Below are positions 1 to 58,046 of a stretch of 58,046 bases of DNA, one piece after another (the first letter of the stretch is position 1; every line of letters begins with the position of its first letter). Under the pieces are notes generated by a model. It searched no databases, was not told the DNA's origin, and saw nothing but the letters and a program-made list of their open reading frames with translations. This DNA is from Cohaesibacter sp. (GTDB lineage: Bacteria; Pseudomonadota; Alphaproteobacteria; Rhizobiales; Cohaesibacteraceae), in NCBI GenBank assembly GCA_025800145.1, contig JAOXSH010000056.1, forward strand, positions 1 to 58,046. Direction: 5' to 3'. The translations under genes and the position numbers were made by a program.

Positions 1-171
1 GAAAGACAACGCAGCTCAGTGAGCCATTTCAAGGCACCGAAGGCCGATTTTATTGGCTTTCTGGACTGCGTCGCTCTTGCTTTGTGGTCAACCAGACCAT
101 GGCAGCAAAAGCGTCTTACCAGAAAGCCAATAAAATCCGGTCATATGGGGTAATCTTTCGTGCCGTTGGTA
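1..171 (-). repeat. Palindromic mosaic repeat, family A, copy 1 (left part cut by window edge)
   Basis: The right terminus GCCGTTGGTA is at 162-171. An arm at 119-171 pairs with GATTTTATTGGCTTTCTGG at about 46-64. The reverse complement of the whole stretch matches 6035-6204, including the CCATTTCAAGGCACCGAAGG module at 24-43, and homology continues to base 1, so the element extends beyond the window. It holds no plausible gene. Confidence 0.85.
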
Positions 172-305
172 TGATATTTACTCTATACAGTAATACTCAA
201 AATCTAACCTATAGGTAATCTTAATAAAGGCGCTATAGCTGACAGTAGACAAAAAATCGAGTCACAATAAACATTATTCACCATATGGATAAGTTTTTAG
301 CCTTA

Positions 306-446
306 GTGCCCGATTTAAAAGTCTCCGAGTGAGACTTTTAGGCTGCATATCCCAGCCCTCTCCCCCTTGCAGATCACCCATGAGGGTACCATGATGGGTG
401 GTATGAAAAGGGGGAGAGGGCTGGCTCAGGACTTTTAAATCAGGCT
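306..446. repeat. Long nested inverted repeat, family B (possible MITE-like or terminator-like structure)
   Basis: The outer arms GATTTAAAAGTC (312-323) and GACTTTTAAATC (430-441) are perfect inverses. Inside them, a 17-bp perfect stem pairs CCAGCCCTCTCCCCCTT (352-368) with its complement at 408-424, and CACCCAT/ATGGGTG pairs further in. A separate small hairpin AAAAGTCTC/GAGACTTTT lies at 317-339. The GATTTAAAAGTC arm recurs near 4660-4675 and, diverged, at 13726-13745. I see no gene between 172 and 566. Confidence 0.7.
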
Positions 447-566
447 CTTAAAACCAAATTTTACGTCTTAAATAAGAGGCATTTTATCTTATAAAAAGGC
501 AATTTAATAATATGGAAAATCTCATCTTAAGATCTTCCAGCTTTTACTCATGCAATATTTCTCCCT

Positions 567-1163
567 TCATTCCTGCCATTGAAGGGCCATTTGCAATCTG
601 TCATCCCCCCAGAACAAGTCTCCGTTTTGGGTGAGAAAAACGGGAGCCCCGAAAATACCCAAGCGGTCTGCTTTCTCCGTCTGCTCGCGTAAGGCCTTTT
701 TGATTTTGTCAGATTGGGCTTTGTTCATCAGATGGGGTGCATCAAAGCCATTTTGGGAGAGAATATCAAAGAGCATGTCCTCTTGCGAAATATCCTCGCC
801 ATATTGAAACTGCGCCCGAAAAACAGCCCGGACAAAAATGGGCAAGCGGTCATCGCCTTGCAAAGCCATTGCAAGGCGTGCTGCTTGCAGTCCATTTTGG
901 GGAAATTGAGCTGGCTTGACAAACTCTGGAAGGCCGCGCGCTTGGGTCAGCCGGACCATATCGCGCCACATATAATTGCGTTTTTTCTCGTGATGATTGA
1001 ACGGGCTATCTGCATAGCCAAGATCTTTTTTGAAGATTGCTCCCAGCAAAAAAGGACGCCAAATCAGTCTGACGCCCTCTTGATCGGCCAAATCCTGCAC
1101 GCGCATAGCGGACAGATAGGAATAGGTTGAAGCAAACTCAAACCAAAATTCAAGCTTACGCAT
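567..1163 (-). CDS. 2-hydroxychromene-2-carboxylate isomerase-like protein (DsbA-fold, kappa-class GST family)
   Basis: The product is 198 aa, the usual length for this family of glutathione-dependent cis-trans isomerases, which have a thioredoxin core with a helical insertion. The N-terminus reads LEFWFEFASTYSYL, matching the family's FxFxSxYSY signature that carries the glutathione-activating Ser. The late GIFGAPVF segment supplies the cis-Pro that contacts glutathione. I start at the ATG at 1163, preceded by AAGGAGAG at good spacing; a longer start eight codons upstream lacks one. Family members act in naphthalene-type catabolism but many are general GSH oxidoreductases. No aromatic degradation genes are nearby, so the substrate is unknown. 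The downstream side is repeat DNA. Fumarase II lies upstream on the same strand. Confidence 0.8.
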   Translation of the reverse strand: MRKLEFWFEFASTYSYLSAMRVQDLADQEGVRLIWRPFLLGAIFKKDLGYADSPFNHHEKKRNYMWRDMVRLTQARGLPEFVKPAQFPQNGLQAARLAMALQGDDRLPIFVRAVFRAQFQYGEDISQEDMLFDILSQNGFDAPHLMNKAQSDKIKKALREQTEKADRLGIFGAPVFLTQNGDLFWGDDRLQMALQWQE

Positions 1164-1244
1164 CTTATCTCTCCTTATGGCCTTCATCTCTATTCCCGTT
1201 TAGGATGGAGGGCCAGTATGACAACAAGATGGGATGCGAGTAAA

Positions 1245-2636
1245 CTATTGCGGCTCGATCATATTTTCCGGCTTGACCAGATCATCATATTGCTCTGCTG
1301 GAACATAACCCAGTTTGTCGGCTTCTTCTTTCAAGGTTGTGCCATTTTTATGGGCGGTTTTGGCAATTTCAGTGGCCTTGTCATACCCAATATGGGGTGC
1401 CAGTGCCGTGACCAACATCAGCGAGCGGCCCATCAAATCAGCAATTTGATCTTCATTGGCCTTGATGCCAACCACGCATTTGTCTGTGAAGGCATGTGAG
1501 GCATCGCTGATCAGGCGAATAGATTGCAACACATTGAAAGCAATGACCGGCTTGAAGACATTGAGCTCAAAATGGCCCTGACTTGCCGCAAAGGAGACTG
1601 CGGCGCTGTTGCCCATCACTTGGGTGCAAACCATGGTCATGGCTTCGCATTGGGTCGGGTTCACCTTGCCGGGCATAATGGATGAGCCGGGTTCATTTTC
1701 GGGCAGTGAAATTTCACCAAGGCCAGAGCGCGGGCCAGACCCCAGCAAGCGAATATCATTGGCAATTTTAAAGAGACTGGTTGCCACCACACCAAGCATG
1801 GCTTGGGCTTCTGCCATGGCATCGTGGGTTGCCAAGGCCTCAAATTTATTGGGTGCGGTTACGAAGGGAAGGCCTGTAAAGGCTGCGACTTCTTTCGCAA
1901 AAGATTCGGCAAAGCCGATTTTTGCATTGATGCCGGTTCCAACAGCGGTGCCCCCTTGCGCCAGCGCATAAAGGGCTGGCAAAGTGCCCTCAATGCGGCG
2001 TATGCCATTTTCAATCATGGCCGCATAACCGGAAAATTCCTGCCCCAATGTCAGAGGCGTTGCGTCCTGCAAATGGGTTCGGCCAATCTTGATGATATGC
2101 TCGAAGGATTTTGCTTTTTCGTCCAGCGCGGCATGGACTTTTTTCAAAGCCGGGATCAGGCTTTTGTTGATCTCTTCTGCTGCGGCAATATGCATGGCTG
2201 TGGGAAATGTATCATTGGAAGATTGGGAGCGGTTGCAATGATCATTTGGATGCACAGGATCTTTTGATCCCAAAATGCCACCGAGCAATTCAATGGCGCG
2301 ATTTGAGATCACTTCATTGCTGTTCATATTGGATTGGGTGCCAGAGCCGGTTTGCCAGACAGAGAGCGGGAAATGCTGATCCAGCTTGCCATCAGCCACT
2401 TCTGTTGCCGCGCTGACGATGGCCTTGCCAATTTCTGGCTCCAGATTATCGAGCGCCATATTGGCCTTGGCCGCAGATTGTTTGACGATGCCAAGGGCAC
2501 GCACCAATGGCTTGGGCATGATCTCATCACCAATGGGGAAATTAATCAGGGAGCGGGCTGTTTGCGCACCATAATATTTGTCCGAAGGCACCTCCAGGGG
2601 ACCAAAAGAATCTGTCTCTATCCGCACGTCACTCAT
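1245..2636 (-). CDS. fumC: Class II fumarate hydratase
   Basis: The 463-aa protein interconverts fumarate and L-malate in the TCA cycle as an oxygen-stable, metal-free homotetramer. The superfamily signature [11 protein letters not shown] is near residues 317-327 and carries the flexible catalytic Ser loop. [10 protein letters not shown] near 185-194 carries the catalytic-base His region. The N-terminal segment [20 protein letters not shown] is typical of FumC rather than argininosuccinate lyase or aspartase. AAGGAGAG lies just upstream of the ATG. It is divergent from a class I fumarase at 3002, with 365 bp of shared upstream DNA, so the cell encodes both enzyme types next to each other. Confidence 0.97.
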
Positions 2637-3001
2637 TCCACTCTCTCCTTTGGTGGCTCAGTCTTTTATGATTGCCATCGCTCGTTCGTTCACGCATTGA
2701 TTGACGGCACAGCATTGCATTGCATCCCTTCCCTATACTACAGAGCAAGGCGGGCGACTATATTACATGATTTTTATACTCATATAATATAGTTGCACAT
2801 ATCCTCCACCTTGCTTTGACAGCACCCACTCTTGAAAGAAATATTGTCTATTGGCCGCAAGAAGGGCTTGAATTTATGGCCAATGAGTCGCACTGATATT
2901 GATGACCATTATTGATGACCGTGGCCAAATGACAAAGGCGCTTTTGACCCAAGCTCTTTTATTGTCTGGCCAGACCACAGCAAGGCTGCAAAGGACCAAT
3001 T
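2637..3001. promoter_or_regulatory. Divergent intergenic region between the two fumarase genes
   Basis: These 365 bp carry no convincing gene. The middle (about 2755-2800) is very AT-rich, with runs such as TATTACATGATTTTTATAC. A TTGACA hexamer at 2816-2821 could be the -35 of the class I fumarase promoter, with a weak AT-rich -10 near 2839. These calls rest on sequence appearance only. No clear operator was recognised. Confidence 0.35.
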
Positions 3002-4618
3002 ATGAGCTATCAGGCGAACGCGCTCTTCCCTTTGGGGAAGGATGATACCCCTTATCGCAAATTGACTTCTGACTATGTGTCTACCGAGACATTTCGGGGC
3101 AAGGATATGCTGGTTGTCGAAGAAGAGGGCTTACGTCTTCTGAGCGAGCAGGCCTTCATGGATATCAATCATTTGCTGCGCCCGGATCATTTGGCTCAAT
3201 TGCGCAAAATTCTGGATGATGAGGATGCCACCGATAACGATAAATTCGTTGCCTTTGATTTGCTGAAAAATGCCAATATTGCCGCCTCTGGCATTTTGCC
3301 CATGTGTCAGGATACCGGCACCGGCATTGTGATGGGCAAAAAGGGCAAGGCTGTGTGGACCGAAGGCGATGATGAAGGTGCCCTCTCCCAAGGTGTCTTT
3401 GACGCCTATGCCAAGAAAAATCTGCGTTACAGTCAGGTTGCGCCTCTTTCCATGTTTGAAGAGAAGAACACCGCTTCCAATCTGCCTGCCCAGATTGATA
3501 TTTTTGAAGAAGGCGAGAGTGAATATAAATTTCTGTTCATGGCCAAAGGGGGCGGGTCTGCCAACAAGACTTTCTTGTTTCAGGGAACACCATCCCTCTT
3601 AACACGCGATCAGCTTTTGACCTTTTTGGAAGAAAAAATCAAAACGCTGGGCACTGCCGCCTGCCCTCCCTATCATTTGGCGGTGACCATTGGCGGTTTG
3701 TCTGCGGAATTGAATCTGAAGACAACCAAGCTGGCCTCAGCGCGTTATCTGGATGCCTTGCCTACAGAAGGCTCGGAAACGGGCCATGCCTTCCGTGATC
3801 TGGAAATGGAAGAGGTCATTCACAAAATGACCCAATCCATGGGCATTGGCGCCCAATTTGGCGGAAAATATTTCTGTCATGATGTACGGGTTATTCGCTT
3901 GCCACGCCATGGCGCGTCCCTGCCCATTTCGATTGGTGTGTCTTGCTCGGCGGATCGTCAGGCCAAAGGCAAAATTACCAAGGATGGTATTTTTCTTGAA
4001 GAGCTGGAGGCTAATCCGGCCCAATATCTGCCAGAGGTGGAAGATGAAAGCCTTGGCGGGGAAGTGGTCAAGATTGATCTGAACGCGCCGATGCAAGACA
4101 TGCTCAAGACCTTGAGCCAATATCCAACCAAAACACGCTTGTCTCTAACCGGTCCCCTGATTGTGGCCCGTGATGCAGCCCATGCCAAGATCCGCGCTCG
4201 GCTGGAAGCGGGCGAAGAGATGCCGGATTATTTCAAAAACCATCCCATCTATTATGCAGGCCCTGCCAAAACGCCGCAAGGCTATGCCTCTGGCTCCTTT
4301 GGCCCCACCACAGCAGGCCGTATGGACAGCTTTGTTGATCAATTCCAGGCCCATGGCGGCTCTATGATCATGTTGGCCAAAGGCAATCGCTCCAAGGCCG
4401 TGACCAATGCCTGCAACCAGCATGGTGGCTTTTATCTCGGCTCCATTGGTGGTCCGGCTGCGCGATTGGCTCAGGATTGTATCAAAAAGGTCGAGTGTAT
4501 CGAATATCCCGAATTGGGCATGGAAGCGATTTGGCGCATTGAAGTGGAAGATTTTCCCGCCTTTATCGTTGTCGATGACAAAGGCAATGATTTCTTTGCG
4601 GAGTTAAAATTGGGCTAA
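3002..4618 (+). CDS. fumA: Class I fumarate hydratase (4Fe-4S)
   Basis: The 538-aa, single-chain, two-domain class I fumarase catalyses fumarate hydration with an oxygen-labile 4Fe-4S cluster. The three cluster cysteines sit in recognisable contexts: [10 protein letters not shown] in the N-terminal domain, [15 protein letters not shown] in the middle, and [14 protein letters not shown] further on. The C-terminal beta domain contains [15 protein letters not shown] and [12 protein letters not shown], as in FumA/FumB. The start at 3002 has AAAGGA six bases upstream. It is transcribed away from fumC. The pair resembles the enterobacterial arrangement of Fe-S and Fe-free isozymes used under different oxygen or iron supply, but no regulator is adjacent. 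Confidence 0.95.
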
Positions 4619-4687
4619 TTGGCCCTCTATGGGAACCTGATTTTAAAATCCTAAGCCAGAGACTTTTAAATCGGACATTAAGAACAG

Positions 4688-4722
4688 AAAACCCGGTTAG
4701 AGCATAATCCCAACCGGGTTTT
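4688..4722. terminator. Bidirectional rho-independent terminator
   Basis: AAAACCCGGTT (4688-4698) pairs perfectly with AACCGGGTTTT (4712-4722). The A/T runs at both ends let it work for fumA on the plus strand and for the convergent small gene on the minus strand. Confidence 0.85.
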
Positions 4723-4724
4723 CG

Positions 4725-4946
4725 TTATTTCTGCAATTCTTTTTCCAGCACCTGTTGCGCGTCCACCAACATTTTAACCGCATTTTTATAAAGCTGGCGC
4801 TGCACCTCTTTCACATCGCCTTCAATTTTGAGCGGTGTCATAATGCTGATATGGGGGGCATGGTCTGGATCGTCATGATTGGAGAGATTGATAGAGCCTA
4901 TGCCTTCGATGAATTCTATATCAGCCATATCGATTTTTATCGTCAT
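4725..4946 (-). CDS. Small hypothetical protein, 73 aa
   Basis: I do not recognise this family. The protein is acidic and soluble-looking. It has a short beta-type N-terminal half (EFIEGIGSINLSNHDDPDH) and a C-terminal half that reads as one amphipathic helix (VKEVQRQLYKNAVKMLVDAQ). There is no signal peptide or membrane segment and no Cys. AAGGACG lies upstream of the ATG. It ends three bases from the terminator shared with fumA. It sits alone between that terminator and a 500-bp gene-poor stretch, so no function can be drawn from context. Confidence 0.6.
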   Translation of the reverse strand: MTIKIDMADIEFIEGIGSINLSNHDDPDHAPHISIMTPLKIEGDVKEVQRQLYKNAVKMLVDAQQVLEKELQK

Positions 4947-5443
4947 TGTGTGCTCGTCCTTACTTAGAGGCGTATCTGTTTTGTTTTGCTCAGCAAACCC
5001 ACTGTATCAGTAGCACAGTATAAAGATATTTGAGGCAAAAATTGGGTGCAGTGCGCTTGCCACATACCCCCCATTCTGTCTGTCTATTGATCTTCAATAT
5101 CGTGAAATCTGGCATAAAATCAGGCATATTCTGATCCGAATCAATCGTTGAACATGCCCGACAAGCGTCGCCATGGCGACGCAATCTATCAAATTAAAGA
5201 CATATTTGTTCTTAAATAGCCTAATTTGTTTCGTTAACTGTTGCCAAACTACCACAGGCTATCATCAAGATGGCTGGAAAGCGGGGCAAGGCTCTGCTGG
5301 TCATCAAAAAAGGCTTGCGTCTGGACATCAGATTCACAAAATAACGGTTCGAATTTGGATTGCTGATTTGTTTGGGTGTGCCTTGGTAATTTCATTTTCG
5401 ATCATCTTGATAATCCAAGACTAGCCAGTTCGGGATAGGATTA
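4947..5443. other. Gene-poor intergenic region with an 18-bp perfect palindrome
   Basis: No convincing gene lies here. GCGTCGCCATGGCGACGC at 5165-5182 is a perfect, GC-rich palindrome inside otherwise AT-rich DNA. It could be a protein-binding site or a hairpin without a U tract. The segment just before 5444 (AGGATTAATG) provides the ribosome binding site of the L,D-transpeptidase. Confidence 0.5.
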
Positions 5444-6034
5444 ATGCGGAAACTCTTTTCATTGGCTGCCTGTGCAGCACTTGGCCTGACATTGGTCGCG
5501 ACAAGCGCTGAAGCAGGCCGTTATTATAATATGGAAACCAAACGTTGGGAGGATGTCAAAGGCGGCGTACGCGGTGGCAAATCTCCAATCAAGCGCTCGA
5601 CGGTTTCTTATGACGGCCCACATTCCAAAGCGGCCAAAGGCACAATCATCGTCAATACCAAAGAGCGCCGCCTCTATTATCTTCTGGGCGATGGCAAGGC
5701 ACTGAAATATGGTGTTGGTGTTGGTCGTCAGGGCTTTCAATGGGCTGGCACACACCGTGTGTCACGCAAAGCTGAGTGGCCGGGCTGGACCCCTCCTCCT
5801 GCGATGCGCAAACGCGTTCCAAACCTGCCTCGCTATATGGAAGGTGGTCCGAATAATCCACTTGGTGCGCGCGCCATGTATATCGGCTCGACTATTTACC
5901 GCATTCATGGTTCCAATGAGCCATGGTCAATTGGTCAAGCGGTTTCCTCTGGCTGTATTCGCCTGTCAAATGAAGATGTCACCCATCTTTATGAGCGCGT
6001 GAAAGTCGGCGCAAAAGTGCATGTGATCCGTTAA
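5444..6034 (+). CDS. Periplasmic L,D-transpeptidase (YkuD domain)
   Basis: The 196-aa protein has a cleavable signal peptide at about residues 1-24 (KLFSLAACAALGLTLVATSA, then EAG). The mature part is a YkuD domain. The catalytic pair is His155 in YRIHGSNEPWSIG and Cys171 in SSGCIRLSNED; the latter is the SxGCIR form common in alphaproteobacteria. Such enzymes make 3-3 cross-links in peptidoglycan or attach proteins to it. Here the substrate is not predictable because there is no LysM or other binding domain. The stop codon TAA directly abuts the terminal repeat of a palindromic element, so any original terminator may have been displaced. Confidence 0.92.
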   Translation: MRKLFSLAACAALGLTLVATSAEAGRYYNMETKRWEDVKGGVRGGKSPIKRSTVSYDGPHSKAAKGTIIVNTKERRLYYLLGDGKALKYGVGVGRQGFQWAGTHRVSRKAEWPGWTPPPAMRKRVPNLPRYMEGGPNNPLGARAMYIGSTIYRIHGSNEPWSIGQAVSSGCIRLSNEDVTHLYERVKVGAKVHVIR

Positions 6035-6352
6035 TACCAACGGCCTGAAAGATTACCCCATATGACCGGATTTTATTGGCTTTCTGGTAAGAAGCTTTTG
6101 CTGTCATGGTCTGGTTGACCATAAAGCAAGAGCGACGCAGTCCAGAAAGCCAATAAAACCGGCCTTCGGTGCCTTGAAATGGCTCACTGAGAGCGTTATC
6201 TTTCTAGGGCGCACCTCATTGAATTGTCTTGACAATTCAATACAAAAGGTTCGCATCAAAAAAGAAAATACCCCGGCATTGTCCGTCGAAAGATACCTTC
6301 TCAGTAAACCATTTCAAAGCATCCTATGGGTCAATCTTTTATGCCGTTGGTA
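6035..6352 (+). repeat. Palindromic mosaic repeat, family A, copy 2 (318 bp)
   Basis: The element is bounded by TACCAACGGC (6035-6044) and GCCGTTGGTA (6343-6352). An inner stem pairs GATTTTATTGGCTTTCTGG (ending 6087) with CCAGAAAGCCAATAAAA (6142-6158). A second inverted pair links TTGAAATGGCTCACTGAG (from about 6174) with CTCAGTAAACCATTTCAA (from about 6300). The last 44 bp (6309-6352) are the exact reverse complement of 13771-13814. Short open frames inside it are not genes. Confidence 0.9.
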
Positions 6353-6427
6353 TAAGATCTCTGATCAATAGTATTTCGAATGGCCGGGCCTTGGGTCCGG
6401 CTATTTTTGTATGAGCCTTTTTGTGCT

Positions 6428-6784
6428 TTATCGAGTGAGGCCTTTTGCGTCCAATTCTGAAAGATAGGCCGCCCAGACATCATCGAAATTGCGGCCATTT
6501 TCGAGAAAATAGTCCCATGTGTAATAGCCGGTATCGTGCAGATCGGTGAAAACCAGCCGTATCGCATAATTGCCAACCGGATCCACCCGCATGATCTCCA
6601 CATCCCTTTTGCCACTGACGGTCTTCTTTTGCTCCGGAGCATGTCCCTGAACCTCGGCACTGGGCGATGTGACCCGTAAAAATTCAGCGGGAAAGTCATA
6701 ATGTTCGCCATTATCAAAGGCGATGGTCAGCATTTGTTTTGTTTTATGCAGTCGAATTTCCGTTGGCCAAGCTTGCATTGCCAT
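6428..6784 (-). CDS. DUF971 family protein (gamma-butyrobetaine hydroxylase-like N-terminal domain)
   Basis: The 118-aa protein consists of a single DUF971 domain. WPTEIRLHKTKQMLTIAFDNG and YDFPAEFLRVTSPSAEVQGH are the usual opening strands. VGNYAIRLVFTDLHDTGYYTWDYF is the family hallmark. The domain is found alone in bacteria, fused to Mrp/ApbC in plastid HCF101, and at the N-terminus of gamma-butyrobetaine hydroxylases, and is thought to assist Fe-S or iron proteins. Here an Mrp protein (12261-13406) is encoded 6 kb away, and the next plus-strand gene is the Fe-S enzyme MoaA. AAGGAG lies six bases before the ATG. The biochemical role of the stand-alone domain is not established. Confidence 0.85.
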   Translation of the reverse strand: MAMQAWPTEIRLHKTKQMLTIAFDNGEHYDFPAEFLRVTSPSAEVQGHAPEQKKTVSGKRDVEIMRVDPVGNYAIRLVFTDLHDTGYYTWDYFLENGRNFDDVWAAYLSELDAKGLTR

Positions 6785-6825
6785 CTCCCACTCCTTGTCT
6801 TCTGACCTTTCTTATTGCTGTCTAT

Positions 6826-6859
6826 TAAACAGACATATCAAATAAACAGACATATCAAA
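6826..6859. repeat. Two tandem 17-bp repeats upstream of the DUF971 gene
   Basis: TAAACAGACATATCAAA occurs twice in perfect tandem (6826-6842 and 6843-6859). TGTCT/AGACA flanks the start of the first copy as a small inverted repeat. The site is about 40 bp upstream of the DUF971 start codon and could be an operator or recent slippage. Confidence 0.7.
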
Positions 6860-7166
6860 CTTACATAAAGCGTGATTGAGACCAGAACAATAAGATTGTT
6901 CATTTATGATCAATTTGCCAAAAATCAAGGCCACCTGCTTCATCTGACTTTATGGTTTGGCTCATCTGATGAAATGGCAGAGCAACTTGCAAGAGCGATG
7001 GTTATGACGCAAGTGTTATGTTTCTTTACGGCTTTTTACATTCCATCGACGCAAAAATCGCGTATGCTCAGTATATGAACATGATGGCATGACCAGACTA
7101 TGCCAGTAAATGCTGTCATTTCAGCATTCATGACATGACTGACGGTTGAACAAGGAGACCTTTGAC

Positions 7167-8204
7167 ATGACGAGCGCAGGACTTACAGACGGGTTCGAGC
7201 CCAATCAGGGTTCCTTGGTTGATCCCTTTGGCCGTCAGGTCAGCTATTTGCGGGTTTCTGTCACTGATCGTTGTGACTTTCGCTGTTTTTATTGCATGTC
7301 CGAGCATATGAATTTCTTGCCGAAAAAGGAAGTTCTCTCGCTGGAAGAGTTGGACCGGCTCTGCTCTGCTTTTGTTGATCATGGGGTCAAACGTTTGCGT
7401 CTGACCGGTGGTGAACCTTTGGTTCGCAAGGGTATTTTGTCACTGATTTCCTCCCTTTCACGCCATCTAGACAGTGGATCTTTAGATGAGCTGACCATCA
7501 CCACCAATGGCTCGCAGCTCAAGACAATGGCCAAAGATCTGGCCTCTATGGGTGTGAAGCGCATCAATCTGTCTCTCGATACCTTGCAGGAAAAACGCTT
7601 TGCAGACATCACCCGTTGGGGACGGTTTGGGCAAGTTATGGATGGGATTGAAGCCGCCCTTGCAGCTGGTATCCATCTCAAAATCAATGCCGTGGCCCTG
7701 AAAGGGGTCAATGATGATGAATTTGACGATATGATTCGCTTCTCTCATGAACGGGGCATGGATCTGACCATTATTGAGACCATGCCGATGGGCGAGATTG
7801 ATGGGGATCGTCTGGATATGTATTTACCGCTCTCTGCGGTTAAGCAACAATTGGCCCAAAGCTGGAATTTGGAGCCAATCGCCTATAAAACCGGCGGTCC
7901 GGCCAGCTATATGCGGGTTCAGGAAACTGGCGGACGTGTGGGTTTTATCACGCCGATGACCCATAATTTCTGCGAGAGTTGCAACCGGGTGCGTGTCACC
8001 TGCACCGGTATGCTTTATCTGTGCCTTGGACAAGAAGATTCTGCCGATCTTCGCGCGCCTTTGCGGGCCTCGGAAAGCAATGATTTGTTGCACCAAACCA
8101 TTCGCGAGGCTATCAGCCGGAAACCCAAGGGTCATGATTTTGTCATTGACAGAGAGAATAATCGCCCCTCTATTGGGAGACATATGTCTGTGACCGGAGG
8201 CTAG
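7167..8204 (+). CDS. moaA: GTP 3',8-cyclase (molybdenum cofactor synthesis)
   Basis: The 345-aa radical SAM enzyme converts GTP to 3',8-cH2GTP, the first step of molybdopterin synthesis (with MoaC). The N-terminal radical-SAM cluster is C36-x3-C40-x2-C43 in [10 protein letters not shown]. The C-terminal substrate-binding cluster is C269-x2-C272-x13-C286. The chain ends in SVTGG, the essential Gly-Gly tail. I start at ATG 7167 because AAGGAG lies nine bases upstream. Small hairpins (AATGCTG/CAGCATT at 7109-7128) precede it but no Moco riboswitch was recognised. The pathway partners mobA and mobB lie 6-7 kb downstream; moaB, moaC, moaD, moaE and moeA are not in the window. Confidence 0.97.
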
Positions 8205-8276
8205 AATCGGGATCTGTTCATCCCTGCCTCCTGTTTCTTGCCATGTCGCAGATTTTCGCAAAACAGGTGGTGGATT

Positions 8277-9206
8277 ATGACGACAGCTCCCCAAGGCACG
8301 GCTGCCCGTCGACAGAGCACAAGCACGACTGTCGGCAGAGGCAATTTATATGGCATTGCTGTCATGCAGATTGCCACATTGCTCTTTGTTAGCAATGATA
8401 TGCTCAGCAAGTTGGCCAGTGCCGCCCTTCCTGTTGGTGAACTTACCTTTGTGCGTGGTCTTGGCACGATGCTCGCTCTTGCGATTATTCTGCTCTATAC
8501 AGGCCAATATCGGCATTTTGCCCAGGCCTTGCATTATACGGTTTTGCTGCGCTCTCTTCTGGAAGCCGCCGCTGCCTTGTCTTTTCTCACCGCCTTGTCC
8601 CATATTCCCCTTGGCAATGTCACGGCGATCTTGTTGTCCATTTCCCTGACCACAACAGCAGGGGCTGCCATTTTCTTTGGAGAGGTGGTTGGTATTCGGC
8701 GATGGTCCGCCATTTTGGTGGGTTTCATTGGGGTTTTGGTGATTGTCCGCCCCGGCTTTGAGGGCTTTAACAGTTTTTCTCTTTATGCGGTTCTGGCCAT
8801 GTTGCTAGCTGCAACGCGTGATTTGCTAACCCGCAGCATTCCAGAGGGCACGTCCCTTTGGGTTGTGACATCCACGACGCTTTTCTTTGTTACAGTGGCA
8901 GGAGGTGTGATGGGCATACAGGAAACATGGGTTGCCATTTCCATGCCTCATTTAAGCTATTTAATGCTATCAGCTCTTTGTCTTGTCTTTGGGCATTTTT
9001 TTCTCGTCATTGCCATGCGCAACGGAGATGTGGCCGTGGTCTCTTCTTTTCGCTATAGTTCCATTTTGATTGCGCTTGCTTATGGCTATTTTATCTGGGG
9101 AGATATCCCTGATTTTCTAACTCAAATTGGCATTGGCCTTGTGCTGGCATCCGGGCTTTACACAATCTATCGCGAACGATTGCGGGCGCGTGAGGCAAAA
9201 TCATGA
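8277..9206 (+). CDS. EamA/DMT-family inner-membrane transporter
   Basis: The 309-aa protein has ten predicted hydrophobic segments, arranged as two EamA repeats of five. An RGLGTMLALAIILLYTGQ segment follows the second helix and ALSHIPLGNVTAILLSISLT is the typical fourth-helix motif. The second repeat ends in FVWGD-like FIWGDIPDF. This family exports metabolites such as amino acids, nucleotides or drugs. Substrate cannot be read from sequence. The ATG at 8277 follows GGTGG; a longer frame has no ribosome binding site. It lies 72 bp after moaA and could be co-transcribed with it, but nothing links it to cofactor synthesis. Confidence 0.85.
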   Translation: MTTAPQGTAARRQSTSTTVGRGNLYGIAVMQIATLLFVSNDMLSKLASAALPVGELTFVRGLGTMLALAIILLYTGQYRHFAQALHYTVLLRSLLEAAAALSFLTALSHIPLGNVTAILLSISLTTTAGAAIFFGEVVGIRRWSAILVGFIGVLVIVRPGFEGFNSFSLYAVLAMLLAATRDLLTRSIPEGTSLWVVTSTTLFFVTVAGGVMGIQETWVAISMPHLSYLMLSALCLVFGHFFLVIAMRNGDVAVVSSFRYSSILIALAYGYFIWGDIPDFLTQIGIGLVLASGLYTIYRERLRAREAKS

Positions 9207-9293
9207 AGGTTTGACACAACAGCATAATCTCGTCTTTTCTCCCCTAATTTTCATGGCTATTTTTTAAAAAGCTGAGCTTATAGTATCCGTTTC

Positions 9294-10511
9294 ATGACTG
9301 CATTTTCCCAGCCCACTCCGACAAAAATTATCCGCCCGTCCCTGCTGCTTCTGGTGGCTGTGACGGCAGTTAATCCGCTGGCGCTTAATCTTTATGTTCC
9401 GTCAATGCCCAGCGTTCAGCAGGACTTTGCTGCCAGTGCATCTCTTGTACAGCTAACCTTGTCTCTAGGGCTACTTGGCACCGCTTTTGTTCAGCTGATT
9501 ATCGGGCCTCTTTCCGATCAGTTTGGGCGTCGTCCGATTTTGTTGGGTGGTCTTGTGATTGCTGTTCTGGCGTCCTTTTATTGTGCTATGACAGCAAATC
9601 TTGATGCCCTGATTGTCGGACGGGTTTTGCAAGTGGCAGGCGGCGCTGCGGGGCTTGTTCTGGGACGGGCGATTGTGCGCGACACCCATAGCACCAATGA
9701 AGCGGCCAGTATGCTGGGTTATGTGACCATGGGCATGGCCGTTGCGCCGATGATAGGGCCAGCCATTGGCGGCGTTCTGGATGATTTGTGGAGTTGGCGA
9801 GCAGGCTTTGCTTTTTCCGGTTTTTTTGCGCTTGTGGTTCTGGTCGCAGCATGGGGTAACTTGACCGAAACCAATCAGCATATTGGGCAGATGAAAAGCC
9901 CGATGGGCTTGTTGCGTGATTATCGGCAACTGTTAAGCATACGTGCCTTTTGGATTTATTCAGCCGTCAGTGCCTTTTCTGCCGCTAGCTTTTTTGCTTT
10001 CTTAGGGGGCGCGCCCTATGTCAGCCGCTCCCTGTTTGACATGAGCCCCACAGAATATGGGATCTATTTCATATTGGTTGCGGGTGGCTATAGCCTTGGC
10101 AACTTCTTTTCCGGTCGTTATTCCGCCCTGCTTGGCCTTTATAAAATGATGTTTGTCGGCAATCTGCTGGCCTTGAGCACTTGTTTAACTTTGGTGATAT
10201 TCAGTCTCTTTTCTATTGAAAATCCGCAAATTCTATTCGCCATGATGTTCTTTTTGGGCGTTGGCAATGGAGTCACCCTGCCCAATTCCAATGCAGGCGT
10301 TGTCAGCGTTATGCCGCGCCTTGCCGGCTCTGCCTCCGGTTTGTCGGGCAGTCTGGTGACCATGATTGCAGCGGCGGCATCCTTCCTTGTCACATTGGTC
10401 TTGAGCGGCTCGCTGATGCCGATGCTTTTATTCATGACCGGCTGTGCCGTAATTGCCTTAGTAACAGGCCTGTTTTCTTCCCAAATTTATGAAGACGAAG
10501 AGGCTGGCTAG
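9294..10511 (+). CDS. Bcr/CflA-type MFS drug-efflux transporter
   Basis: The 405-aa protein has twelve membrane segments. LALNLYVPSMPSVQQDF in the first loop and GPLSDQFGRRPILLGG (MFS motif A, loop 2-3) define the Bcr/CflA subfamily. GRAIVRDTHSTNEAA is the typical loop 4-5. Members export bicyclomycin, chloramphenicol, sulfonamides or cysteine-type metabolites using proton motive force. It follows the EamA exporter by 87 bp on the same strand. No dedicated regulator is adjacent; the LysR at 10887-11825 is convergent. Confidence 0.9.
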   Translation: MTAFSQPTPTKIIRPSLLLLVAVTAVNPLALNLYVPSMPSVQQDFAASASLVQLTLSLGLLGTAFVQLIIGPLSDQFGRRPILLGGLVIAVLASFYCAMTANLDALIVGRVLQVAGGAAGLVLGRAIVRDTHSTNEAASMLGYVTMGMAVAPMIGPAIGGVLDDLWSWRAGFAFSGFFALVVLVAAWGNLTETNQHIGQMKSPMGLLRDYRQLLSIRAFWIYSAVSAFSAASFFAFLGGAPYVSRSLFDMSPTEYGIYFILVAGGYSLGNFFSGRYSALLGLYKMMFVGNLLALSTCLTLVIFSLFSIENPQILFAMMFFLGVGNGVTLPNSNAGVVSVMPRLAGSASGLSGSLVTMIAAAASFLVTLVLSGSLMPMLLFMTGCAVIALVTGLFSSQIYEDEEAG

Positions 10512-10530
10512 GCTGATTGTCAGCTTTGGC

Positions 10531-10839
10531 TCAGGAGGCTGTTGTTAAGCAACGCAATTGGACACCGGGCATGCGGATGAAGGAACCATAAAGGGTAAAT
10601 TCCCCTTCCTGCATACGCGCATGGATTTTTTCCTTGGCTTCAACCGAGCATTGATCCATTTGGGCACGGTGCGCTTCACTTTTGGCAAAGGCTGCGCGCA
10701 ATATGGACGGATCCTGTAAGGAAATGACCAGCGCCAAGATACCCATGATGATATAGGCGGCCCAAGCGATTGGCTTTAAATCTTTTTCCTGCAAATCCCG
10801 TTTTTTGCCTTTAGTCTTACCGGTTTGCGTCATGGCCAT
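10531..10839 (-). CDS. Small membrane-anchored hypothetical protein, 102 aa
   Basis: The N-terminus is strongly basic (KTKGKKRDLQEKDLKPIA). One transmembrane helix follows at about residues 27-46 (WAAYIIMGILALVISLQD). The C-terminal half has two Cys (C64 and C97) and would be periplasmic if the positive-inside rule holds. I do not recognise the family. Two ATG codons six bases apart compete as start; neither has a strong ribosome binding site. It lies 47 bp downstream of the LysR gene on the same strand. Confidence 0.55.
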   Translation of the reverse strand: MAMTQTGKTKGKKRDLQEKDLKPIAWAAYIIMGILALVISLQDPSILRAAFAKSEAHRAQMDQCSVEAKEKIHARMQEGEFTLYGSFIRMPGVQLRCLTTAS

Positions 10840-10886
10840 TCATCCATTTTTGGCATTTTATTGGCTGGTCTTTATTCTTTATCTTT

Positions 10887-11825
10887 TTAACCCTCAACGC
10901 CATCTCTTCCTTGATCAGCGTCAGGTGCTGTGCATCCCAGTTCCGTGAAAAGCCAATCTCTGAATTTTCTGACTTTGGATTTTTTAAGGCTGGATGGCGG
11001 ACAGACGAAATAAGAGCCATAACCGGTCGGGATTTGCAAGTCAAAGGGCATGGTCAAACGGTTATGAGCCACATCCTCTCGCCCCAGTACCACGCGCCCC
11101 AGAACAATTCCGGCTCCATTGACCGCTGCATCCAGCACATGATCAGCATGGCTAAAGCGAATTCCCTTTTCTCCATTGACCTTTTGCGCTCCAGCCAAAT
11201 GCAACCAATCTGCCCAGCCGATTGGCGGGCCGATCATGCTGGTAGAATCATCATGGAGTAATGTGTAATTGACCAGATCATCGGCTTCCTTGAGCGGGCC
11301 ATTCTTGTCAATCAAGGAAGGGGCCACCATCGGAGCCAGATATTCATCAAACATTTTCTCCACATGAAGTTCGGGATAGTTTCCTGCCCCAAATCGCAAG
11401 GCGACATCCACGCCATCGCGTTCAAAATTGGTGAAGGCCAAAGTCGCAGACAGGCGCAATTCCAGCTCGGGATGATCGTCAGCGAAGCGATAGAGCCGTG
11501 GTGCCAACCATTTGGCCGCATGGGACGGACCACAGGACACCACAATGATGGTATCATCCTCGTCTCTCTGCAATTGCGCCACGCTTTGCTTGAGCAAGCG
11601 AAAGGCTTCTGCAATGTCAGATCTGATCAATTCTCCTTCTCTGGTCAGACTGACCTGCCGATTTCCGCGTATAAAGACAGCAACGCCAAGATGCTCTTCC
11701 AAACTTTTAATCTGATAGGAAAGTGCCGAAGGCGTCACATGCAATTCATCAGCTGCCTGCTGAAAACTCAAATGGCGGCTGGCTGCTTCAAAGGCGCGTA
11801 ATGCATTTAATGGCGGCAGGATCAT
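10887..11825 (-). CDS. LysR-family transcriptional regulator, GcvA-like
   Basis: The 312-aa protein has an N-terminal winged HTH (LNALRAFEAASRHLSFQQAA, then DELHVTPSALSYQIKSLEEH) and a substrate-binding domain from about residue 90. The SYQIKSLEEHLGVAVFIRGN stretch and WLAPRLYRFADDHPELELRL are the GcvA/AmpR-subgroup signatures. No glycine-cleavage or beta-lactamase genes adjoin it, so the name GcvA would be overreach. Upstream is a 435-bp gene-poor region, so a divergent target is absent. It is convergent with the Bcr-type exporter, with the 102-aa gene between them. Confidence 0.9.
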   Translation of the reverse strand: MILPPLNALRAFEAASRHLSFQQAADELHVTPSALSYQIKSLEEHLGVAVFIRGNRQVSLTREGELIRSDIAEAFRLLKQSVAQLQRDEDDTIIVVSCGPSHAAKWLAPRLYRFADDHPELELRLSATLAFTNFERDGVDVALRFGAGNYPELHVEKMFDEYLAPMVAPSLIDKNGPLKEADDLVNYTLLHDDSTSMIGPPIGWADWLHLAGAQKVNGEKGIRFSHADHVLDAAVNGAGIVLGRVVLGREDVAHNRLTMPFDLQIPTGYGSYFVCPPSSLKKSKVRKFRDWLFTELGCTAPDADQGRDGVEG

Positions 11826-12260
11826 CGCGCAATTCTCAATTCAAATTATTTTAAGTCAGTCTTGAGAATTACCCGTTTGTCAGATGGTTGGCAAGGCCTT
11901 TATGGTGAGATCAGAAAATGAGATTTTAGTATTTTACTTTAAAAAATCTCATCAATCCTTTGAAATTAAATGGATGCAGATGACTATGATATATTCTTCT
12001 CAAGGTGATCTAAAATCAGCTCTGTTAAAAGGGCGGCATGAGCGCTCCCGTCAATTCAGAAAAATTGTCCTATCTCTTTTGTCATTTTTCTTCAACCGCA
12101 CACAGGAAAACCCAAATCTGTCTTTACGGCACAACCGAGGGACAGATTTGTGCAAGGGCTGATAATCTCTGTTTGATGACAGGAGATTGGATGCCAAAAG
12201 ACGACCGCAGTCATCAGATTGCGGTCGTCTTGTCATGTGTAGGTATGTCAACATAAATGG
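11826..12260. other. Gene-poor intergenic region with two inverted repeats
   Basis: No convincing gene is present; a 92-codon plus-strand frame has no ribosome binding site or recognisable content. CAAATCTGTC (12113-12122) and GACAGATTTG (12141-12150) form a 10-bp inverted repeat around an 18-nt loop. The mrp terminator follows at 12198-12231. The first 60 bp are AT-rich and probably hold the LysR promoter. Confidence 0.5.
12198..12231 (-). terminator. Rho-independent terminator of mrp
   Basis: AAGACGACCGCA (12198-12209) and TGCGGTCGTCTT (12220-12231) form a perfect 12-bp stem with a 10-nt loop. Read on the minus strand, the stem ends in a short T run. Confidence 0.85.
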
Positions 12261-13406
12261 TTATTCGATGATGATTTGCGGGGCTTGCCTGCCTGCTCCG
12301 GCCAATTTTTCGGCCATAGAGCGGGCAATCTGTCGATAAATGGTAGAATGTTCGCTATCCGCATCTGTTGCAACAATTGGACGACCCGCATCCGAGCGCT
12401 CTCGAATATCCATATGTAAAGGCACTTCTCCAAGGAAAGGCACGCCAATTTTTTCTGCAATTTCGCGCGCACCACCATGACCAAAGATATCATGACGGTC
12501 ACCGCAGGATGGACATAGGAAATAGCTCATATTTTCGACCACCCCAAGGATCGGAATATTGACCTTTTCAAACATGGCAATGCCTTTGCGGGCATCCAGC
12601 AAGGCCAGATCCTGAGGTGTGGAGACAATGACAGAGCCTGATAGCGGCACTTGCTGGGCCATAGTGAGCTGAATATCGCCAGTGCCGGGTGGCATATCCA
12701 CCACCAGCACGTCCAATTCGCCGTCGATATCCCATTTCACGTCGCGCATCATTTGCGTCAGCGCCGAGACAACCATAGGCCCCCGCCAAATCATTGGCGT
12801 GTCTTCATCGACCAAAAAGCCAACGGACATGGCTTTCAGTCCAAAGCCTTCCATGGGTTTCAGGATTTTATCCTGATAAGCCATTGGGCGACCTTTTATG
12901 CCCAGAAGACGGGGAATGGACGGCCCATAGATATCGGCATCCAAAATGCCGACTTTCAAGCCATTGGCCTGAAGCGCCAAAGCCAGATTGACCGATGTTG
13001 TTGACTTGCCAACACCGCCTTTGGCCGATGAAACGGCCACAATATGTTTGACGCCTTGTACATCCAGTTTATGCCCCCCTGCCCCTTGCGCGGGCTTGGC
13101 GGCGGGGCTTGCTGGCTTTGCTGCCGGTCTTTGGGGCGGCGGGGTGGCTGAAGCTGTGCCGGGTCTTTTTTCTGCGGTCAACGCAACCATGACTTTTTCA
13201 ACACCGGGCAAGGCTTCAACCACTTCTTGGGCTTTTGCACGCAATGGTTCCATGGCTTGCGCCTGCTCGGCATCGACTGTAAGCGAGAAAATAATGGACC
13301 CTTCATTGATAAAAATATCAGAGACCATGCCAAGCTCAACAATATCCGGGCCACCGGATTGGAGTTTCAGCTTTTTCAAGACTGTCAAAATATCGTCTGA
13401 TGTCAC
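12261..13406 (-). CDS. mrp: Iron-sulfur cluster carrier ATPase Mrp/ApbC
   Basis: The 381-aa protein begins with a DUF59/MIP18 domain (residues 1-80, LGMVSDIFINEGSIIFSLTV). A Pro/Ala-rich linker (82-110) follows, then the Mrp P-loop ATPase. The deviant Walker A SSAKGGVGKST is at 126-136. The cluster-binding CxxC is C298-P-S-C301. The family carries and transfers 4Fe-4S clusters. Two upstream ATGs would add about 50 residues unlike the family. I therefore choose the GTG at 13406, which places the start at the usual point of the DUF59 domain; its ribosome binding site is weak. A perfect terminator lies 30 bp past the stop. Confidence 0.9.
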   Translation of the reverse strand: MTSDDILTVLKKLKLQSGGPDIVELGMVSDIFINEGSIIFSLTVDAEQAQAMEPLRAKAQEVVEALPGVEKVMVALTAEKRPGTASATPPPQRPAAKPASPAAKPAQGAGGHKLDVQGVKHIVAVSSAKGGVGKSTTSVNLALALQANGLKVGILDADIYGPSIPRLLGIKGRPMAYQDKILKPMEGFGLKAMSVGFLVDEDTPMIWRGPMVVSALTQMMRDVKWDIDGELDVLVVDMPPGTGDIQLTMAQQVPLSGSVIVSTPQDLALLDARKGIAMFEKVNIPILGVVENMSYFLCPSCGDRHDIFGHGGAREIAEKIGVPFLGEVPLHMDIRERSDAGRPIVATDADSEHSTIYRQIARSMAEKLAGAGRQAPQIIIE

Positions 13407-13892
13407 TTTGCTGCCTGCTGGCGCTTTGTTTTTATTCCAGAACACGGAGCCGTCCCTCACTTTGCTGTCTGCCTTGCGGCACCACTTATGCCATACTGCC
13501 ATTCTTCTTTTCGCCGGGGTCGGAAAAAAGAAGCGACCAGCATATACGCTTGCCATTTGTCTTATCCCTTTTGCCCTGCTGTTTGAAACAGGTCAATCTC
13601 TAGGGACATCATCAGGCTATGATCCTCATGTTGGGGGAGCTTTGCGCTTCGTCAAGGCCTGTGTCGCTTTTCTATTTCACCATGTCGTATGACCGCCCTG
13701 TTATACCAGCGGCATAAAAGTCTCATATCAAGACTTTTCAATCGGGCACTTAGCGGTTGCTTGTGTGTAATACCAACGGCATAAAAGATTGACCCATAGG
13801 ATGCTTTGAAATGGAGACTATTTTGGTCAGGGCCGTTTTTCTCTTATAATCATCTTTTGCTTTTCCTGTGCGGGTTCGAGATAAAAAAGACA
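13407..13892. other. Divergent mrp/mobA intergenic region with solo repeat ends
   Basis: The first 280 bp probably hold the mrp promoter; no gene is recognised there. From 13704 on it is repeat DNA, described separately. A frame antisense to mrp extends through here but shows no family features. Confidence 0.4.
13704..13814. repeat. Fused solo ends of repeat families A and B
   Basis: A diverged family A end, TACCAGCGGCATAAAAGTCT, starts at 13704 and runs into a hairpin (AAAAGTCT...AGACTTTT) ending in the family B arm with CAATCGGGCAC near 13738-13748. A canonical family A end, TACCAACGGCATAAAAGATT, starts at 13771. The 44 bp at 13771-13814 are identical to the reverse complement of 6309-6352. 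Confidence 0.8.
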
Positions 13893-14642
13893 ATGACAAA
13901 AAGCCTTCATCATTATAGCCCCTCTGACCTTGCCGCTTTGGACAAGGCAGCAATGGAAGCCAGCGAAGCCGGATTTTGTGGGCAACCAGTTGCGTCCAAC
14001 CGCTGGGCGCATCGCACCCTTGGTCTTGTGCTGGCTGGTGGGCAATCCAGCCGTATGGGCGGAACGGATAAAGCCGGTCTGATGCTGGAAGGGCAAAGTC
14101 TGTTGCGCCGGGTTGAGGCACGCCTTGCACCGCAAGTGGGCAATCTGATTGTTAACAGCAATATGGATGCCTCTTTACTTGATAGTGAGGCGACCATTTT
14201 GCGCGATCAAATCGAGGGTTATGCTGGTCCTTTGGCCGGCATTTTGACTGCTATGCGCTGGGCCGAGCAAGCTGTCCCACAGGCCTATTGGATTGCCTCA
14301 GCTGCGGTCGATACTCCCTTTTTTCCGACAGATCTGGTGGATCGTTTTGTTATGGCGATGGGCGGGCCTGAGCCTTGCATTGTTCTGGCACAATCAGGCG
14401 AGCGCAAACATCCTGTTTTTGGTCTTTGGCCGATCCGGCTTGCGGACAGTTTGGAAGCTTTTTTAAACGAAGGCAATCGCAAGGTCGGCTTATGGGCAGA
14501 AAGCCATTTGAACAGTCGGGCCATTTTTCGCGGTCCTGTTCTGGATGGTGATATTGAAATCGATCCTTTTTTCAATATCAATGAACCAGATGATCTGGAT
14601 GTAGCGCGCGTGATTGCGCAGGAATTGGATCCTTTGACATAA
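13893..14642 (+). CDS. mobA: Molybdenum cofactor guanylyltransferase
   Basis: The 249-aa protein transfers GMP from GTP to Mo-molybdopterin to give the guanine dinucleotide cofactor of DMSO-reductase-family enzymes. The nucleotide-binding motif LGLVLAGGQSSRMGGTDKAG sits at about residues 43-62. It is preceded by an extension of about 42 residues not usual in MobA. AAVDTPFFPTDLVDRF and GERKHPVFGLWP are the metal/GTP and product-binding loops. An alternative start at 13953 (MEASEAGF) has AAGG five bases upstream and would remove half of the extension. mobB follows after 47 bp, with a family A repeat end between them. The gene product is cytoplasmic. Confidence 0.93.
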   Translation: MTKSLHHYSPSDLAALDKAAMEASEAGFCGQPVASNRWAHRTLGLVLAGGQSSRMGGTDKAGLMLEGQSLLRRVEARLAPQVGNLIVNSNMDASLLDSEATILRDQIEGYAGPLAGILTAMRWAEQAVPQAYWIASAAVDTPFFPTDLVDRFVMAMGGPEPCIVLAQSGERKHPVFGLWPIRLADSLEAFLNEGNRKVGLWAESHLNSRAIFRGPVLDGDIEIDPFFNINEPDDLDVARVIAQELDPLT

Positions 14643-14660
14643 AGACCAGATATGGATTAA

Positions 14661-14672
14661 TACCAACGGCAT
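14661..14672 (+). repeat. Solo family A terminus upstream of mobB
   Basis: TACCAACGGCAT lies between the mobA stop and the mobB ribosome binding site, 17 bp before the mobB ATG. It is the exact inverse of 15252-15263. Confidence 0.85.
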
Positions 14673-14689
14673 AAGGTGGAGGCAAAAGC

Positions 14690-15244
14690 ATGAATGCGCG
14701 CGGGTTCTTTAACAATCATGGCCATCGGGTTTTTGGCGTAACGGGCTGGAAAAATTCCGGCAAAACCACGCTTGTGGTGCGTTTGGTGGAAGAATTGGTG
14801 CGCAGAGGCTATAAAATTTCCACCATCAAACATGCCCATCATCAATGCGATATAGACAAGCCGGGGGCTGACAGTTTTCGCCATCGTGAGGCCGGTGCAG
14901 GAGAAGTGGCGCTGGTTGCGGCTGGCACACGCTGGGCGCTTATGCATGAATGCCGTGATGAGCCAGAGCCTTTGTTGGGCGATATTTTGCCCAAGCTTTC
15001 GCCATGTGATCTGGTTCTGATTGAAGGCTATAAAAGCGAAGGCTTTCCCAAAATTGAAGTCAGACGCGCAGAGGCCAAGCATCACGAGCCTCTGGCACCC
15101 AAAGACAATATGATTGTTGCCCTTGCCAGTGATCATCCCAAGGATCTGGATGGTGCGCAAGGCTTGCCTGTTTTTAATCTTGATGACATTTCAGCCATTG
15201 CCGACTTTGTTGTCGAGCATAGTCAATTGCCGGGCCGCAACTGA
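14690..15244 (+). CDS. mobB: Molybdopterin-guanine dinucleotide biosynthesis adaptor protein
   Basis: The 184-aa GTP-binding P-loop protein works with MobA in guanylating molybdopterin. The Walker A motif GVTGWKNSGKTTL is at residues 16-28. TIKHAHHQCDIDKPGADSFR and LVLIEGYKSEGFPKIEV are characteristic MobB segments, the latter being the Walker B region. GGAGGCAAAAGC precedes the ATG. The gene lies exactly between two inverted family A repeat termini (14661-14672 and 15252-15263), its stop being seven bases from the right one. It is probably co-transcribed with mobA. Confidence 0.95.
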   Translation: MNARGFFNNHGHRVFGVTGWKNSGKTTLVVRLVEELVRRGYKISTIKHAHHQCDIDKPGADSFRHREAGAGEVALVAAGTRWALMHECRDEPEPLLGDILPKLSPCDLVLIEGYKSEGFPKIEVRRAEAKHHEPLAPKDNMIVALASDHPKDLDGAQGLPVFNLDDISAIADFVVEHSQLPGRN

Positions 15245-15251
15245 TCCTTTC

Positions 15252-15263
15252 ATGCCGTTGGTA
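15252..15263 (-). repeat. Solo family A terminus downstream of mobB
   Basis: ATGCCGTTGGTA is the perfect inverse of the terminus at 14661-14672. Together they bracket mobB in a 603-bp interval. Confidence 0.85.
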
Positions 15264-15632
15264 TTACGCGCACCGCTGAGGTAAAATGTCGCAATTCAAG
15301 TCGGCATTTTACCGGCCAAAACAAGCATTTTATCATATTAAATTCTGCCTTCCGGTAAATTTTTTGGTCCACCATGCCCCAAAAAATATGCGACTTTTCC
15401 ACCAAAGCGGCATAATATTTTACAAAAAACGCCACAGGACATTAAAATTCTGCAAAGACCTTGTGAATGCGTGCATTGTGAGGTCAAAGACCAAGTTTGC
15501 ATTTCCCTATTGTCAATAAGACTAAAATAGTGGGAATATGCAAACCAAGCGCAGCCCCTTAAAAGGTGCGCGCACTTCAAGAAGGCCCATAAAGGTCCAA
15601 GCATTATACAATATGCAAGAGGGAAGAAATCC
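15264..15632. promoter_or_regulatory. Structured leader region of the amino acid ABC importer
   Basis: This 370-bp region has no gene. ATTTTTTGG (15359-15367) pairs with CCAAAAAAT (15379-15387). A larger imperfect inverted repeat links GTTTGCATTTCCC (15495-15507) with GGGAATATGCAAAC (15532-15545). Two smaller palindromes nest inside it: TATTGTCAATA (15508-15518) and ACTAAAATAGT (15521-15531). This is what an operator or overlapping regulator sites could look like. The responsible protein is unknown. The ribosome binding site GAGGGAAG follows at about 15619. Confidence 0.5.
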
Positions 15633-16409
15633 ATGCATTTCATGAAAAAACTGGCACTGACAGCTGCTACTGCTCTTATGGTTTCCGGCGCGGCACAAGC
15701 TGCTGACAAGCTGCGCATCGGTACCGAGGGTGCTTATCCTCCATTCAATACGCTAACCAAAGACGGCACGCTGGTCGGCTTTGACATTGACATTGCCAAT
15801 GCACTTTGTGCGGAAATGAAGGTTGAGTGTGAATTTGTTGTTCAGGATTGGGACGGCATGATTCCTGCCCTAATGGCAAACAAATTTGATGCTGTGATTG
15901 CATCCATGTCCATCACCGAAGAGCGTTTGAAGAAAATCGACTTTTCCGAGAAATATTACAACACTCCCCCTGCTCTGGCGGTTCCAAAAGATTCTGACAT
16001 GAAAGATGCCTCTGCCGCTTCTTTGAAAGGCAAGCTGGTTGGTGCGCAATCTTCCACCACCCATTCTGAATATGCCGAGAAGAAACTGGAAGGCATTGAG
16101 CTTAAGCTTTACCCAACTCCTGATGAGTTCAAGCTGGATATTGAGGCTGGCCGTCTGGATGCAGTGATCGAAGATGTGACTGTGCTTGGCGAATGGCTGA
16201 AGTCTGACAAAGGCTCTTGCTGTAAAATGCTGACCCTTTTGACCCCGGATCCTGTTATCAATGGCAAAGGCGCTGGTGTTGCCGTTCGTAAGGGCGAGAC
16301 CGAGCTTGCAAACAAATTTTCTGCTGCCATCAAAGCCTTGCGCGCCAATGGCAAATATAAGGAAATCAATAACAAATATTTTGACTTTGACGTCTATGGT
16401 GGCGAATAA
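15633..16409 (+). CDS. ABC transporter substrate-binding protein, polar/basic amino acid type
   Basis: The 258-aa periplasmic protein has a signal peptide, MKKLALTAATALMVSGAAQA. The mature part opens with LRIGTEGAYPPFN, the signature of the Lys/Arg/Orn/His (family 3) binding proteins. GFDIDIANALCAEMKVECEF, DWDGMIPALMANKFDAVIAS and MSITEERLKKIDFSEKYY are the conserved lobe 1 segments that shape the amino acid site. The exact ligand is not predictable. Two permease genes follow. A GC-rich hairpin just after the stop probably lets the binding protein be made in excess over the permeases. Confidence 0.93.
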   Translation: MHFMKKLALTAATALMVSGAAQAADKLRIGTEGAYPPFNTLTKDGTLVGFDIDIANALCAEMKVECEFVVQDWDGMIPALMANKFDAVIASMSITEERLKKIDFSEKYYNTPPALAVPKDSDMKDASAASLKGKLVGAQSSTTHSEYAEKKLEGIELKLYPTPDEFKLDIEAGRLDAVIEDVTVLGEWLKSDKGSCCKMLTLLTPDPVINGKGAGVAVRKGETELANKFSAAIKALRANGKYKEINNKYFDFDVYGGE

Positions 16410-16432
16410 GTCCTTGTGTTGATTTGATATTG

Positions 16433-16453
16433 CCCGGCGGGTTTCCCGCCGGG
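16433..16453 (+). terminator. Intercistronic hairpin between binding protein and permease genes
   Basis: CCCGGCGGG (16433-16441), TTT, CCCGCCGGG (16445-16453) is a perfect 9-bp stem with a three-base loop and no T run. It is more likely an mRNA-stabilising or partial-termination element than a full terminator. Confidence 0.7.
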
Positions 16454-16478
16454 TTGCTTATAGGATGGCAGATCGCGC

Positions 16479-17186
16479 ATGGAATTGTTATCGTTACTCT
16501 CATATGGCTCCGAGGGCTGGGGGGATGAGATATTAGCCAGTATCGGGGTGACCATATCCCTTGCCTTGGCCACGCTTCCTTTTGGCTTATTGCTTGGGTT
16601 TTTACTGGCGCTTGGTATCAATTCTCGCGAAAGCAGCTTGCAAATTTCCGCCAAGATCTTTACGACAATCTTTCGTGGATTGCCGGAATTGCTGACCCTG
16701 TTCATTGTCTATTATGGGGCGCAAATTCTGGGCAACTTCCTGTTTCAGACGGTCTTTGGCACCACAATCGAGATCAATTCCTTTGTTGCGGGTATGGTTG
16801 CGCTTGGCTTTGTGTTTTCTGCCTATGCCAGTGAGGTTTTTCTCTCGGCATTTAAAGGCATCAGCCAAGGGCAATATGAAGGATCTGCTGCCTTGGGTCT
16901 GTCGCGCTTTCAGACCATGCGCCTTGTCATCATTCCGCAATTGATCAAGCTTGCCTTGCCCGGTCTTTCCAATCTCTGGTTGATTTTATTGAAAGAAACC
17001 TCTCTGGTCTCAGTCATTGGCCTTGCCGATGTTGTGCGCATCACCGGAGTTGCAGCACGGGTTGAGAAAGAGCCATTTCTGTTTTTCAGCCTTGCCTGCC
17101 TGATTTATCTGGCGCTAACTTTTCTGTCTTCTGCCGGGCTTGAAAAAATCGAAAAGAATGCAAGACGCGGGGAGGTTCGCTCATGA
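16479..17186 (+). CDS. Amino acid ABC transporter permease, HisQ-type
   Basis: The 235-aa inner-membrane protein has five to six hydrophobic segments. TIFRGLPELLTLFIVYYGA is the family TM3 motif. The cytoplasmic EAA loop GISQGQYEGSAALGLSRFQTM contacts the ATPase. It is the first of two paired permeases; its last four bases (ATGA) overlap the next start, showing translational coupling. The ribosome binding site is weak. Confidence 0.92.
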   Translation: MELLSLLSYGSEGWGDEILASIGVTISLALATLPFGLLLGFLLALGINSRESSLQISAKIFTTIFRGLPELLTLFIVYYGAQILGNFLFQTVFGTTIEINSFVAGMVALGFVFSAYASEVFLSAFKGISQGQYEGSAALGLSRFQTMRLVIIPQLIKLALPGLSNLWLILLKETSLVSVIGLADVVRITGVAARVEKEPFLFFSLACLIYLALTFLSSAGLEKIEKNARRGEVRS

Positions 17187-18025
17187 GTGAAGCTTATGTC
17201 GCACAAGAGATGATTGCCGCACGCCCTCGCCCCAATGAAGTGCGCAAGGCAGACTGGACGTTTGCCAGACTGTTGGGCAGTTTGAGCATTCTGTTCTGGA
17301 TTGCTGCGGGCATTGGTCTCATTGTGTTTCTGATCACATCCTATGATCAGAGCCAGATAGACAAATATGCTCCGCGCTATTTTGATGGCTTTTTGACCAC
17401 CATGAAACTGGTGGCGCTTTCCGTTTCCATTGGTGCGGTGTTGTCCTTGCCCATAGCCTTTGGCCGCATGTCATCCAATAAAATTGTGCGCAATCTCAGC
17501 TTTGGCTATATCTATTTCTTTCGTGGCACGCCCCTTCTGGCGCAATTGTTCCTGTTTTATTATGGCTTTGGCTCTTTTCGGCACTTTTGGCAAGATCTAA
17601 ATCTGTGGTGGTTTTTCCGTGACGCATGGTCCATTGCGCTTTTGTCCTTTTCGCTCAATACGGCGGCCTATCAGGCAGAGATTTTGCGTGGAGCTATCAT
17701 GAATGTGCCAAAAGGCCAGCATGAAGGCGCAGCAAGCCTTGGCCTGCCGCCTATGGTGACGTTTTTCAAAATCATCCTGCCACAAGCTTTGATTGTTGCA
17801 TTGCGCCCCTATGGCAATGAAATCATTTTGATGATCAAAGGTTCGGCAGTAGTCTCCATTGTCACTATTTTTGATTTGATGGGGCATACACGGCGCGCTT
17901 TTTCGCAAACGTTGGATTATCAGACTTATCTTTATGCCGCCATTTTCTATCTGCTTGTGGTGGAAATTATGCGCAGGCTTTGGGATTTGCTCGAGCATCG
18001 TCTGACGCGCCATTTGCGCCGGTAA
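17183..18025 (+). CDS. Amino acid ABC transporter permease, HisM-type
   Basis: The 280-aa inner-membrane protein has an N-terminal cytoplasmic stretch of about 30 residues, then six hydrophobic segments. IYFFRGTPLLAQLFLFYYGF is the family TM3 motif. The EAA loop is NVPKGQHEGAASLGLPPMVT. It overlaps the upstream permease by four bases. A strong terminator follows within 20 bp, so the operon ends here. No ATP-binding subunit is present on either side; the ATPase must be encoded elsewhere or shared with another importer. Confidence 0.92.
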   Translation: MSEAYVAQEMIAARPRPNEVRKADWTFARLLGSLSILFWIAAGIGLIVFLITSYDQSQIDKYAPRYFDGFLTTMKLVALSVSIGAVLSLPIAFGRMSSNKIVRNLSFGYIYFFRGTPLLAQLFLFYYGFGSFRHFWQDLNLWWFFRDAWSIALLSFSLNTAAYQAEILRGAIMNVPKGQHEGAASLGLPPMVTFFKIILPQALIVALRPYGNEIILMIKGSAVVSIVTIFDLMGHTRRAFSQTLDYQTYLYAAIFYLLVVEIMRRLWDLLEHRLTRHLRR

Positions 18026-18041
18026 ACGGTTTTTGTTTTGC

Positions 18042-18075
18042 AATCCCGGCTCAAACGCTTGAGCCGGGATTTTTC
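18042..18075 (+). terminator. Rho-independent terminator of the amino acid ABC operon
   Basis: AATCCCGGCTCAA (18042-18054) and TTGAGCCGGGATT (18059-18071) form a perfect 13-bp stem with a four-base loop, followed by TTTT. Confidence 0.93.
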
Positions 18076-18129
18076 TTGCCTTTTGCCCGATAGCAAAACG
18101 CAGACCAAGAGAGGGCGTGTTTTTTGTGG

Positions 18130-18208
18130 TCAAGCGCTTGAGCTGCGCAGTCAGCGCATTTTCTAAGTGACAAGAGAGCAGGCAATTGCTAGCAATTGCC
18201 AGTCACTT
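18130..18208. promoter_or_regulatory. Nested perfect palindromes upstream of glyS
   Basis: TCAAGCGCTTGA (18130-18141) is a perfect 12-bp palindrome. GGCAATTGCTAGCAATTGCC (18181-18200) is a perfect 20-bp palindrome enclosed by AAGTGAC (18165-18171) and GTCACTT (18202-18208). The outer pair is 38 bp upstream of the glyS ATG. It may be an operator or a leader hairpin. No T-box consensus was recognised. Confidence 0.5.
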
Positions 18209-18245
18209 TGACATCCAATCCTTTTTTCAGCCGACCGAGACGACA

Positions 18246-20318
18246 ATGCCAGATCTTCTGCTTGAGCTTTTTTCCGAAGAAATTCCTGCCCGTATGCAAC
18301 GCAAGGCAGCCGATGATTTGAAAAAACTGATCACCAATGGTCTGGTTGATGCGGGTTTGACTTATGAAGGGGCGCGGGCCTTCGCGACCCCTCGCCGTCT
18401 GAGCTTGGTTGTCTCTGGCTGCTCAGTCGGCTCGCCTGATCTTCGTGAAGAGCGCAAAGGGCCCCGCGTTGGTGCGCCGGAAAAAGCTCTTGCCGGTTTT
18501 TTGCGCGGGGCTGGTCTTGCCAGCATTGAAGAAGCGGGCATCCAGTCTGACCCCAAGAAGGGTGATTTTTATGTGGCGGTGATCAACAAGCCGGGCCGCA
18601 AGGCGCAAGACATCATTGCAGAGCTGGTGCCTGAGACCATTCGCAAATTCCCATGGCCAAAATCACAAAAATGGGGTGTTGCCGGAGAAGGCGCTTTGCG
18701 TTGGGTGCGTCCGCTGCATTCGATTGTCTGTAGCTTTGGCATTGAGAGCGAAGCACCTGAGGTTATCGCCTTTGAAGTGGATGGGATTGTCTCTGGCAAT
18801 CAGACACAGGGCCATCGTTTTCACGGCAAGGAGCCTTTTGAGGTCAAGCGTTTTGACGATTATGAAGCGGAGCTAAAAGCGCGCAAGGTCATTCTGGATC
18901 TGGATGAGCGCAAAAGCATCATTCTTAATGACGCCAAGACCCTTGCTTTTGCCCAAGGGCTGGAACTGGTCGAAGATGGTGGCCTGTTGGAAGAAGTCGG
19001 TGGTCTTGTCGAATGGCCCGTTGTCTTGATGGGTTCTTTTGATGAAGACTTTTTGGATATGCCCGATGAGGTGATCCAGACCTCTATTCGCGAACATCAA
19101 AAATGTTTTGTGCTGAAAGATCAGAAAACCGGCAAATTGGCGAATAAATTCGTGCTGGTGTCGAACCTGATTGCACCAGATGATGGCGCGACCATCATTT
19201 CGGGCAATGAAAAGGTTGTGCGGGCGCGTTTGTCTGATGCCAAATTCTTCTGGGAAACTGATTTGAAAACCGGCTTGGAGAGCCGTCTTTACAAGCTGGA
19301 TAGTATGGTTTTCCATGAAAAGCTGGGCACGCAGGCCGAGCTTGTAGAGCGGTTGGTTGCGCTTTCTTCTAGCCTTGCCCCGATTGTTGGTGCCGATGCT
19401 GACAAAGCCGCTCGTGCCGCCAAATTGGCCAAGGCTGATCTTGTCTCGGATATGGTGTTTGAATTTCCAGAGCTTCAGGGCCTGATGGGTCGTTATTATG
19501 CGCTGGCTCAAAAGGAAGATGCTACGGTCGCGCAAGCCATTGAAATGCATTATAAACCGCAAGGTCCATCAGATGATGTGCCCAATGATCCGGTTGCCGC
19601 TTGTGTGGCTCTTGCTGATAAACTGGATCTGTTGACCGGCTTTTGGGCCATTGATGAAAAGCCAACCGGCTCCAAAGATCCCTTTGCCTTGCGTCGTGCA
19701 GCTCTTGGTATTATCCGCATTCTGGAAGCCAATGATATCCGGCTTTCGCTGTTTGATATTTTCGAGGCTGCGCGCCCTGGCTTTGCGCAAAGCAACGATT
19801 TGATGGGCTTCTTTGCTGATCGCTTGAGTGTTCATCTGAAAGACAAGGGTGCGCGTCATGATTTGATTGATGCTGTCTTTGCGCTTGGCAATCAGGATGA
19901 CATTTTGATGATTTCCAAACGTGTTGAGGCTTTGGGGGAGTTTCTGTCCAGCGAAGATGGTGCCAATCTGTTGGCAGGTTTCCGCCGCGCTGCCAATATT
20001 TTGCGGGCTGAGGAGAAAAAATCCGGTGAGCGCTTTAGTGGACAGGTGGAAGGGGCGCATTTGCATGAAGCAGAAGAAATTGCCCTTGCAGCTGCCATTG
20101 ATAGCGCACGCTCGGCTGCAACAAAGGCGGTTGAGCACGAAGAGTTTGAGGCGGCCATGTCAGCTCTATCGACCTTGCGCGCCCCAGTTGACGCTTTCTT
20201 TGATAAAGTTTTGGTGAATGACGAAAGAGTCGAGGTTCGCCAGAACAGGCTCAAGATGCTGAACCAGATCAGAGAAACCACCCGAACGGTGGCGGATTTC
20301 TCGAAAATTTCCGGGTAA
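18246..20318 (+). CDS. glyS: Glycine--tRNA ligase beta subunit
   Basis: The 690-aa protein matches the usual length of bacterial GlyS. The opening [18 protein letters not shown] is diagnostic. [10 protein letters not shown] and [13 protein letters not shown] are conserved N-terminal segments. The C-terminal part contains the DALR-type anticodon-binding domain. The beta subunit binds tRNA-Gly and works as an alpha2-beta2 enzyme. The glyQ alpha subunit is not in this window and is not immediately upstream, which is unusual. I start at ATG 18246 because it fits the family exactly. A terminator lies within five bases of the stop. Confidence 0.97.
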
Positions 20319-20322
20319 AGTC

Positions 20323-20347
20323 AGGCGGCCTTGAGCCGCCTTTTTTC
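20323..20347 (+). terminator. Rho-independent terminator of glyS
   Basis: AGGCGGC (20323-20329) and GCCGCCT (20335-20341) form the stem, followed by a run of six T. Confidence 0.9.
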
Positions 20348-20381
20348 TTATCTTTTCGGTTGCATTCAAGGAGACAACAAG

Positions 20382-20993
20382 GTGGCTATTCTTCGCACAG
20401 CTCAGGAATTAAGAGCGCTTTATGATCTTCCAAAACCAATTCCCGTGAATAAGGAAATTGACCATCTGGACGACTATTGCCAGCGTTTTATTGCTCTGTC
20501 GCCTTTTGCCATTCTCGCAACAATGGGTCAGGATGGTTTGATTGATATTTCTCCACGCGGTGACGCGCCGGGTTTTGTCGAAATAGAGAGTGAAACCTGC
20601 TTGCTGCTGCCTGATCGGCGAGGCAACAACCGGATTGATGCATTGCTGAATTTGGTCGAAAATCCGGCCTGTAGCCTTTTGTTTCTGGTGCCCGGTATGG
20701 ATGAGACCTTGCGTGTACAGGGTCTAGCCCAAATTGACAGCGATCCCTTGCTGTGCGAGCGCTTTGTCATTCAAGGCAAGGTCCCCAAAAGTATCTTGCG
20801 CATTCAGCTGCGGGAGGTCTATTTCCAATGCGCCAAGGCTTTGATGCGGTCCAAATTATGGACTGGAGACTATGCGATTGAGCGCAAGGATTTCCCCGCT
20901 ATGGGCGAGATTATGAAGGCGCATACCCAATTGCCGATCAAGCCTGAGACGCGCGAAGAAATGCTCCAGCGGTATAAAGATATCATATATTGA
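20382..20993 (+). CDS. Pyridoxamine 5'-phosphate oxidase-fold flavoprotein (MSMEG_1061-like)
   Basis: The 203-aa protein has an FMN-binding split barrel. FALSP-like FIALSPFAILATMGQDGLID and SPRGDAPGFV form the first strands and flavin loop. LLPDRRGNNRIDALLNLVEN is the subgroup signature and the C-terminal half ends in MLQRYKDIIY. Such proteins are annotated as PPOX-class FMN proteins, often of unknown substrate; this is not the canonical PdxH. The GTG at 20382 is preferred because AAGGAG precedes it, and the upstream in-frame ATG lies in the glyS terminator. It stands alone between glyS and the dehydrogenase. Confidence 0.82.
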   Translation: MAILRTAQELRALYDLPKPIPVNKEIDHLDDYCQRFIALSPFAILATMGQDGLIDISPRGDAPGFVEIESETCLLLPDRRGNNRIDALLNLVENPACSLLFLVPGMDETLRVQGLAQIDSDPLLCERFVIQGKVPKSILRIQLREVYFQCAKALMRSKLWTGDYAIERKDFPAMGEIMKAHTQLPIKPETREEMLQRYKDIIY

Positions 20994-21131
20994 TTGAATT
21001 TTTTCTCTATCAGACAAAATTGTTTCCAGACAATATGATGTCCTGACAAAGCAGATTGGCTTGTCTATTGTCAGAGCCAGTAAAAATGGGCCCCTGTATG
21101 GCCAGGAGAATAAGAGCTTGAGGAGAGAGAA

Positions 21132-22004
21132 ATGGCGAGAGTAGCCTTCATTGGTCTTGGTGTGATGGGCTATCCCATGGCGGCGCATTTAAAGCATAAA
21201 GGCGGGCATGATGTCATCGTTTATAACCGCACTGTTGCAAAAGCACAAAAATGGGTGCAGGAGCATGGCGGCACATATGCCCAAACCCCGGCAGAAGCAG
21301 CGGATGGGGCCGATTTTGTCTTTGCCTGTGTTGGCAATGACGATGATTTGCGATCGGTGACCACTGGTGCAGACGGGGCTTTTGCCACAATGAGAGCTGG
21401 CTCCATTTTTATTGACAATACAACGGCTTCGGCTGAAGTTGCGCGGGATTTATATCAAGATGCCAAAGATATTGGTGTTGGCTTCATTGACGCGCCGGTT
21501 TCTGGTGGGCAAGCCGGGGCTGAAAATGGGGTTTTGACTGTGATGTGCGGTGGCGATGAGGCAATCTTTGCCCAAGCCAAGCCGGTGATTGATTGCTTTT
21601 CGCGCATGGTTGGCTTGATGGGCACATCCGGCGCGGGTCAATTGACCAAAATGGTCAATCAGATCTGTATTGCCGGATTGGTTCAGGGCCTGTCAGAAGG
21701 GGTGCATTTTGCGCAAAAAGCCGGACTGGATGTGGATGCCGTCATTGATGTGATTTCCAAAGGAGCGGCAGGCTCCTGGCAAATGGAAAACCGTGCCAGC
21801 ACCATGGCCAAAGGGGACTTTGAGTTTGGCTTTGCCGTTGACTGGATGCGAAAGGATTTATCGATTGTATTGGATGAAGCCCGCACCAATGGAGCACGAC
21901 TTCCTGTGACTGCCAGCGTCGATCAATATTATGCCCAAATTCAGGGGATGGGCGGCAATCGTTGGGATACCTCCTCATTGATTGCCTTACTCAACAGGGA
22001 TTGA
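21132..22004 (+). CDS. NAD(P)-dependent beta-hydroxyacid dehydrogenase (3-hydroxyisobutyrate dehydrogenase family)
   Basis: The 290-aa protein has a Rossmann domain starting VAFIGLGVMGYPMAAHLKHK (GxGxxG). The family substrate motif is FIDAPVSGGQAGAENGVLTV and the catalytic Lys lies in GQLTKMVNQICIAG. The all-helical C-terminal domain is complete. Members oxidise 3-hydroxyisobutyrate, tartronate semialdehyde or related acids, and the substrate is not resolved here. GAGGAGAGAGAA precedes the ATG. The last 54 bp of the gene, including the stop, recur 143 bp downstream, suggesting a local duplication event. Confidence 0.9.
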   Translation: MARVAFIGLGVMGYPMAAHLKHKGGHDVIVYNRTVAKAQKWVQEHGGTYAQTPAEAADGADFVFACVGNDDDLRSVTTGADGAFATMRAGSIFIDNTTASAEVARDLYQDAKDIGVGFIDAPVSGGQAGAENGVLTVMCGGDEAIFAQAKPVIDCFSRMVGLMGTSGAGQLTKMVNQICIAGLVQGLSEGVHFAQKAGLDVDAVIDVISKGAAGSWQMENRASTMAKGDFEFGFAVDWMRKDLSIVLDEARTNGARLPVTASVDQYYAQIQGMGGNRWDTSSLIALLNRD

Positions 22005-22093
22005 TCACTTGATAGGATAAAGAAAGGCCGCCCATCCTTTCCTTTGTCGATATGCTTGTCCGAGTTCGGTTCCCTCACTCGGGCATATCTTGT

Positions 22094-22147
22094 GGCGGCA
22101 ATCGTTGGGATACCTCCTCATTGATTGCCTTACTGAATAGGGATTGA
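22094..22147 (+). repeat. Duplicated 3' end of the upstream dehydrogenase gene
   Basis: These 54 bp copy 21951-22004 with two substitutions. The offset is 143 bp, so the copy is out of frame with the intact gene. The spacer contains an inverted repeat (GATATGC at 22049-22055 with GCATATC at 22083-22089, plus CCGAG/CTCGG inside). Confidence 0.9.
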
Positions 22148-22157
22148 ATAAAACAAG

Positions 22158-22194
22158 AAAGCCCGCCTCTTGATCAAGAGAGCGGGCTTTTCTT
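22158..22194. terminator. Rho-independent terminator
   Basis: AAAGCCCGC (22158-22166) and GCGGGCTTT (22182-22190) enclose a further palindrome CTCTTGATCAAGAG. T runs follow on the plus strand and A runs precede, so it may serve both the dehydrogenase and the convergent Lrp gene. Confidence 0.9.
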
Positions 22195-22252
22195 TGTTTG
22201 GCTGGGAGCAAACCAGCATCAACAGAACCTAACCTTTTGTGTCGCAAGAAGG

Positions 22253-22732
22253 TCAGCGAGGCTCTTTTTCTGGCAGATAATTCAAGGGCAAAGCCGTTGT
22301 ATATTTTATCTGCTCCATTGCAAATGTAGTGGAGATATCGCCCACTTCAATGCGATTGATGAGTTTTTTATAAAAAACGTCATAGCTTTCAATGTCAGGC
22401 ACCACGACGCGCAAGAGATAATCCACCTGACCGGCCATGCGATAAAATTCCACCACTTCGGGAAAATCGCGGATCACATCGGAAAAGCGCTTGAGCCATT
22501 CGGCAGAATGTTCGCTTGTTGTCACAGCAACAAAAGCGGTGACTTTGGCATTGACCTTTTCCGGGTCCAGAATCACCACACGCCCTGTAATAACGCCCTC
22601 TTCTTCCATTTTCTGGATCCGACGCCAGCATGGCGTGGTAGACAAGCCAACCCGGCGGCCAATTTCTGCCACGGGCATGGTCGCGTCCTCCTGAAGGATT
22701 TGTAAAATTCGACGATCAAGACGGTCCAGCAT
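22253..22732 (-). CDS. Lrp/AsnC-family transcriptional regulator
   Basis: The 159-aa protein has an N-terminal HTH (LDRLDRRILQILQEDATMPV, then GLSTTPCWRRIQKMEEEGVI) and a C-terminal RAM domain with VEFYRMAGQVDYLLRVVVPD. The STTPCWRRIQKME recognition helix is shared with global-type Lrp proteins rather than with AsnC. I start at the ATG at 22732; a TTG three codons upstream is possible. The 240 bp upstream contain repeated AATTTCATTCC sites that may be its own operators. Neighbours give no clue to the amino acid sensed. Confidence 0.9.
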   Translation of the reverse strand: MLDRLDRRILQILQEDATMPVAEIGRRVGLSTTPCWRRIQKMEEEGVITGRVVILDPEKVNAKVTAFVAVTTSEHSAEWLKRFSDVIRDFPEVVEFYRMAGQVDYLLRVVVPDIESYDVFYKKLINRIEVGDISTTFAMEQIKYTTALPLNYLPEKEPR

Positions 22733-22763
22733 TTCAGTCAACCTTTTAGAACCCTAAGTTAGA

Positions 22764-22815
22764 AATTTCATTCCAACAGACATTTCATATTGTCTAATTT
22801 ATGGAATTTCATTCC
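22764..22815. promoter_or_regulatory. Repeated sites upstream of the Lrp gene (candidate autoregulatory operators)
   Basis: AATTTCATTCC occurs at 22764-22774 and 22805-22815, 41 bp apart, about four helical turns. AGACA/TGTCT forms an inverted pair between them. Lrp proteins commonly bind phased AT-rich sites in their own promoter. The protein-site link is inference. Confidence 0.45.
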
Positions 22816-22971
22816 TAAATTCAAGTATATATCGCAACGAATGGCTTATTGATCCTTATTAGCCTTAATTTTCCTTTCTTCAAAAATTAGCATCAAATGT
22901 ATAAAAGAGCAGCGCGCCTTGTTGAACAATTGATGATTTTCTGGCCAATCGGTCTAAAATTTCCAGCGATA

Positions 22972-23619
22972 TCAAGCAGTCAGCTGTTTTACTTCTCGTC
23001 TTAGCAAGGGCAAAATCTGCTCTTCAAACCACGAATTGCGCTTTAACCAACCGGAATTTCGCCAAGATGGATGAGGCAAAGCAAGGAGGCGTGGTTTTTG
23101 TGACTTATGCCATATATCAACCGCATGTCGCACGGTTTCGGTCAGATTTTTCTTCTTTTGGGCCTTCATATGATAATTTTGCGCATATTGGCCAATCACC
23201 AGCAATAACTCGATTTGTGGCATCAGCGTAAAAAGTTGATCATGCCATTGGGTTTTGCATTCTTTTCTGGGGGGAAGATCGCCCCCTTTTGCATCCCAGC
23301 CGGGAAAGCAAAAGCCCATGGGTATAATGGCAATCTTGCCCTCATCATAAAAGATATCTCGGTCAATCCCCATCCATTGGCGCAAGCGATCGCCGGATGG
23401 GTCATTAAAGGGAATGGAGCTTTCATGGACACGAATACCCGGTGCCTGTCCGGCAATACAAATGCGCGCTGTGCTGGAGAGTCTTACAACCGGGTTTGGC
23501 TCATGGGGCAATGGGGTGCTGATGGGTTCATCCCGACAGATGCGACATGAGCTGATTTTTTGTTGCAGCGCCTTCAAATCATTCTGGTGTTTATCTGCTT
23601 GCATCATCCCTGCTGTCAT
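22972..23619 (-). CDS. Uracil-DNA glycosylase superfamily protein
   Basis: The 215-aa protein has the UDG-fold motif 1 as IAGQAPGIRVHESSIPFNDP and the late catalytic loop ALPHPSWRNSGWLKRN. LLLVIGQYAQNYH is the central strand with the uracil-recognition Asn region. A CxxC (SSCRICRDEP) near the N-terminus and two later Cys (GFCFPG, KECKTQW) could bind an Fe-S cluster as in family 4/5 enzymes, but the spacing is not proof. Members excise uracil in base-excision repair; activity here is predicted only. The start at 23619 has AGAAGG upstream; a start 18 codons earlier is possible. Confidence 0.75.
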   Translation of the reverse strand: MTAGMMQADKHQNDLKALQQKISSCRICRDEPISTPLPHEPNPVVRLSSTARICIAGQAPGIRVHESSIPFNDPSGDRLRQWMGIDRDIFYDEGKIAIIPMGFCFPGWDAKGGDLPPRKECKTQWHDQLFTLMPQIELLLVIGQYAQNYHMKAQKKKNLTETVRHAVDIWHKSQKPRLLALPHPSWRNSGWLKRNSWFEEQILPLLRREVKQLTA

Positions 23620-23862
23620 ACGCCTTCTCTTTAAGGTCTGATTGAAGATTTTCTCTTGCTTTTGATTGTGCATCTCCTTGTTGCGATAATTCCCTAAATT
23701 TAAATTTACTCTTTAATATCAAAACTTTAAATTCATCATAAAGCCAATGATTAAAACCACATTCACCATATTCATGAGGGGGATTTTAAGACATTTGTTG
23801 CAAAATTGAATAAAAATAACCGTGATGACATGCGCATCCCTTCACAAGAGGCATTCTTTTAG

Positions 23863-25407
23863 ATGGCAGGAGCCCATAGAGGTCACCATTCGCAGGATCA
23901 GGATAACCGGGGCGTCAATAGCAAACGCGCCGCGCGTCGTCGTGCGGTTTTGCGCACTGTGCATGATGTGCGTGAACAGCTGAATACCACAAATGGCTAT
24001 CGCCCTTCCTTTCAGCATGAATTGATGATGATGTATGCCAAGAACCGCACCAGTGCGTCCTTGGCTATTCCGCTTTTGTTGCTGATTGTAGGGGCTGTTT
24101 CCACGCTCTGGGCCACCGCTTTGCATACGCTGTGCTGGATCGCAGCTGCCTTTAGTGCGCATATGATGATGTTGTTTTTGGCTCGTAAATTTGAGAATCT
24201 TCCCCAAGAACATCTCAAACTTGGTGAGTGGAAGCGGCATTTCTTTGTGGGAGATCTGTTTTCCGGCATCATCTGGGCGAGCATTTTACTGCTGCCAACG
24301 CAAAAAGACATCACCTATCTGACAGAATTTCATTTCGCCATCATGCTGATTGTGGTCGCTGTTTCAACCATGTTATGCTTCACTTTGCCAGCCAATACAT
24401 GGGCGGGCACGGTGCCCATCTCACTGGTGGTGATCGGCTCAACGGCCTTTAACACCGACAGTGTGGATATGACCCTTTCTCTACTAGCGGTTGGGTCGAT
24501 GTTTTTCTTTCTCATGTTGGCAAACCGGTTATATGGCTCGACGCTTGCCATGCTGAATTTTCGCATGGAAAAGGATTTTCTGATTGCAGAGCTGGAACAG
24601 GCCAAGGCCATTTCCGATGAATCGCGCCGTCAGGCGGAAGAAGCCAACACAGCCAAAAGTCGGTTTCTTGCCACAATGTCCCATGAATTGCGGACACCGC
24701 TCAATGCCATTCTTGGCTTTTCAGAAATTATGCAAAATGAGGTTCTGGGCCCGCTTCCCAACGAGAAATATCGCGAATATGTTAGCGATATCAACAATTC
24801 GGGCAATCATTTGCTCAACCTGATCAATGAAATTCTGGATCTGTCTCGCGTTGAAGCTGGCCGTTACAAGCTGAATGAAGAAGCGGTCACCCTTAGCTAT
24901 GTGGCAGAAGATTGTGAAAATCTGTTGCGGTTACGCGCGCGCAGCAAGGATGTGACCATTCGGCTGGATCTGGATTTGAATTTGCCCAAACTCTGGGCCG
25001 ATGAGCGGGCAATGCGTCAGGTGATGCTCAATCTATTGACCAATGCTGTTAAATTCACCCCACCCGGTGGCGAGATTGTCCTGTCAGTCAAAGCGGCAGA
25101 GGATGGCGGTCAATATATTGAAGTTGCTGATACGGGCCCGGGCATTCCTGAAGATGAAATCCCAACGGTCCTTAGCGCTTTTGGGCAAGGCTCGCTTGCT
25201 ATTCAATCAGCCGAAGATGGCTCTGGCCTTGGCCTCTCTATTGTGCAAGCTTTGGTACAAATGCATGATGGCTCATTTGATCTGGAATCGACTTTGCGTG
25301 TCGGCACCACAGTCATAGCCAGATTCCCGCCCTCTCGCGTGATGGATGTTTTGCCTCTTGAGCAAGATGCCAATCAGGGCCGGATCCAACTAACGAGAGT
25401 GGGATGA
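23863..25407 (+). CDS. Membrane-bound sensor histidine kinase (orphan)
   Basis: The 514-aa protein has a basic N-terminal tail (1-60) and six hydrophobic segments between about 65 and 221. The dimerisation/phosphoacceptor domain has His274 in TMSHELRTPLNAILGFSE. The HATPase domain shows the N box (LNLLTNAVKF), the G1 box (DTGPGIP) and the G2 box (GSGLGLS). SRVEAGRYKLNEE and FSEIM wording resembles the PleC/PdhS-like kinases of alphaproteobacteria, which control cell development, but the N-terminal membrane region is different and no PAS domain is seen. No response regulator gene is adjacent, so the partner is unknown. It stands as a single gene and ends at a strong terminator. Confidence 0.9.
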   Translation: MAGAHRGHHSQDQDNRGVNSKRAARRRAVLRTVHDVREQLNTTNGYRPSFQHELMMMYAKNRTSASLAIPLLLLIVGAVSTLWATALHTLCWIAAAFSAHMMMLFLARKFENLPQEHLKLGEWKRHFFVGDLFSGIIWASILLLPTQKDITYLTEFHFAIMLIVVAVSTMLCFTLPANTWAGTVPISLVVIGSTAFNTDSVDMTLSLLAVGSMFFFLMLANRLYGSTLAMLNFRMEKDFLIAELEQAKAISDESRRQAEEANTAKSRFLATMSHELRTPLNAILGFSEIMQNEVLGPLPNEKYREYVSDINNSGNHLLNLINEILDLSRVEAGRYKLNEEAVTLSYVAEDCENLLRLRARSKDVTIRLDLDLNLPKLWADERAMRQVMLNLLTNAVKFTPPGGEIVLSVKAAEDGGQYIEVADTGPGIPEDEIPTVLSAFGQGSLAIQSAEDGSGLGLSIVQALVQMHDGSFDLESTLRVGTTVIARFPPSRVMDVLPLEQDANQGRIQLTRVG

Positions 25408-25431
25408 TCTGAAAGTTTGTTCACATACCAT

Positions 25432-25464
25432 AAAAAGGCGGTCCATCTGGATCGCCTTTTTATT
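25432..25464. terminator. Bidirectional rho-independent terminator
   Basis: AAAAAGGCGGTCCA (25432-25445) pairs with TGGATCGCCTTTTT (25448-25461) with one G-T pair. It separates the convergent histidine kinase and cobT genes. Confidence 0.92.
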
Positions 25465-25494
25465 TGTTTGTTTGCGCTTATAAACAGGGCTTGC

Positions 25495-26520
25495 TTATGC
25501 AGGGCCATCGACGGCGGCTTGCTCAAAGGTTGCCATGCCTTCATGGACCTGAACAGCGGCCTTAATGATGCCTGCGGCAAGTGCTGCGCCAGAGCCTTCG
25601 CCAAGACGCATACCAAAATCAAACAGGGCGTCAACCTTCATCGCATCCAGCGCTTTTTTATGGGCGCTTTCCGCCGAGACATGAGCAAAAATACAATGAT
25701 CCAAAGCTGTGTTGTCCAACGCATAGAGCACGGCTGCGGCAGAGCTCGCGACAAAGCCATCGATAATCACCGGAATATTTTGCAACCGTGCGGCCAAAAT
25801 GGCTCCAACCATAGCTGCAATTTCGCGCCCACCCAGACGACGCAAAACCTCCAACGGCTTGTCAAGCTGGCCTGCATGGAAAGCAATGGCCTTTTCAACG
25901 GCCTCAACCTTGCGCTTTAGGCCGTCATCATCGACACCGGTGCCACGACCACACCAATCTGCCGCATCGCCACCAAAGAGAGCGGTATAAAGCGCCGCTG
26001 CAATGGTGGTGTTTGCAATCCCCATTTCACCAATACACAGAAGGTCTGTGCCACCTGCAATGGCCTCCATGCCAAAAGCGATGGTTCTGGCGCAAGCCAC
26101 CTCATCCATGGCCTCTTCTTTTGTGATATCGCCGGTTGGAATATCAAGCGCCAGATCAAAGACTTTCAAGCCCAAATCATGGGTGATGCAAAGCTGATTG
26201 ACCGCAGCACCGCCTGCGGCGAAATTCTCAACCATCTGTTGGGTGACAGATGCCGGATAGGCCGAGACCCCTTGCTCTGCGACCCCATGATTGCCTGCAA
26301 AGACCGCCACGAGCGGACGCAGTACCCTTGGCGGCGCCTGTCTTTGCCATATGGCAACCCATTCCGCTAGATCTTCCAGGCGCCCCAGCGAGCCAGCGGG
26401 TTTTGTCAGCACAGCGTCACGGGCGCGAACCTTGGCACGCGCATCTTCATCAGGTCCGGCCATTTGGTCGATCAAAGACAGGATATCATCAAATGGTAGT
26501 CCGGTCGCAGAAGTGGTCAT
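25495..26520 (-). CDS. cobT: Nicotinate-nucleotide--dimethylbenzimidazole phosphoribosyltransferase
   Basis: The 341-aa enzyme makes alpha-ribazole phosphate from nicotinate mononucleotide and dimethylbenzimidazole, for the lower ligand of cobalamin. KPAGSLGRLEDLAEWVAIWQ, FAGNHGVAEQGVSAYP and GEMGIANTTIAAALY are family hallmarks. The catalytic Glu lies in GMRLGEGSGAALA near the C-terminus. It is divergent from cobS, the next lower-ligand step, across 282 bp. No vitamin B12 riboswitch was recognised in that interval. Confidence 0.96.
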   Translation of the reverse strand: MTTSATGLPFDDILSLIDQMAGPDEDARAKVRARDAVLTKPAGSLGRLEDLAEWVAIWQRQAPPRVLRPLVAVFAGNHGVAEQGVSAYPASVTQQMVENFAAGGAAVNQLCITHDLGLKVFDLALDIPTGDITKEEAMDEVACARTIAFGMEAIAGGTDLLCIGEMGIANTTIAAALYTALFGGDAADWCGRGTGVDDDGLKRKVEAVEKAIAFHAGQLDKPLEVLRRLGGREIAAMVGAILAARLQNIPVIIDGFVASSAAAVLYALDNTALDHCIFAHVSAESAHKKALDAMKVDALFDFGMRLGEGSGAALAAGIIKAAVQVHEGMATFEQAAVDGPA

Positions 26521-26574
26521 GGTGTCTTACCCTTTATCATCGCATTCTATAACAGGTGTCTTTGTCTACACTTT

Positions 26575-26616
26575 GCCAAATTTTCAGGGCCAAATTTTCA
26601 GGGCCAAATTTTCAGG
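26575..26616. repeat. Three perfect tandem 14-bp repeats between cobT and cobS
   Basis: GCCAAATTTTCAGG occurs three times without any mismatch (26575-26588, 26589-26602, 26603-26616) in the divergent promoter region. The array could be an operator cluster or simple slippage. The rest of 26521-26802 shows no gene. Confidence 0.92.
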
Positions 26617-26802
26617 CTTTTTTGCCGCGCTGGTTTGTGGCAAGCTTTTCACGCTTTTTGATGTCCTAGCGCATCTAGGGCGCTTGTGCTATCGCCCATG
26701 CGTCGAAATTGCGCCACGATCCCGGCGATAGGCTGTGCTATGCACAATAATTGCCCTGATCCTGTGCAGATATAGCGCCAACATGGCAAAGAGCAAGTCA
26801 TA

Positions 26803-27690
26803 ATGCGTGAGAGTGAGCTTATGTCCGAGAGTAACAAGCCCGAAGAGCCTCAAAGCCAAATTTTTGCAAAGCGTGTTCACGGGGATTTGCGTCTCTTTTT
26901 GCAAGATTTTCGCGATTGCCTGTCGTTTTTCTCACGCATTCCTGTAACATCAATATTGGGACCGGTCAGTGATGGCTTGCCGGAATTTGAGCGCGCCAGC
27001 CGTCATTTGCCCCTTGTTGGTTTGTTGCTGGGATTGCTTTCGCTGGTGCCAGCCACCTTGTTTGATGCCATTGCCCTGACCGCACCTTTGCCCTCTATGC
27101 TATTGGCAGGCCTTACCCTTGCCACCATGGCCCTGCTGACCGGTGGTCTGCATGAAGATGGGCTGGCCGATATGGCCGATGGCTTTGGAGGCGGCTATAC
27201 GATTGAGCGCAAAATCGAGATTATGAAAGACAGCCGTCTTGGATCCTATGGTGCTTTGACCTTGCTGTTTTCGGTTTTGATCCGCTTTGGCATTCTCTCC
27301 TATTTGTTTGCCCATTATGGGGTCTGGACCGCTGGCATTGCCTTTTTGGCGTCCAGCATGGTGTCGCGCGTGCCAATGCTTCATGTATGGTATATGTTGC
27401 CAGCAGCACGGCTAAACGGCCTGTCCTCGGTTGCCGGACAGCCTACGGCTCGTTCCTACGGTATTGGTGTGGGCATAGCTGCTCTTGTCACCGGATGCCT
27501 GATTGTGCCCTATTTTGGCTTTGCTGCCGCTTTGTCCGCTTTCATTTTTGTTGCTCTTGCCAGTGGCTATATGGTGTGGCTTTCAAAACGCCATATTCGC
27601 GGACAAACCGGAGATGTTTTGGGTGGCTCTCAGCAAATTGGTGAGATTGCCTTTGGTGTTGGCTTGCTTTTGCTTGCCTCTGCCGGATAG
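26803..27690 (+). CDS. cobS: Adenosylcobinamide-GDP ribazoletransferase (cobalamin synthase)
   Basis: The 295-aa integral membrane enzyme joins adenosylcobinamide-GDP and alpha-ribazole (phosphate) to form cobalamin. The metal/substrate motif GLHEDGLADMADGFGGGY, followed by MKDSRLGSYG, is diagnostic. FSRIPVT is the usual N-terminal pattern. At least six hydrophobic segments follow. A start six codons later (26821) is possible. DUF1289 and aspartic protease genes follow in the same direction, an arrangement I associate with Hyphomicrobiales. Confidence 0.95.
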   Translation: MRESELMSESNKPEEPQSQIFAKRVHGDLRLFLQDFRDCLSFFSRIPVTSILGPVSDGLPEFERASRHLPLVGLLLGLLSLVPATLFDAIALTAPLPSMLLAGLTLATMALLTGGLHEDGLADMADGFGGGYTIERKIEIMKDSRLGSYGALTLLFSVLIRFGILSYLFAHYGVWTAGIAFLASSMVSRVPMLHVWYMLPAARLNGLSSVAGQPTARSYGIGVGIAALVTGCLIVPYFGFAAALSAFIFVALASGYMVWLSKRHIRGQTGDVLGGSQQIGEIAFGVGLLLLASAG

Positions 27691-27784
27691 GCATTTGCTT
27701 ATTTTCAGGCTTGCCTTTGGCCATTTTGCCCTTTACCGATAATATTCCTATTCCTTGATCTCTGTTATTCCCAGATGGTGATGC

Positions 27785-27979
27785 ATGGCAATTTTGTCCC
27801 CTTGTGTGAAATCTTGTCGATTGGATGATGAAAGCCAGCTGTGCTTTGGCTGTGGCCGTCATGTGGATGAAATTATGAATTGGCGCTATTACAGCAACAA
27901 ACAGCGCACCGCGATCATGGATGAATTGGATGAGCGGATGGCCAAGACTTTTTCAAACGCTGTTGGCACAGGCTCGTAA
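27785..27979 (+). CDS. DUF1289 domain small protein
   Basis: The 64-aa protein has four Cys at residues 7, 11, 20 and 23 (SPCVKSCRLDDESQLCFGCG), followed by the conserved RHVDEIMNW. This is the entire DUF1289 pattern and suggests a small Zn or Fe-S knuckle. The function is not known. It lies 94 bp after cobS and 65 bp before the aspartic protease, all on the plus strand. Confidence 0.9.
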   Translation: MAILSPCVKSCRLDDESQLCFGCGRHVDEIMNWRYYSNKQRTAIMDELDERMAKTFSNAVGTGS

Positions 27980-28044
27980 TTATCGGTAAAGCTTCCTATA
28001 TAAAGGCTATCCATTCCATAAGGCGATATAAAGGGCCATAGCGC

Positions 28045-28731
28045 ATGTTGTTTTATATTTTGATGGGTTTGATTGTAACCTCTGCTGCTATCCTGATGTT
28101 CAATCATGATGCGGGAGAAGTGTTTGGTTTACCGATTGAGCATGTTGCCAGCATCACCGTCTTGTCTTCCTTGTTGATTTATCTGGCTGCGGGTCGGTTT
28201 GGCTCTGTTGGAAAAATCGTCCAATCCCTTAAACAACTAGCCATTTGGGTCTTGATTGGCTTTGGCCTTATTCTTGCCTATAGTTTTAAAGATGATGCCA
28301 AGATGCTTGTGAGCCGTGTCGCCGGTGAGCTGGTGCCGGGCATGGGCATTCCCTCCACTGCCGGGTCCGTGACCTTTCCACGTACGGACAATGGGCATTT
28401 CATGGTTTTGGCAAAAATCAATGGCTCAGATGTGCCAATGCTGGTGGATACTGGCGCAAGTTCTGTGGTGTTGTCTTATGAAGATGCACTAGCGGTTGGT
28501 GTTGATCCTGATCGCTTACAATTTTCCACCCCGGTCTCCACCGCCAATGGGCGTACCAAGGCAGCCACTATTCGGCTTCGTTCTGTTGATGTGGGAGGCA
28601 TTGAACGCGGTAGGATTCCTGCAATGGTCTCTCAACCCGGTGCCTTGAGCGAAAGCCTTTTGGGTATGAGTTATCTGGAAAAGCTGGGCGGCTGGTCCGT
28701 CAGCAATGATCGCCTGACCCTACAGCCCTGA
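28045..28731 (+). CDS. Retropepsin-like clan AA aspartic protease (TIGR02281-type)
   Basis: The 228-aa protein has three N-terminal hydrophobic segments (about 1-20, 37-50 and 66-80) and then a single retropepsin domain. The active-site motif is VPMLVDTGASSVVLS, with Asp135. A second conserved feature, SLLGMSYLEKLGGWSV, closes the domain. A single-domain retropepsin must dimerise to form the active site. The topology places the domain in the periplasm. Substrates are unknown. AAAGGG precedes the ATG. Its stop is three bases from the stop of the convergent TSUP gene. Confidence 0.9.
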   Translation: MLFYILMGLIVTSAAILMFNHDAGEVFGLPIEHVASITVLSSLLIYLAAGRFGSVGKIVQSLKQLAIWVLIGFGLILAYSFKDDAKMLVSRVAGELVPGMGIPSTAGSVTFPRTDNGHFMVLAKINGSDVPMLVDTGASSVVLSYEDALAVGVDPDRLQFSTPVSTANGRTKAATIRLRSVDVGGIERGRIPAMVSQPGALSESLLGMSYLEKLGGWSVSNDRLTLQP

Positions 28732-28734
28732 TGC

Positions 28735-29556
28735 TTATAAGGCCATGAAGAAACGGATGGATACGACAATCAAAAATACCCCGAACGCGCGCGAGAGAAT
28801 GCCTTTGGGCAAGGCATGAGCAATTTTCACGCCCAATGGGGCGATCAGGATTGTGATCGGGATGATCAATGCAACGGCCAATAAATTGACAAAGCCAAGC
28901 GAGAAGTCGGGCAAGCTCTCCCTGCCCCACCCAGCCCAGACAAAACCCAAAGCGCCGGGAATGGAGATTAACACCCCAACCCCTGATGAAGTGGCAACCG
29001 CTTGATGAATGGGGCGATTGAACAGGGTCATGAAAGTGTTGTTCAAAACACCGCCCCCAATGCCCATAAGCGACGATAAAAAGCCGATAATAGAGCCAGC
29101 AAGGCCGCGGCCAAATGACCCGGGCAGATCATCTGACAGCCGCCAACTCTCCTTGCCCAACATCATTTTCAAGGCCACCAGCAAAGCGATGACAGCGAAC
29201 ACCGCTTTCAAACCATTTGCTGGGATATAGCTGACAACCAGTGAGCCAATTACGACCCCGGCAGGCACCGAGATTATATAATTTTTCAGCAAATCCTGAT
29301 CCACCGCGTCACGGCTTTTATGGGAAAAATAGGATCGCAAGGATGTCGGCACAATCACGGCCAGAGATGTGCCCACTGAGAGATGCATCCGCACGGCTTC
29401 TTCAACACCCAAAATGCCCAGAAATTGATACAGCACCGGCACCAACACCGCGCCGCCCCCAATGCCAAAAATACCAGCCAGAAGACCAGCCACAGCCCCT
29501 GCCCCCATCAAGGCTAGCGCAAGAGAGATCAACATGGGATCAAGTGCATCTAACAT
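28735..29556 (-). CDS. TSUP (TauE/SafE) family inner-membrane permease
   Basis: The 273-aa protein has eight hydrophobic segments arranged as two repeats. Each repeat begins with a glycine-rich motif: GLLAGIFGIGGGAVLVPVLY at about residue 24 and GFLSSLMGIGGGVLNNTFMT in the second half. HLSVGTSLAVIVPTSLRSYF is also conserved. Family members move sulfite, sulfoacetate or other C2/sulfonate anions. No sulfur genes adjoin, so the substrate is open. AGGA precedes the ATG by seven bases. Confidence 0.9.
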   Translation of the reverse strand: MLDALDPMLISLALALMGAGAVAGLLAGIFGIGGGAVLVPVLYQFLGILGVEEAVRMHLSVGTSLAVIVPTSLRSYFSHKSRDAVDQDLLKNYIISVPAGVVIGSLVVSYIPANGLKAVFAVIALLVALKMMLGKESWRLSDDLPGSFGRGLAGSIIGFLSSLMGIGGGVLNNTFMTLFNRPIHQAVATSSGVGVLISIPGALGFVWAGWGRESLPDFSLGFVNLLAVALIIPITILIAPLGVKIAHALPKGILSRAFGVFLIVVSIRFFMAL

Positions 29557-29655
29557 TTTATTGTCCTGATTGATGGGAATTTGCGCAGGGAGAGTTTGCA
29601 GGCCACCCTCACGTATTGAATGTCGGCTGTCAAGAGAGCCCAGAACTCATTCAGT

Positions 29656-30615
29656 TTATCGAAGCGCGTCTAAAGCGGCACTGACAACCTCTGCTCCCGC
29701 ATCCGGCTTGACCGACTCGACCGTTAAAATCTGCCGCCAGCGGCGCGCGCCGGGGCGCCCCTGAAACAAACCCAGCATATGGCGCGTAACATGATTGGCC
29801 CGCCCACCCTTGGCAATATAAGCCTCAATATAGGGGATCATAGCTTCTGCTGTTGCGAACAGATCGACATCCTGATCCCCTGTGCCATAGATGCGGCGAT
29901 CAACCTCTGCCAATAGGAAAGGCGAATGATAAGCGGCACGGCCCAGCATAACCTCATCCATGATGGTCAGATGCTGCTCGGCCTCCTCTATTGTTTGAAT
30001 GCCGCCATTGATACCAAGAGGCACATCGGGCAAGCGCTGTTTCAGGCGATAGACGCGCTCATAATTGAGCGGTGGGATATCACGGTTTTCTTTCGGGCTA
30101 AGGCCTTGCAGCCATGCTTTTCTGGCGTGAATGGTCAGAGCATCACAGCCCTCGTTCAAGACCTGATCAACCAAAACATCCAGCGCTTTCTCCTCGTCTT
30201 GCTCGTCAATGCCAATCCGGCATTTGACGGTGATCGGAATATCAACCGACGCTTTCATTGCCCCAACACAACGCGCAACCAGATCCGGCTCTGCCATCAA
30301 GCAGGCCCCGAACTTTCCCGATTGCACCCGGTCTGATGGGCAGCCCACATTCAAATTGATTTGATCATAGCCCCAATCGGCGCAAATGCGGGCAGCCTGT
30401 GCGATCTCTTTAGGGTCCGATCCCCCCAATTGCACGGCGATCGGATGCTCCAGATCATCAAAGCCCAACAAACGCTCCCGGTCCCCATGAACAACCGCGC
30501 CGGTGGTCACCATCTCGGTATAAAGCAGGGCCTGTCTGCTCAATTGCCGATGAAAATAACGACAATGCCGCGTCGTCCACTCCATCATGGGCGCGACGGA
30601 GAATGTTTTAGTCAT
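29656..30615 (-). CDS. dusA: tRNA-dihydrouridine(20/20a) synthase
   Basis: The 319-aa FMN enzyme reduces uridines 20/20a in the tRNA D-loop. The N-terminal SVAPMMEWTTRHCRYFHRQL is the DusA-specific opening. The catalytic Cys is C92 in NLNVGCPSDRVQSGKFGACL, which matches DusA rather than DusB/C. GINGGIQTIEEAEQHL and MLGRAAYHSPFL form the FMN phosphate site. I choose the ATG at 30615, preceded by AAAGAG. A start 15 codons earlier lies in AT-rich upstream DNA. Confidence 0.95.
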   Translation of the reverse strand: MTKTFSVAPMMEWTTRHCRYFHRQLSRQALLYTEMVTTGAVVHGDRERLLGFDDLEHPIAVQLGGSDPKEIAQAARICADWGYDQINLNVGCPSDRVQSGKFGACLMAEPDLVARCVGAMKASVDIPITVKCRIGIDEQDEEKALDVLVDQVLNEGCDALTIHARKAWLQGLSPKENRDIPPLNYERVYRLKQRLPDVPLGINGGIQTIEEAEQHLTIMDEVMLGRAAYHSPFLLAEVDRRIYGTGDQDVDLFATAEAMIPYIEAYIAKGGRANHVTRHMLGLFQGRPGARRWRQILTVESVKPDAGAEVVSAALDALR

Positions 30616-31159
30616 TGATTTCTCTTTTTCTTCTTTATTATTCAATAACTTGAACCTCAAAATACATTTTTTATTCTAGTTTATTTTCGTGCGTATTTGT
30701 GTATTTCTGGGCAATAATACGAAAATTAGTATCAGAATTCGGATTTTAGTACCATTGGAACCATCATCCCTCGCAAACGCAAAAACGGCTCGGTTGTGTA
30801 CGGAGCGCAGATAGTCATAAAACGTAATGACGGAATCGTCCACCGAGAGAGCAAAATTTTCGATAAAAAAAGAAAGCAGAACGCTGGATAGGGCTTATTT
30901 TTCTCCCACGTTGTCGCAAGGACTTGAAAATGAACCACATTGTCTGCATCCTTCCTTTGAGTGAGAGAACAAATAAGCCTCTACCAAATGCATCACATTT
31001 ATGAATTTATAAATCTATGTCCTAGAGCATATTTTTCGAAAAATGTGTGCGGTTTTCGGACGAAAAGCGAATTGGCTTTGTCTTGATGTGATCATAATTT
31101 CGGTTTTATAGTTTTTGATCGTATATTTATGATGTCTATTTTAAGGAGCTTTGGAGGCA
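30616..31159. other. AT-rich intergenic region with a rhizobial-type repeat
   Basis: No gene is supported; one 68-codon minus-strand frame has no family features. The right half contains the TAGAGCAT repeat at 31022-31070. The interval probably holds the dusA promoter at its left and the hydrolase promoter at its right. Confidence 0.5.
31022..31070 (+). repeat. Dispersed repeat, family C (TAGAGCAT...GTGTGCGGTTTTCGGAC)
   Basis: CTAGAGCATATTTTTCGAAA followed by ATGTGTGCGGTTTTCGGAC matches the reverse complement of 53149-53186 with one difference across about 38 bp. Similar TAGAGCA...CGGTTTTC... mosaic repeats are common between genes in rhizobia. Confidence 0.85.
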
Positions 31160-32167
31160 ATGGCTGTCTCAAGAGTTGCAGATGCGTGGTCGGGAATGGC
31201 AGCGCATATGAATACGATTTTTGGCAATAATGGGCCGCGCAAATGGTGGGTCTCATGCCAGAGTCGCGATGTAGAACGCCTTAGCCATGAAATTATTTTA
31301 CCCTGTGAAGATGGCGTGCAATTGCATGGTGTCTATAGCCCCCATCCCAATGATCAGGGCCGTCTGGCGATTTTGATCCATGGCTGGGAGGGGTGTTTCA
31401 GCTCCACTTATCTGATGTCCGCCACCAAGCATTTGTATAAAAATGGCTATTCCGTCTTTCGCCTGCATTTGCGGGATCATGGACCAACGCATCATTTGAA
31501 TGAAGAACCCTTTCTGGCTGTGCGGCTGGATGAAGTTTTGCAGGCTTTGGGCAGCTTGCATAAGAGGGTGCCGGACAAACGCTTTTTTCTGGCGGGTTTT
31601 TCCATGGGTGGAAATTTTGTTGTGCGGATTGCGGCACGGGCAAAGAGCCATGGTTATGACCTTCCTCTGGTCAAGGCTCTGGCGCTGTGCCCACCGGTTG
31701 ATCCTGAGCAAGTCAGCTATGCCATTGCCAACAGCCAGATCTATAATCGCTATTTTGTGCGCAAATGGCATAAATCTCTGTCTCGAAAGATGATGCTCTA
31801 TCCTTCTTTTCAGCCCCATGCAGATTTGCTTCATCATCGGGATCTAGTCTCCTTGCAAGAAGATTTCATTCCGCGCTTTTCTGACTATGAAACTGCCAGC
31901 AGTTATTTTGCCGATTATGGTCTGACCAAGACCACGCTTTCCTCGATGGATGTGCCATGCCATTTGCTGTTCACGCGTGATGATCCGGTCATTCCGGTAG
32001 CAGATTGCGCGCTATTGCCCAAGCTGGAGGGCCTGAGTTACGAAATTGCCCCATCGGGTGGCCATTGCGGTTTTGTCAAAACCCCCGGTCTGGCGAGCTG
32101 GGCCGATGATTATATCTTGCGCTATTTTGAGCAGGATGAATTGCTCTTTGAATTTGCAACATGTTAG
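31160..32167 (+). CDS. Alpha/beta hydrolase, YheT/COG0429-like
   Basis: The 335-aa predicted esterase has the oxyanion motif LIHGWEG at about 72-78. The nucleophile is Ser148 in LAGFSMGGNF. The acid is Asp274/275 in FTRDDPVIP and the base is His302 in SGGHCGF, so the triad is complete. The LRDHGPTHHLNEEPF segment matches the YheT-type subgroup of esterases of unknown substrate. No signal peptide is seen. The ATG at 31160 is preferred over an upstream TTG; GGAGG lies close before it and AAGGAG further up. It lies 25 bp upstream of the adenine deaminase gene and is probably co-transcribed. Confidence 0.85.
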   Translation: MAVSRVADAWSGMAAHMNTIFGNNGPRKWWVSCQSRDVERLSHEIILPCEDGVQLHGVYSPHPNDQGRLAILIHGWEGCFSSTYLMSATKHLYKNGYSVFRLHLRDHGPTHHLNEEPFLAVRLDEVLQALGSLHKRVPDKRFFLAGFSMGGNFVVRIAARAKSHGYDLPLVKALALCPPVDPEQVSYAIANSQIYNRYFVRKWHKSLSRKMMLYPSFQPHADLLHHRDLVSLQEDFIPRFSDYETASSYFADYGLTKTTLSSMDVPCHLLFTRDDPVIPVADCALLPKLEGLSYEIAPSGGHCGFVKTPGLASWADDYILRYFEQDELLFEFATC

Positions 32168-32192
32168 AGTTGCACCTTAACCCGGAGAGACT

Positions 32193-33218
32193 ATGAGTGA
32201 TCTTGCATCAAAGTTGATTGATCATCTGCCCAAAGCAGAATTGCATTTGCATATTGAAGGCACATTGGAGCCGGACTTAATGCTAGCACTGGCCAAGCGC
32301 AATCAGGTTTCACTGCCCTATAACAGTGTGGATGATGTGCGCAAGGCCTATGATTTTGACTGTTTGCAAGATTTTCTCGATCTTTATTATATGGGCATGT
32401 CGGTGCTTTTGACCGAGCGTGATTTTTTTGATCTCACCTGGGCCTATCTGGAGCGGGTTCATCAAGATTGTTTGACCCATGTAGAGCTGTTCTTTGATCC
32501 GCAAGCCCATACTGATCGCGGTGTCAGCTTTGAAACGGTTCTGGGCGGCATCACTTCGGCACTGCAACAGGGCCATAAAGAGCTGGGTATCAGCTCCAAA
32601 CTGATCATGTGTTTCTTGCGGCATTTGCCAGAGGAAGAGGCTTTTGAGGCACTGGAATGCGCTTGCAGCCATAAAGAGCATATTTTTGGCGTTGGGCTGG
32701 ACAGTTCTGAAAAAGGCTTTCCGCCGCCTCTCTTTGAGCGGGTTTTTGCCAAGGCCAGAGAAGAAGGCTTTGTCCCGGTGGCACATCTTGGCGAAGAAGG
32801 CACGGCTGAGAATGTCAAAGAAGGGCTGGATTTGTTAAAAGTGGAGCGCGTGGATCATGGTAATCATGCGCTTGATGACCCAGCCTTGACCCGTCGTCTG
32901 GCGCAGGCACAAACGCCGCTGACCATGTGCCCTATTTCTAACTGGCGCCTGAAAGGCATTCCTACATTGGCTCATAGCCCGGTGAAAAAGGCCATGAATG
33001 CCGGCCTGTTGGTCACCATCAATTCCGACGATCCAAGCTATTTTGGCGGCTATCTGAATGATAATTATCGGGCTGTCTATGAGCATCTGCCATTGGATGA
33101 AAAGGATCTGGTGACGCTGGCACAAAACAGTTTCAAGGCTTCTTTTTTGAGCGATCAGGACAAACAAAAAGCACTGGATGCCATTGATGATGTTGTGGAT
33201 CAATTCCGGCATGATTAG
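32193..33218 (+). CDS. Adenine deaminase (adenosine deaminase-like, type 2)
   Basis: The 341-aa amidohydrolase has zinc ligands His18 and His20 (ELHLHIEGTLEPD), His198 (VAHLGEEG, with catalytic Glu201), and Asp279 (INSDDPSYF). His222 is in RVDHGNH. FLDLYYMGMSVLLTERDFFD and VELFFDPQAHTDRGV mark the adenine-specific (Aah1/Ade-like) branch rather than true adenosine deaminase. The reaction is adenine to hypoxanthine plus ammonia in purine salvage. The usual HAGEE reads HLGEE here, a minor change next to the metal ligand. Confidence 0.88.
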   Translation: MSDLASKLIDHLPKAELHLHIEGTLEPDLMLALAKRNQVSLPYNSVDDVRKAYDFDCLQDFLDLYYMGMSVLLTERDFFDLTWAYLERVHQDCLTHVELFFDPQAHTDRGVSFETVLGGITSALQQGHKELGISSKLIMCFLRHLPEEEAFEALECACSHKEHIFGVGLDSSEKGFPPPLFERVFAKAREEGFVPVAHLGEEGTAENVKEGLDLLKVERVDHGNHALDDPALTRRLAQAQTPLTMCPISNWRLKGIPTLAHSPVKKAMNAGLLVTINSDDPSYFGGYLNDNYRAVYEHLPLDEKDLVTLAQNSFKASFLSDQDKQKALDAIDDVVDQFRHD

Positions 33219-33690
33219 CGATTGTGCTGGTTTGAATGTCTGGCCCGCACGATAAGAAAGTTAGCAGAATCAAGCGCTAATCATTTGTTTCTTAAAGTTG
33301 CTCAAACTGGGCAACTTCAAGGCAGTGTGCCGGTTTGAACAGATCATTTAACCATAGTTTCCCACATAGCCTGGATCGGACAGCACAAAAGACGCACCTG
33401 TTGCGCCATTTCTATCATATAGCGCAAAATCGCAGATTTCTGCGCTTTTTTCGTCGATTTTTTTCGACATAAAAAGTATATAAATGCAATTAGTACGTCT
33501 TTTTATATCTTTAAATGCACTCAGTACGCTTTTTCTTTTCTCTTTCATTTGCTTTTGTTATAATGGTGTCAGTTCTATGATGATTTTACATGTCTTGCCG
33601 AACAGATAACCGATATCTGTTGGATGGCCCAGATCATCGCTTCATGTCTGGAAATTATGAAGCTGGCAAGCAAGGATGGAAGGGTTTGCG
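33219..33690. other. Intergenic region with a hairpin and two phased direct repeats
   Basis: AAGTTGC (33295-33301) and GCAACTT (33311-33317) form a small hairpin that may end the hydrolase/deaminase transcript. Two 24-bp imperfect direct repeats at 33481-33535 lie in AT-rich DNA and are listed separately. A 66-codon minus-strand frame (33348-33548) has no ribosome binding site and is not called. Confidence 0.5.
33481..33535. repeat. Two phased direct repeats upstream of the Na/Pi transporter
   Basis: TAAATGCAATTAGTACGTCT (33481) and TAAATGCACTCAGTACGCTT (33512) are the cores of two 24-bp units matching at 19 positions. They lie 31 bp apart, about three helical turns, which fits binding of one regulator to the same DNA face. 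Confidence 0.6.
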
Positions 33691-35409
33691 ATGGCAATCC
33701 TTGATTTTTTGCTGAATTTGGCAGGCGCTACAATGTTGCTGCTTTTTGCCGTGCGCATGGTGCGTACCGGGATTGAGCGCAGCTATGGCGCTTCCTTTCA
33801 GCGTCTTTTGACACGCCATAAGAAACCAGCGAAAGCTGCGGTGGCCGGATTGGGGCTTGCTGTAATCTTGCAGAGTTCTGCCGCCGTTGCTTTGTTGGTT
33901 TCAGGATTTGCCTCCAGCTCACTTGTCGGTTTCAGCTCTGGCTTGGCGGCGGTTTTGGGCGCTGACTTGGGCTCTGCACTTGTTATTCAGATTTTGAGCT
34001 TCAAACTAGACTGGCTTATCCCGCTTTTTCTGGCGGTTGGTGGCTGGCTATTTGTGAAGGTGGAAGACACGCGCCCCCGGCAAATTGGCCGTATCCTGAT
34101 GGGCATTGCCTTCATTCTTTTGTCGCTTGAATTGCTGCGTGCAGCGATGATGCCCATTCGCGACAGCGCCTTTTTGCCTGCTATTGCCGGTTATCTGGCA
34201 AAGGATTATCTCACTGCCTTTTTTGTCGGGGCTGCTCTTGCCTTTGTCATGCATTCCAGTGTCGCAACCATTTTGATGTGTGTGACCCTTGTCAGCATGG
34301 ATGCTTTGCCTCTGACCGCTGGCATATCGCTGGTTCTGGGGGGCAATCTTGGCAGTGCTTTCATTCCTATCTGGTTGAGCCGTGGCGCAGAGATGGCCGG
34401 ACGGCGGATCCTGATCAGCAATCTTTTGCTGCGTGGCAGCTGGGCCTTTGTGGCGCTGGCTCTGATCAATAATTTGCCCATTTTGGACGCCCTGCCTGAC
34501 ATTCATGCCGGACAAATGCTGGTCAATGTGCATTTGGCCTTTAACCTGATTTTGCTGGTCAGTCTTGGTTTTCTTTCATGGCTGGAGCCTGTCATCATAC
34601 GGCTCTTTCCAGAGCGCTCGTCTCAAGAGCATGGTCAGGGCATTGGCCTTGTCCATTCTGCTCTTGATCAAGCCGTGCTGGGCACGCCTTCCCTTGCTTT
34701 TGCCAGTTTGAAGCGCGAAGTTTTGCGCATGTCTGATCTGGTTGACCGGATGATCCGTCCGGTTATGGATCAATATGAACAGGGGGATCTGGACAAGATA
34801 GAAGGGCTTGCTGCGCTGGATGAAAGCGTCAATCAAAGCTTGAGCGATATTCGCGCCTATGTTGCCGCTATGCCGCAAGATGATATGGGAAAGAAGCACA
34901 AGCGGCATATTCATAATCTGATGGATTATGCCATTGCGCTGGAAACCGCTGGCGATATTGTCGCCAAGCGGCTGGTGCCTCTGGCGCGTGAAAAGAGCAT
35001 TGAAAAGCTGGAATTTTCTGATGATGGCTGGGAAGAATTGGTCGGATTGCATGAAAAAGTCATGTCCAATATGGGCCTTGCTTCAAATGTTCTACTTTCT
35101 GGCGATATGGAAAGCGCCCGCTTGCTGGTTGCTGAAAAGAGCGAGGTGAAACGCTATGAGCGCAAAAGCCGCAAACAGCATCTCAAACGCTTGTCAGAAG
35201 GGGCCACAATGTCGTTTGACAGCAGTGACATTCATCTGGAGACCTTGCGGGCCTTGCAGGATTTTAACAGCCAGATTTCAACTGTGGCCTATCCTATCCT
35301 TTATCAGAAGGGACAATTGCTCGAAACGCGGCTGATTGAGAGCTTGCAGGAAAATGCCAAACATCTGCAAGACACTGACAGCCCCAAAAGCGCTCTTGGA
35401 AGCGCCTGA
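33691..35409 (+). CDS. Na/Pi cotransporter family protein with PhoU-like C-terminal domain
   Basis: The 572-aa protein has two inverted Na/Pi repeats in the membrane part (residues about 1-310). The repeat hallmark VILQSSAAVALLVSGF occurs in the first, and FVMHSSVATILMCVTLVSMD in the second. The C-terminal part (about 330-560) is helical and soluble, like PhoU, with tandem RMSDLVDRMIRPVMDQYE and LHEKVMSNMG segments. Homologues take up phosphate with sodium or regulate phosphate balance. I start at ATG 33691, with GGAAGGG at good spacing; the ATG 15 bp earlier abuts its own ribosome binding site. A bidirectional terminator follows. Confidence 0.9.
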   Translation: MAILDFLLNLAGATMLLLFAVRMVRTGIERSYGASFQRLLTRHKKPAKAAVAGLGLAVILQSSAAVALLVSGFASSSLVGFSSGLAAVLGADLGSALVIQILSFKLDWLIPLFLAVGGWLFVKVEDTRPRQIGRILMGIAFILLSLELLRAAMMPIRDSAFLPAIAGYLAKDYLTAFFVGAALAFVMHSSVATILMCVTLVSMDALPLTAGISLVLGGNLGSAFIPIWLSRGAEMAGRRILISNLLLRGSWAFVALALINNLPILDALPDIHAGQMLVNVHLAFNLILLVSLGFLSWLEPVIIRLFPERSSQEHGQGIGLVHSALDQAVLGTPSLAFASLKREVLRMSDLVDRMIRPVMDQYEQGDLDKIEGLAALDESVNQSLSDIRAYVAAMPQDDMGKKHKRHIHNLMDYAIALETAGDIVAKRLVPLAREKSIEKLEFSDDGWEELVGLHEKVMSNMGLASNVLLSGDMESARLLVAEKSEVKRYERKSRKQHLKRLSEGATMSFDSSDIHLETLRALQDFNSQISTVAYPILYQKGQLLETRLIESLQENAKHLQDTDSPKSALGSA

Positions 35410-35433
35410 TATAATGAGATAGGCACGAAATTG

Positions 35434-35476
35434 CAAAAAAATGGCCCCTCACTTTTGATTGTGAGGCGCCGTTTTT
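35434..35476. terminator. Bidirectional terminator between Na/Pi transporter and hemH
   Basis: GGCCCCTCAC (35443-35452) pairs with GTGAGGCGCC (35461-35470) with one mismatch. An A run precedes and a T run follows. Confidence 0.85.
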
Positions 35477-35497
35477 ATTCTGGCAGTCAGGTTATGC

Positions 35498-36526
35498 TCA
35501 AATCCAGCCCTGAAGCTCGTTCATAACCAGACTTTCAAGCATATCCATGCCCTCATCGCTGTCATTGAGGCATGGCAGGAACGCGAATTGTTCGCCGCCA
35601 TGCTCCTTGAAGATATCGCCATTTTCTCCGGCAATCTCTTCCAATGTTTCCAGACAATCGGCAGAAAATCCTGGTGTGAGAATGGCCAATTTCTTGACGC
35701 CTTCCCTAGCCAGACGCTCCACCGTTTTATCGGTATAGGGCTGGAGCCATTCTTCCGGACCAAAGCGGGATTGAAAGGTGGAGAGCATATAATCCTTATC
35801 CCATCCCATACTATCGCGCAACAAACGCGATGTTTTCATGCAATGGCAATGATAGGGATCGCCCATCTCGAAATAGCGTTTTGGCAAGCCATGATAGGAG
35901 GCCATGATTTTTTCTGGCACAAAGTCCAGTTTTGACAGGCTGTTTTTAACAGAGATCGACAAGGCTTTGATATAGGCAGGATTGTCATGATATGGCGGCA
36001 AGGTGCGCAAGGCCGGTTGCCAGCGCATGGTTTTGAGCACATCAAAGACCCTGTCATTGACTGTGGCCGTTGTCGCCGCTGCATATTGCGGATAAAGCGG
36101 CAACACCAGCAAGCGCTCCACCCCCTGCTCTGCCAGCCCTTCAATGCGCGATTTTATAGACGGTTTGCCATAGCGCATGGCCCAATCGACAACCACATGA
36201 GGCCCGCGTTTCTCCAGCCTTTGCGTCAGTTTCGCGCCCTGATCACGGGTGATGGTGCGCAAGGGCGATTCATTCAGCTCCTTGTTCCAAATTTCCTCGT
36301 AGGCCTTGCCCGATTTTTGCGGGCGCGTTTGAAGAATGATGCCATTGAGAATGGGCCACCATTTCCATTTTGGCTCTTCGATGACGCGCTGGTCTTCGAG
36401 AAATTCTTTCAAATAGCGGCGCATAGACCAATAATCTGTTCCATCTGGCGTGCCCAGATTGACCAACAGGATTCCGATCTTGCCATATTTGACAGGCGGG
36501 TGATTGTCTGGCCAGAAATCCGTCAT
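35498..36526 (-). CDS. hemH: Ferrochelatase
   Basis: The 342-aa enzyme inserts ferrous iron into protoporphyrin IX, the last step of protoheme synthesis. ILLVNLGTPDGTDYWSMRRY is the N-terminal signature. The metal-site His lies in IMASYHGLPKRYFEMGDPYH and the catalytic acidic cluster in GFSADCLETLEEIAGE. YHCHCMKTSRLL is near the membrane-facing lip. The start at ATG 36526 has AAGGA seven bases before it; an ATG five codons upstream lacks one. It is the only heme gene in the window. Confidence 0.96.
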   Translation of the reverse strand: MTDFWPDNHPPVKYGKIGILLVNLGTPDGTDYWSMRRYLKEFLEDQRVIEEPKWKWWPILNGIILQTRPQKSGKAYEEIWNKELNESPLRTITRDQGAKLTQRLEKRGPHVVVDWAMRYGKPSIKSRIEGLAEQGVERLLVLPLYPQYAAATTATVNDRVFDVLKTMRWQPALRTLPPYHDNPAYIKALSISVKNSLSKLDFVPEKIMASYHGLPKRYFEMGDPYHCHCMKTSRLLRDSMGWDKDYMLSTFQSRFGPEEWLQPYTDKTVERLAREGVKKLAILTPGFSADCLETLEEIAGENGDIFKEHGGEQFAFLPCLNDSDEGMDMLESLVMNELQGWI

Positions 36527-36769
36527 AAAGTGGTCCTTCATATTGCTTTTGCGTCAGTTTCAATGCCGCTCTGTCTTATTCTTTCCATCCAGAGAATGGA
36601 TTGATCTATGATTCCTCTTCCTCTACGAAGCCAAGAAGAAGACAGATCCCAAAGCCATCACATTTGCTGGACAGATATCAAAATTTATAGAGCATGGTCC
36701 TTAACTTGTGTCAAAAGCATCCTATCTCATGCCTGTCTTGCACCGACATGAAAGTTTGGTAATTCAAAC

Positions 36770-37210
36770 ATGTTTCTCACTGCCGATCTGTTGAGCCTGT
36801 TTTTGATCAGTTTTAGCGCTGCGACCCTTCTGCCCGGCGGCTCGGAAGTGGCCCTTCTGGCGCTATCGGCCGATGGCAGGCATGGGCCAGCCTTGCTGTT
36901 ATGTGTGGCAAGTCTCGGCAATATATTAGGCTCTGTTGTCAATTATTGGCTGGGGCGTGCAGCACTTGGTTTTCGTCATCATCGTCTATTTCCGGTCTCG
37001 CAACAACAATTGGACAAGGCTCAAAGCTATTTTTCACGCTGGGGACATTGGTCCTTGCTTTTGGCATGGATGCCAGTGATTGGTGACCCGCTGACAGTTG
37101 CCGCTGGTGCCATGCGCTGCTCTTTTCTTACATTCTGCCTTCTGGTCAGCCTTGGCAAGATTGTCCGCTATATGGCAATTCTGGGTCTCTTTACCCAGAT
37201 ATTTTCGTAA
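36770..37210 (+). CDS. YqaA-type DedA/SNARE-associated family membrane protein
   Basis: The 146-aa protein has four to five hydrophobic segments. LLPGGSEVALLALSADGRH at residue 20 is the YqaA-specific version of the family's first motif. SLGNILGSVVNYWLGRAALG and FSRWGHWSLLLAWMPVIGDP, then LTVAAGAMRCSFLTF, are the conserved DedA segments. The larger family includes polyprenyl-phosphate and lipid transporters; YqaA itself has no assigned substrate. It is convergent with the RND operon and shares its terminator. Confidence 0.87.
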   Translation: MFLTADLLSLFLISFSAATLLPGGSEVALLALSADGRHGPALLLCVASLGNILGSVVNYWLGRAALGFRHHRLFPVSQQQLDKAQSYFSRWGHWSLLLAWMPVIGDPLTVAAGAMRCSFLTFCLLVSLGKIVRYMAILGLFTQIFS

Positions 37211-37222
37211 AAATCTCAAAAG

Positions 37223-37249
37223 AAAAGGCGGAAGTTTCCCCCGCCTTTT
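37223..37249. terminator. Bidirectional terminator between yqaA-like gene and RND operon
   Basis: AAAAGGCGG (37223-37231) pairs perfectly with CCGCCTTTT (37241-37249). Confidence 0.9.
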
Positions 37250-37268
37250 GCTTTGTACAACATATGCT

Positions 37269-40200
37269 CTATTGCGCCGTTTCCGTATTTTTGACCTTGA
37301 AAAACAAGGCATAGAGCGTTGGCACCACAATCAGGGTCAAAAGAGTTGCAAAGGTCAGACCAAAAATGATGACCACAGCCAAACTTTTAAAGAAAGGATC
37401 CCAAAGCAAGGGCACAACGCCCAAAACCGTTGTCAAAACGCCAAGACTGACCGGTCGCACCCGGCTGACAGAGGCGTCAATCACCGCACTTAAACGTGGT
37501 TTGCCCTGTTCAATTTCCAGATCCGTCTGATCAATCAACACAATGGCATTTTTGATCAGCATACCTGTCAGGCTGAGGACAGCCAGAATGGCCATGAATT
37601 CCATAGCGGTGCCGGTCAGGATCAATCCCCAAATAACGCCAACGCCGATCAAAGGCACGGTCAGCCAGATAATCAGCGGCTGGCGAACAGCATTGAACAG
37701 CAAAAAGACCACCAGCACCATGGCACCAAATCCCAGCGGCATGGTGGAAGCAAGGCCTGCATTGGCTTCGGCGCTATCGCCAGACTGTCCGCCCCATTGC
37801 AAATGATAGCCGGTTGGAAGATCAAGAGCCTCGACCTTTGCCTTAATGCGATTGAACAAATCAGTTGCATTGTCTGAAGGGGCCGGATCGGCTTGCGCCT
37901 TAATGGCCAAAGCGCGATCTTCGCGCAGCAAACGCGCATTTTCAAATGTCGTTTCAAAGCGCTCAACCACTTGGGTTATGGGCACATATTGGCCGGTTGA
38001 CGCATTGAAAATCTGAATGGATTTCAAGCTCTGCGCGCCTTTGCGGTCGGCCTCCAGGGGGCGGAAGATTATCTGTTTCAAATCCTCTGCATCGCGATAG
38101 ATACCGATAGCTGTACCGGAAAAATGACCTGCAATGGCTTTGGTGATATCGCCTTGTGTCAGGCCAAGACGGCGCATATTTTCTTCGCGAATGCGGGGCT
38201 TGATCACCTTGACCATTTCTCGCCAATCATCCTTGATGGCAACGGCCCCTGCCTGCGCATAAATCTGCTTTGTCCGCTCGGCCAATTGCCGCAAAATGAC
38301 AGGATCCTGTCCGGTGAATTTGGCCTCAATCAGGCTGCCGCCGCCGGGACCGAGATTGAATTTCCAGACCTTGGTAAAGGCTTGTGGGAAATTGCTTTCG
38401 ATATATTCGCGCACGCTGGTCAATAAAGGCTCGATGGCCTCATATCCTTCGACATCAACCAGAATCTGGCCATAGGCAGCATCGTCACTTCCGCCATCAT
38501 AGACCAGCATGAAACGGGGATGACCGCCGCCTATCATACGATTGGTGCCGGTCACGCCTTGCAAGCTGCGGATATGGTCAGCAATTTTGGCCGTCTCGTG
38601 TTGGGTTTTTTCAATATCCGTGCCTTGGGGCAGATAATAATCGACCACAAATTGCGCCCGTGTTGACGCAGGAAAGAAGCCTTGCTTCATGAACGGCGTT
38701 GCAGCCAAGGACAGCCCAAACAGGCCAAATGCCAGCAGGATGGTGGCAAGGCGATGCTTTAATGCCAGTGCCAGCATTTTGCGATAGCCACCCAGCAAGA
38801 TGCCTTCGTTAGCTTCCTGCTCACCTTCTGTTGCTTTTTCATTTTTCAGCATCAATGTGCAGTAATAGGGGGTCAGCCAGATCGCAATCAGCCAGCTAAA
38901 CAGCAGGGCAATGGAAATAGTCCAGAACAAAGACCCGGCATATTCACCCGTATTGTCAGGAGAAAAGCCGATGGGTGAGAAAGCCAGAAAGCCGACAATG
39001 GTACCACCAAGCAAAGGCCATTTTGTTTGATTGACCACTGCAATTGCTGCACTGGCTGGGCTTTCGCCCTTATGGATACGCACCAAGGTGCCCTCCACCA
39101 CCACGATTGCATTATCCACCAACATGCCAAGCGCAATGATCAGCGCTCCCAAAGAAATGCGCTGCATATCCAAGCCATAGAGCTTCATGCCAAACAATGT
39201 ACCCGCAACGGTGACAAGCAGGATACCGCCCATAAGAAGACCCGAACGCACGCCCATGAAGAGCAACAAGGTGCCAACCACAATTGCCAATGCCATCAGC
39301 ACATTGAGGACAAAATCATCAACCGAGATACGCACACTCTCGCTTTGCTCCGAAATGGGGATGATCTCAATTCCCAAGGGGCGCTGATTTTCCAAATCCT
39401 TGATGCGCGCCCGCACGGCATCGCCCATCTTCACCACATTGCCGCCAAGGATGTTGGAAATTGCCAATCCTATAGCAGGTTTGCCGTCTCTATAGAGGCG
39501 TTTTCCAATTGGGTCTTTTATGCCAAGTGTGACTGTTGCGATATCTTTCAAGCGGAATGAGCGGCCGCCTTTGGGGTCTGAAATGACCAGCTCTTCCAAT
39601 GCCTTTAGCGAGGAGACGGCGGCACCTGCACGAAACTCGATGCGCAAATTTCCTGCTTTGACATTGCCGCCAGAGACGACCAGATTTTGCCCTTCCAGTA
39701 CTTGGGCAATCTGTCCTGAAGAGAGGCCAAGCTGAATGAGGCGTGAAGGCTGGTAATTGATATAGACCCGCTCTTGTGGGCTGCCAACCAGAATGACCTT
39801 TGAGACACCTTCGACCAGCACCAATTCGCGCTGCAAGCTTTTTAGATAGTCGTGAATTTCGGACAGGGAATAGCCATCCCCCGTAACCGCATAATATTGC
39901 GCATAAACATCGCCATAATCATCATAGACTTGCGGCATTCCGGCATTGGGCGGCAATTGGCGCTCTGTATCTGAAATTTTGGCGCGAAGCTGGGTGAATT
40001 TTTGCGCCAGAACATCCCGCGTTTTGGCGCTGGCAATGGTGAATTCTACCGTGACTTGCGACAGGCCCGCAGAGGATGTGGATTTTACCTCTTTCACACC
40101 AGACAATTGCTGAATGGCCGTTTCAATCACATCGGTGACTTCCTCGGCCACTTCCCCAGCTGATGCGCCAGAATAAGGCGTGATGACCTGAGCGGAGCGG

Positions 40201-40325
40201 ATGATAAATTCCGGGTCTTCAAAGCGCGGCAATGATGTATAGGCAACGTAACCGGCAAGCAGAATGACCAAAGTGAGCAATGCGCTGACAAGCCGTTTCT
40301 CAATCGCAAATCTGGCAAGATCCAT
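37269..40325 (-). CDS. RND-family efflux permease (AcrB-like)
   Basis: The 1018-aa inner-membrane pump has the usual length and twelve-helix, two-repeat layout. The N-terminal FAIEKRLVSALLTLVILLAG is TM1. TM4 carries the proton-relay region as ALGMLVDNAIVVVEGTL, with Asp-Asn where AcrB has Asp-Asp. The second repeat has VLSLTGMLIKNAIVLIDQTD. FEDPEFIIRSAQVITPYSGA is the porter start. This type of pump, with the single-gene adaptor upstream, usually exports organic compounds rather than metals; the CusA Met relay is not seen. The start is four bases after the adaptor stop, so they are co-expressed. No outer-membrane channel gene is adjacent. Confidence 0.95.
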   Translation of the reverse strand: MDLARFAIEKRLVSALLTLVILLAGYVAYTSLPRFEDPEFIIRSAQVITPYSGASAGEVAEEVTDVIETAIQQLSGVKEVKSTSSAGLSQVTVEFTIASAKTRDVLAQKFTQLRAKISDTERQLPPNAGMPQVYDDYGDVYAQYYAVTGDGYSLSEIHDYLKSLQRELVLVEGVSKVILVGSPQERVYINYQPSRLIQLGLSSGQIAQVLEGQNLVVSGGNVKAGNLRIEFRAGAAVSSLKALEELVISDPKGGRSFRLKDIATVTLGIKDPIGKRLYRDGKPAIGLAISNILGGNVVKMGDAVRARIKDLENQRPLGIEIIPISEQSESVRISVDDFVLNVLMALAIVVGTLLLFMGVRSGLLMGGILLVTVAGTLFGMKLYGLDMQRISLGALIIALGMLVDNAIVVVEGTLVRIHKGESPASAAIAVVNQTKWPLLGGTIVGFLAFSPIGFSPDNTGEYAGSLFWTISIALLFSWLIAIWLTPYYCTLMLKNEKATEGEQEANEGILLGGYRKMLALALKHRLATILLAFGLFGLSLAATPFMKQGFFPASTRAQFVVDYYLPQGTDIEKTQHETAKIADHIRSLQGVTGTNRMIGGGHPRFMLVYDGGSDDAAYGQILVDVEGYEAIEPLLTSVREYIESNFPQAFTKVWKFNLGPGGGSLIEAKFTGQDPVILRQLAERTKQIYAQAGAVAIKDDWREMVKVIKPRIREENMRRLGLTQGDITKAIAGHFSGTAIGIYRDAEDLKQIIFRPLEADRKGAQSLKSIQIFNASTGQYVPITQVVERFETTFENARLLREDRALAIKAQADPAPSDNATDLFNRIKAKVEALDLPTGYHLQWGGQSGDSAEANAGLASTMPLGFGAMVLVVFLLFNAVRQPLIIWLTVPLIGVGVIWGLILTGTAMEFMAILAVLSLTGMLIKNAIVLIDQTDLEIEQGKPRLSAVIDASVSRVRPVSLGVLTTVLGVVPLLWDPFFKSLAVVIIFGLTFATLLTLIVVPTLYALFFKVKNTETAQ

Positions 40326-40329
40326 CTGC

Positions 40330-41619
40330 TTAGTCCCCGATTTGCGTTACAGGAGCGACCGTCTGGCCTGCTTGCAGAGCGGAAATGCCTGCACTGGCAA
40401 TCACCTCGCCCGGTTTCAAGCCTTTTCGGATCTCAACCATGGCCGCTGTGATTTCCCCCGCTGTCACGCTGCGCTTGATGACTTTATTGTCCTTCTGCAC
40501 GATCCAGACAAAAGCGCTACCGTCAGGCGCGGAGGCAAGAGCAGTGATGGGAATGGACAGGGTGGTTTTTCCTAATAATTTTTCAACCACCCAGATCCGC
40601 CCTGTCATGCCGGGCAAAATGGTAATGCCTTGAGGCGGTTTCATGCTGACACGCGCCCGAAATGTTTGGGTTGCGGCATCTGCCTGCGTTGAAAAGTCAA
40701 CCAGCATCACTTCAAATCTCTGATCGGGCAAAGCATCCAGTGTGGCTTGCACCTGTGGATGCTTTTCGCTGGAAAAGCGGGCAACGTCACTTGCCGGAAT
40801 ATCGAGCACCAAATCCAGACGATCAAGCTTTTGCAAAATAGCGACAGGCTCTTTTGCCTGCACATTGACAAAATTATCCAGCACACGTTTGGCAATCACC
40901 CCAGAAAATGGCGCGCGCAAGGTGGCATCGGCCAGATTGTTTTGAGCGGCCTGAATTTGTGCGTTTAAGCCTTTGATACCGGCTTCCTGAGCGCTGATTT
41001 CCTCGGGGCGAGACCCTGCTTGCCCCTTGATCAATTCCTGATGGCGGCTTTCCAGCTCCGCTTTTGCCACTGTCAGGGCCGTTGTGTCATTATCCAGTTG
41101 CGCTTTGGTGATGACACCTTTTTTGAAAAGGGTTCTGGAGCGCTCAAGCTGTTGCTCGGCGGCGGTTGTTTTGGCCATGGCAGCGGCTTGTGCAGCTTGC
41201 AAAGCGGCAACATCTTCAGGCCTTGCGCCGCTGGTCATGGCCGCCAAATTGGCCTCTGCCTGATCCAGTTGGCTTTGCAATTGTGCAATCTGGTTTTCCA
41301 GATCTCGTGTATCGAGCTTGGCTATGATCTGATCTTTTTCCACCTGTTGGGCCGCACGGATGGGCAATTCAATGATTTGTCCGGAAACACGAAAGGATAA
41401 ATCAGCCTGTTGAGCTGGGAGCACCGTTGCCGGATAGTCGCGCCGGATGGCTGCATCAGTGGGGGCTATAGTGAATGTTTTGACCGGTCGAATTTGCGCC
41501 TGTGCATTTTTGTTCTGGCCCTCACCCTGATCGCAAGCAGAGAGCAAACCGGTGAGCAAGAGCATCGTGCCAAGGGATGCTGCCTTTGGCAAAGCCGGAA
41601 TGGATGAGAACAAGCGCAT
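40330..41619 (-). CDS. RND efflux periplasmic adaptor (membrane fusion) lipoprotein
   Basis: The 429-aa protein has a lipoprotein signal ending in LTGLLSAC, with Cys29 as lipidation site. The barrel-sandwich half motif VSGQIIELPIRAAQQVEKDQ is followed by a long alpha-hairpin (about residues 105-225, rich in Ala/Gln) and the second half motif TLRAPFSGVIAKR. PGMTGRIWVV lies in the beta-barrel. The protein links the RND pump to an outer-membrane channel. GGAGAAACGCCC precedes the ATG. It is the first gene of the two-gene operon; the LysR gene upstream is on the same strand and is not the usual divergent regulator. Confidence 0.94.
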   Translation of the reverse strand: MRLFSSIPALPKAASLGTMLLLTGLLSACDQGEGQNKNAQAQIRPVKTFTIAPTDAAIRRDYPATVLPAQQADLSFRVSGQIIELPIRAAQQVEKDQIIAKLDTRDLENQIAQLQSQLDQAEANLAAMTSGARPEDVAALQAAQAAAMAKTTAAEQQLERSRTLFKKGVITKAQLDNDTTALTVAKAELESRHQELIKGQAGSRPEEISAQEAGIKGLNAQIQAAQNNLADATLRAPFSGVIAKRVLDNFVNVQAKEPVAILQKLDRLDLVLDIPASDVARFSSEKHPQVQATLDALPDQRFEVMLVDFSTQADAATQTFRARVSMKPPQGITILPGMTGRIWVVEKLLGKTTLSIPITALASAPDGSAFVWIVQKDNKVIKRSVTAGEITAAMVEIRKGLKPGEVIASAGISALQAGQTVAPVTQIGD

Positions 41620-41764
41620 GGGCGTTTCTCCAACGGTTTTGAAAATACAAGTTTATTCTTTTTTAGGCCTATTTCCGAGATGTGAGTCTTTGTACCGGAT
41701 ATAGTTTCATGCTTGCGCATTTTTATGTCTACAACAAGACTTAACAACACCAAAATCAGAACAA

Positions 41765-42685
41765 TTACGAAAAAACACTTATTTTCTGTAACCACTCAAC
41801 CATATGTCTTAAAGCCTGACTTTGCTGTGCCCGGCGTGGATAGACCAGATAAAAGTCTTCTTCATTGCGCCAAATCATAGAGCCGACCGGGAGCAGAGAC
41901 CCCAGTGCGATTTCCCGCTCGACCAGAATTTGAGGGGCCAACACCACCCCTTGGCCAGCAACAGCTGCTTCAATTGCCAAGGCGGTTTGATTGAAATGCA
42001 AATGTTGTCGCGCAGAGGCTGTCTCGCTGTGTGGTTTTTCTGCTGTCATTTGGCTTTCACGCAGCATTGCCCAATAGGATGGCCAATGATTATGGGCATC
42101 GGTCAATAAAGGGATATGGTGCGCGCAACTGGCATCCAGCCCTTGCTGCAAGTCAGGATGATGCTCAAACAAGGAAGGCGCAGCATAAGCTCTGATCTCC
42201 ATTGGCAAGAAAGGCTCCACCCTCAAGCTTTTTGCAAAAGGCGGCTTGGTCAGACGGATGGCCAAATCCGCCTCCTGTCGATCAAATTCCGATAGTTTTT
42301 CTGTTGCCAGAATTTTGACATCAATCTCAGGATATTGATGTGTGAAGCCGCTAAGTCTGGGCATTAGCCACTTTGTGGCCAAGGATGGGGTAAGGCTCAG
42401 GGTCAAGCTTTGGGACTGGGTTTCTATATCCTTGCTGGCTTCCAAAATGATATCAAGCGCTTGGGCTATTTCCTGATGATAGCGTTTACCTTGCGCGGTT
42501 AGAGAGAGGCCTCTTGCTTTTCGTTCAAACAAGTCCTGCCCCAGATACGCTTCCAGACCGCGCACTTGTTGCGCAACAGCTCCTTGGGTCAGATGCATTT
42601 CTTCTGCGGCCAGACGAAAATTCAAATGGCGCGCGGCTGCCTCAAACATGGGTAAGGCTTTGAGCGGAGGCAAAGGTTTTTTCAT
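41765..42685 (-). CDS. LysR-family transcriptional regulator
   Basis: The 306-aa protein has an N-terminal HTH (LKALPMFEAAARHLNFRLAA, then HLTQGAVAQQVRGLEAYLGQ) and a substrate domain with SLTPSLATKWLMPRLSGF, the GcvA-like subgroup. It is divergent from the SDR gene, with 134 bp between start codons, a classic LysR-target arrangement. The RND operon lies downstream on the same strand after 145 bp. The start at ATG 42685 fits the HTH position. Ligand is unknown. Confidence 0.9.
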   Translation of the reverse strand: MKKPLPPLKALPMFEAAARHLNFRLAAEEMHLTQGAVAQQVRGLEAYLGQDLFERKARGLSLTAQGKRYHQEIAQALDIILEASKDIETQSQSLTLSLTPSLATKWLMPRLSGFTHQYPEIDVKILATEKLSEFDRQEADLAIRLTKPPFAKSLRVEPFLPMEIRAYAAPSLFEHHPDLQQGLDASCAHHIPLLTDAHNHWPSYWAMLRESQMTAEKPHSETASARQHLHFNQTALAIEAAVAGQGVVLAPQILVEREIALGSLLPVGSMIWRNEEDFYLVYPRRAQQSQALRHMVEWLQKISVFS

Positions 42686-42819
42686 AACATATCCATTTTC
42701 AGCAGCCACTGGACTCAAGACAGTAATTTTTCTATTGGCTTATTTTACAAAAACTGGCTGGTTCTGGCTAGGCATAAGCGGCACACTCTTCTCTATATCC
42801 ATGTTGCAAGGAGTGTTTT

Positions 42820-43530
42820 ATGTCACATGATATGACAAAAGTTGCCTTAATCACTGCTGGCGGCAGTGGTATGGGCGCTGCCAGTGCAAGAGCCTTGCAT
42901 GATGCAGGTTATCAGGTTGGGATTTTATCATCGTCCGGCAAGGGAGAAGCCTTGGCCAAGGAATTGGGCGGCTTGGGAGTGACCGGCTCTAATCAATCCA
43001 TTGCCGATTTGCAGAAGCTGGTTGACGGCGCAATGGAGCAATGGGGGCGCATTGATGTGTTGGTCAATAGCGCCGGTCATGGTCCACGCGCACCCTTATT
43101 GGAGCTGAGTGATGAGGATTGGCATAGCGGCATGGATGTCTATTTTCTCAATGCTGTAAGGCCCACTCGGCTTGTCACGCCGATTATGGAGCAACAAGGC
43201 GGTGGCGTGATCTTGAATATCTCCACCTTTGCCGCCTTTGAACCCGATCCAACCTTTCCCACCTCTGGCGTGGCACGCGCGGGACTGGCGGCTTTCACCA
43301 AATTGTTTGCCGATCACTATGCCGCCAAAAATATTCGCATGAATAATGTTTTGCCCGGCTTTATCGACAGTTTGCCTGAGCGCGAAGTGTTCAAAGCCCG
43401 TATTCCCATGGAACGCTATGGCACCATGGATGAGATTGGCAAAACGATCGCTTTTCTTGCCTCTGATGGTGCGGGTTATATCACCGGCCAGAATATTCGG
43501 GTGGATGGCGGCATCACCCGCTCTGTTTAA
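42820..43530 (+). CDS. SDR-family oxidoreductase lacking the canonical YxxxK pair
   Basis: The 236-aa protein has the Rossmann motif ITAGGSGMGAASARAL (TGxxxGxG-like) at 11-26 and the NSAG motif at 83-86. The expected catalytic Ser is Ser135 in LNISTFAAF. The site of the YxxxK pair reads S149-G-V-A-R153, so Tyr and Lys appear replaced by Ser and Arg. VLPGFIDSLPE and ITGQNIRVDGGI are standard C-terminal motifs. GGAGTGTTTT precedes the ATG. Fold is certain; dehydrogenase activity is doubtful. The divergent LysR gene suggests control by that regulator. Confidence 0.88.
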   Translation: MSHDMTKVALITAGGSGMGAASARALHDAGYQVGILSSSGKGEALAKELGGLGVTGSNQSIADLQKLVDGAMEQWGRIDVLVNSAGHGPRAPLLELSDEDWHSGMDVYFLNAVRPTRLVTPIMEQQGGGVILNISTFAAFEPDPTFPTSGVARAGLAAFTKLFADHYAAKNIRMNNVLPGFIDSLPEREVFKARIPMERYGTMDEIGKTIAFLASDGAGYITGQNIRVDGGITRSV

Positions 43531-43551
43531 GAAATTGTCTTAAAGCCTGAT

Positions 43552-44721
43552 TTAAGAAAATTCTTCGCGGATTTCTTGGGTATGTGCTCCAAGGGGTGGG
43601 ATTTTTTGGTAATCCAGACGCTCCCGCCCCGCAGGAAGCGGCAATTGAAAGGTCTCACCATTTGGCAAAATGGATGTGGCCCGTTTTAAAGCTGGATGTG
43701 TGGGCAAGTCCTGCAATTTTGTGACACGCGACCAAGCTATCTTTTGCTCAATCAAACGCTGGATGGCTTCCTCTCGCGTCCAGTTGGCAAAGATGGGGTT
43801 GATTTGCTCATCCAAAGCCTTGCGATTTTCACTGCGTTTGGGATTGGTTTCAAAAAGCGGATTTTTTGGCAAATCCGGTCGCTCCAAAACACCATCGCAC
43901 AAACGAAGCCATTCGGCGTGATTTTGAATGGCGATGACCAGTTCCCCATCCTGACAGGCAATTTTGGTATAGGGATAAATCACCGCATGGGAGAGGCCAT
44001 TGCGGGTTGTTTCCTGCTGCAAATAGTCCTGATAGAGCAAAGGCACGGACATCCAGTCTGCCATGCAATCAAACATGGGCACTTTGATATGTTTGCCTTT
44101 TCCGGTGATGCCACGGCCAATCAAAGCTTCCAGCACCAGCGCGTGCGCAACCATGCCTGTGCCAATATCGGCAATCGAGATGCCGACCTTCACCGCCTCC
44201 TCTGTGGTACCTGTGACGGTGCAAATGCCGCTTTCTGCCTGTACCAACATGTCATAGGCGCGCATGTCGCGATAGTCGCTGTCCTGACGATAGCCATAAA
44301 TATCGACCACAATCAATTTGGGATAGTGTTTGGTTAAATGCGCCCCACCCAAGCCAAGGCGCTCGGCTGCACCGGGGGCGAAATTTTGAATGAAGACATC
44401 TGCCTTTTTCAAAATCTTATGCAACAAGGCCATGTCTGCTTCTGTCTTGATATCAAGAACAGCGCTTTCCTTGCCGCGATTAAGCCAAGCAAAATAGGCA
44501 CTGATGCCTTTGACGGCTTCGTCATATTTGCGGGCCGGATCACCTTCTGCGCGCTCTATCTTGATCACGCGTGCCCCGGCATCGGCCAATTTGACGCTAC
44601 AAGTGGGCGCTGCAACAGCCTGTTCCAGCGAAACGACCAATAGACCTTTGAGCGGTTGATCCTGCAAGGGTTGCTCTTTTGCATCAAGCCCTGAGGCGCT
44701 TTTCTGTTCTGATCCGGGCAT
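43552..44721 (-). CDS. CaiB/BaiF-family (class III) CoA transferase
   Basis: The 389-aa protein opens with GLLVVSLEQAVAAPTCSVKL and ADAGARVIKIERAEGDPARK, the family N-terminal signature. The catalytic Asp lies in MRAYDMLVQAESGI. FAWLNRGKESAVLDIK and FIQNFAPGAAERLGLG are further conserved blocks. Members transfer CoA between acids such as formate/oxalate, carnitine, mesaconate or malate; the pair is not predictable. AAGGA six to seven bases before ATG 44721 fixes the start. The gene is convergent with the SDR gene, separated by a weak CTTAAA/TTTAAG hairpin at 43539-43556. Confidence 0.92.
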   Translation of the reverse strand: MPGSEQKSASGLDAKEQPLQDQPLKGLLVVSLEQAVAAPTCSVKLADAGARVIKIERAEGDPARKYDEAVKGISAYFAWLNRGKESAVLDIKTEADMALLHKILKKADVFIQNFAPGAAERLGLGGAHLTKHYPKLIVVDIYGYRQDSDYRDMRAYDMLVQAESGICTVTGTTEEAVKVGISIADIGTGMVAHALVLEALIGRGITGKGKHIKVPMFDCMADWMSVPLLYQDYLQQETTRNGLSHAVIYPYTKIACQDGELVIAIQNHAEWLRLCDGVLERPDLPKNPLFETNPKRSENRKALDEQINPIFANWTREEAIQRLIEQKIAWSRVTKLQDLPTHPALKRATSILPNGETFQLPLPAGRERLDYQKIPPLGAHTQEIREEFS

Positions 44722-44850
44722 GAGACATCCTTCTTTGCAAGCTTTGGCGCAATTTGCAGTTTCTTGCAAATTATCAGGCAGAGGCTCGCAATGGCAGGTT
44801 AAAAATCTCATTTCCCCTTGAGAAAAAGTCGAAGACAGTGCGCCAATGGC

Positions 44851-45573
44851 CTATTCATCGCCAGAACGTCCACGAAAGCCCTTGGCAAAGACATACATTT
44901 CCGGGCTTTCTTTGCGGCTTGCCGGGGGTTTGATATGGGCGATGCTTTGATAATCGCGTTTTAGCTCGGCCAACATGTCATGCTCTGTCCCGCCCTTGAA
45001 CACCTTGGAGAGGAAAACACCGCCGGGGCGCAGATTTTCTTTTGCGAAAAGCGCTGCTACTTCAAAAAGATGCACAGTGCGTAAATGGTCGGTCTGTTTA
45101 TGACCTGTGGTGGGTGCTGCCATGTCTGACATCACAATATCGGGCAAATGGCCGCCCAAAGCTTCCATCAGGGCCTGTGGGGCGTCATCATCCAGAAAAT
45201 CTTTTTGCAGAATATGCACGCCTGCAATCGGGTCCATGCCCAGATAATCAATGCCGACGACCAAGGGATTGTCGCTGTTGGACTGAACGCGCCGGGCAGC
45301 AATATCGCACCAGCCGCCGGGCGCGCACCCCAAATCCACCACGCGCATTCCGGGCTTCAAGAACTGGAATTTGTCGTCCATTTCAATCAATTTGAAGGTG
45401 GAGCGAGAGCGAAAGCCCTCGACCTTGGCCCGCTGGACGTAAGGATCGTTCAACTGGCGCTGAAGCCAGCGCGTAGAGGAAGCCCTGCGACCCCGTGCAG
45501 TTTTTACCCGCACCCGCTCAACGCGATGCCCTTGAGAGTCCCGGCCTTCTCCGCCGCTTTTTCCCTTAGCCAT
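44851..45573 (-). CDS. rlmE: 23S rRNA (uridine-2552-2'-O)-methyltransferase
   Basis: The 240-aa FtsJ-type enzyme methylates U2552 in the ribosomal A-loop. The basic N-terminal tail (residues 1-40) is longer than in E. coli and typical of alphaproteobacteria. The SAM site is VVDLGCAPGGWCDIA. The K-D-K-E tetrad is visible: Lys in RSRSTFKLIEMD, Asp in DIVMSDMAAPTTG, Lys in FLSKVFKGG, Glu in ASRKESPEMYVFAKGF. It follows the ppx homologue by 83 bp on the same strand, a conserved alphaproteobacterial pairing. Confidence 0.95.
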   Translation of the reverse strand: MAKGKSGGEGRDSQGHRVERVRVKTARGRRASSTRWLQRQLNDPYVQRAKVEGFRSRSTFKLIEMDDKFQFLKPGMRVVDLGCAPGGWCDIAARRVQSNSDNPLVVGIDYLGMDPIAGVHILQKDFLDDDAPQALMEALGGHLPDIVMSDMAAPTTGHKQTDHLRTVHLFEVAALFAKENLRPGGVFLSKVFKGGTEHDMLAELKRDYQSIAHIKPPASRKESPEMYVFAKGFRGRSGDE

Positions 45574-45656
45574 ATATCCCGTTCCTGTCTTCACCCAACA
45601 TCATAACTGTTTTGCCTCTCAGGCACTCAACGACCGGTCAACCACTCTTGCCCATA

Positions 45657-47579
45657 TCAGCCATTGTCCTGAGGCGAGTTTTGACTTATCGTCTCGCCTG
45701 CCGTCTGGCCTGCCGTCTGGCCAGATCCAGCTTGCCCCGTCTGTCCGCGATGGCCACGGCCACCGCGCCTGCGTGGACGGCGGTTTTTGCTGTTGCGTTT
45801 TTTGCCAGATTGCGGCGTCCAGACCCCATCATCCAGCATCATTTCCATTAGAATGCCCTCGCGCAAGCCCCTATCGGCAACACGCAATTGCGGGCATGGC
45901 CATTCACGATGGAAAGCTTCCAAAATAGCGCATCCTGCCAACACCAGATCGGCCCGATCCTGCCCTATGCAGGGATTGGCAATGCGTTCTTCAAAATCCA
46001 TCTCCAGCACCCGAGCAATCATGGAGCGCACTTCCTGCGCACTGAGCCAAGTGCCATCGACCTGCTTGCGATCATAGCGCTCTAAGCCCAGATGCACGCC
46101 GGCCAGCGTTGTCACCGTTCCCGATGTTCCCAGCATATGGATATGCTTGTTTTGGATGGCATGGGCAAGGGCTTCACGTTCGTCAAATTCATGCAGCATT
46201 TCGCGCACTTCTGCAACCATAGCTTCAAAATGCTCTTTGGTGACAATATGGCCGCCATGTTTTTCTGACAATGTGACCACACCGACTTGCAGCGAGGTCC
46301 AGCAGCGCATACGCTCTGACAAGCGGCGCATGGCGCGACGGGTTTGCCGATTGCGCTTTTCGCCGGGTAATGGCTGTTTTTCTTCTTCTGCAATTTTGTC
46401 TAGATCCAGCCAGACAATTTCTGACGAGCCGCCACCAATATCAAACAAGACCACACCTTCGGCCTCTGGATGGACCAATGAGGCACAGCCAGCCACAGCA
46501 AGGCGGGCCTCTGTTTCGCGATTGACGATTTCCAGTTTCAGGCCGGTTTCTTTATAGACGCGATGCAAGAACGTGCCGCCATTCAGTGCCCGACGGCAGG
46601 CTTCTGTTGCGATCAGGCGGAAACGTTTGACCCTGCGATAGGCCAATTTGGATTTGCAGATTTTCAGCGCGGCAATTGCACGCTCTTGGGCTTCATTGCT
46701 CAAACGGCCAGTTTGGGATAAGCCCTCGCCAAGCCGCACAATGCGGGAGAAAGAATCCACCACGCGAAAAGACTGGCCATGTGGCTCTGCGACCAGCAAG
46801 CGACAATTGTTGGTGCCCAAATCAAGCGCGGCATAGACGGTGCGATCTGGATGGAATTGTGCTTTTGCCTGTGCAGGGCCATGAGACCCACCACTTGCGT
46901 GCTTTTTGCCGCGATAGGATGATCCGCGATGCGATTGGGATTGCGTACGCTCCCTCTGCTCTTGCTGTTTATGATCTTGCTGCGGTTGCTCTTTTTGTGA
47001 GCGCTCTTGTTGTTGGCGATTTGAGCGTGATTGCGATGCATCATTAGGCTGACGCCCCTCAATCGTTTGGCGTTTACGCCCTGTGCGGCCCCGGCGTCTA
47101 TGCTCGCTCTGGGGCTGAGCATCTGTTTGGGTTTGGTCCTGATGAGCTTGCGCTTGTGGCCGTGTCTGGCCTTGCATTTGGGCGTCACTGCTCTCAGACT
47201 TTGCCTTTGACCGCTGCCAAGCACCAAAGTCTCGCCCAGTCCTATCTGACTGGCGAGGCATATTTTGCTGGGTGGCTGAGGATACAACCCCAGATTTGCG
47301 CTTGCCTTTCCGGCGCCGCGCTTTGAACTTTGGCTGCTCTGCCTGCTCAGTTTCAGGGTTTGATAACCCGGATTTGCCGTGAAGCCTTTCAGACTCCTGC
47401 CGTTTTGCAGAAGACCGGCGCTTGCCGTTACGCGTGCGCTTACTGGTCCTCTCGTCTTGTGTGACAGGAGACCTGCTTTCGCTTCTCTTTTCCTCTGCTT
47501 TGCTTTTGCTGGCAGAAGAATGCGCAGGTTCAACAGCTGTACGACGCCCACTCGGACGATCGTCAGCGTCATGTGCCAC
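45657..47579 (-). CDS. Ppx/GppA-family phosphatase with long disordered N-terminal extension
   Basis: The 640-aa protein has three parts. Residues 1 to about 245 are low-complexity and highly charged (Arg, Lys, Gln, Ser), with stretches such as RSNRQQQERSQKEQPQQDHK. The Ppx/GppA domain runs from about 248 (YAALDLGTNNCRLLVAEP) through VLFDIGGGSSEIVWLD and MLGTSGTVTTLAGVHLGL. The C-terminus is again basic and Gly-rich (RRPRRRGGRGHRGQTGQAG). There is no C-terminal HD domain. The family hydrolyses polyphosphate or pppGpp. The basic tails could bind RNA or polyphosphate, which is inference. The GTG start at 47579 has AGGAG eight bases upstream. rlmE lies immediately downstream. Confidence 0.9.
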   Translation of the reverse strand: MAHDADDRPSGRRTAVEPAHSSASKSKAEEKRSESRSPVTQDERTSKRTRNGKRRSSAKRQESERLHGKSGLSNPETEQAEQPKFKARRRKGKRKSGVVSSATQQNMPRQSDRTGRDFGAWQRSKAKSESSDAQMQGQTRPQAQAHQDQTQTDAQPQSEHRRRGRTGRKRQTIEGRQPNDASQSRSNRQQQERSQKEQPQQDHKQQEQRERTQSQSHRGSSYRGKKHASGGSHGPAQAKAQFHPDRTVYAALDLGTNNCRLLVAEPHGQSFRVVDSFSRIVRLGEGLSQTGRLSNEAQERAIAALKICKSKLAYRRVKRFRLIATEACRRALNGGTFLHRVYKETGLKLEIVNRETEARLAVAGCASLVHPEAEGVVLFDIGGGSSEIVWLDLDKIAEEEKQPLPGEKRNRQTRRAMRRLSERMRCWTSLQVGVVTLSEKHGGHIVTKEHFEAMVAEVREMLHEFDEREALAHAIQNKHIHMLGTSGTVTTLAGVHLGLERYDRKQVDGTWLSAQEVRSMIARVLEMDFEERIANPCIGQDRADLVLAGCAILEAFHREWPCPQLRVADRGLREGILMEMMLDDGVWTPQSGKKRNSKNRRPRRRGGRGHRGQTGQAGSGQTAGQTAGETISQNSPQDNG

Positions 47580-47745
47580 TTAACGTCTCCTGCTGCGCTG
47601 CTTCATGTTGACAAAACATGGCGCGCAGCGTGTGATTCAAAATCAATGTCGCCAATCAGTCTATCAGGCCCCTAAAATAGAGCAAGAGCCAAGCGAACGG
47701 CTTTTTACTTTTTTGCCGCGCGGCTCTCCTCTTTGCGCTCTTTTA

Positions 47746-47905
47746 TACCAACGGCACGAAAGATTACCCCATATGACCGGATTTTATTGGCTTCCTGGAC
47801 TTCGTCGCTCTTGCTTTGTGGTCAACCAGACCATGGCAGCAAAAGCGTCTTACCAGAAAGCCAATAAAATCCGGTCATATGGGGTAATCTTTTATGCCGT
47901 TGGTA
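47746..47905 (+). repeat. Palindromic repeat, family A, copy 3 (160 bp, complete)
   Basis: The two arms, 47746-47798 and 47853-47905, are 53-bp inverted repeats with about three mismatches, ending in TACCAACGGC and GCCGTTGGTA. The 54-nt centre includes GGTCAACCAGACC and matches the core of copies 1 and 2. It has the form of a MITE. The rest of 47580-47978 holds no gene; the ppx promoter must lie just before the element. Confidence 0.93.
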
Positions 47906-47978
47906 TTACAGATGCAAAAGTCAATCAGCCTCTCAATGGAAAGGCTCTGATAGGGATCATATTTTAGAGAAAAAGCAT

Positions 47979-48052
47979 TGGCTGGGGATCCTGGACTCGA
48001 ACCAGGACCGACGGAGTCAGAGTCCGCTGTTCTACCATTAAACTAATCCCCA
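47979..48052 (-). tRNA. tRNA-Gln (anticodon CTG)
   Basis: On the minus strand the acceptor stem TGGGGAT pairs with ATCCCCA, followed by G and an encoded CCA. The anticodon arm reads GCGGA-CTCTGAC-TCCGT, giving anticodon CTG (codon CAG). GGTTCGAGTCC forms the T arm. The length is 74 nt including CCA. Confidence 0.95.
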
Positions 48053-48164
48053 GCAGGATTTATGCGGCATCATAAGCACCGCTATCGGTAGTGTGGGATC
48101 GTTTAATGGCTTTGCCTGCGCCCGTCAAGCATCTTGCAAAGCATGTGCATAAATGCATGGGGAA

Positions 48165-48212
48165 AAGAAAACCGGTTTGATTGGCTTTGTGGCGATGGCT
48201 CAAACCGGCTTT
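48165..48212 (-). terminator. Rho-independent terminator of the metal-transport operon
   Basis: CCGGTTTGA (48172-48180) and TCAAACCGG (48200-48208) form a perfect 9-bp stem. On the minus strand it is followed by TTTTCTTTTCC. Confidence 0.85.
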
Positions 48213-48219
48213 TGGGCTA

Positions 48220-48759
48220 TCAATCGTGATTATGGCCGGCATGACTATGCTGGGTGGCATTGTCTGCTTCAATTTCAATCGTGACATGCATTTCGCCACG
48301 ATCAAAGACCAAGTCCATCTCAAAACTTTCCCCTTTGTGATAATCTTGCGAGAGAGCATTCAAGCGCAAGGCAATCGCCTTTGGGGCTAAATCCAGATGA
48401 CGGCCTGCCTTGATGGGCACAGGCTTGTTGATTGGCAGATATTTTGGCGCGCCATCTTTTAGCTGAAATCCAACCAACTCCACCGATTGGGCATTGCTAG
48501 CTTCGCCGCCTTTGAAGATCACCGTGGCATCAGAGCGATTGTCCAATTCCACAAAAACTAATCCATTCTCGCCTTTATGGCTTTCGCGCATCCAGCCATG
48601 CAAGGCATGAATGCCCTTAAATTCGCTTTTATGCGTCTCATGCTTATGCTCACCATGCTTATGATGATCATGTTTTGCTCCACTTCCAGCATAGGCTGTA
48701 AAGGCCGTGAGAGACAGGGCGCTGGCAATCAGCATGGCGAACAGGTTGTTGGATTGCAT
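48220..48759 (-). CDS. His-rich periplasmic protein with a PCu(A)C-like fold
   Basis: The 179-aa protein has a signal peptide to about residue 24 (AMLIASALSLTAFTAYA). The mature N-terminus is His-rich (KHDHHKHGEHKHETHKSE) and the C-terminus ends HSHAGHNHD. The body follows the copper chaperone PCu(A)C pattern: HGWMRESHKGENGLVFVELD, SVELVGFQ, PVPIKAGRHLDLAPK, and LDLVF-like FEMDLVFDRGEMHVTI. The usual Met/His copper ligands of the H-M-X10-M...H-X-M type are not conserved, so the His tails probably carry the metal. AAGGAG precedes ATG 48759. It is the last gene of the ABC operon, 32 bp after the permease. Confidence 0.8.
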   Translation of the reverse strand: MQSNNLFAMLIASALSLTAFTAYAGSGAKHDHHKHGEHKHETHKSEFKGIHALHGWMRESHKGENGLVFVELDNRSDATVIFKGGEASNAQSVELVGFQLKDGAPKYLPINKPVPIKAGRHLDLAPKAIALRLNALSQDYHKGESFEMDLVFDRGEMHVTIEIEADNATQHSHAGHNHD

Positions 48760-48791
48760 CTTGGTTCTCCTTGTGTGACAGACAGTTTGCG

Positions 48792-50126
48792 TCAGGCTCG
48801 CAAATCCCTGATTGCAGGCCGAAGCAAGGCCAGCCCTGCCGGGATCATAGCCAGTAAAATGGTGATAGAGACAAACCCGGCCAGTAAATGAAATTCTGGC
48901 CATTGCAGGCTTGCCTTGATCAGGATATCGGTGCGCTCACTGATGATGTTTGACAAAAGAGCCGTTGTCACAAAGCCGAACCCCAAGCCAGACACAGCCC
49001 CTGCCCCAATCAAAATGGCGGCAAAGCTCCAAACGATCGAAAAGACAAACCGTCTTGGCGCACCGATGGCTCGTAACAGCGCCAACCGTCGGGAAAAGAG
49101 GCGGGTTAAGATGACAAGCCCTGTCAGGACACCCCCGGCCACCAGAATTTGTGTGATAACGGCCATGATGGACATGACGGACCGGATGTCCCCCAAAATA
49201 GCATGCAATTGGGACAGTACGGCCCCGGGAAAGATGGCCATACTCTCTTTGCGGGTAAATTCCGATTTCAACGCATAATTGGCCCAAAGCTCTTCTGCCC
49301 TAACCAAAATGGCGGGCGTGCCGGGAAAATAGTCTGGATCAAAGGGCGGGCCAAGGCGTGCACCTTCTTGCGGTTTATGGCCCGTTCCCATGCCATGAAC
49401 CAGCCAAACGGCCTCAACTGGCACCAAAATCGCCTTGTCCCATGGGCTGCCCGTTGGTTGCATACGGCCCACAATGCGAAAGACTTCGCCTTCATGGGCG
49501 TCTGCTTCTGCACTATGACCAGTGCCATGCGCCGGGGTGAAGTGACTGCCCAATGGCAAATCAATCGCGCTTCCTACCACTGCTTCAAAGGGTTTTTCGA
49601 AAGCGCGTCCTTTTCTTAATTCACCGGAGAGATGCTGCAAAAAATCCAATGTTGTCCCGACAACCGGCGCGCCCTGATAGCTGTCACCAAATGCAATGGG
49701 GGCTGCAAAACTGACATGATCATGATTGGCAATTTCATTATAGAGTTTGCCATCAAGGAGCGACAAATCCGTTGGTTGTAAATAAACCGCTGCCAGAACA
49801 TTGGTCACCTCACTGCCCGGTGCAGCAATGATGAGATCAAACTTTTCTGCGGCTTTCGCTGTGCCTTGACGCAACCCCCGCTCTTGGGCCAAAAGCCCTA
49901 CCCCAAGCGCCACAGAGGTTGCAATCAACGCAATGAACATCAGGCTGGTCCAGCGAAATTGCCACAGCATTGCCCGCACCAGAGGAAGCGGTCTGAAGCC
50001 GTGCGAGACATAAAGACCAACCATGATGCATGGCATCAAATATAGGGCGAATAAAAGGCTGTCCTGCATGAATGGCGAGAGCGCGTCCCATAGATCAAGC
50101 ATGAAGAGCGGTAGAAAATCTTTCAT
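48792..50126 (-). CDS. MacB/FtsX-type ABC transporter permease
   Basis: The 444-aa protein has an extra hydrophobic segment at about 22-42, then TM at about 58-80, a large periplasmic domain (about 85-320) and three C-terminal segments forming an FtsX domain (MAVITQILVAGGVLTGLVIL, RRLALLRAIGAPRRFVFSIV). The periplasmic part contains FDLIIAAPGSEVTNVLAAVY, the MacB-like core opening, and a His-bearing loop (HFTPAHGTGHSAEADAHEGE) that could meet metal. FtsX/MacB transporters act mechanically across the periplasm rather than as channels. The start overlaps the ATPase stop by ATGA. Confidence 0.88.
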   Translation of the reverse strand: MKDFLPLFMLDLWDALSPFMQDSLLFALYLMPCIMVGLYVSHGFRPLPLVRAMLWQFRWTSLMFIALIATSVALGVGLLAQERGLRQGTAKAAEKFDLIIAAPGSEVTNVLAAVYLQPTDLSLLDGKLYNEIANHDHVSFAAPIAFGDSYQGAPVVGTTLDFLQHLSGELRKGRAFEKPFEAVVGSAIDLPLGSHFTPAHGTGHSAEADAHEGEVFRIVGRMQPTGSPWDKAILVPVEAVWLVHGMGTGHKPQEGARLGPPFDPDYFPGTPAILVRAEELWANYALKSEFTRKESMAIFPGAVLSQLHAILGDIRSVMSIMAVITQILVAGGVLTGLVILTRLFSRRLALLRAIGAPRRFVFSIVWSFAAILIGAGAVSGLGFGFVTTALLSNIISERTDILIKASLQWPEFHLLAGFVSITILLAMIPAGLALLRPAIRDLRA

Positions 50127-50944
50127 GATCCTACCTCTTCCTTGCCTTGATTGAGGCCTTGTCTTTCCCTGTTTTGCTTTTCCCTGTCGTTTCGCTCAGT
50201 AATTTTGCCGTCTGTGACCTCAAGGATGCGATCCATTTTTTCGCATAAGGATATGTCATGACTGACGACAATCAGGGTTTTGTGCTGTCTGCGCACCAGA
50301 GCGGTCAAATCTTCAATCAAGTGATCAGACGCCCTGCGATCAAGGCTGGCTGTTGGCTCGTCGGCCAACAGAATGGGCGGATCATTGGACAAAGCACGGG
50401 CAATCGCGACGCGCTGCCTTTCTCCGCCAGAAAAGCTGGCAATGGTTCGCTTGGCGATATCCTTGATGCCCAAATGACGCAAAGTCTGCTCGGCGCGTTG
50501 CTGCACTGCCTTTTTGTTATGTCCCGGCATATAGCCGTTGGATATAGTGGCATTGGCAAGGGCGTCCATTTCTTCAAAGAGCAAAAAATCCTGAAAAATC
50601 ATACCCAGAGTTTCGCGTCTGAAACGCGCACGCACTTCAGAGGAGAGTTTGACCATATCCTGCTCTCTATTGTTTTTCTCTTTGTTGCCGGTTGCTTGGG
50701 GGAGAGACCAGCATATTGAGCCGGACATATGCTCTGCCAAGCCTGCCAGCGCGAAGAGCAAGGTTGATTTGCCTGCACCCGACGCGCCCTTGATGGCGAT
50801 GGTCTGGCCGTGAAAAATCTTCAGCTGCGGCACATCCAAAAGCAATCGGTCTTTCTCTCCCCTCACCTGCAAATCCTTGACTGTCAGAATTGCGTGAGGC
50901 TCGGACCCTTCATCCATAAAATCAGAACCGTTCATAGCTTGCAT
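50123..50944 (-). CDS. ABC transporter ATP-binding protein (MacB/LolD type)
   Basis: The 273-aa ATPase has Walker A GASGAGKST, Q-loop FQDFLLFEEMDAL, signature SFSGGERQRVAIARAL, Walker B PILLADEPTASLD and the switch His in VVSHDIS. It belongs to the LolD/MacB-like group, matching its permease partner, with which it overlaps by four bases. It starts inside the last codons of the Tat-protein gene (overlap 23 bp if the first ATG is used; 50935 and 50917 are alternatives). It powers the permease at the inner membrane. Confidence 0.92.
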   Translation of the reverse strand: MQAMNGSDFMDEGSEPHAILTVKDLQVRGEKDRLLLDVPQLKIFHGQTIAIKGASGAGKSTLLFALAGLAEHMSGSICWSLPQATGNKEKNNREQDMVKLSSEVRARFRRETLGMIFQDFLLFEEMDALANATISNGYMPGHNKKAVQQRAEQTLRHLGIKDIAKRTIASFSGGERQRVAIARALSNDPPILLADEPTASLDRRASDHLIEDLTALVRRQHKTLIVVSHDISLCEKMDRILEVTDGKITERNDREKQNRERQGLNQGKEEVGS

Positions 50945-51377
50945 TCACAACTCGCACACGGCTGACAAAGCCGGTTTCAGGATCCTTGAAAGAACCAAGC
51001 GCCAAACGTCCCTTGACGACAATTTTCTGATTGAACGGAATGACTTTCAAAATACGCTTGGTATAGATGGCAAGAATATCATCGGGCCATTCTGCATCTG
51101 TTTCGCAAAAAGGGCAGACAGCGAGAGGGCGTTTTGTGAGGACGAAAAAACTGGATTCGGCCTTTAAAGGTGGGGCCATAAAGCCTTCGACCAGAATGGT
51201 TTGCTCTTCGTGAGCTTTGGCAAAGTCAGAAAAGCTCAGATCCTTATTATAAAGCTCGCGCATTTTGATGCGGGGGATCTGGGCATGAGCATCGCGCTGC
51301 ATTCCTGGTAAGACAGACATGAGCCCTGTTGCAGCTGCGATTGCACTTTTGGTTAAAAAATCACGGCGATCCATCAT
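50922..51377 (-). CDS. Tat-exported CxxC protein (DUF3299-like position in operon)
   Basis: The 151-aa protein has a twin-arginine signal (MMDRRDFLTKSAIAAATGLM) ending near AHA. The mature domain has FFVLTKRPLAVCPFCETDAE, a CPFC motif that could bind metal or a thiol partner. IVVKGRLALGSFKDPETGFV near the end reads like a small beta-barrel. I do not firmly assign a family. In the PA4063-PA4066/Zrg type of operon, the equivalent place is taken by a DUF3299 protein of similar size. Tat export suggests folding or cofactor loading before export. GAGG lies upstream of ATG 51377. The stop lies within the ATPase start region. Confidence 0.7.
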   Translation of the reverse strand: MMDRRDFLTKSAIAAATGLMSVLPGMQRDAHAQIPRIKMRELYNKDLSFSDFAKAHEEQTILVEGFMAPPLKAESSFFVLTKRPLAVCPFCETDAEWPDDILAIYTKRILKVIPFNQKIVVKGRLALGSFKDPETGFVSRVRVVNASYERF

Positions 51378-51404
51378 CAGATCAACCTCATTTGTTTCAT
51401 TGGA

Positions 51405-51436
51405 AATGGAAGACAAAATAATTTCCATCTTCCATT
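51405..51436. promoter_or_regulatory. Inverted repeat in the phoA-Tat protein gap
   Basis: AATGGAAGA (51405-51413) and TCTTCCATT (51428-51436) form a 9-bp inverted repeat around 14 nt. There is no T run. It could be an operator for the transporter genes or a processing hairpin. Confidence 0.45.
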
Positions 51437-51458
51437 ATCGCTTAGGTTCAGCCAGCTT

Positions 51459-52949
51459 TTATTTGGCGTTGGCTGCGTGCATCATGACGTTGAAGATATA
51501 ATTTTGCTCAATGGTGCCATTGAGCAGATGCGCCCAAGGGCCGCGGGCATAAACTGCAACATCTTCGCCAGAATGAGTCTCGGAAGAGCGCGGGATCAAA
51601 GCCTGTTGTGTATAGTCAGGATCCGTTGCTTGCTCCATGGTGATGTCACCACGAGCACCCACCCAATTCATATCTTCGCGCAAGACAGAGCCTGCACCAT
51701 TGAGGTAGCCGATGACGGTGTAAGGTTTGCCATCTTTGCCGGTTTGCGGCTTGTCGGAATATTTCACACCATTTTTATCGATGCCCATGCAAATGCCTGT
51801 GATCGGATTCCCGCGACCGCAATAGCCGTTAAAGGCAATGGCATGTTCGTGATCGGCAGTAACAATGATCAGAGTATCTTCTGGCGAGGTCAAGTCAGCC
51901 GCTTTGGCAACCGCTTGTGCGAAGGCGATACCATCGGTGACAACGCGATGAGCATTGCCGTCATGGTTGGCATGGTCCACACGGCCTGCTTCGATGGACA
52001 GGAAGAAGCCTTTTTCGTTGCCTTGCAACGCCTTGATTGCCGCTTCTGTCATTTGTGCCAAAGAAGGCTCGCCTGCCCGGTCATGCTCATATTTCATATG
52101 GGAGCTTTCAAACAGGCCGATGATTGGCTTGTCGGATTTCAGATCCAGCGCCTTGAAGCTTTCCTCATTCCAGACATAACGTGCGCCAGCAGCTTCCAGC
52201 TCTTTGATGAGATTTTTATCATCGGTGCGTTTGCCACTTTTACCTTCCTGATCCTTCATCGCTTTGGGGATGAAGTGGCGACGACCGCCACCGAATGCAA
52301 CATCAACAGTGCCAGCCTTCATCGCGTCCATCAGCTGGGTTGCGATATCTTTTTGGGTGCAGCCTTCTGGCAGCTTTGAATTGTCTTCAAAGTTACGATC
52401 AGCAGAATGTGCATAGGCAGATGCCGGGGTCGCGTGGGTGAGACGAGCTGTGGAGATAACGCCAACAGATTTGCCCTGCTTTGTCAGCAATTCTGCGATG
52501 GTGGCAACTTTTGCCCCTTCCACTTGCGAGCAATCCCCACGGTTCAGGCTTTCATCCACCCCAATAACGCCTGCCTTGGTTTTGACACCGGAATGCATCG
52601 CGGTGCCTGTTCCGGCAGAATCCGGGGTTTGGGCGTTGACATTATAGGTTTTGACAAGGCCAAGATGCGGGAAATTTTCGTGAGCAAGAACATGCTCTTC
52701 GCCCAATTTGCCCATTGTCTGACCCTGATAGACACGGGTCGCATAATTGGTGCCAACCCCATTGCCATCTGCAATCAAGATGATCACATTTTTGGCGCGC
52801 TTGGTAATTGGCTGAACGGCCATGCGCTCTTTCAAAGCGGTTTGGGCATTCTTGTACCATTCATTGGATTTCTGTGGCATATGGCCATCAGCAAAAGCAA
52901 CTGTGCTGGACATCAGCACCGCAGCAAAGGTGAGAAAAGACTTTTTCAT
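51459..52949 (-). CDS. phoA: Alkaline phosphatase (PhoA type)
   Basis: The 496-aa periplasmic zinc/magnesium phosphomonoesterase has a signal peptide to about residue 20. Asp61 (IADGNG) is a metal ligand. The phosphorylated Ser is Ser111 in TPDSAGTGTAM. GRVDHANHDGNAH, TADHEHAIAF and SETHSGEDVAVYARGP supply the remaining zinc ligands. PhoA needs two Zn ions per active site, which fits the adjacent metal-transport genes. The reverse complement of 52994-53000 reads CTGTCAT, a possible PhoB half-site. The gene may head a five-gene minus-strand operon, since only 81 bp separate it from the Tat-protein gene. Confidence 0.95.
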   Translation of the reverse strand: MKKSFLTFAAVLMSSTVAFADGHMPQKSNEWYKNAQTALKERMAVQPITKRAKNVIILIADGNGVGTNYATRVYQGQTMGKLGEEHVLAHENFPHLGLVKTYNVNAQTPDSAGTGTAMHSGVKTKAGVIGVDESLNRGDCSQVEGAKVATIAELLTKQGKSVGVISTARLTHATPASAYAHSADRNFEDNSKLPEGCTQKDIATQLMDAMKAGTVDVAFGGGRRHFIPKAMKDQEGKSGKRTDDKNLIKELEAAGARYVWNEESFKALDLKSDKPIIGLFESSHMKYEHDRAGEPSLAQMTEAAIKALQGNEKGFFLSIEAGRVDHANHDGNAHRVVTDGIAFAQAVAKAADLTSPEDTLIIVTADHEHAIAFNGYCGRGNPITGICMGIDKNGVKYSDKPQTGKDGKPYTVIGYLNGAGSVLREDMNWVGARGDITMEQATDPDYTQQALIPRSSETHSGEDVAVYARGPWAHLLNGTIEQNYIFNVMMHAANAK

Positions 52950-52993
52950 GATGAACTCCCGTTGTTCCTCAAGGACACACCTAAAAGTTTCTC

Positions 52994-53000
52994 ATGACAG
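52994..53000 (-). promoter_or_regulatory. Possible Pho-box half-site upstream of phoA
   Basis: On the minus strand CTGTCAT lies 45 bp before the phoA ATG, and no second clear half-site follows at 11-bp spacing. Regulation by PhoB is expected for phoA but is not shown by this fragment alone. Confidence 0.3.
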
Positions 53001-53080
53001 TTTTATTGCAGCGGATATTTTGTGATTGCAATTGACCTTTATCCTGCCTCGCAGTCCAAAGGGCTGAGCACCTTTGTGGG

Positions 53081-53124
53081 CTAGAGAATTTTGAATAAAC
53101 ACGTCGTTATTCAAAATGCTCTAG
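53081..53124. repeat. Palindromic CTAGAG repeat, family C-related
   Basis: CTAGAGAATTTTGAATAA (53081-53098) pairs with TTATTCAAAATGCTCTAG (53107-53124) with one mismatch around an 8-nt loop. The CTAGAG ends match those of the neighbouring repeat. Confidence 0.88.
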
Positions 53125-53136
53125 TCTTTGTTTCTA

Positions 53137-53186
53137 AGCATATTTTTGTCCGAAAACCGCACACACTTTTCGAAAAATATGCTCTA
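53137..53186 (-). repeat. Dispersed repeat, family C, second copy
   Basis: On the minus strand this reads CTAGAGCATATTTTTCGAAA then AGTGTGTGCGGTTTTCGGAC, almost identical to 31022-31060. AGCATATTTTT (53137-53147) and AAAAATATGCT (53173-53183) form its stem. The CTAG end supplies the stop codon of the adjacent MerR gene. Confidence 0.88.
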
Positions 53187-53624
53187 GTGGTCAAGGCGTT
53201 TATCGATTTTCACATGATCGCCAAGACATTGATCATGATTGTTCAAAACCTCTAAGATCCGGCAATTGGCAACATCATGATGGCTGCATCCGCCAATCAT
53301 ATTCTCCAGCTCTTTTTTCAGAGCTTGCAATCTGGCTATATGCTGATTGACCAATTCCAATTGTTGAATGGCCAATTGATCGGCAGTCTCGCAAGACGCA
53401 TCGGGATGGCGTGTTAAATCCAGCAAGGCGCGGATAGCATCCAGCCCAAAACCCATATCACGGGCATGGCGAATGAAAGTCAGGCGCTCCATTGCCTTGG
53501 CATCATAGCGGCGCTGTCCGCCTTCGCTGCGCTCTGGCTCTTCCAGCAAATCGATTTTTTCATAATAGCGAATGGTGGGCACCTTGGTGCCTGTTCTGCG
53601 CGATAATTCACCAATGGTCAGCAT
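53184..53624 (-). CDS. MerR-family divalent metal-responsive regulator (ZntR/CadR/PbrR-like)
   Basis: The 146-aa protein has an N-terminal winged HTH (TIGELSRRTGTKVPTIRYYE), a coiled dimer helix, and metal-ligand Cys78 (DASCETADQL), Cys113 and Cys121 (GGCSHHDVANCRILE). Cys78 distinguishes Zn/Cd/Pb sensors from CueR, which has Ser there. The 113/121 spacing is close to CadR and PbrR. Two extra His (SHH) lie in the loop. It is divergent from the P1B-type ATPase, whose promoter carries a MerR-type operator. The stop codon TAG comes from the end of an inserted repeat, so the natural C-terminus may have been altered. Confidence 0.92.
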   Translation of the reverse strand: MLTIGELSRRTGTKVPTIRYYEKIDLLEEPERSEGGQRRYDAKAMERLTFIRHARDMGFGLDAIRALLDLTRHPDASCETADQLAIQQLELVNQHIARLQALKKELENMIGGCSHHDVANCRILEVLNNHDQCLGDHVKIDKRLDH

Positions 53625-53718
53625 GGACTCTGTCCGGTTTTTTGCTTCATTTCTTCTCTATAAGTTGCCCTTGCGCAGCATAAAATCAACAGGTCTGTGA
53701 CTTTTTTTGCCTTTGCTC

Positions 53719-53749
53719 TTGAAGCTCTAGCCACTAGAGGCCGTAAACG
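53719..53749 (+). promoter_or_regulatory. MerR-type promoter/operator of the metal ATPase
   Basis: CTCTAG-CCA-CTAGAG (53725-53730 and 53734-53739) is a perfect inverted repeat. It sits between TTGAAG (53719-53724) and TAAACG (53744-53749), giving a 19-bp spacer. Over-long 19-20 bp spacers with a centred palindrome are the hallmark of MerR-activated promoters. Confidence 0.7.
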
Positions 53750-53801
53750 TGCCATCAGCCATACTATTTTTATGTCGTTTTGTTGCTGGAAGGCAAATGC
53801 A

Positions 53802-56117
53802 ATGGTTGATTCTGTCCCGTCTGATCTCAAAAGCTGCTGCGCTTCCCAAGCAGCCGTTAAGCCTGTCTTCTCTTCTTCCGGTTGTTGCAGCAAAAAAGAT
53901 GACAAGCCAGAGACGCATAAGCACCATCACGGATATACTCATGATAATCCAAAAACAAGCCCGCAAGGCCGCTCTTTTCAGGTGATTGGCATGTGCTGTG
54001 CCGAAGAAGTTACCATGCTCAAAGCTCAAATTGGGCCGCTTGTCGGTGGGGCAGATTATTTGGGATTTGATTTGCTCAATGGCCGCATGGTTGTTCTGGA
54101 TGGTGCCAAGGCTATTTCTGATGCCGTCCTGATTGACGCGGTGGACAAAACCGGCCTGAGCGCAACAAAATGGGACAAGGAGACAGCTGATCAGGAGCGC
54201 TCCGTGCAGCTGTCTCGCCTCAAGCTCTTCACTCTGGGCAGTGCTCTGGCATGGCTGGGCGGTTTGCTTTTTCATTTGTTCGAAAAGGACGGTGGAGGCC
54301 TTCTGAGCCTGTTTGCAGGCCATGAAGGCAACGCCATGCCCCTCATCGAAATGGCGTTTTATGTGAGTGCTGCCGTGCTTGGTGCGCGCTATGTGGCCCC
54401 AAAGGCTTTCTTTTCCATTCGTCGTCTTTCTCCAGATATGAATTTATTGATGATGGTAGCCGTGGTTGGGGCAATGGTGATTGGAGAATTTTTTGAAGCG
54501 GCGACGGTTGCCCTTCTGTTTGCTTTGTCTCTCACACTTGAGGCATGGAGCGTTGGGCGCGCACGCACCGCTATTTCCGCTCTTCTCAGTCTTGCGCCAC
54601 AACAAGCCTTGAAGCTGGAGGCAGATGGCAGTGAGCGGCTTGTGCCAGCCGAACAGATCCTGCCCGGCGATAGCTTCATTATACGCGGTGGGGATCGGGT
54701 GCCTTTGGATGGTCTGATCCTGTCCGGTCGCAGTGCTCTTGATCAGGCACCCATTACCGGTGAAAGCATTCCCGTTGCCAAAGAAGAAGGCGATGAGATC
54801 TTTGCAGGCACGATTAATGGTGATGGCAGTTTGACCGTTCAAGCCACCAAAGCGGCCCATGATACCGTCTTGTCGCGCATCATCACTATGGTTCAGGATT
54901 CGCATTCCAAACGGGCTGATGTGGAACAATGGGTGGAGCGCTTTGCCAAAATTTATACGCCCGTGGTGATGGTCTTGGCCCTGTTGGTGTTTTTGCTGCC
55001 GCCTCTTGTGCTTGGCGGTCAATGGGCAGACTGGTTTTATAATGCGCTGGTTTTGCTAGTCATTGCCTGTCCTTGCGCTTTGGTGATTTCAACCCCTGTT
55101 GCAATTGTGGCCGCCCTTACCGCCTCCGCCCGGCATGGTGTTCTTGTTAAAGGGGGTGGTTTTATGGAATTGCCGGCTAAACTGGAGGCAATCGCTCTGG
55201 ACAAAACCGGCACCCTGACCCGCGGGGAGCCGGAAGTGCAGGATTTGATCGCTTTTGGTCTGGCACATGCGCGTGAGCTTTTGCAAATTGCCGCGAGTTT
55301 GGAGGCACACTCCTCCCACCCTCTTGCCCGCGCTATTCTGGCAAAAGCCAAACAGGATGGTCTGATTTTGGCACGTGTTGATGAGGTGCAGGCTCTTCCC
55401 GGTCGTGGTGTTCAGGGCTTGATTGATGGACGCGCTTATTGGCTTGGCTCGCCACGTTATGGGAATGAAAAAGGTCTTATGACGCCAATGATTGAAGACA
55501 TGATTGCCGATTTGCAAGCCAAAGGCCAGACCGCCATTGTGGTGGGGCATGAGGATGGAATTATGGGCCTGTTGGCTTTGGCTGATGCCATTCGGGATGA
55601 TGCACGCAATGTGATTGATGCGCTTCATGCACAAGGCGTCAAAACGATTGCCATGCTAACCGGCGATAATGAGCAAACGGCCAAAGCCGTTGCGCGATCC
55701 GTTGGCATTGATCAGGTTTATGCCAATTTGCTGCCTGAGCAAAAAGTGGATGCAATTGAAGCGCTGATGGCTGATCATAAGGTGGTGGCTATGGTGGGGG
55801 ACGGGGTCAATGACGCCCCCGCCATGGCACGAGCAAGCTTTGGCATTGCCATGGGGGCTGTTGGCTCAGACGCTGCCATTGAGACCGCCGATATGGCGCT
55901 TATGAGTGATGATATTGGCAAATTGCCATGGATGATTGGCCAGTCTCGTCGCACGCTTGGCATTATCAAGCAAAATATTCTTTTCTCGCTGGTGATAAAG
56001 GCTGTATTCGTTTCTTTAACCCTTTCAGGACTGGCCAGCATGTGGGGGGCGATTGTTGCTGATGTCGGTACATCTTTGTTGGTGGTTGGCAATGCCTTAC
56101 GCCTGCTCAGGCATTGA
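53802..56117 (+). CDS. zntA: P1B-2-type Zn2+/Cd2+/Pb2+-exporting ATPase
   Basis: The 771-aa inner-membrane pump exports divalent soft metals using ATP. The N-terminal region has Cys-Cys at 12-13 and 28-29, a His cluster at 39-47 (HKHHHGYTH), and a metal-binding domain with VIGMCCAEEV (CCxxE, Cys65-66). Membrane and catalytic motifs follow: PITGES, CPC at 423-425 (VIACPCALVIS), DKTGT with Asp467, HP in HSSHPLA, and GDGVNDAP. The last helix has ADVGTSLLVVGNALRLL, the Asp that selects group 2 metals. I start at ATG 53802 with GGAAGG upstream, because the longer frame begins inside the promoter. The divergent MerR sensor is its probable activator. Confidence 0.95.
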   Translation: MVDSVPSDLKSCCASQAAVKPVFSSSGCCSKKDDKPETHKHHHGYTHDNPKTSPQGRSFQVIGMCCAEEVTMLKAQIGPLVGGADYLGFDLLNGRMVVLDGAKAISDAVLIDAVDKTGLSATKWDKETADQERSVQLSRLKLFTLGSALAWLGGLLFHLFEKDGGGLLSLFAGHEGNAMPLIEMAFYVSAAVLGARYVAPKAFFSIRRLSPDMNLLMMVAVVGAMVIGEFFEAATVALLFALSLTLEAWSVGRARTAISALLSLAPQQALKLEADGSERLVPAEQILPGDSFIIRGGDRVPLDGLILSGRSALDQAPITGESIPVAKEEGDEIFAGTINGDGSLTVQATKAAHDTVLSRIITMVQDSHSKRADVEQWVERFAKIYTPVVMVLALLVFLLPPLVLGGQWADWFYNALVLLVIACPCALVISTPVAIVAALTASARHGVLVKGGGFMELPAKLEAIALDKTGTLTRGEPEVQDLIAFGLAHARELLQIAASLEAHSSHPLARAILAKAKQDGLILARVDEVQALPGRGVQGLIDGRAYWLGSPRYGNEKGLMTPMIEDMIADLQAKGQTAIVVGHEDGIMGLLALADAIRDDARNVIDALHAQGVKTIAMLTGDNEQTAKAVARSVGIDQVYANLLPEQKVDAIEALMADHKVVAMVGDGVNDAPAMARASFGIAMGAVGSDAAIETADMALMSDDIGKLPWMIGQSRRTLGIIKQNILFSLVIKAVFVSLTLSGLASMWGAIVADVGTSLLVVGNALRLLRH

Positions 56118-56172
56118 TTATCAGGCTGTTGCCTCCTATTGTTGCGCAATCTCTGTTCAATAAGGATATGTC

Positions 56173-56508
56173 ATGAAAGCCAATCCTCTGAAGCTGAATA
56201 AATTACAGCTTAAAACCCTTGTTCTGACCCAAATTATGGCACGCAGCCAACCAGAAAAGGCATGGGGAGACGATGGCAGTATCACTCTTACCTCCCTGCC
56301 CCATGCCCATGGTGATCATATGCATGTGGGCGAATTTGTGGTTGCTTCAGCTGATGCGACCGGCTTCTCCAATCGTGCCGTTTGGACAGCATTGGCCCGC
56401 AAAGGACTTGTGCAAAGCCGTGACATCCCGCCAATCGTCCTCACCCGCGAGGGACTGGACTATGAGACAGGGCTGGATCATCATTTCGTGCATAAATCTG
56501 ATCATTAA
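56173..56508 (+). CDS. Small His-containing hypothetical protein downstream of the metal ATPase
   Basis: The 111-aa protein has no signal peptide. A central PHAHGDHMHVGEFV motif and the C-terminal GLDHHFVHKSDH are His-rich. The N-terminal KLNKLQLKTLVLTQIMARSQ and the later SNRAVWTALARKGLVQSRDI, then VLTREGLDYE, look like a winged-helix fold. I do not recognise a named family. AAGGATATGTC precedes the ATG, and the gene lies 55 bp after zntA on the same strand, so co-transcription and a metal-related role are likely but unproved. Confidence 0.75.
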   Translation: MKANPLKLNKLQLKTLVLTQIMARSQPEKAWGDDGSITLTSLPHAHGDHMHVGEFVVASADATGFSNRAVWTALARKGLVQSRDIPPIVLTREGLDYETGLDHHFVHKSDH

Positions 56509-56528
56509 GACGTAGCCTCATAGCCGGG

Positions 56529-57671
56529 TCACGCGCCTTTCAGCTGCACTGCCACATGATTGGCGATTGCAAGACATGAGGTCAGGCCCGGCGATTCTAT
56601 GCCATAGAGACCGATATATCCCTCTATTCCATGGTCTGAGGAGCCATGAATGGCAAAATCGGCTGCTGTTTCTGTGGGTCCAGAAATTTTGGGGCGAAAG
56701 CCTGCATAATCGGGCATCAGACAGCCCTCTTGCAGATCAGGCCAATAGGTGCGAATGGCCTGATAAAAGCTCTTTGAACGCTCTTCATATACTTTGCTAT
56801 CCATCTGCTCGGTCCATTCAACATCGGGGCCAAATTTGGCTTGTCCGGCGAGATCCAGTGTCAAATGCACCCCAAGGCCGCCGGGTTCTGGCACGGGATA
56901 AATCAGATGCTTGAAAGGTGCTTTGCCTGCCAGTTGAAAATAGCTTCCTTTGGCAAGATAGGCTTTGGGCAGATGATAGGAGCGACAAGTATCTTTTTGC
57001 CCATCTCTCATGGTTTTGGCCAATCTCATGGTTTTGGCCAATTTTATTGCCCCGTGGCCTGCGGCATTGATCAGATTTTTGCATTCAAGCGTGAAGGGCG
57101 TTTCCCCACCGGTTGCGACTTGAAAGCCGTTTGGCTTGGTTTCTATTTTCAGAACCGGGGTATTGAGGCACAGCATAGCGCCTTTGGCCTCTGCATCGCC
57201 CAACAAAGCCAACATCAAAGCATGGGAATCTATAATGCCTGTTGAGGGAGAATAAAGCGCGCCGCAGCTCTTGAGGGCTGGCTCCATTGCTTGCGCTTCG
57301 CTCTTTGAGAGGCATTGCAAATCCTGCACGCCATTCTCTTGTGCTTTGGATTGTATAGCGTGCAAATTGCTCATGTGGTCCATCGAAGTGGCGACGATCA
57401 ATTTGCCAATTTTCTGGCAGCCAATATTATGGCTTTGGCAATAATCATAGAGCAGATCGCGCCCTGCAACGCAAAGGCGCGCTTTTAACGAGCCTTTGGG
57501 ATAATAGATCCCGGCATGTATGACCTCAGAATTGCGGGCCGATGTTTGAGAGCCAATTTGATCTTCCGCCTCGATGATGATCACATCATGGCCCAACTGG
57601 CTGAGTTTACGAGCAATGGCAAGGCCAACAATGCCTGCTCCGATCACAATGGTTTCGCAAAACTCACTCAT
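56529..57671 (-). CDS. FAD-dependent oxidoreductase, L-2-hydroxyglutarate oxidase (LhgO)-like
   Basis: The 380-aa DAO-fold protein has the FAD motif ETIVIGAGIVGLAIARKLSQ at the N-terminus. SQTSARNSEVIHAGIYYPKG is the family signature near the flavin. NLINAAGHGAIKLA and the C-terminal FAIHGSSDHGIEGYIGLYGI, then ESPGLTSCLAIA, complete the flavin and substrate site. LhgO-type enzymes oxidise L-2-hydroxyglutarate to 2-oxoglutarate; related proteins act on other 2-hydroxy or amino acids. GAGAG precedes ATG 57671. A perfect 18-bp tandem duplication at 57007-57042 inserts six residues (LAKTMR twice) without breaking the frame. Confidence 0.88.
   Translation of the reverse strand: MSEFCETIVIGAGIVGLAIARKLSQLGHDVIIIEAEDQIGSQTSARNSEVIHAGIYYPKGSLKARLCVAGRDLLYDYCQSHNIGCQKIGKLIVATSMDHMSNLHAIQSKAQENGVQDLQCLSKSEAQAMEPALKSCGALYSPSTGIIDSHALMLALLGDAEAKGAMLCLNTPVLKIETKPNGFQVATGGETPFTLECKNLINAAGHGAIKLAKTMRLAKTMRDGQKDTCRSYHLPKAYLAKGSYFQLAGKAPFKHLIYPVPEPGGLGVHLTLDLAGQAKFGPDVEWTEQMDSKVYEERSKSFYQAIRTYWPDLQEGCLMPDYAGFRPKISGPTETAADFAIHGSSDHGIEGYIGLYGIESPGLTSCLAIANHVAVQLKGA
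57007..57042. repeat. 18-bp in-frame tandem duplication inside the LhgO-like gene
   Basis: CTCATGGTTTTGGCCAAT occurs twice in perfect tandem (57007-57024 and 57025-57042). It encodes the repeated LAKTMR on the minus strand. Confidence 0.92.
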
Positions 57672-57781
57672 TCTGGCTCTCATATGTCATTCAATCCCGT
57701 CCATGTGCATAGAATATATGAGACAGAGCCGACAAGGGTCGAACAGACTGATGATGGATTTTTGGTGTTTTTTTAGTCTTA

Positions 57782-58046
57782 GGAGACCTGTGTGTGGATG
57801 GTGATTTGACGCGCGAATTATTCTTTGATTCAATTGGCTTCTCGGGTTTATTTTGGAGGCAGAAAGATGGTTCGTCGGATCATAGGACAGGAAGAGATGT
57901 TCGGCACAGAACGTCGGATCCCAACAGATCTAGATGAACTAGCCAGCCTGATAGATTGGGATGTTGCTGATGCCCTTATGGGGGACATCTCCTCGTCAAC
58001 CAAGGGCGAACAGGGCTGGCCTCCTCTTTGTCTTTTCAAGGCTCTG
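57782..58046 (+). mobile_element. Left end of an IS5-family insertion sequence (cut by window edge)
   Basis: A transposase N-terminus begins at 57867. The likely left terminus is GGAGACCTGTGTGTGG at 57782-57797, about 85 bp upstream of the ATG. The boundary is a guess because the right terminus is outside the window. The preceding T run and TTA may be target-site DNA. Confidence 0.55.
57867..58046 (+). CDS. IS5-family transposase, N-terminal part (runs off the window)
   Basis: The 60 codons visible start MVRRIIGQEEMFGTERR and continue IDWDVADALMGDI, then KGEQGWPPLCLFKAL. This is the DUF772/IS5-type N-terminal domain (RxxxGQxxxF...IDW...L...KGxxxWPPLxLFKAL). GGAGGCAGAAAG precedes the ATG. The DDE catalytic core is beyond the right edge, so whether the gene is intact is unknown. 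Confidence 0.88.
   Translation, partial: MVRRIIGQEEMFGTERRIPTDLDELASLIDWDVADALMGDISSSTKGEQGWPPLCLFKAL

Follow-up and report, generated by a model that had tools for sequence, protein, structure and literature searches.

We describe a five-gene operon, located in a 58,046-nucleotide stretch of Cohaesibacter sp. DNA (the window), in which the alkaline phosphatase gene phoA stands directly upstream of an ABC module of the Zrg/PA4063-PA4066 kind. The reading we prefer, to which we give slightly less than an even chance, is that a Zrg-type module became tied to alkaline phosphatase and was co-opted to provide zinc for the PhoA encoded alongside it. Zinc supply to PhoA is our best guess because phoA is nearly always directly upstream of the module in close relatives.

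The phoA operon and its conservation

The features of the operon and its flanks are as follows.

52994..53011, minus strand: putative PhoB (PHO) box CTGCAATAAAACTGTCAT, 62 bp 5' of the phoA start
51459..52949, minus strand: phoA, alkaline phosphatase (PF00245, E 4e-124)
50922..51428, minus strand: CPFC protein, predicted to be Tat-exported, likely a remote relative of DUF3299 (ZrgE/PA4066) (TAT signal, hhalign)
50123..50944, minus strand: ABC ATPase, LolD/MacB-like (PF00005, E 3e-31)
48792..50126, minus strand: MacB/FtsX-type permease with His200, His211 and His244 (FtsX PF02687, E 4e-5)
48220..48759, minus strand, with the ATG at 48759 taken as start: His-rich PCu(A)C-like protein with an HSHAGHxH tail (PF04314, E 4e-11)
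48168..48212, minus strand, 3' of the operon: terminator-like inverted repeat with a T-rich tail (tail by reading)

The operon described in a first-pass annotation of this DNA is present, with its five genes on one strand. The ORF positions give a 30 bp gap between phoA and the CPFC gene, overlaps of 23 bp (CPFC/ATPase) and 4 bp (ATPase/permease), and a 32 bp gap before the PCu(A)C-like gene. The terminator placed after the operon by the same annotation fared less well. A consensus scan called none at the operon end, and its six calls over the whole window do not exceed the shuffle mean of 6.5; a 13-nt inverted repeat (arms 48168-48180/48200-48212) followed on the minus strand by TTTTCTTTT is nevertheless compatible with one. 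We regard the putative terminator as a weak candidate.

In a neighborhood survey of other genomes, the first four of these genes form a conserved block. phoA and the CPFC, ATPase and permease genes were all adjacent in 75/77 of the named loci that could be assessed (drawn from the best 80 of 554) and linked in all 18 loci of relatives, and the block was intact in 14/14 order loci with long flanks and in each of the nine retrieved phylum-sample loci; there is overlap among these sets in at least five contigs. The ATPase and permease, neighbors in the window, were each retained in 78/79 assessable named loci (again the best 80 of 554). We conclude that the gene arrangement is far above chance expectation. 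The annotation had called the operon an alphaproteobacterial variant, which does not hold as a limit: it also occurs in Halomonas/Vreelandella, in Granulosicoccus and in an Oceanospirillaceae MAG. Further, two deep and very different PhoA clades carry the same CPFC-ATPase-permease module.

The linkage has bounds on both sides. PF00245 was matched in 27 class-sample genomes; in these, a CPFC-profile match was absent in 22, weak and unlinked in one, and part of a linked module in four. PhoA is thus not generally dependent on the module. Conversely, the 11 class-sample genomes with a strong CPFC match comprised four linked to phoA, six unlinked and one unassessable, which rules out an exclusive PhoA linkage across the wider CPFC family. 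Two distant relatives have other neighbors, a PQQ dehydrogenase-type protein (L116) and a 445-residue protein (L119).

Proteins of the operon

PhoA scored 415 bits against PF00245 (cut-off 24.4). Its top PDB matches were 4kjd and 1zeb, and its nearest solved relatives are animal intestinal/placental enzymes. In the alignment to 4kjd, PDSAGT, H-A-[ST]-P-A, E-x-GR-[IV]-D, TADH-x-H and SSETH, which we take to be the active-site and metal-ligand blocks of alkaline phosphatase, were all retained.

The second protein carries a predicted Tat signal (TIGR01409, 22.3 bits, cut-off 16.7). An RR-type motif was present at all 96 CPFC loci above 160 bits, a set in which a few genomes are represented twice; by eye, the twin-arginine motif was missing from the CPFC proteins of L192, L194 and L195, which belong to other classes of the phylum. 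No variation in the CPFC cysteines was seen in either family alignment. Relatives have C-P-x-C, C-P-Y-H or C-I-H at the C-P-F-C position, and these variants look like metal-ligand swapping. The first-pass annotation held that the CPFC protein replaces DUF3299. CPFC lies below Pfam detection for DUF3299 and has no direct Pfam or PDB match; hhalign of the CPFC family against seven DUF3299 proteins gave E 5e-5 with a probability of 67. In addition, of the weakest four class-sample CPFC-profile matches, L124, L126 and L127 scored above the DUF3299 cut-off and L125 just below it. With these bridging proteins, CPFC is likely itself a remote DUF3299 relative, so replacement is not borne out and we dropped "unrelated to DUF3299" as worded. 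Direct comparison with Vibrio and Pseudomonas Zrg-type sequences covered PA4066 alone (as PDB 4hsp).

The ATPase had LolD as its top NCBIfam match (E 1e-46), though far below the LolD cut-off. The best Pfam match of the permease, FtsX PF02687, was slightly sub-threshold (24.2 bits, cut-off 25.5), and MacB_PCD gave no match at E up to 1. His200, His211 and His244 were invariant in 13/13 aligned permeases, four of them DUF3299-linked, and the L126, L194 and L032 permeases have His-rich stretches beyond the third invariant His. We infer that the three histidines face the periplasm because the layout of the permease is MacB-like. The ATPase family and the FtsX-like permease C-terminus are shared with MacB, LolCDE and FtsEX (type VII ABC); unlike in those systems, the permease has the invariant His set and lacks a MacB_PCD match. 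Unlike with MacB, no MacA or TolC gene was noticed adjoining the permease on reading.

Two other readings concern the ATPase and permease. The first is a mechanical device of the Lol/FtsEX kind that would release, fold, activate or position PhoA in the envelope, with metal secondary. The solved structures matched by the permease, LolF best and then ABC permeases such as LolE, YbbP and BceB, are consistent with it, each match being weak and confined to the C-terminal part, as is the mechanotransmission by MacB stated in the available part of PMC11481552. We consider the device improbable: the permease histidines and the His tails of the fifth protein indicate metal, and no lipobox Cys was seen by eye at the PhoA N-terminus. 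The second is a MacB-like exporter of a metal-binding small molecule or of surplus metal, as suggested for PA4063-4066; a MacB-like fold prediction and pyochelin-cobalt phenotypes are reported for PA4065 (PMC11481552, in part). However, no metallophore biosynthesis gene was noticed on reading the gene maps listed, and phoA with PHO boxes does not point to metallophore export; we consider an exporter improbable.

The fifth protein scored 43.3 bits against PF04314 (cut-off 29.4), and its top PDB matches were PCu(A)C proteins. On these grounds the protein and the permease could be thought to handle copper. The copper-ligand motif of PCu(A)C chaperones is HX10MX21HXM; in 12/12 members of the fifth-protein family, however, the template ligand positions hold neither H nor M, and on this we reject a copper-chaperone reading of the gene. 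The Zur-like boxes found in relatives (below) also speak against copper, and we judge copper handling by the operon very improbable. Apart from the replaced ligands, the protein is unlike the chaperones in sharing an operon with phoA and in its HSHxGHxH tail, present in 49 of 52 PCu(A)C-like proteins. The gene occurred in 38/74 named loci (best 80 of 554), and we conclude that it is an optional accessory of the operon. That it replaces DUF2796, as had been proposed, finds no support: roughly one in two named operons lacks it. A Pfam profile search gave no match to ZrgA/DUF2796 above cut-off in the window operon; PF10986 reached E 0.027 and 14.9 bits (cut-off 27.4) over residues 3-48 alone.

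Predicted promoter signals

The PHO box consensus consists of two CTGTCAT repeats with a 4-nt spacer (PMC3131613, partial text). The putative box upstream of phoA has two mismatches, matching 16/18 positions of the 18-mer and 12/14 of the two repeats, and is among the two best of 10 window matches (shuffle mean 5.1). Elsewhere in the same genome, a similar site lies 5' of a PstS-like gene at L206, by eye the only listed PHO site recognized 5' of a Pho-type gene. The genome holds 48 matches to the PHO pattern against two for a reversed control, a control that may be too lenient because 16/32 listed sites (30 loci) fall within an ORF. A search at up to 3 mismatches found no Zur-like site near the window operon, and a Zur box is ruled out for this copy. 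The predicted promoter signal of the window copy is thus a PhoB box, and any metal response of this copy is hypothetical.

Among 83 relative loci, PHO boxes occurred in 21 (7/830 shuffles) and Zur-like boxes in 12 (2/830 shuffles), the two together in seven; most loci had neither at the thresholds applied. Roseibium aggregatum (L055) is one strain that has both. The published Zur core GTTA-5N-TAAC was exact in 5/83 loci, compared with a shuffle mean of 0.12 and with 1/1449 other windows. By eye, the Zur motif lies 5' of znuC-like and znuA-like genes in the genome from which the window comes; in four further genomes it adjoins genes resembling znu or folE. At up to one mismatch, six genomes gave 23 strand matches and the reversed control 19; the meaning of the motif therefore depends on its location, because this count barely exceeds the control. 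The Roseibium genome of L055 had no match at that stringency. Fifteen Zur-pattern loci, sorted by eye, were two phoA operons, seven adjoining zinc-type genes and six adjoining neither. Zur-like boxes also track the PCu(A)C-like gene: those scoring at least 11 numbered 11 with the gene and none without (Fisher p 6e-4), and those scoring at least 10 numbered 17 and two (Fisher p 4e-4), both p-values being uncorrected for kinship.

Zur-like boxes in relatives could also mark a Zrg-kind importer feeding zinc to the cytoplasm. PhoA would then be a client by regulation, without contact, co-transcribed merely because it depletes periplasmic zinc. The available text of PMC9817125 describes gamma-proteobacterial ZrgABCDE as a putative Zn transporter and reports that ZrgA contributes to Zn acquisition in V. 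parahaemolyticus. We consider the importer unlikely, if a serious contender: the top Pfam match of the permease, just short of its threshold, is to FtsX, PA4064/PA4065 were modelled as a MacB exporter (PMC11481552, in part), and attachment of the module to two separate PhoA lineages exceeds what shared regulation requires.

Possible zinc supply to PhoA

The kinship with Zrg/PA4063-4066 suggested at first pass was upheld through DUF3299. Like ZrgABCDE and PA4063-PA4066, the operon has a separate ABC ATPase and a MacB/FtsX-type permease; CPFC is probably a distant member of the DUF3299 kind, the permease has three histidines in common with four DUF3299-linked permeases, and some relatives, though not the window operon, have Zur-like boxes. 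Unlike those systems, it has phoA directly upstream with a predicted PHO box, a Tat-type export signal on CPFC and an optional PCu(A)C-like protein, and lacks a ZrgA/DUF2796 match above cut-off. Paracoccus AztABCD, likened by its description in a partly available source, offers the notion of a periplasmic protein (AztD) that passes zinc on; by that same description it is a cluster A-I metal ABC transporter, unlike the present module.

Returning to zinc supply as the preferred reading, we can outline how it might work. Phosphate starvation would turn on phoA and the module through PhoB, with Zur as a second, zinc-starvation input in several relatives, and bulk production of PhoA would create a periplasmic demand for zinc. 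The CPFC protein would fold in the cytoplasm, probably be loaded with metal there, and be exported by Tat. The ATPase and permease may act as a MacB-like mechanical engine in which His200, His211 and His244 handle the metal, presumably zinc, and the His-rich PCu(A)C-like protein, where present, may serve as a metal collector. The engine would then move zinc to PhoA, its presumed acceptor, or concentrate zinc next to it. In its most specific form, which is possible but doubtful, this would be a dedicated ATP-driven metallation machine: a Tat-exported, cytoplasm-loaded DUF3299 (OB-like) carrier and a His-bearing MacB-type engine would charge PhoA with zinc, and the promoter of some lineages would integrate PhoB and Zur.

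PhoA is usually regarded as acquiring zinc unaided. That the module remains tied to phoA across many genomes suggests that some bacteria deliver zinc to it. A literature search of partial coverage found no paper on this phoA-ABC operon. Zinc-phosphorus co-limitation, with alkaline phosphatase needing zinc, has been proposed for the ocean (PMC3865332, from the part available), and PhoB and Zur boxes in one promoter would be a genomic mark of it. The link to phoA may also clarify the poorly understood Zrg/PA4063-4066 systems, by pointing to a role in bringing zinc to enzymes of the periplasm, as opposed to simple uptake or efflux.

A phoA-headed operon and its surroundings

An ORF map of the window placed five genes on the minus strand at 48220-52949, in the order that the first-pass annotation had proposed. 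Intergenic spacing from the first gene to the fifth was a 30 bp gap, a 23 bp overlap, a 4 bp overlap and a 32 bp gap, which would fit a single transcript, and the proposed same-strand operon was borne out. A terminator had also been proposed. A terminator-like inverted repeat does lie directly 3' of the operon, but it is absent from the list returned by our terminator consensus scan of the window.

Features of the operon and its promoter
Operon gene 1, minus strand: PhoA (alkaline phosphatase), PF00245
Operon gene 2, minus strand: CPFC protein, with a Tat signal and without a family match
Operon gene 3, minus strand: ABC ATPase, by domain and family search
Operon gene 4, minus strand: FtsX-like permease, scoring 24.2 bits where the cut-off is 25.5
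Operon gene 5, minus strand: PCu(A)C-domain protein, by domain search
52994-53011, minus strand: PHO box, by motif scan, 62 bp before the phoA start

Upstream of phoA lie a gene for a MerR-family regulator (53184-53624, minus strand), CadR/ZntR-like but scoring below the cut-offs, and one for a ZntA/Cd-type heavy-metal P-type ATPase (53697-56117, plus strand). Both are also present in the sister locus L020 and are absent from the other own-genus maps shown. Between phoA and merR (window 53081-53124) is a strong 18-nt inverted repeat, CTAGAGAATTTTGAATAA / TTATTCAAAATGCTCTAG, which may be a dispersed repeat. Downstream of the operon, tRNA-Gln (CTG; 47979-48052, minus strand) was the sole tRNA found in the window.

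Conservation of the four-gene block and its link to PhoA

A search of relatives, own genome included, found the CPFC protein in 18 of 61 genomes, and phoA, CPFC, ATPase and permease were adjacent at all 18 loci. Fourteen of these, refetched with longer flanks (the order set), had all four genes (14/14). The CPFC protein of a Cohaesibacter MAG (L034) is 95% identical to that of the window. A scan of named genomes confirmed at least 554 relatives, and because only the best 80 were kept this set is biased to close kin; among these loci, counted where the contig was long enough, phoA was upstream in 77/78, the ATPase was present in 78/79, the permease in 78/79 and all four genes in 75/77. A phylum sample gave CPFC matches in 14 of 398 genomes, two of them already in hand and three weak (best E 2e-5 to 2e-4) and left out; the nine strong loci fetched all carried the four genes. 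The first four genes of the operon thus co-occur in other genomes. A class sample gave matches in 15 of 385 genomes (E under 1e-20 in 11); at the 14 loci besides the window, the CPFC match was found at the cut-off used in 12, and phoA lay upstream in 3 of the 11 that could be assessed. Comparing the class sample with the other sets, we conclude that linkage to phoA is the rule for close CPFC relatives and is often lacking in more distant ones. The locus sets overlap, and some contigs are, judged by their length, identical (L020/L034, L023/L036, L028/L049, L033/L079 and L189/L111).

Among the maps shown, flanking genes were common to near kin and different across lineages, so the block behaves as a unit. 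One exception is L089 (around 7001-7429), which keeps phoA and CPFC without the ATPase and permease genes beside them.

The window PhoA is closest to animal-type enzymes (PDB 4kjd). PhoA in the L018 and L019 operons is only about 26% identical to it, and PhoA of this other type has a longer N-terminal part. In a tree of 59 PhoA rows (55 different), operonic PhoA fell in two deep groups; four label changes were needed for operonic versus solo, and 0 of 500 shuffles gave a count as low. One gene, which fills two of the rows (L120 and L171), was counted solo there by the distance limit, though linked in the neighbourhood count. Of the 385 class-sample genomes, 27 had a PF00245 match, which exceeded the cut-off in 26. 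A linked CPFC module was present in only 4 of the 27, which argues against a general need of PhoA for the module.

Putative metal-binding features of the module proteins

The first-pass annotation held that, relative to Zrg-type modules (Vibrio ZrgABCDE, Pseudomonas PA4063-PA4066), the CPFC protein replaces DUF3299 and the PCu(A)C-like protein replaces DUF2796. We retain neither replacement. Three of the four weakest class-sample CPFC-profile matches (L124, L126, L127) were over the Pfam DUF3299 cut-off and the fourth (L125) was just below it; in L124 and L126, ATPase, permease and DUF3299 genes stand side by side in that order. Alignment of the CPFC profile with seven DUF3299 proteins by hhalign gave E 5e-5 and probability 67. 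The DUF3299 profile matches 4hsp, which is PA4066 and has OB-fold similarity (PMC8561739), at 1e-42, and a PDB profile search with a 15-sequence CPFC profile found no relative, 4hsp included. The CPFC protein is thus likely, but not proven, to be a remote homologue of DUF3299. Across relatives the motif position reads C-P-F-C, C-P-H-C, C-P-Y-H or C-I-H, a variation more in keeping with metal ligands than with a redox pair. A twin-arginine motif was found in 96 of 96 CPFC loci above 160 bits, a few genomes being counted twice, and by eye was absent from three phylum-sample loci (L192, L194, L195).

Some CPFC relatives have other neighbours. At L116 (644-6567) a more distant one adjoins a PQQ-dependent dehydrogenase-type protein, with the permease about 4 kb on; here the same module may serve another periplasmic metalloenzyme. 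At L119 (2764-6553) one is convergent with a same-family permease and a 445-residue protein that had no Pfam match at E 0.01. At L122 (5974-7544) a lone relative is, by eye, divergent from a ZnuA-like binding-protein gene, a possible further zinc link.

The fifth gene was found in only 38 of 74 named loci (best 80 of at least 554), 12/14 of the order set, 1/9 of the strong phylum-sample loci and 0/10 of the class-sample loci. Its match to ZrgA (DUF2796) was sub-threshold and covered residues 3-48 only. Domain search confirms the PCu(A)C domain, but unlike in the PCu(A)C copper chaperones the copper-ligand positions of the template are replaced by V, Y, W and other residues, and none of the 12 family members aligned has H or M there. 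Of 52 such proteins, 49 carry the tail HSHxGHxH.

His200, His211 and His244 were invariant in 13 of 13 aligned permeases, four of them from DUF3299-type loci (L143, L147, L124, L126; 22-24% identical to the window permease). His-rich stretches follow His244 in L126, L194 and L032, and in the DUF3299-linked permease L126 (5838-7259) a loop extremely rich in His, Asp and Glu is inserted beyond the third of the invariant residues. ABC-type PDB matches of the permease start no earlier than about profile position 299, and the three-His region is therefore not spanned, by sequence, by any solved ABC structure.

Promoter boxes and a putative role in zinc supply

Zinc supply to periplasmic enzymes such as PhoA had been suggested as the role of the operon. 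The motif scan found no Zur-like site near the window operon, which has the PHO box instead (the other of the two best PHO-box-like matches in the window is at 42043-42060, plus strand), but Zur-like boxes do occur in relatives. From 108 loci we obtained 91 usable upstream stretches (90 plus the window), and 83 after dropping near-copies. PHO 18-mers scoring at least 14 were found in 21/83 loci versus 7/830 dinucleotide shuffles, and Zur-like palindromes scoring at least 11 in 12/83 versus 2/830; random windows drawn from these loci, which could include the phoA promoter, gave 14/940 and 8/940. The exact Zur core GTTA-5N-TAAC (PMC4176598), the site being described as a 7-1-7 palindrome (PMC7029138), was present in 5/83 promoters; shuffled promoters averaged 0.12, with no more than 2 in any of 200 rounds, and 1/1449 other windows had it. 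Two of the 12 sites are oddly placed, one 340 bp upstream (L054) and one 10 bp inside the longest ORF (L111), whose start may be set too early. Among nine further loci, two of which (L031, L032) were already in the 91, one had a PHO site scoring 15 (L191), one a Zur-like site scoring 12 (L189, the L111 contig) and none both at these thresholds.

Genome-wide, the Zur palindrome count was hardly above the reversed control (23 versus 19 strand matches, six genomes). By eye, 15 loci from six genomes comprised 2 phoA operons (L129, L130), 7 beside znu- or folE-like genes and 6 neither. The sole perfect match in G011 (4.9 Mb) precedes the phoA operon; in the window's genome the palindrome precedes a znuC-like gene, and a copy with one mismatch precedes a znuA-like gene (by eye).

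Seven loci passed both thresholds (L029, L042, L055, L060, L073, L080, L081), which are not seven independent events because three are Roseibium; the PHO site that passes in L073 lies on the opposite strand, and a sense site scoring 14 adjoins the Zur-like site. Among 78 assessable loci, those with a Zur-like box numbered 11 with the PCu(A)C-like gene and 0 without, versus 31 and 36 for those with no box (Fisher p 6e-4, kinship uncorrected). At a laxer threshold of 10, box loci numbered 17 with the gene and 2 without, again uncorrected for kinship. Any link of the gene to the PHO box was at most weak (p 0.04 at threshold 13, 0.19 at 14).

Work on gammaproteobacterial cousins has argued for zinc acquisition by ZrgA (PMC9817125) and for PA4064-4065 as the exporter of a pyochelin-cobalt complex (PMC11481552); among the papers listed by our literature searches, none dealt with the phoA-linked form. 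As far as the sequence shows, the metal may be passed straight to PhoA, to the periplasm at large or into the cytoplasm. The simplest account is that a Zrg-type module may have been recruited for zinc supply to PhoA, because this would unite phoA, the PHO boxes, the Zur boxes in places, the conserved His and Cys residues, Tat export and the MacB-like engine.
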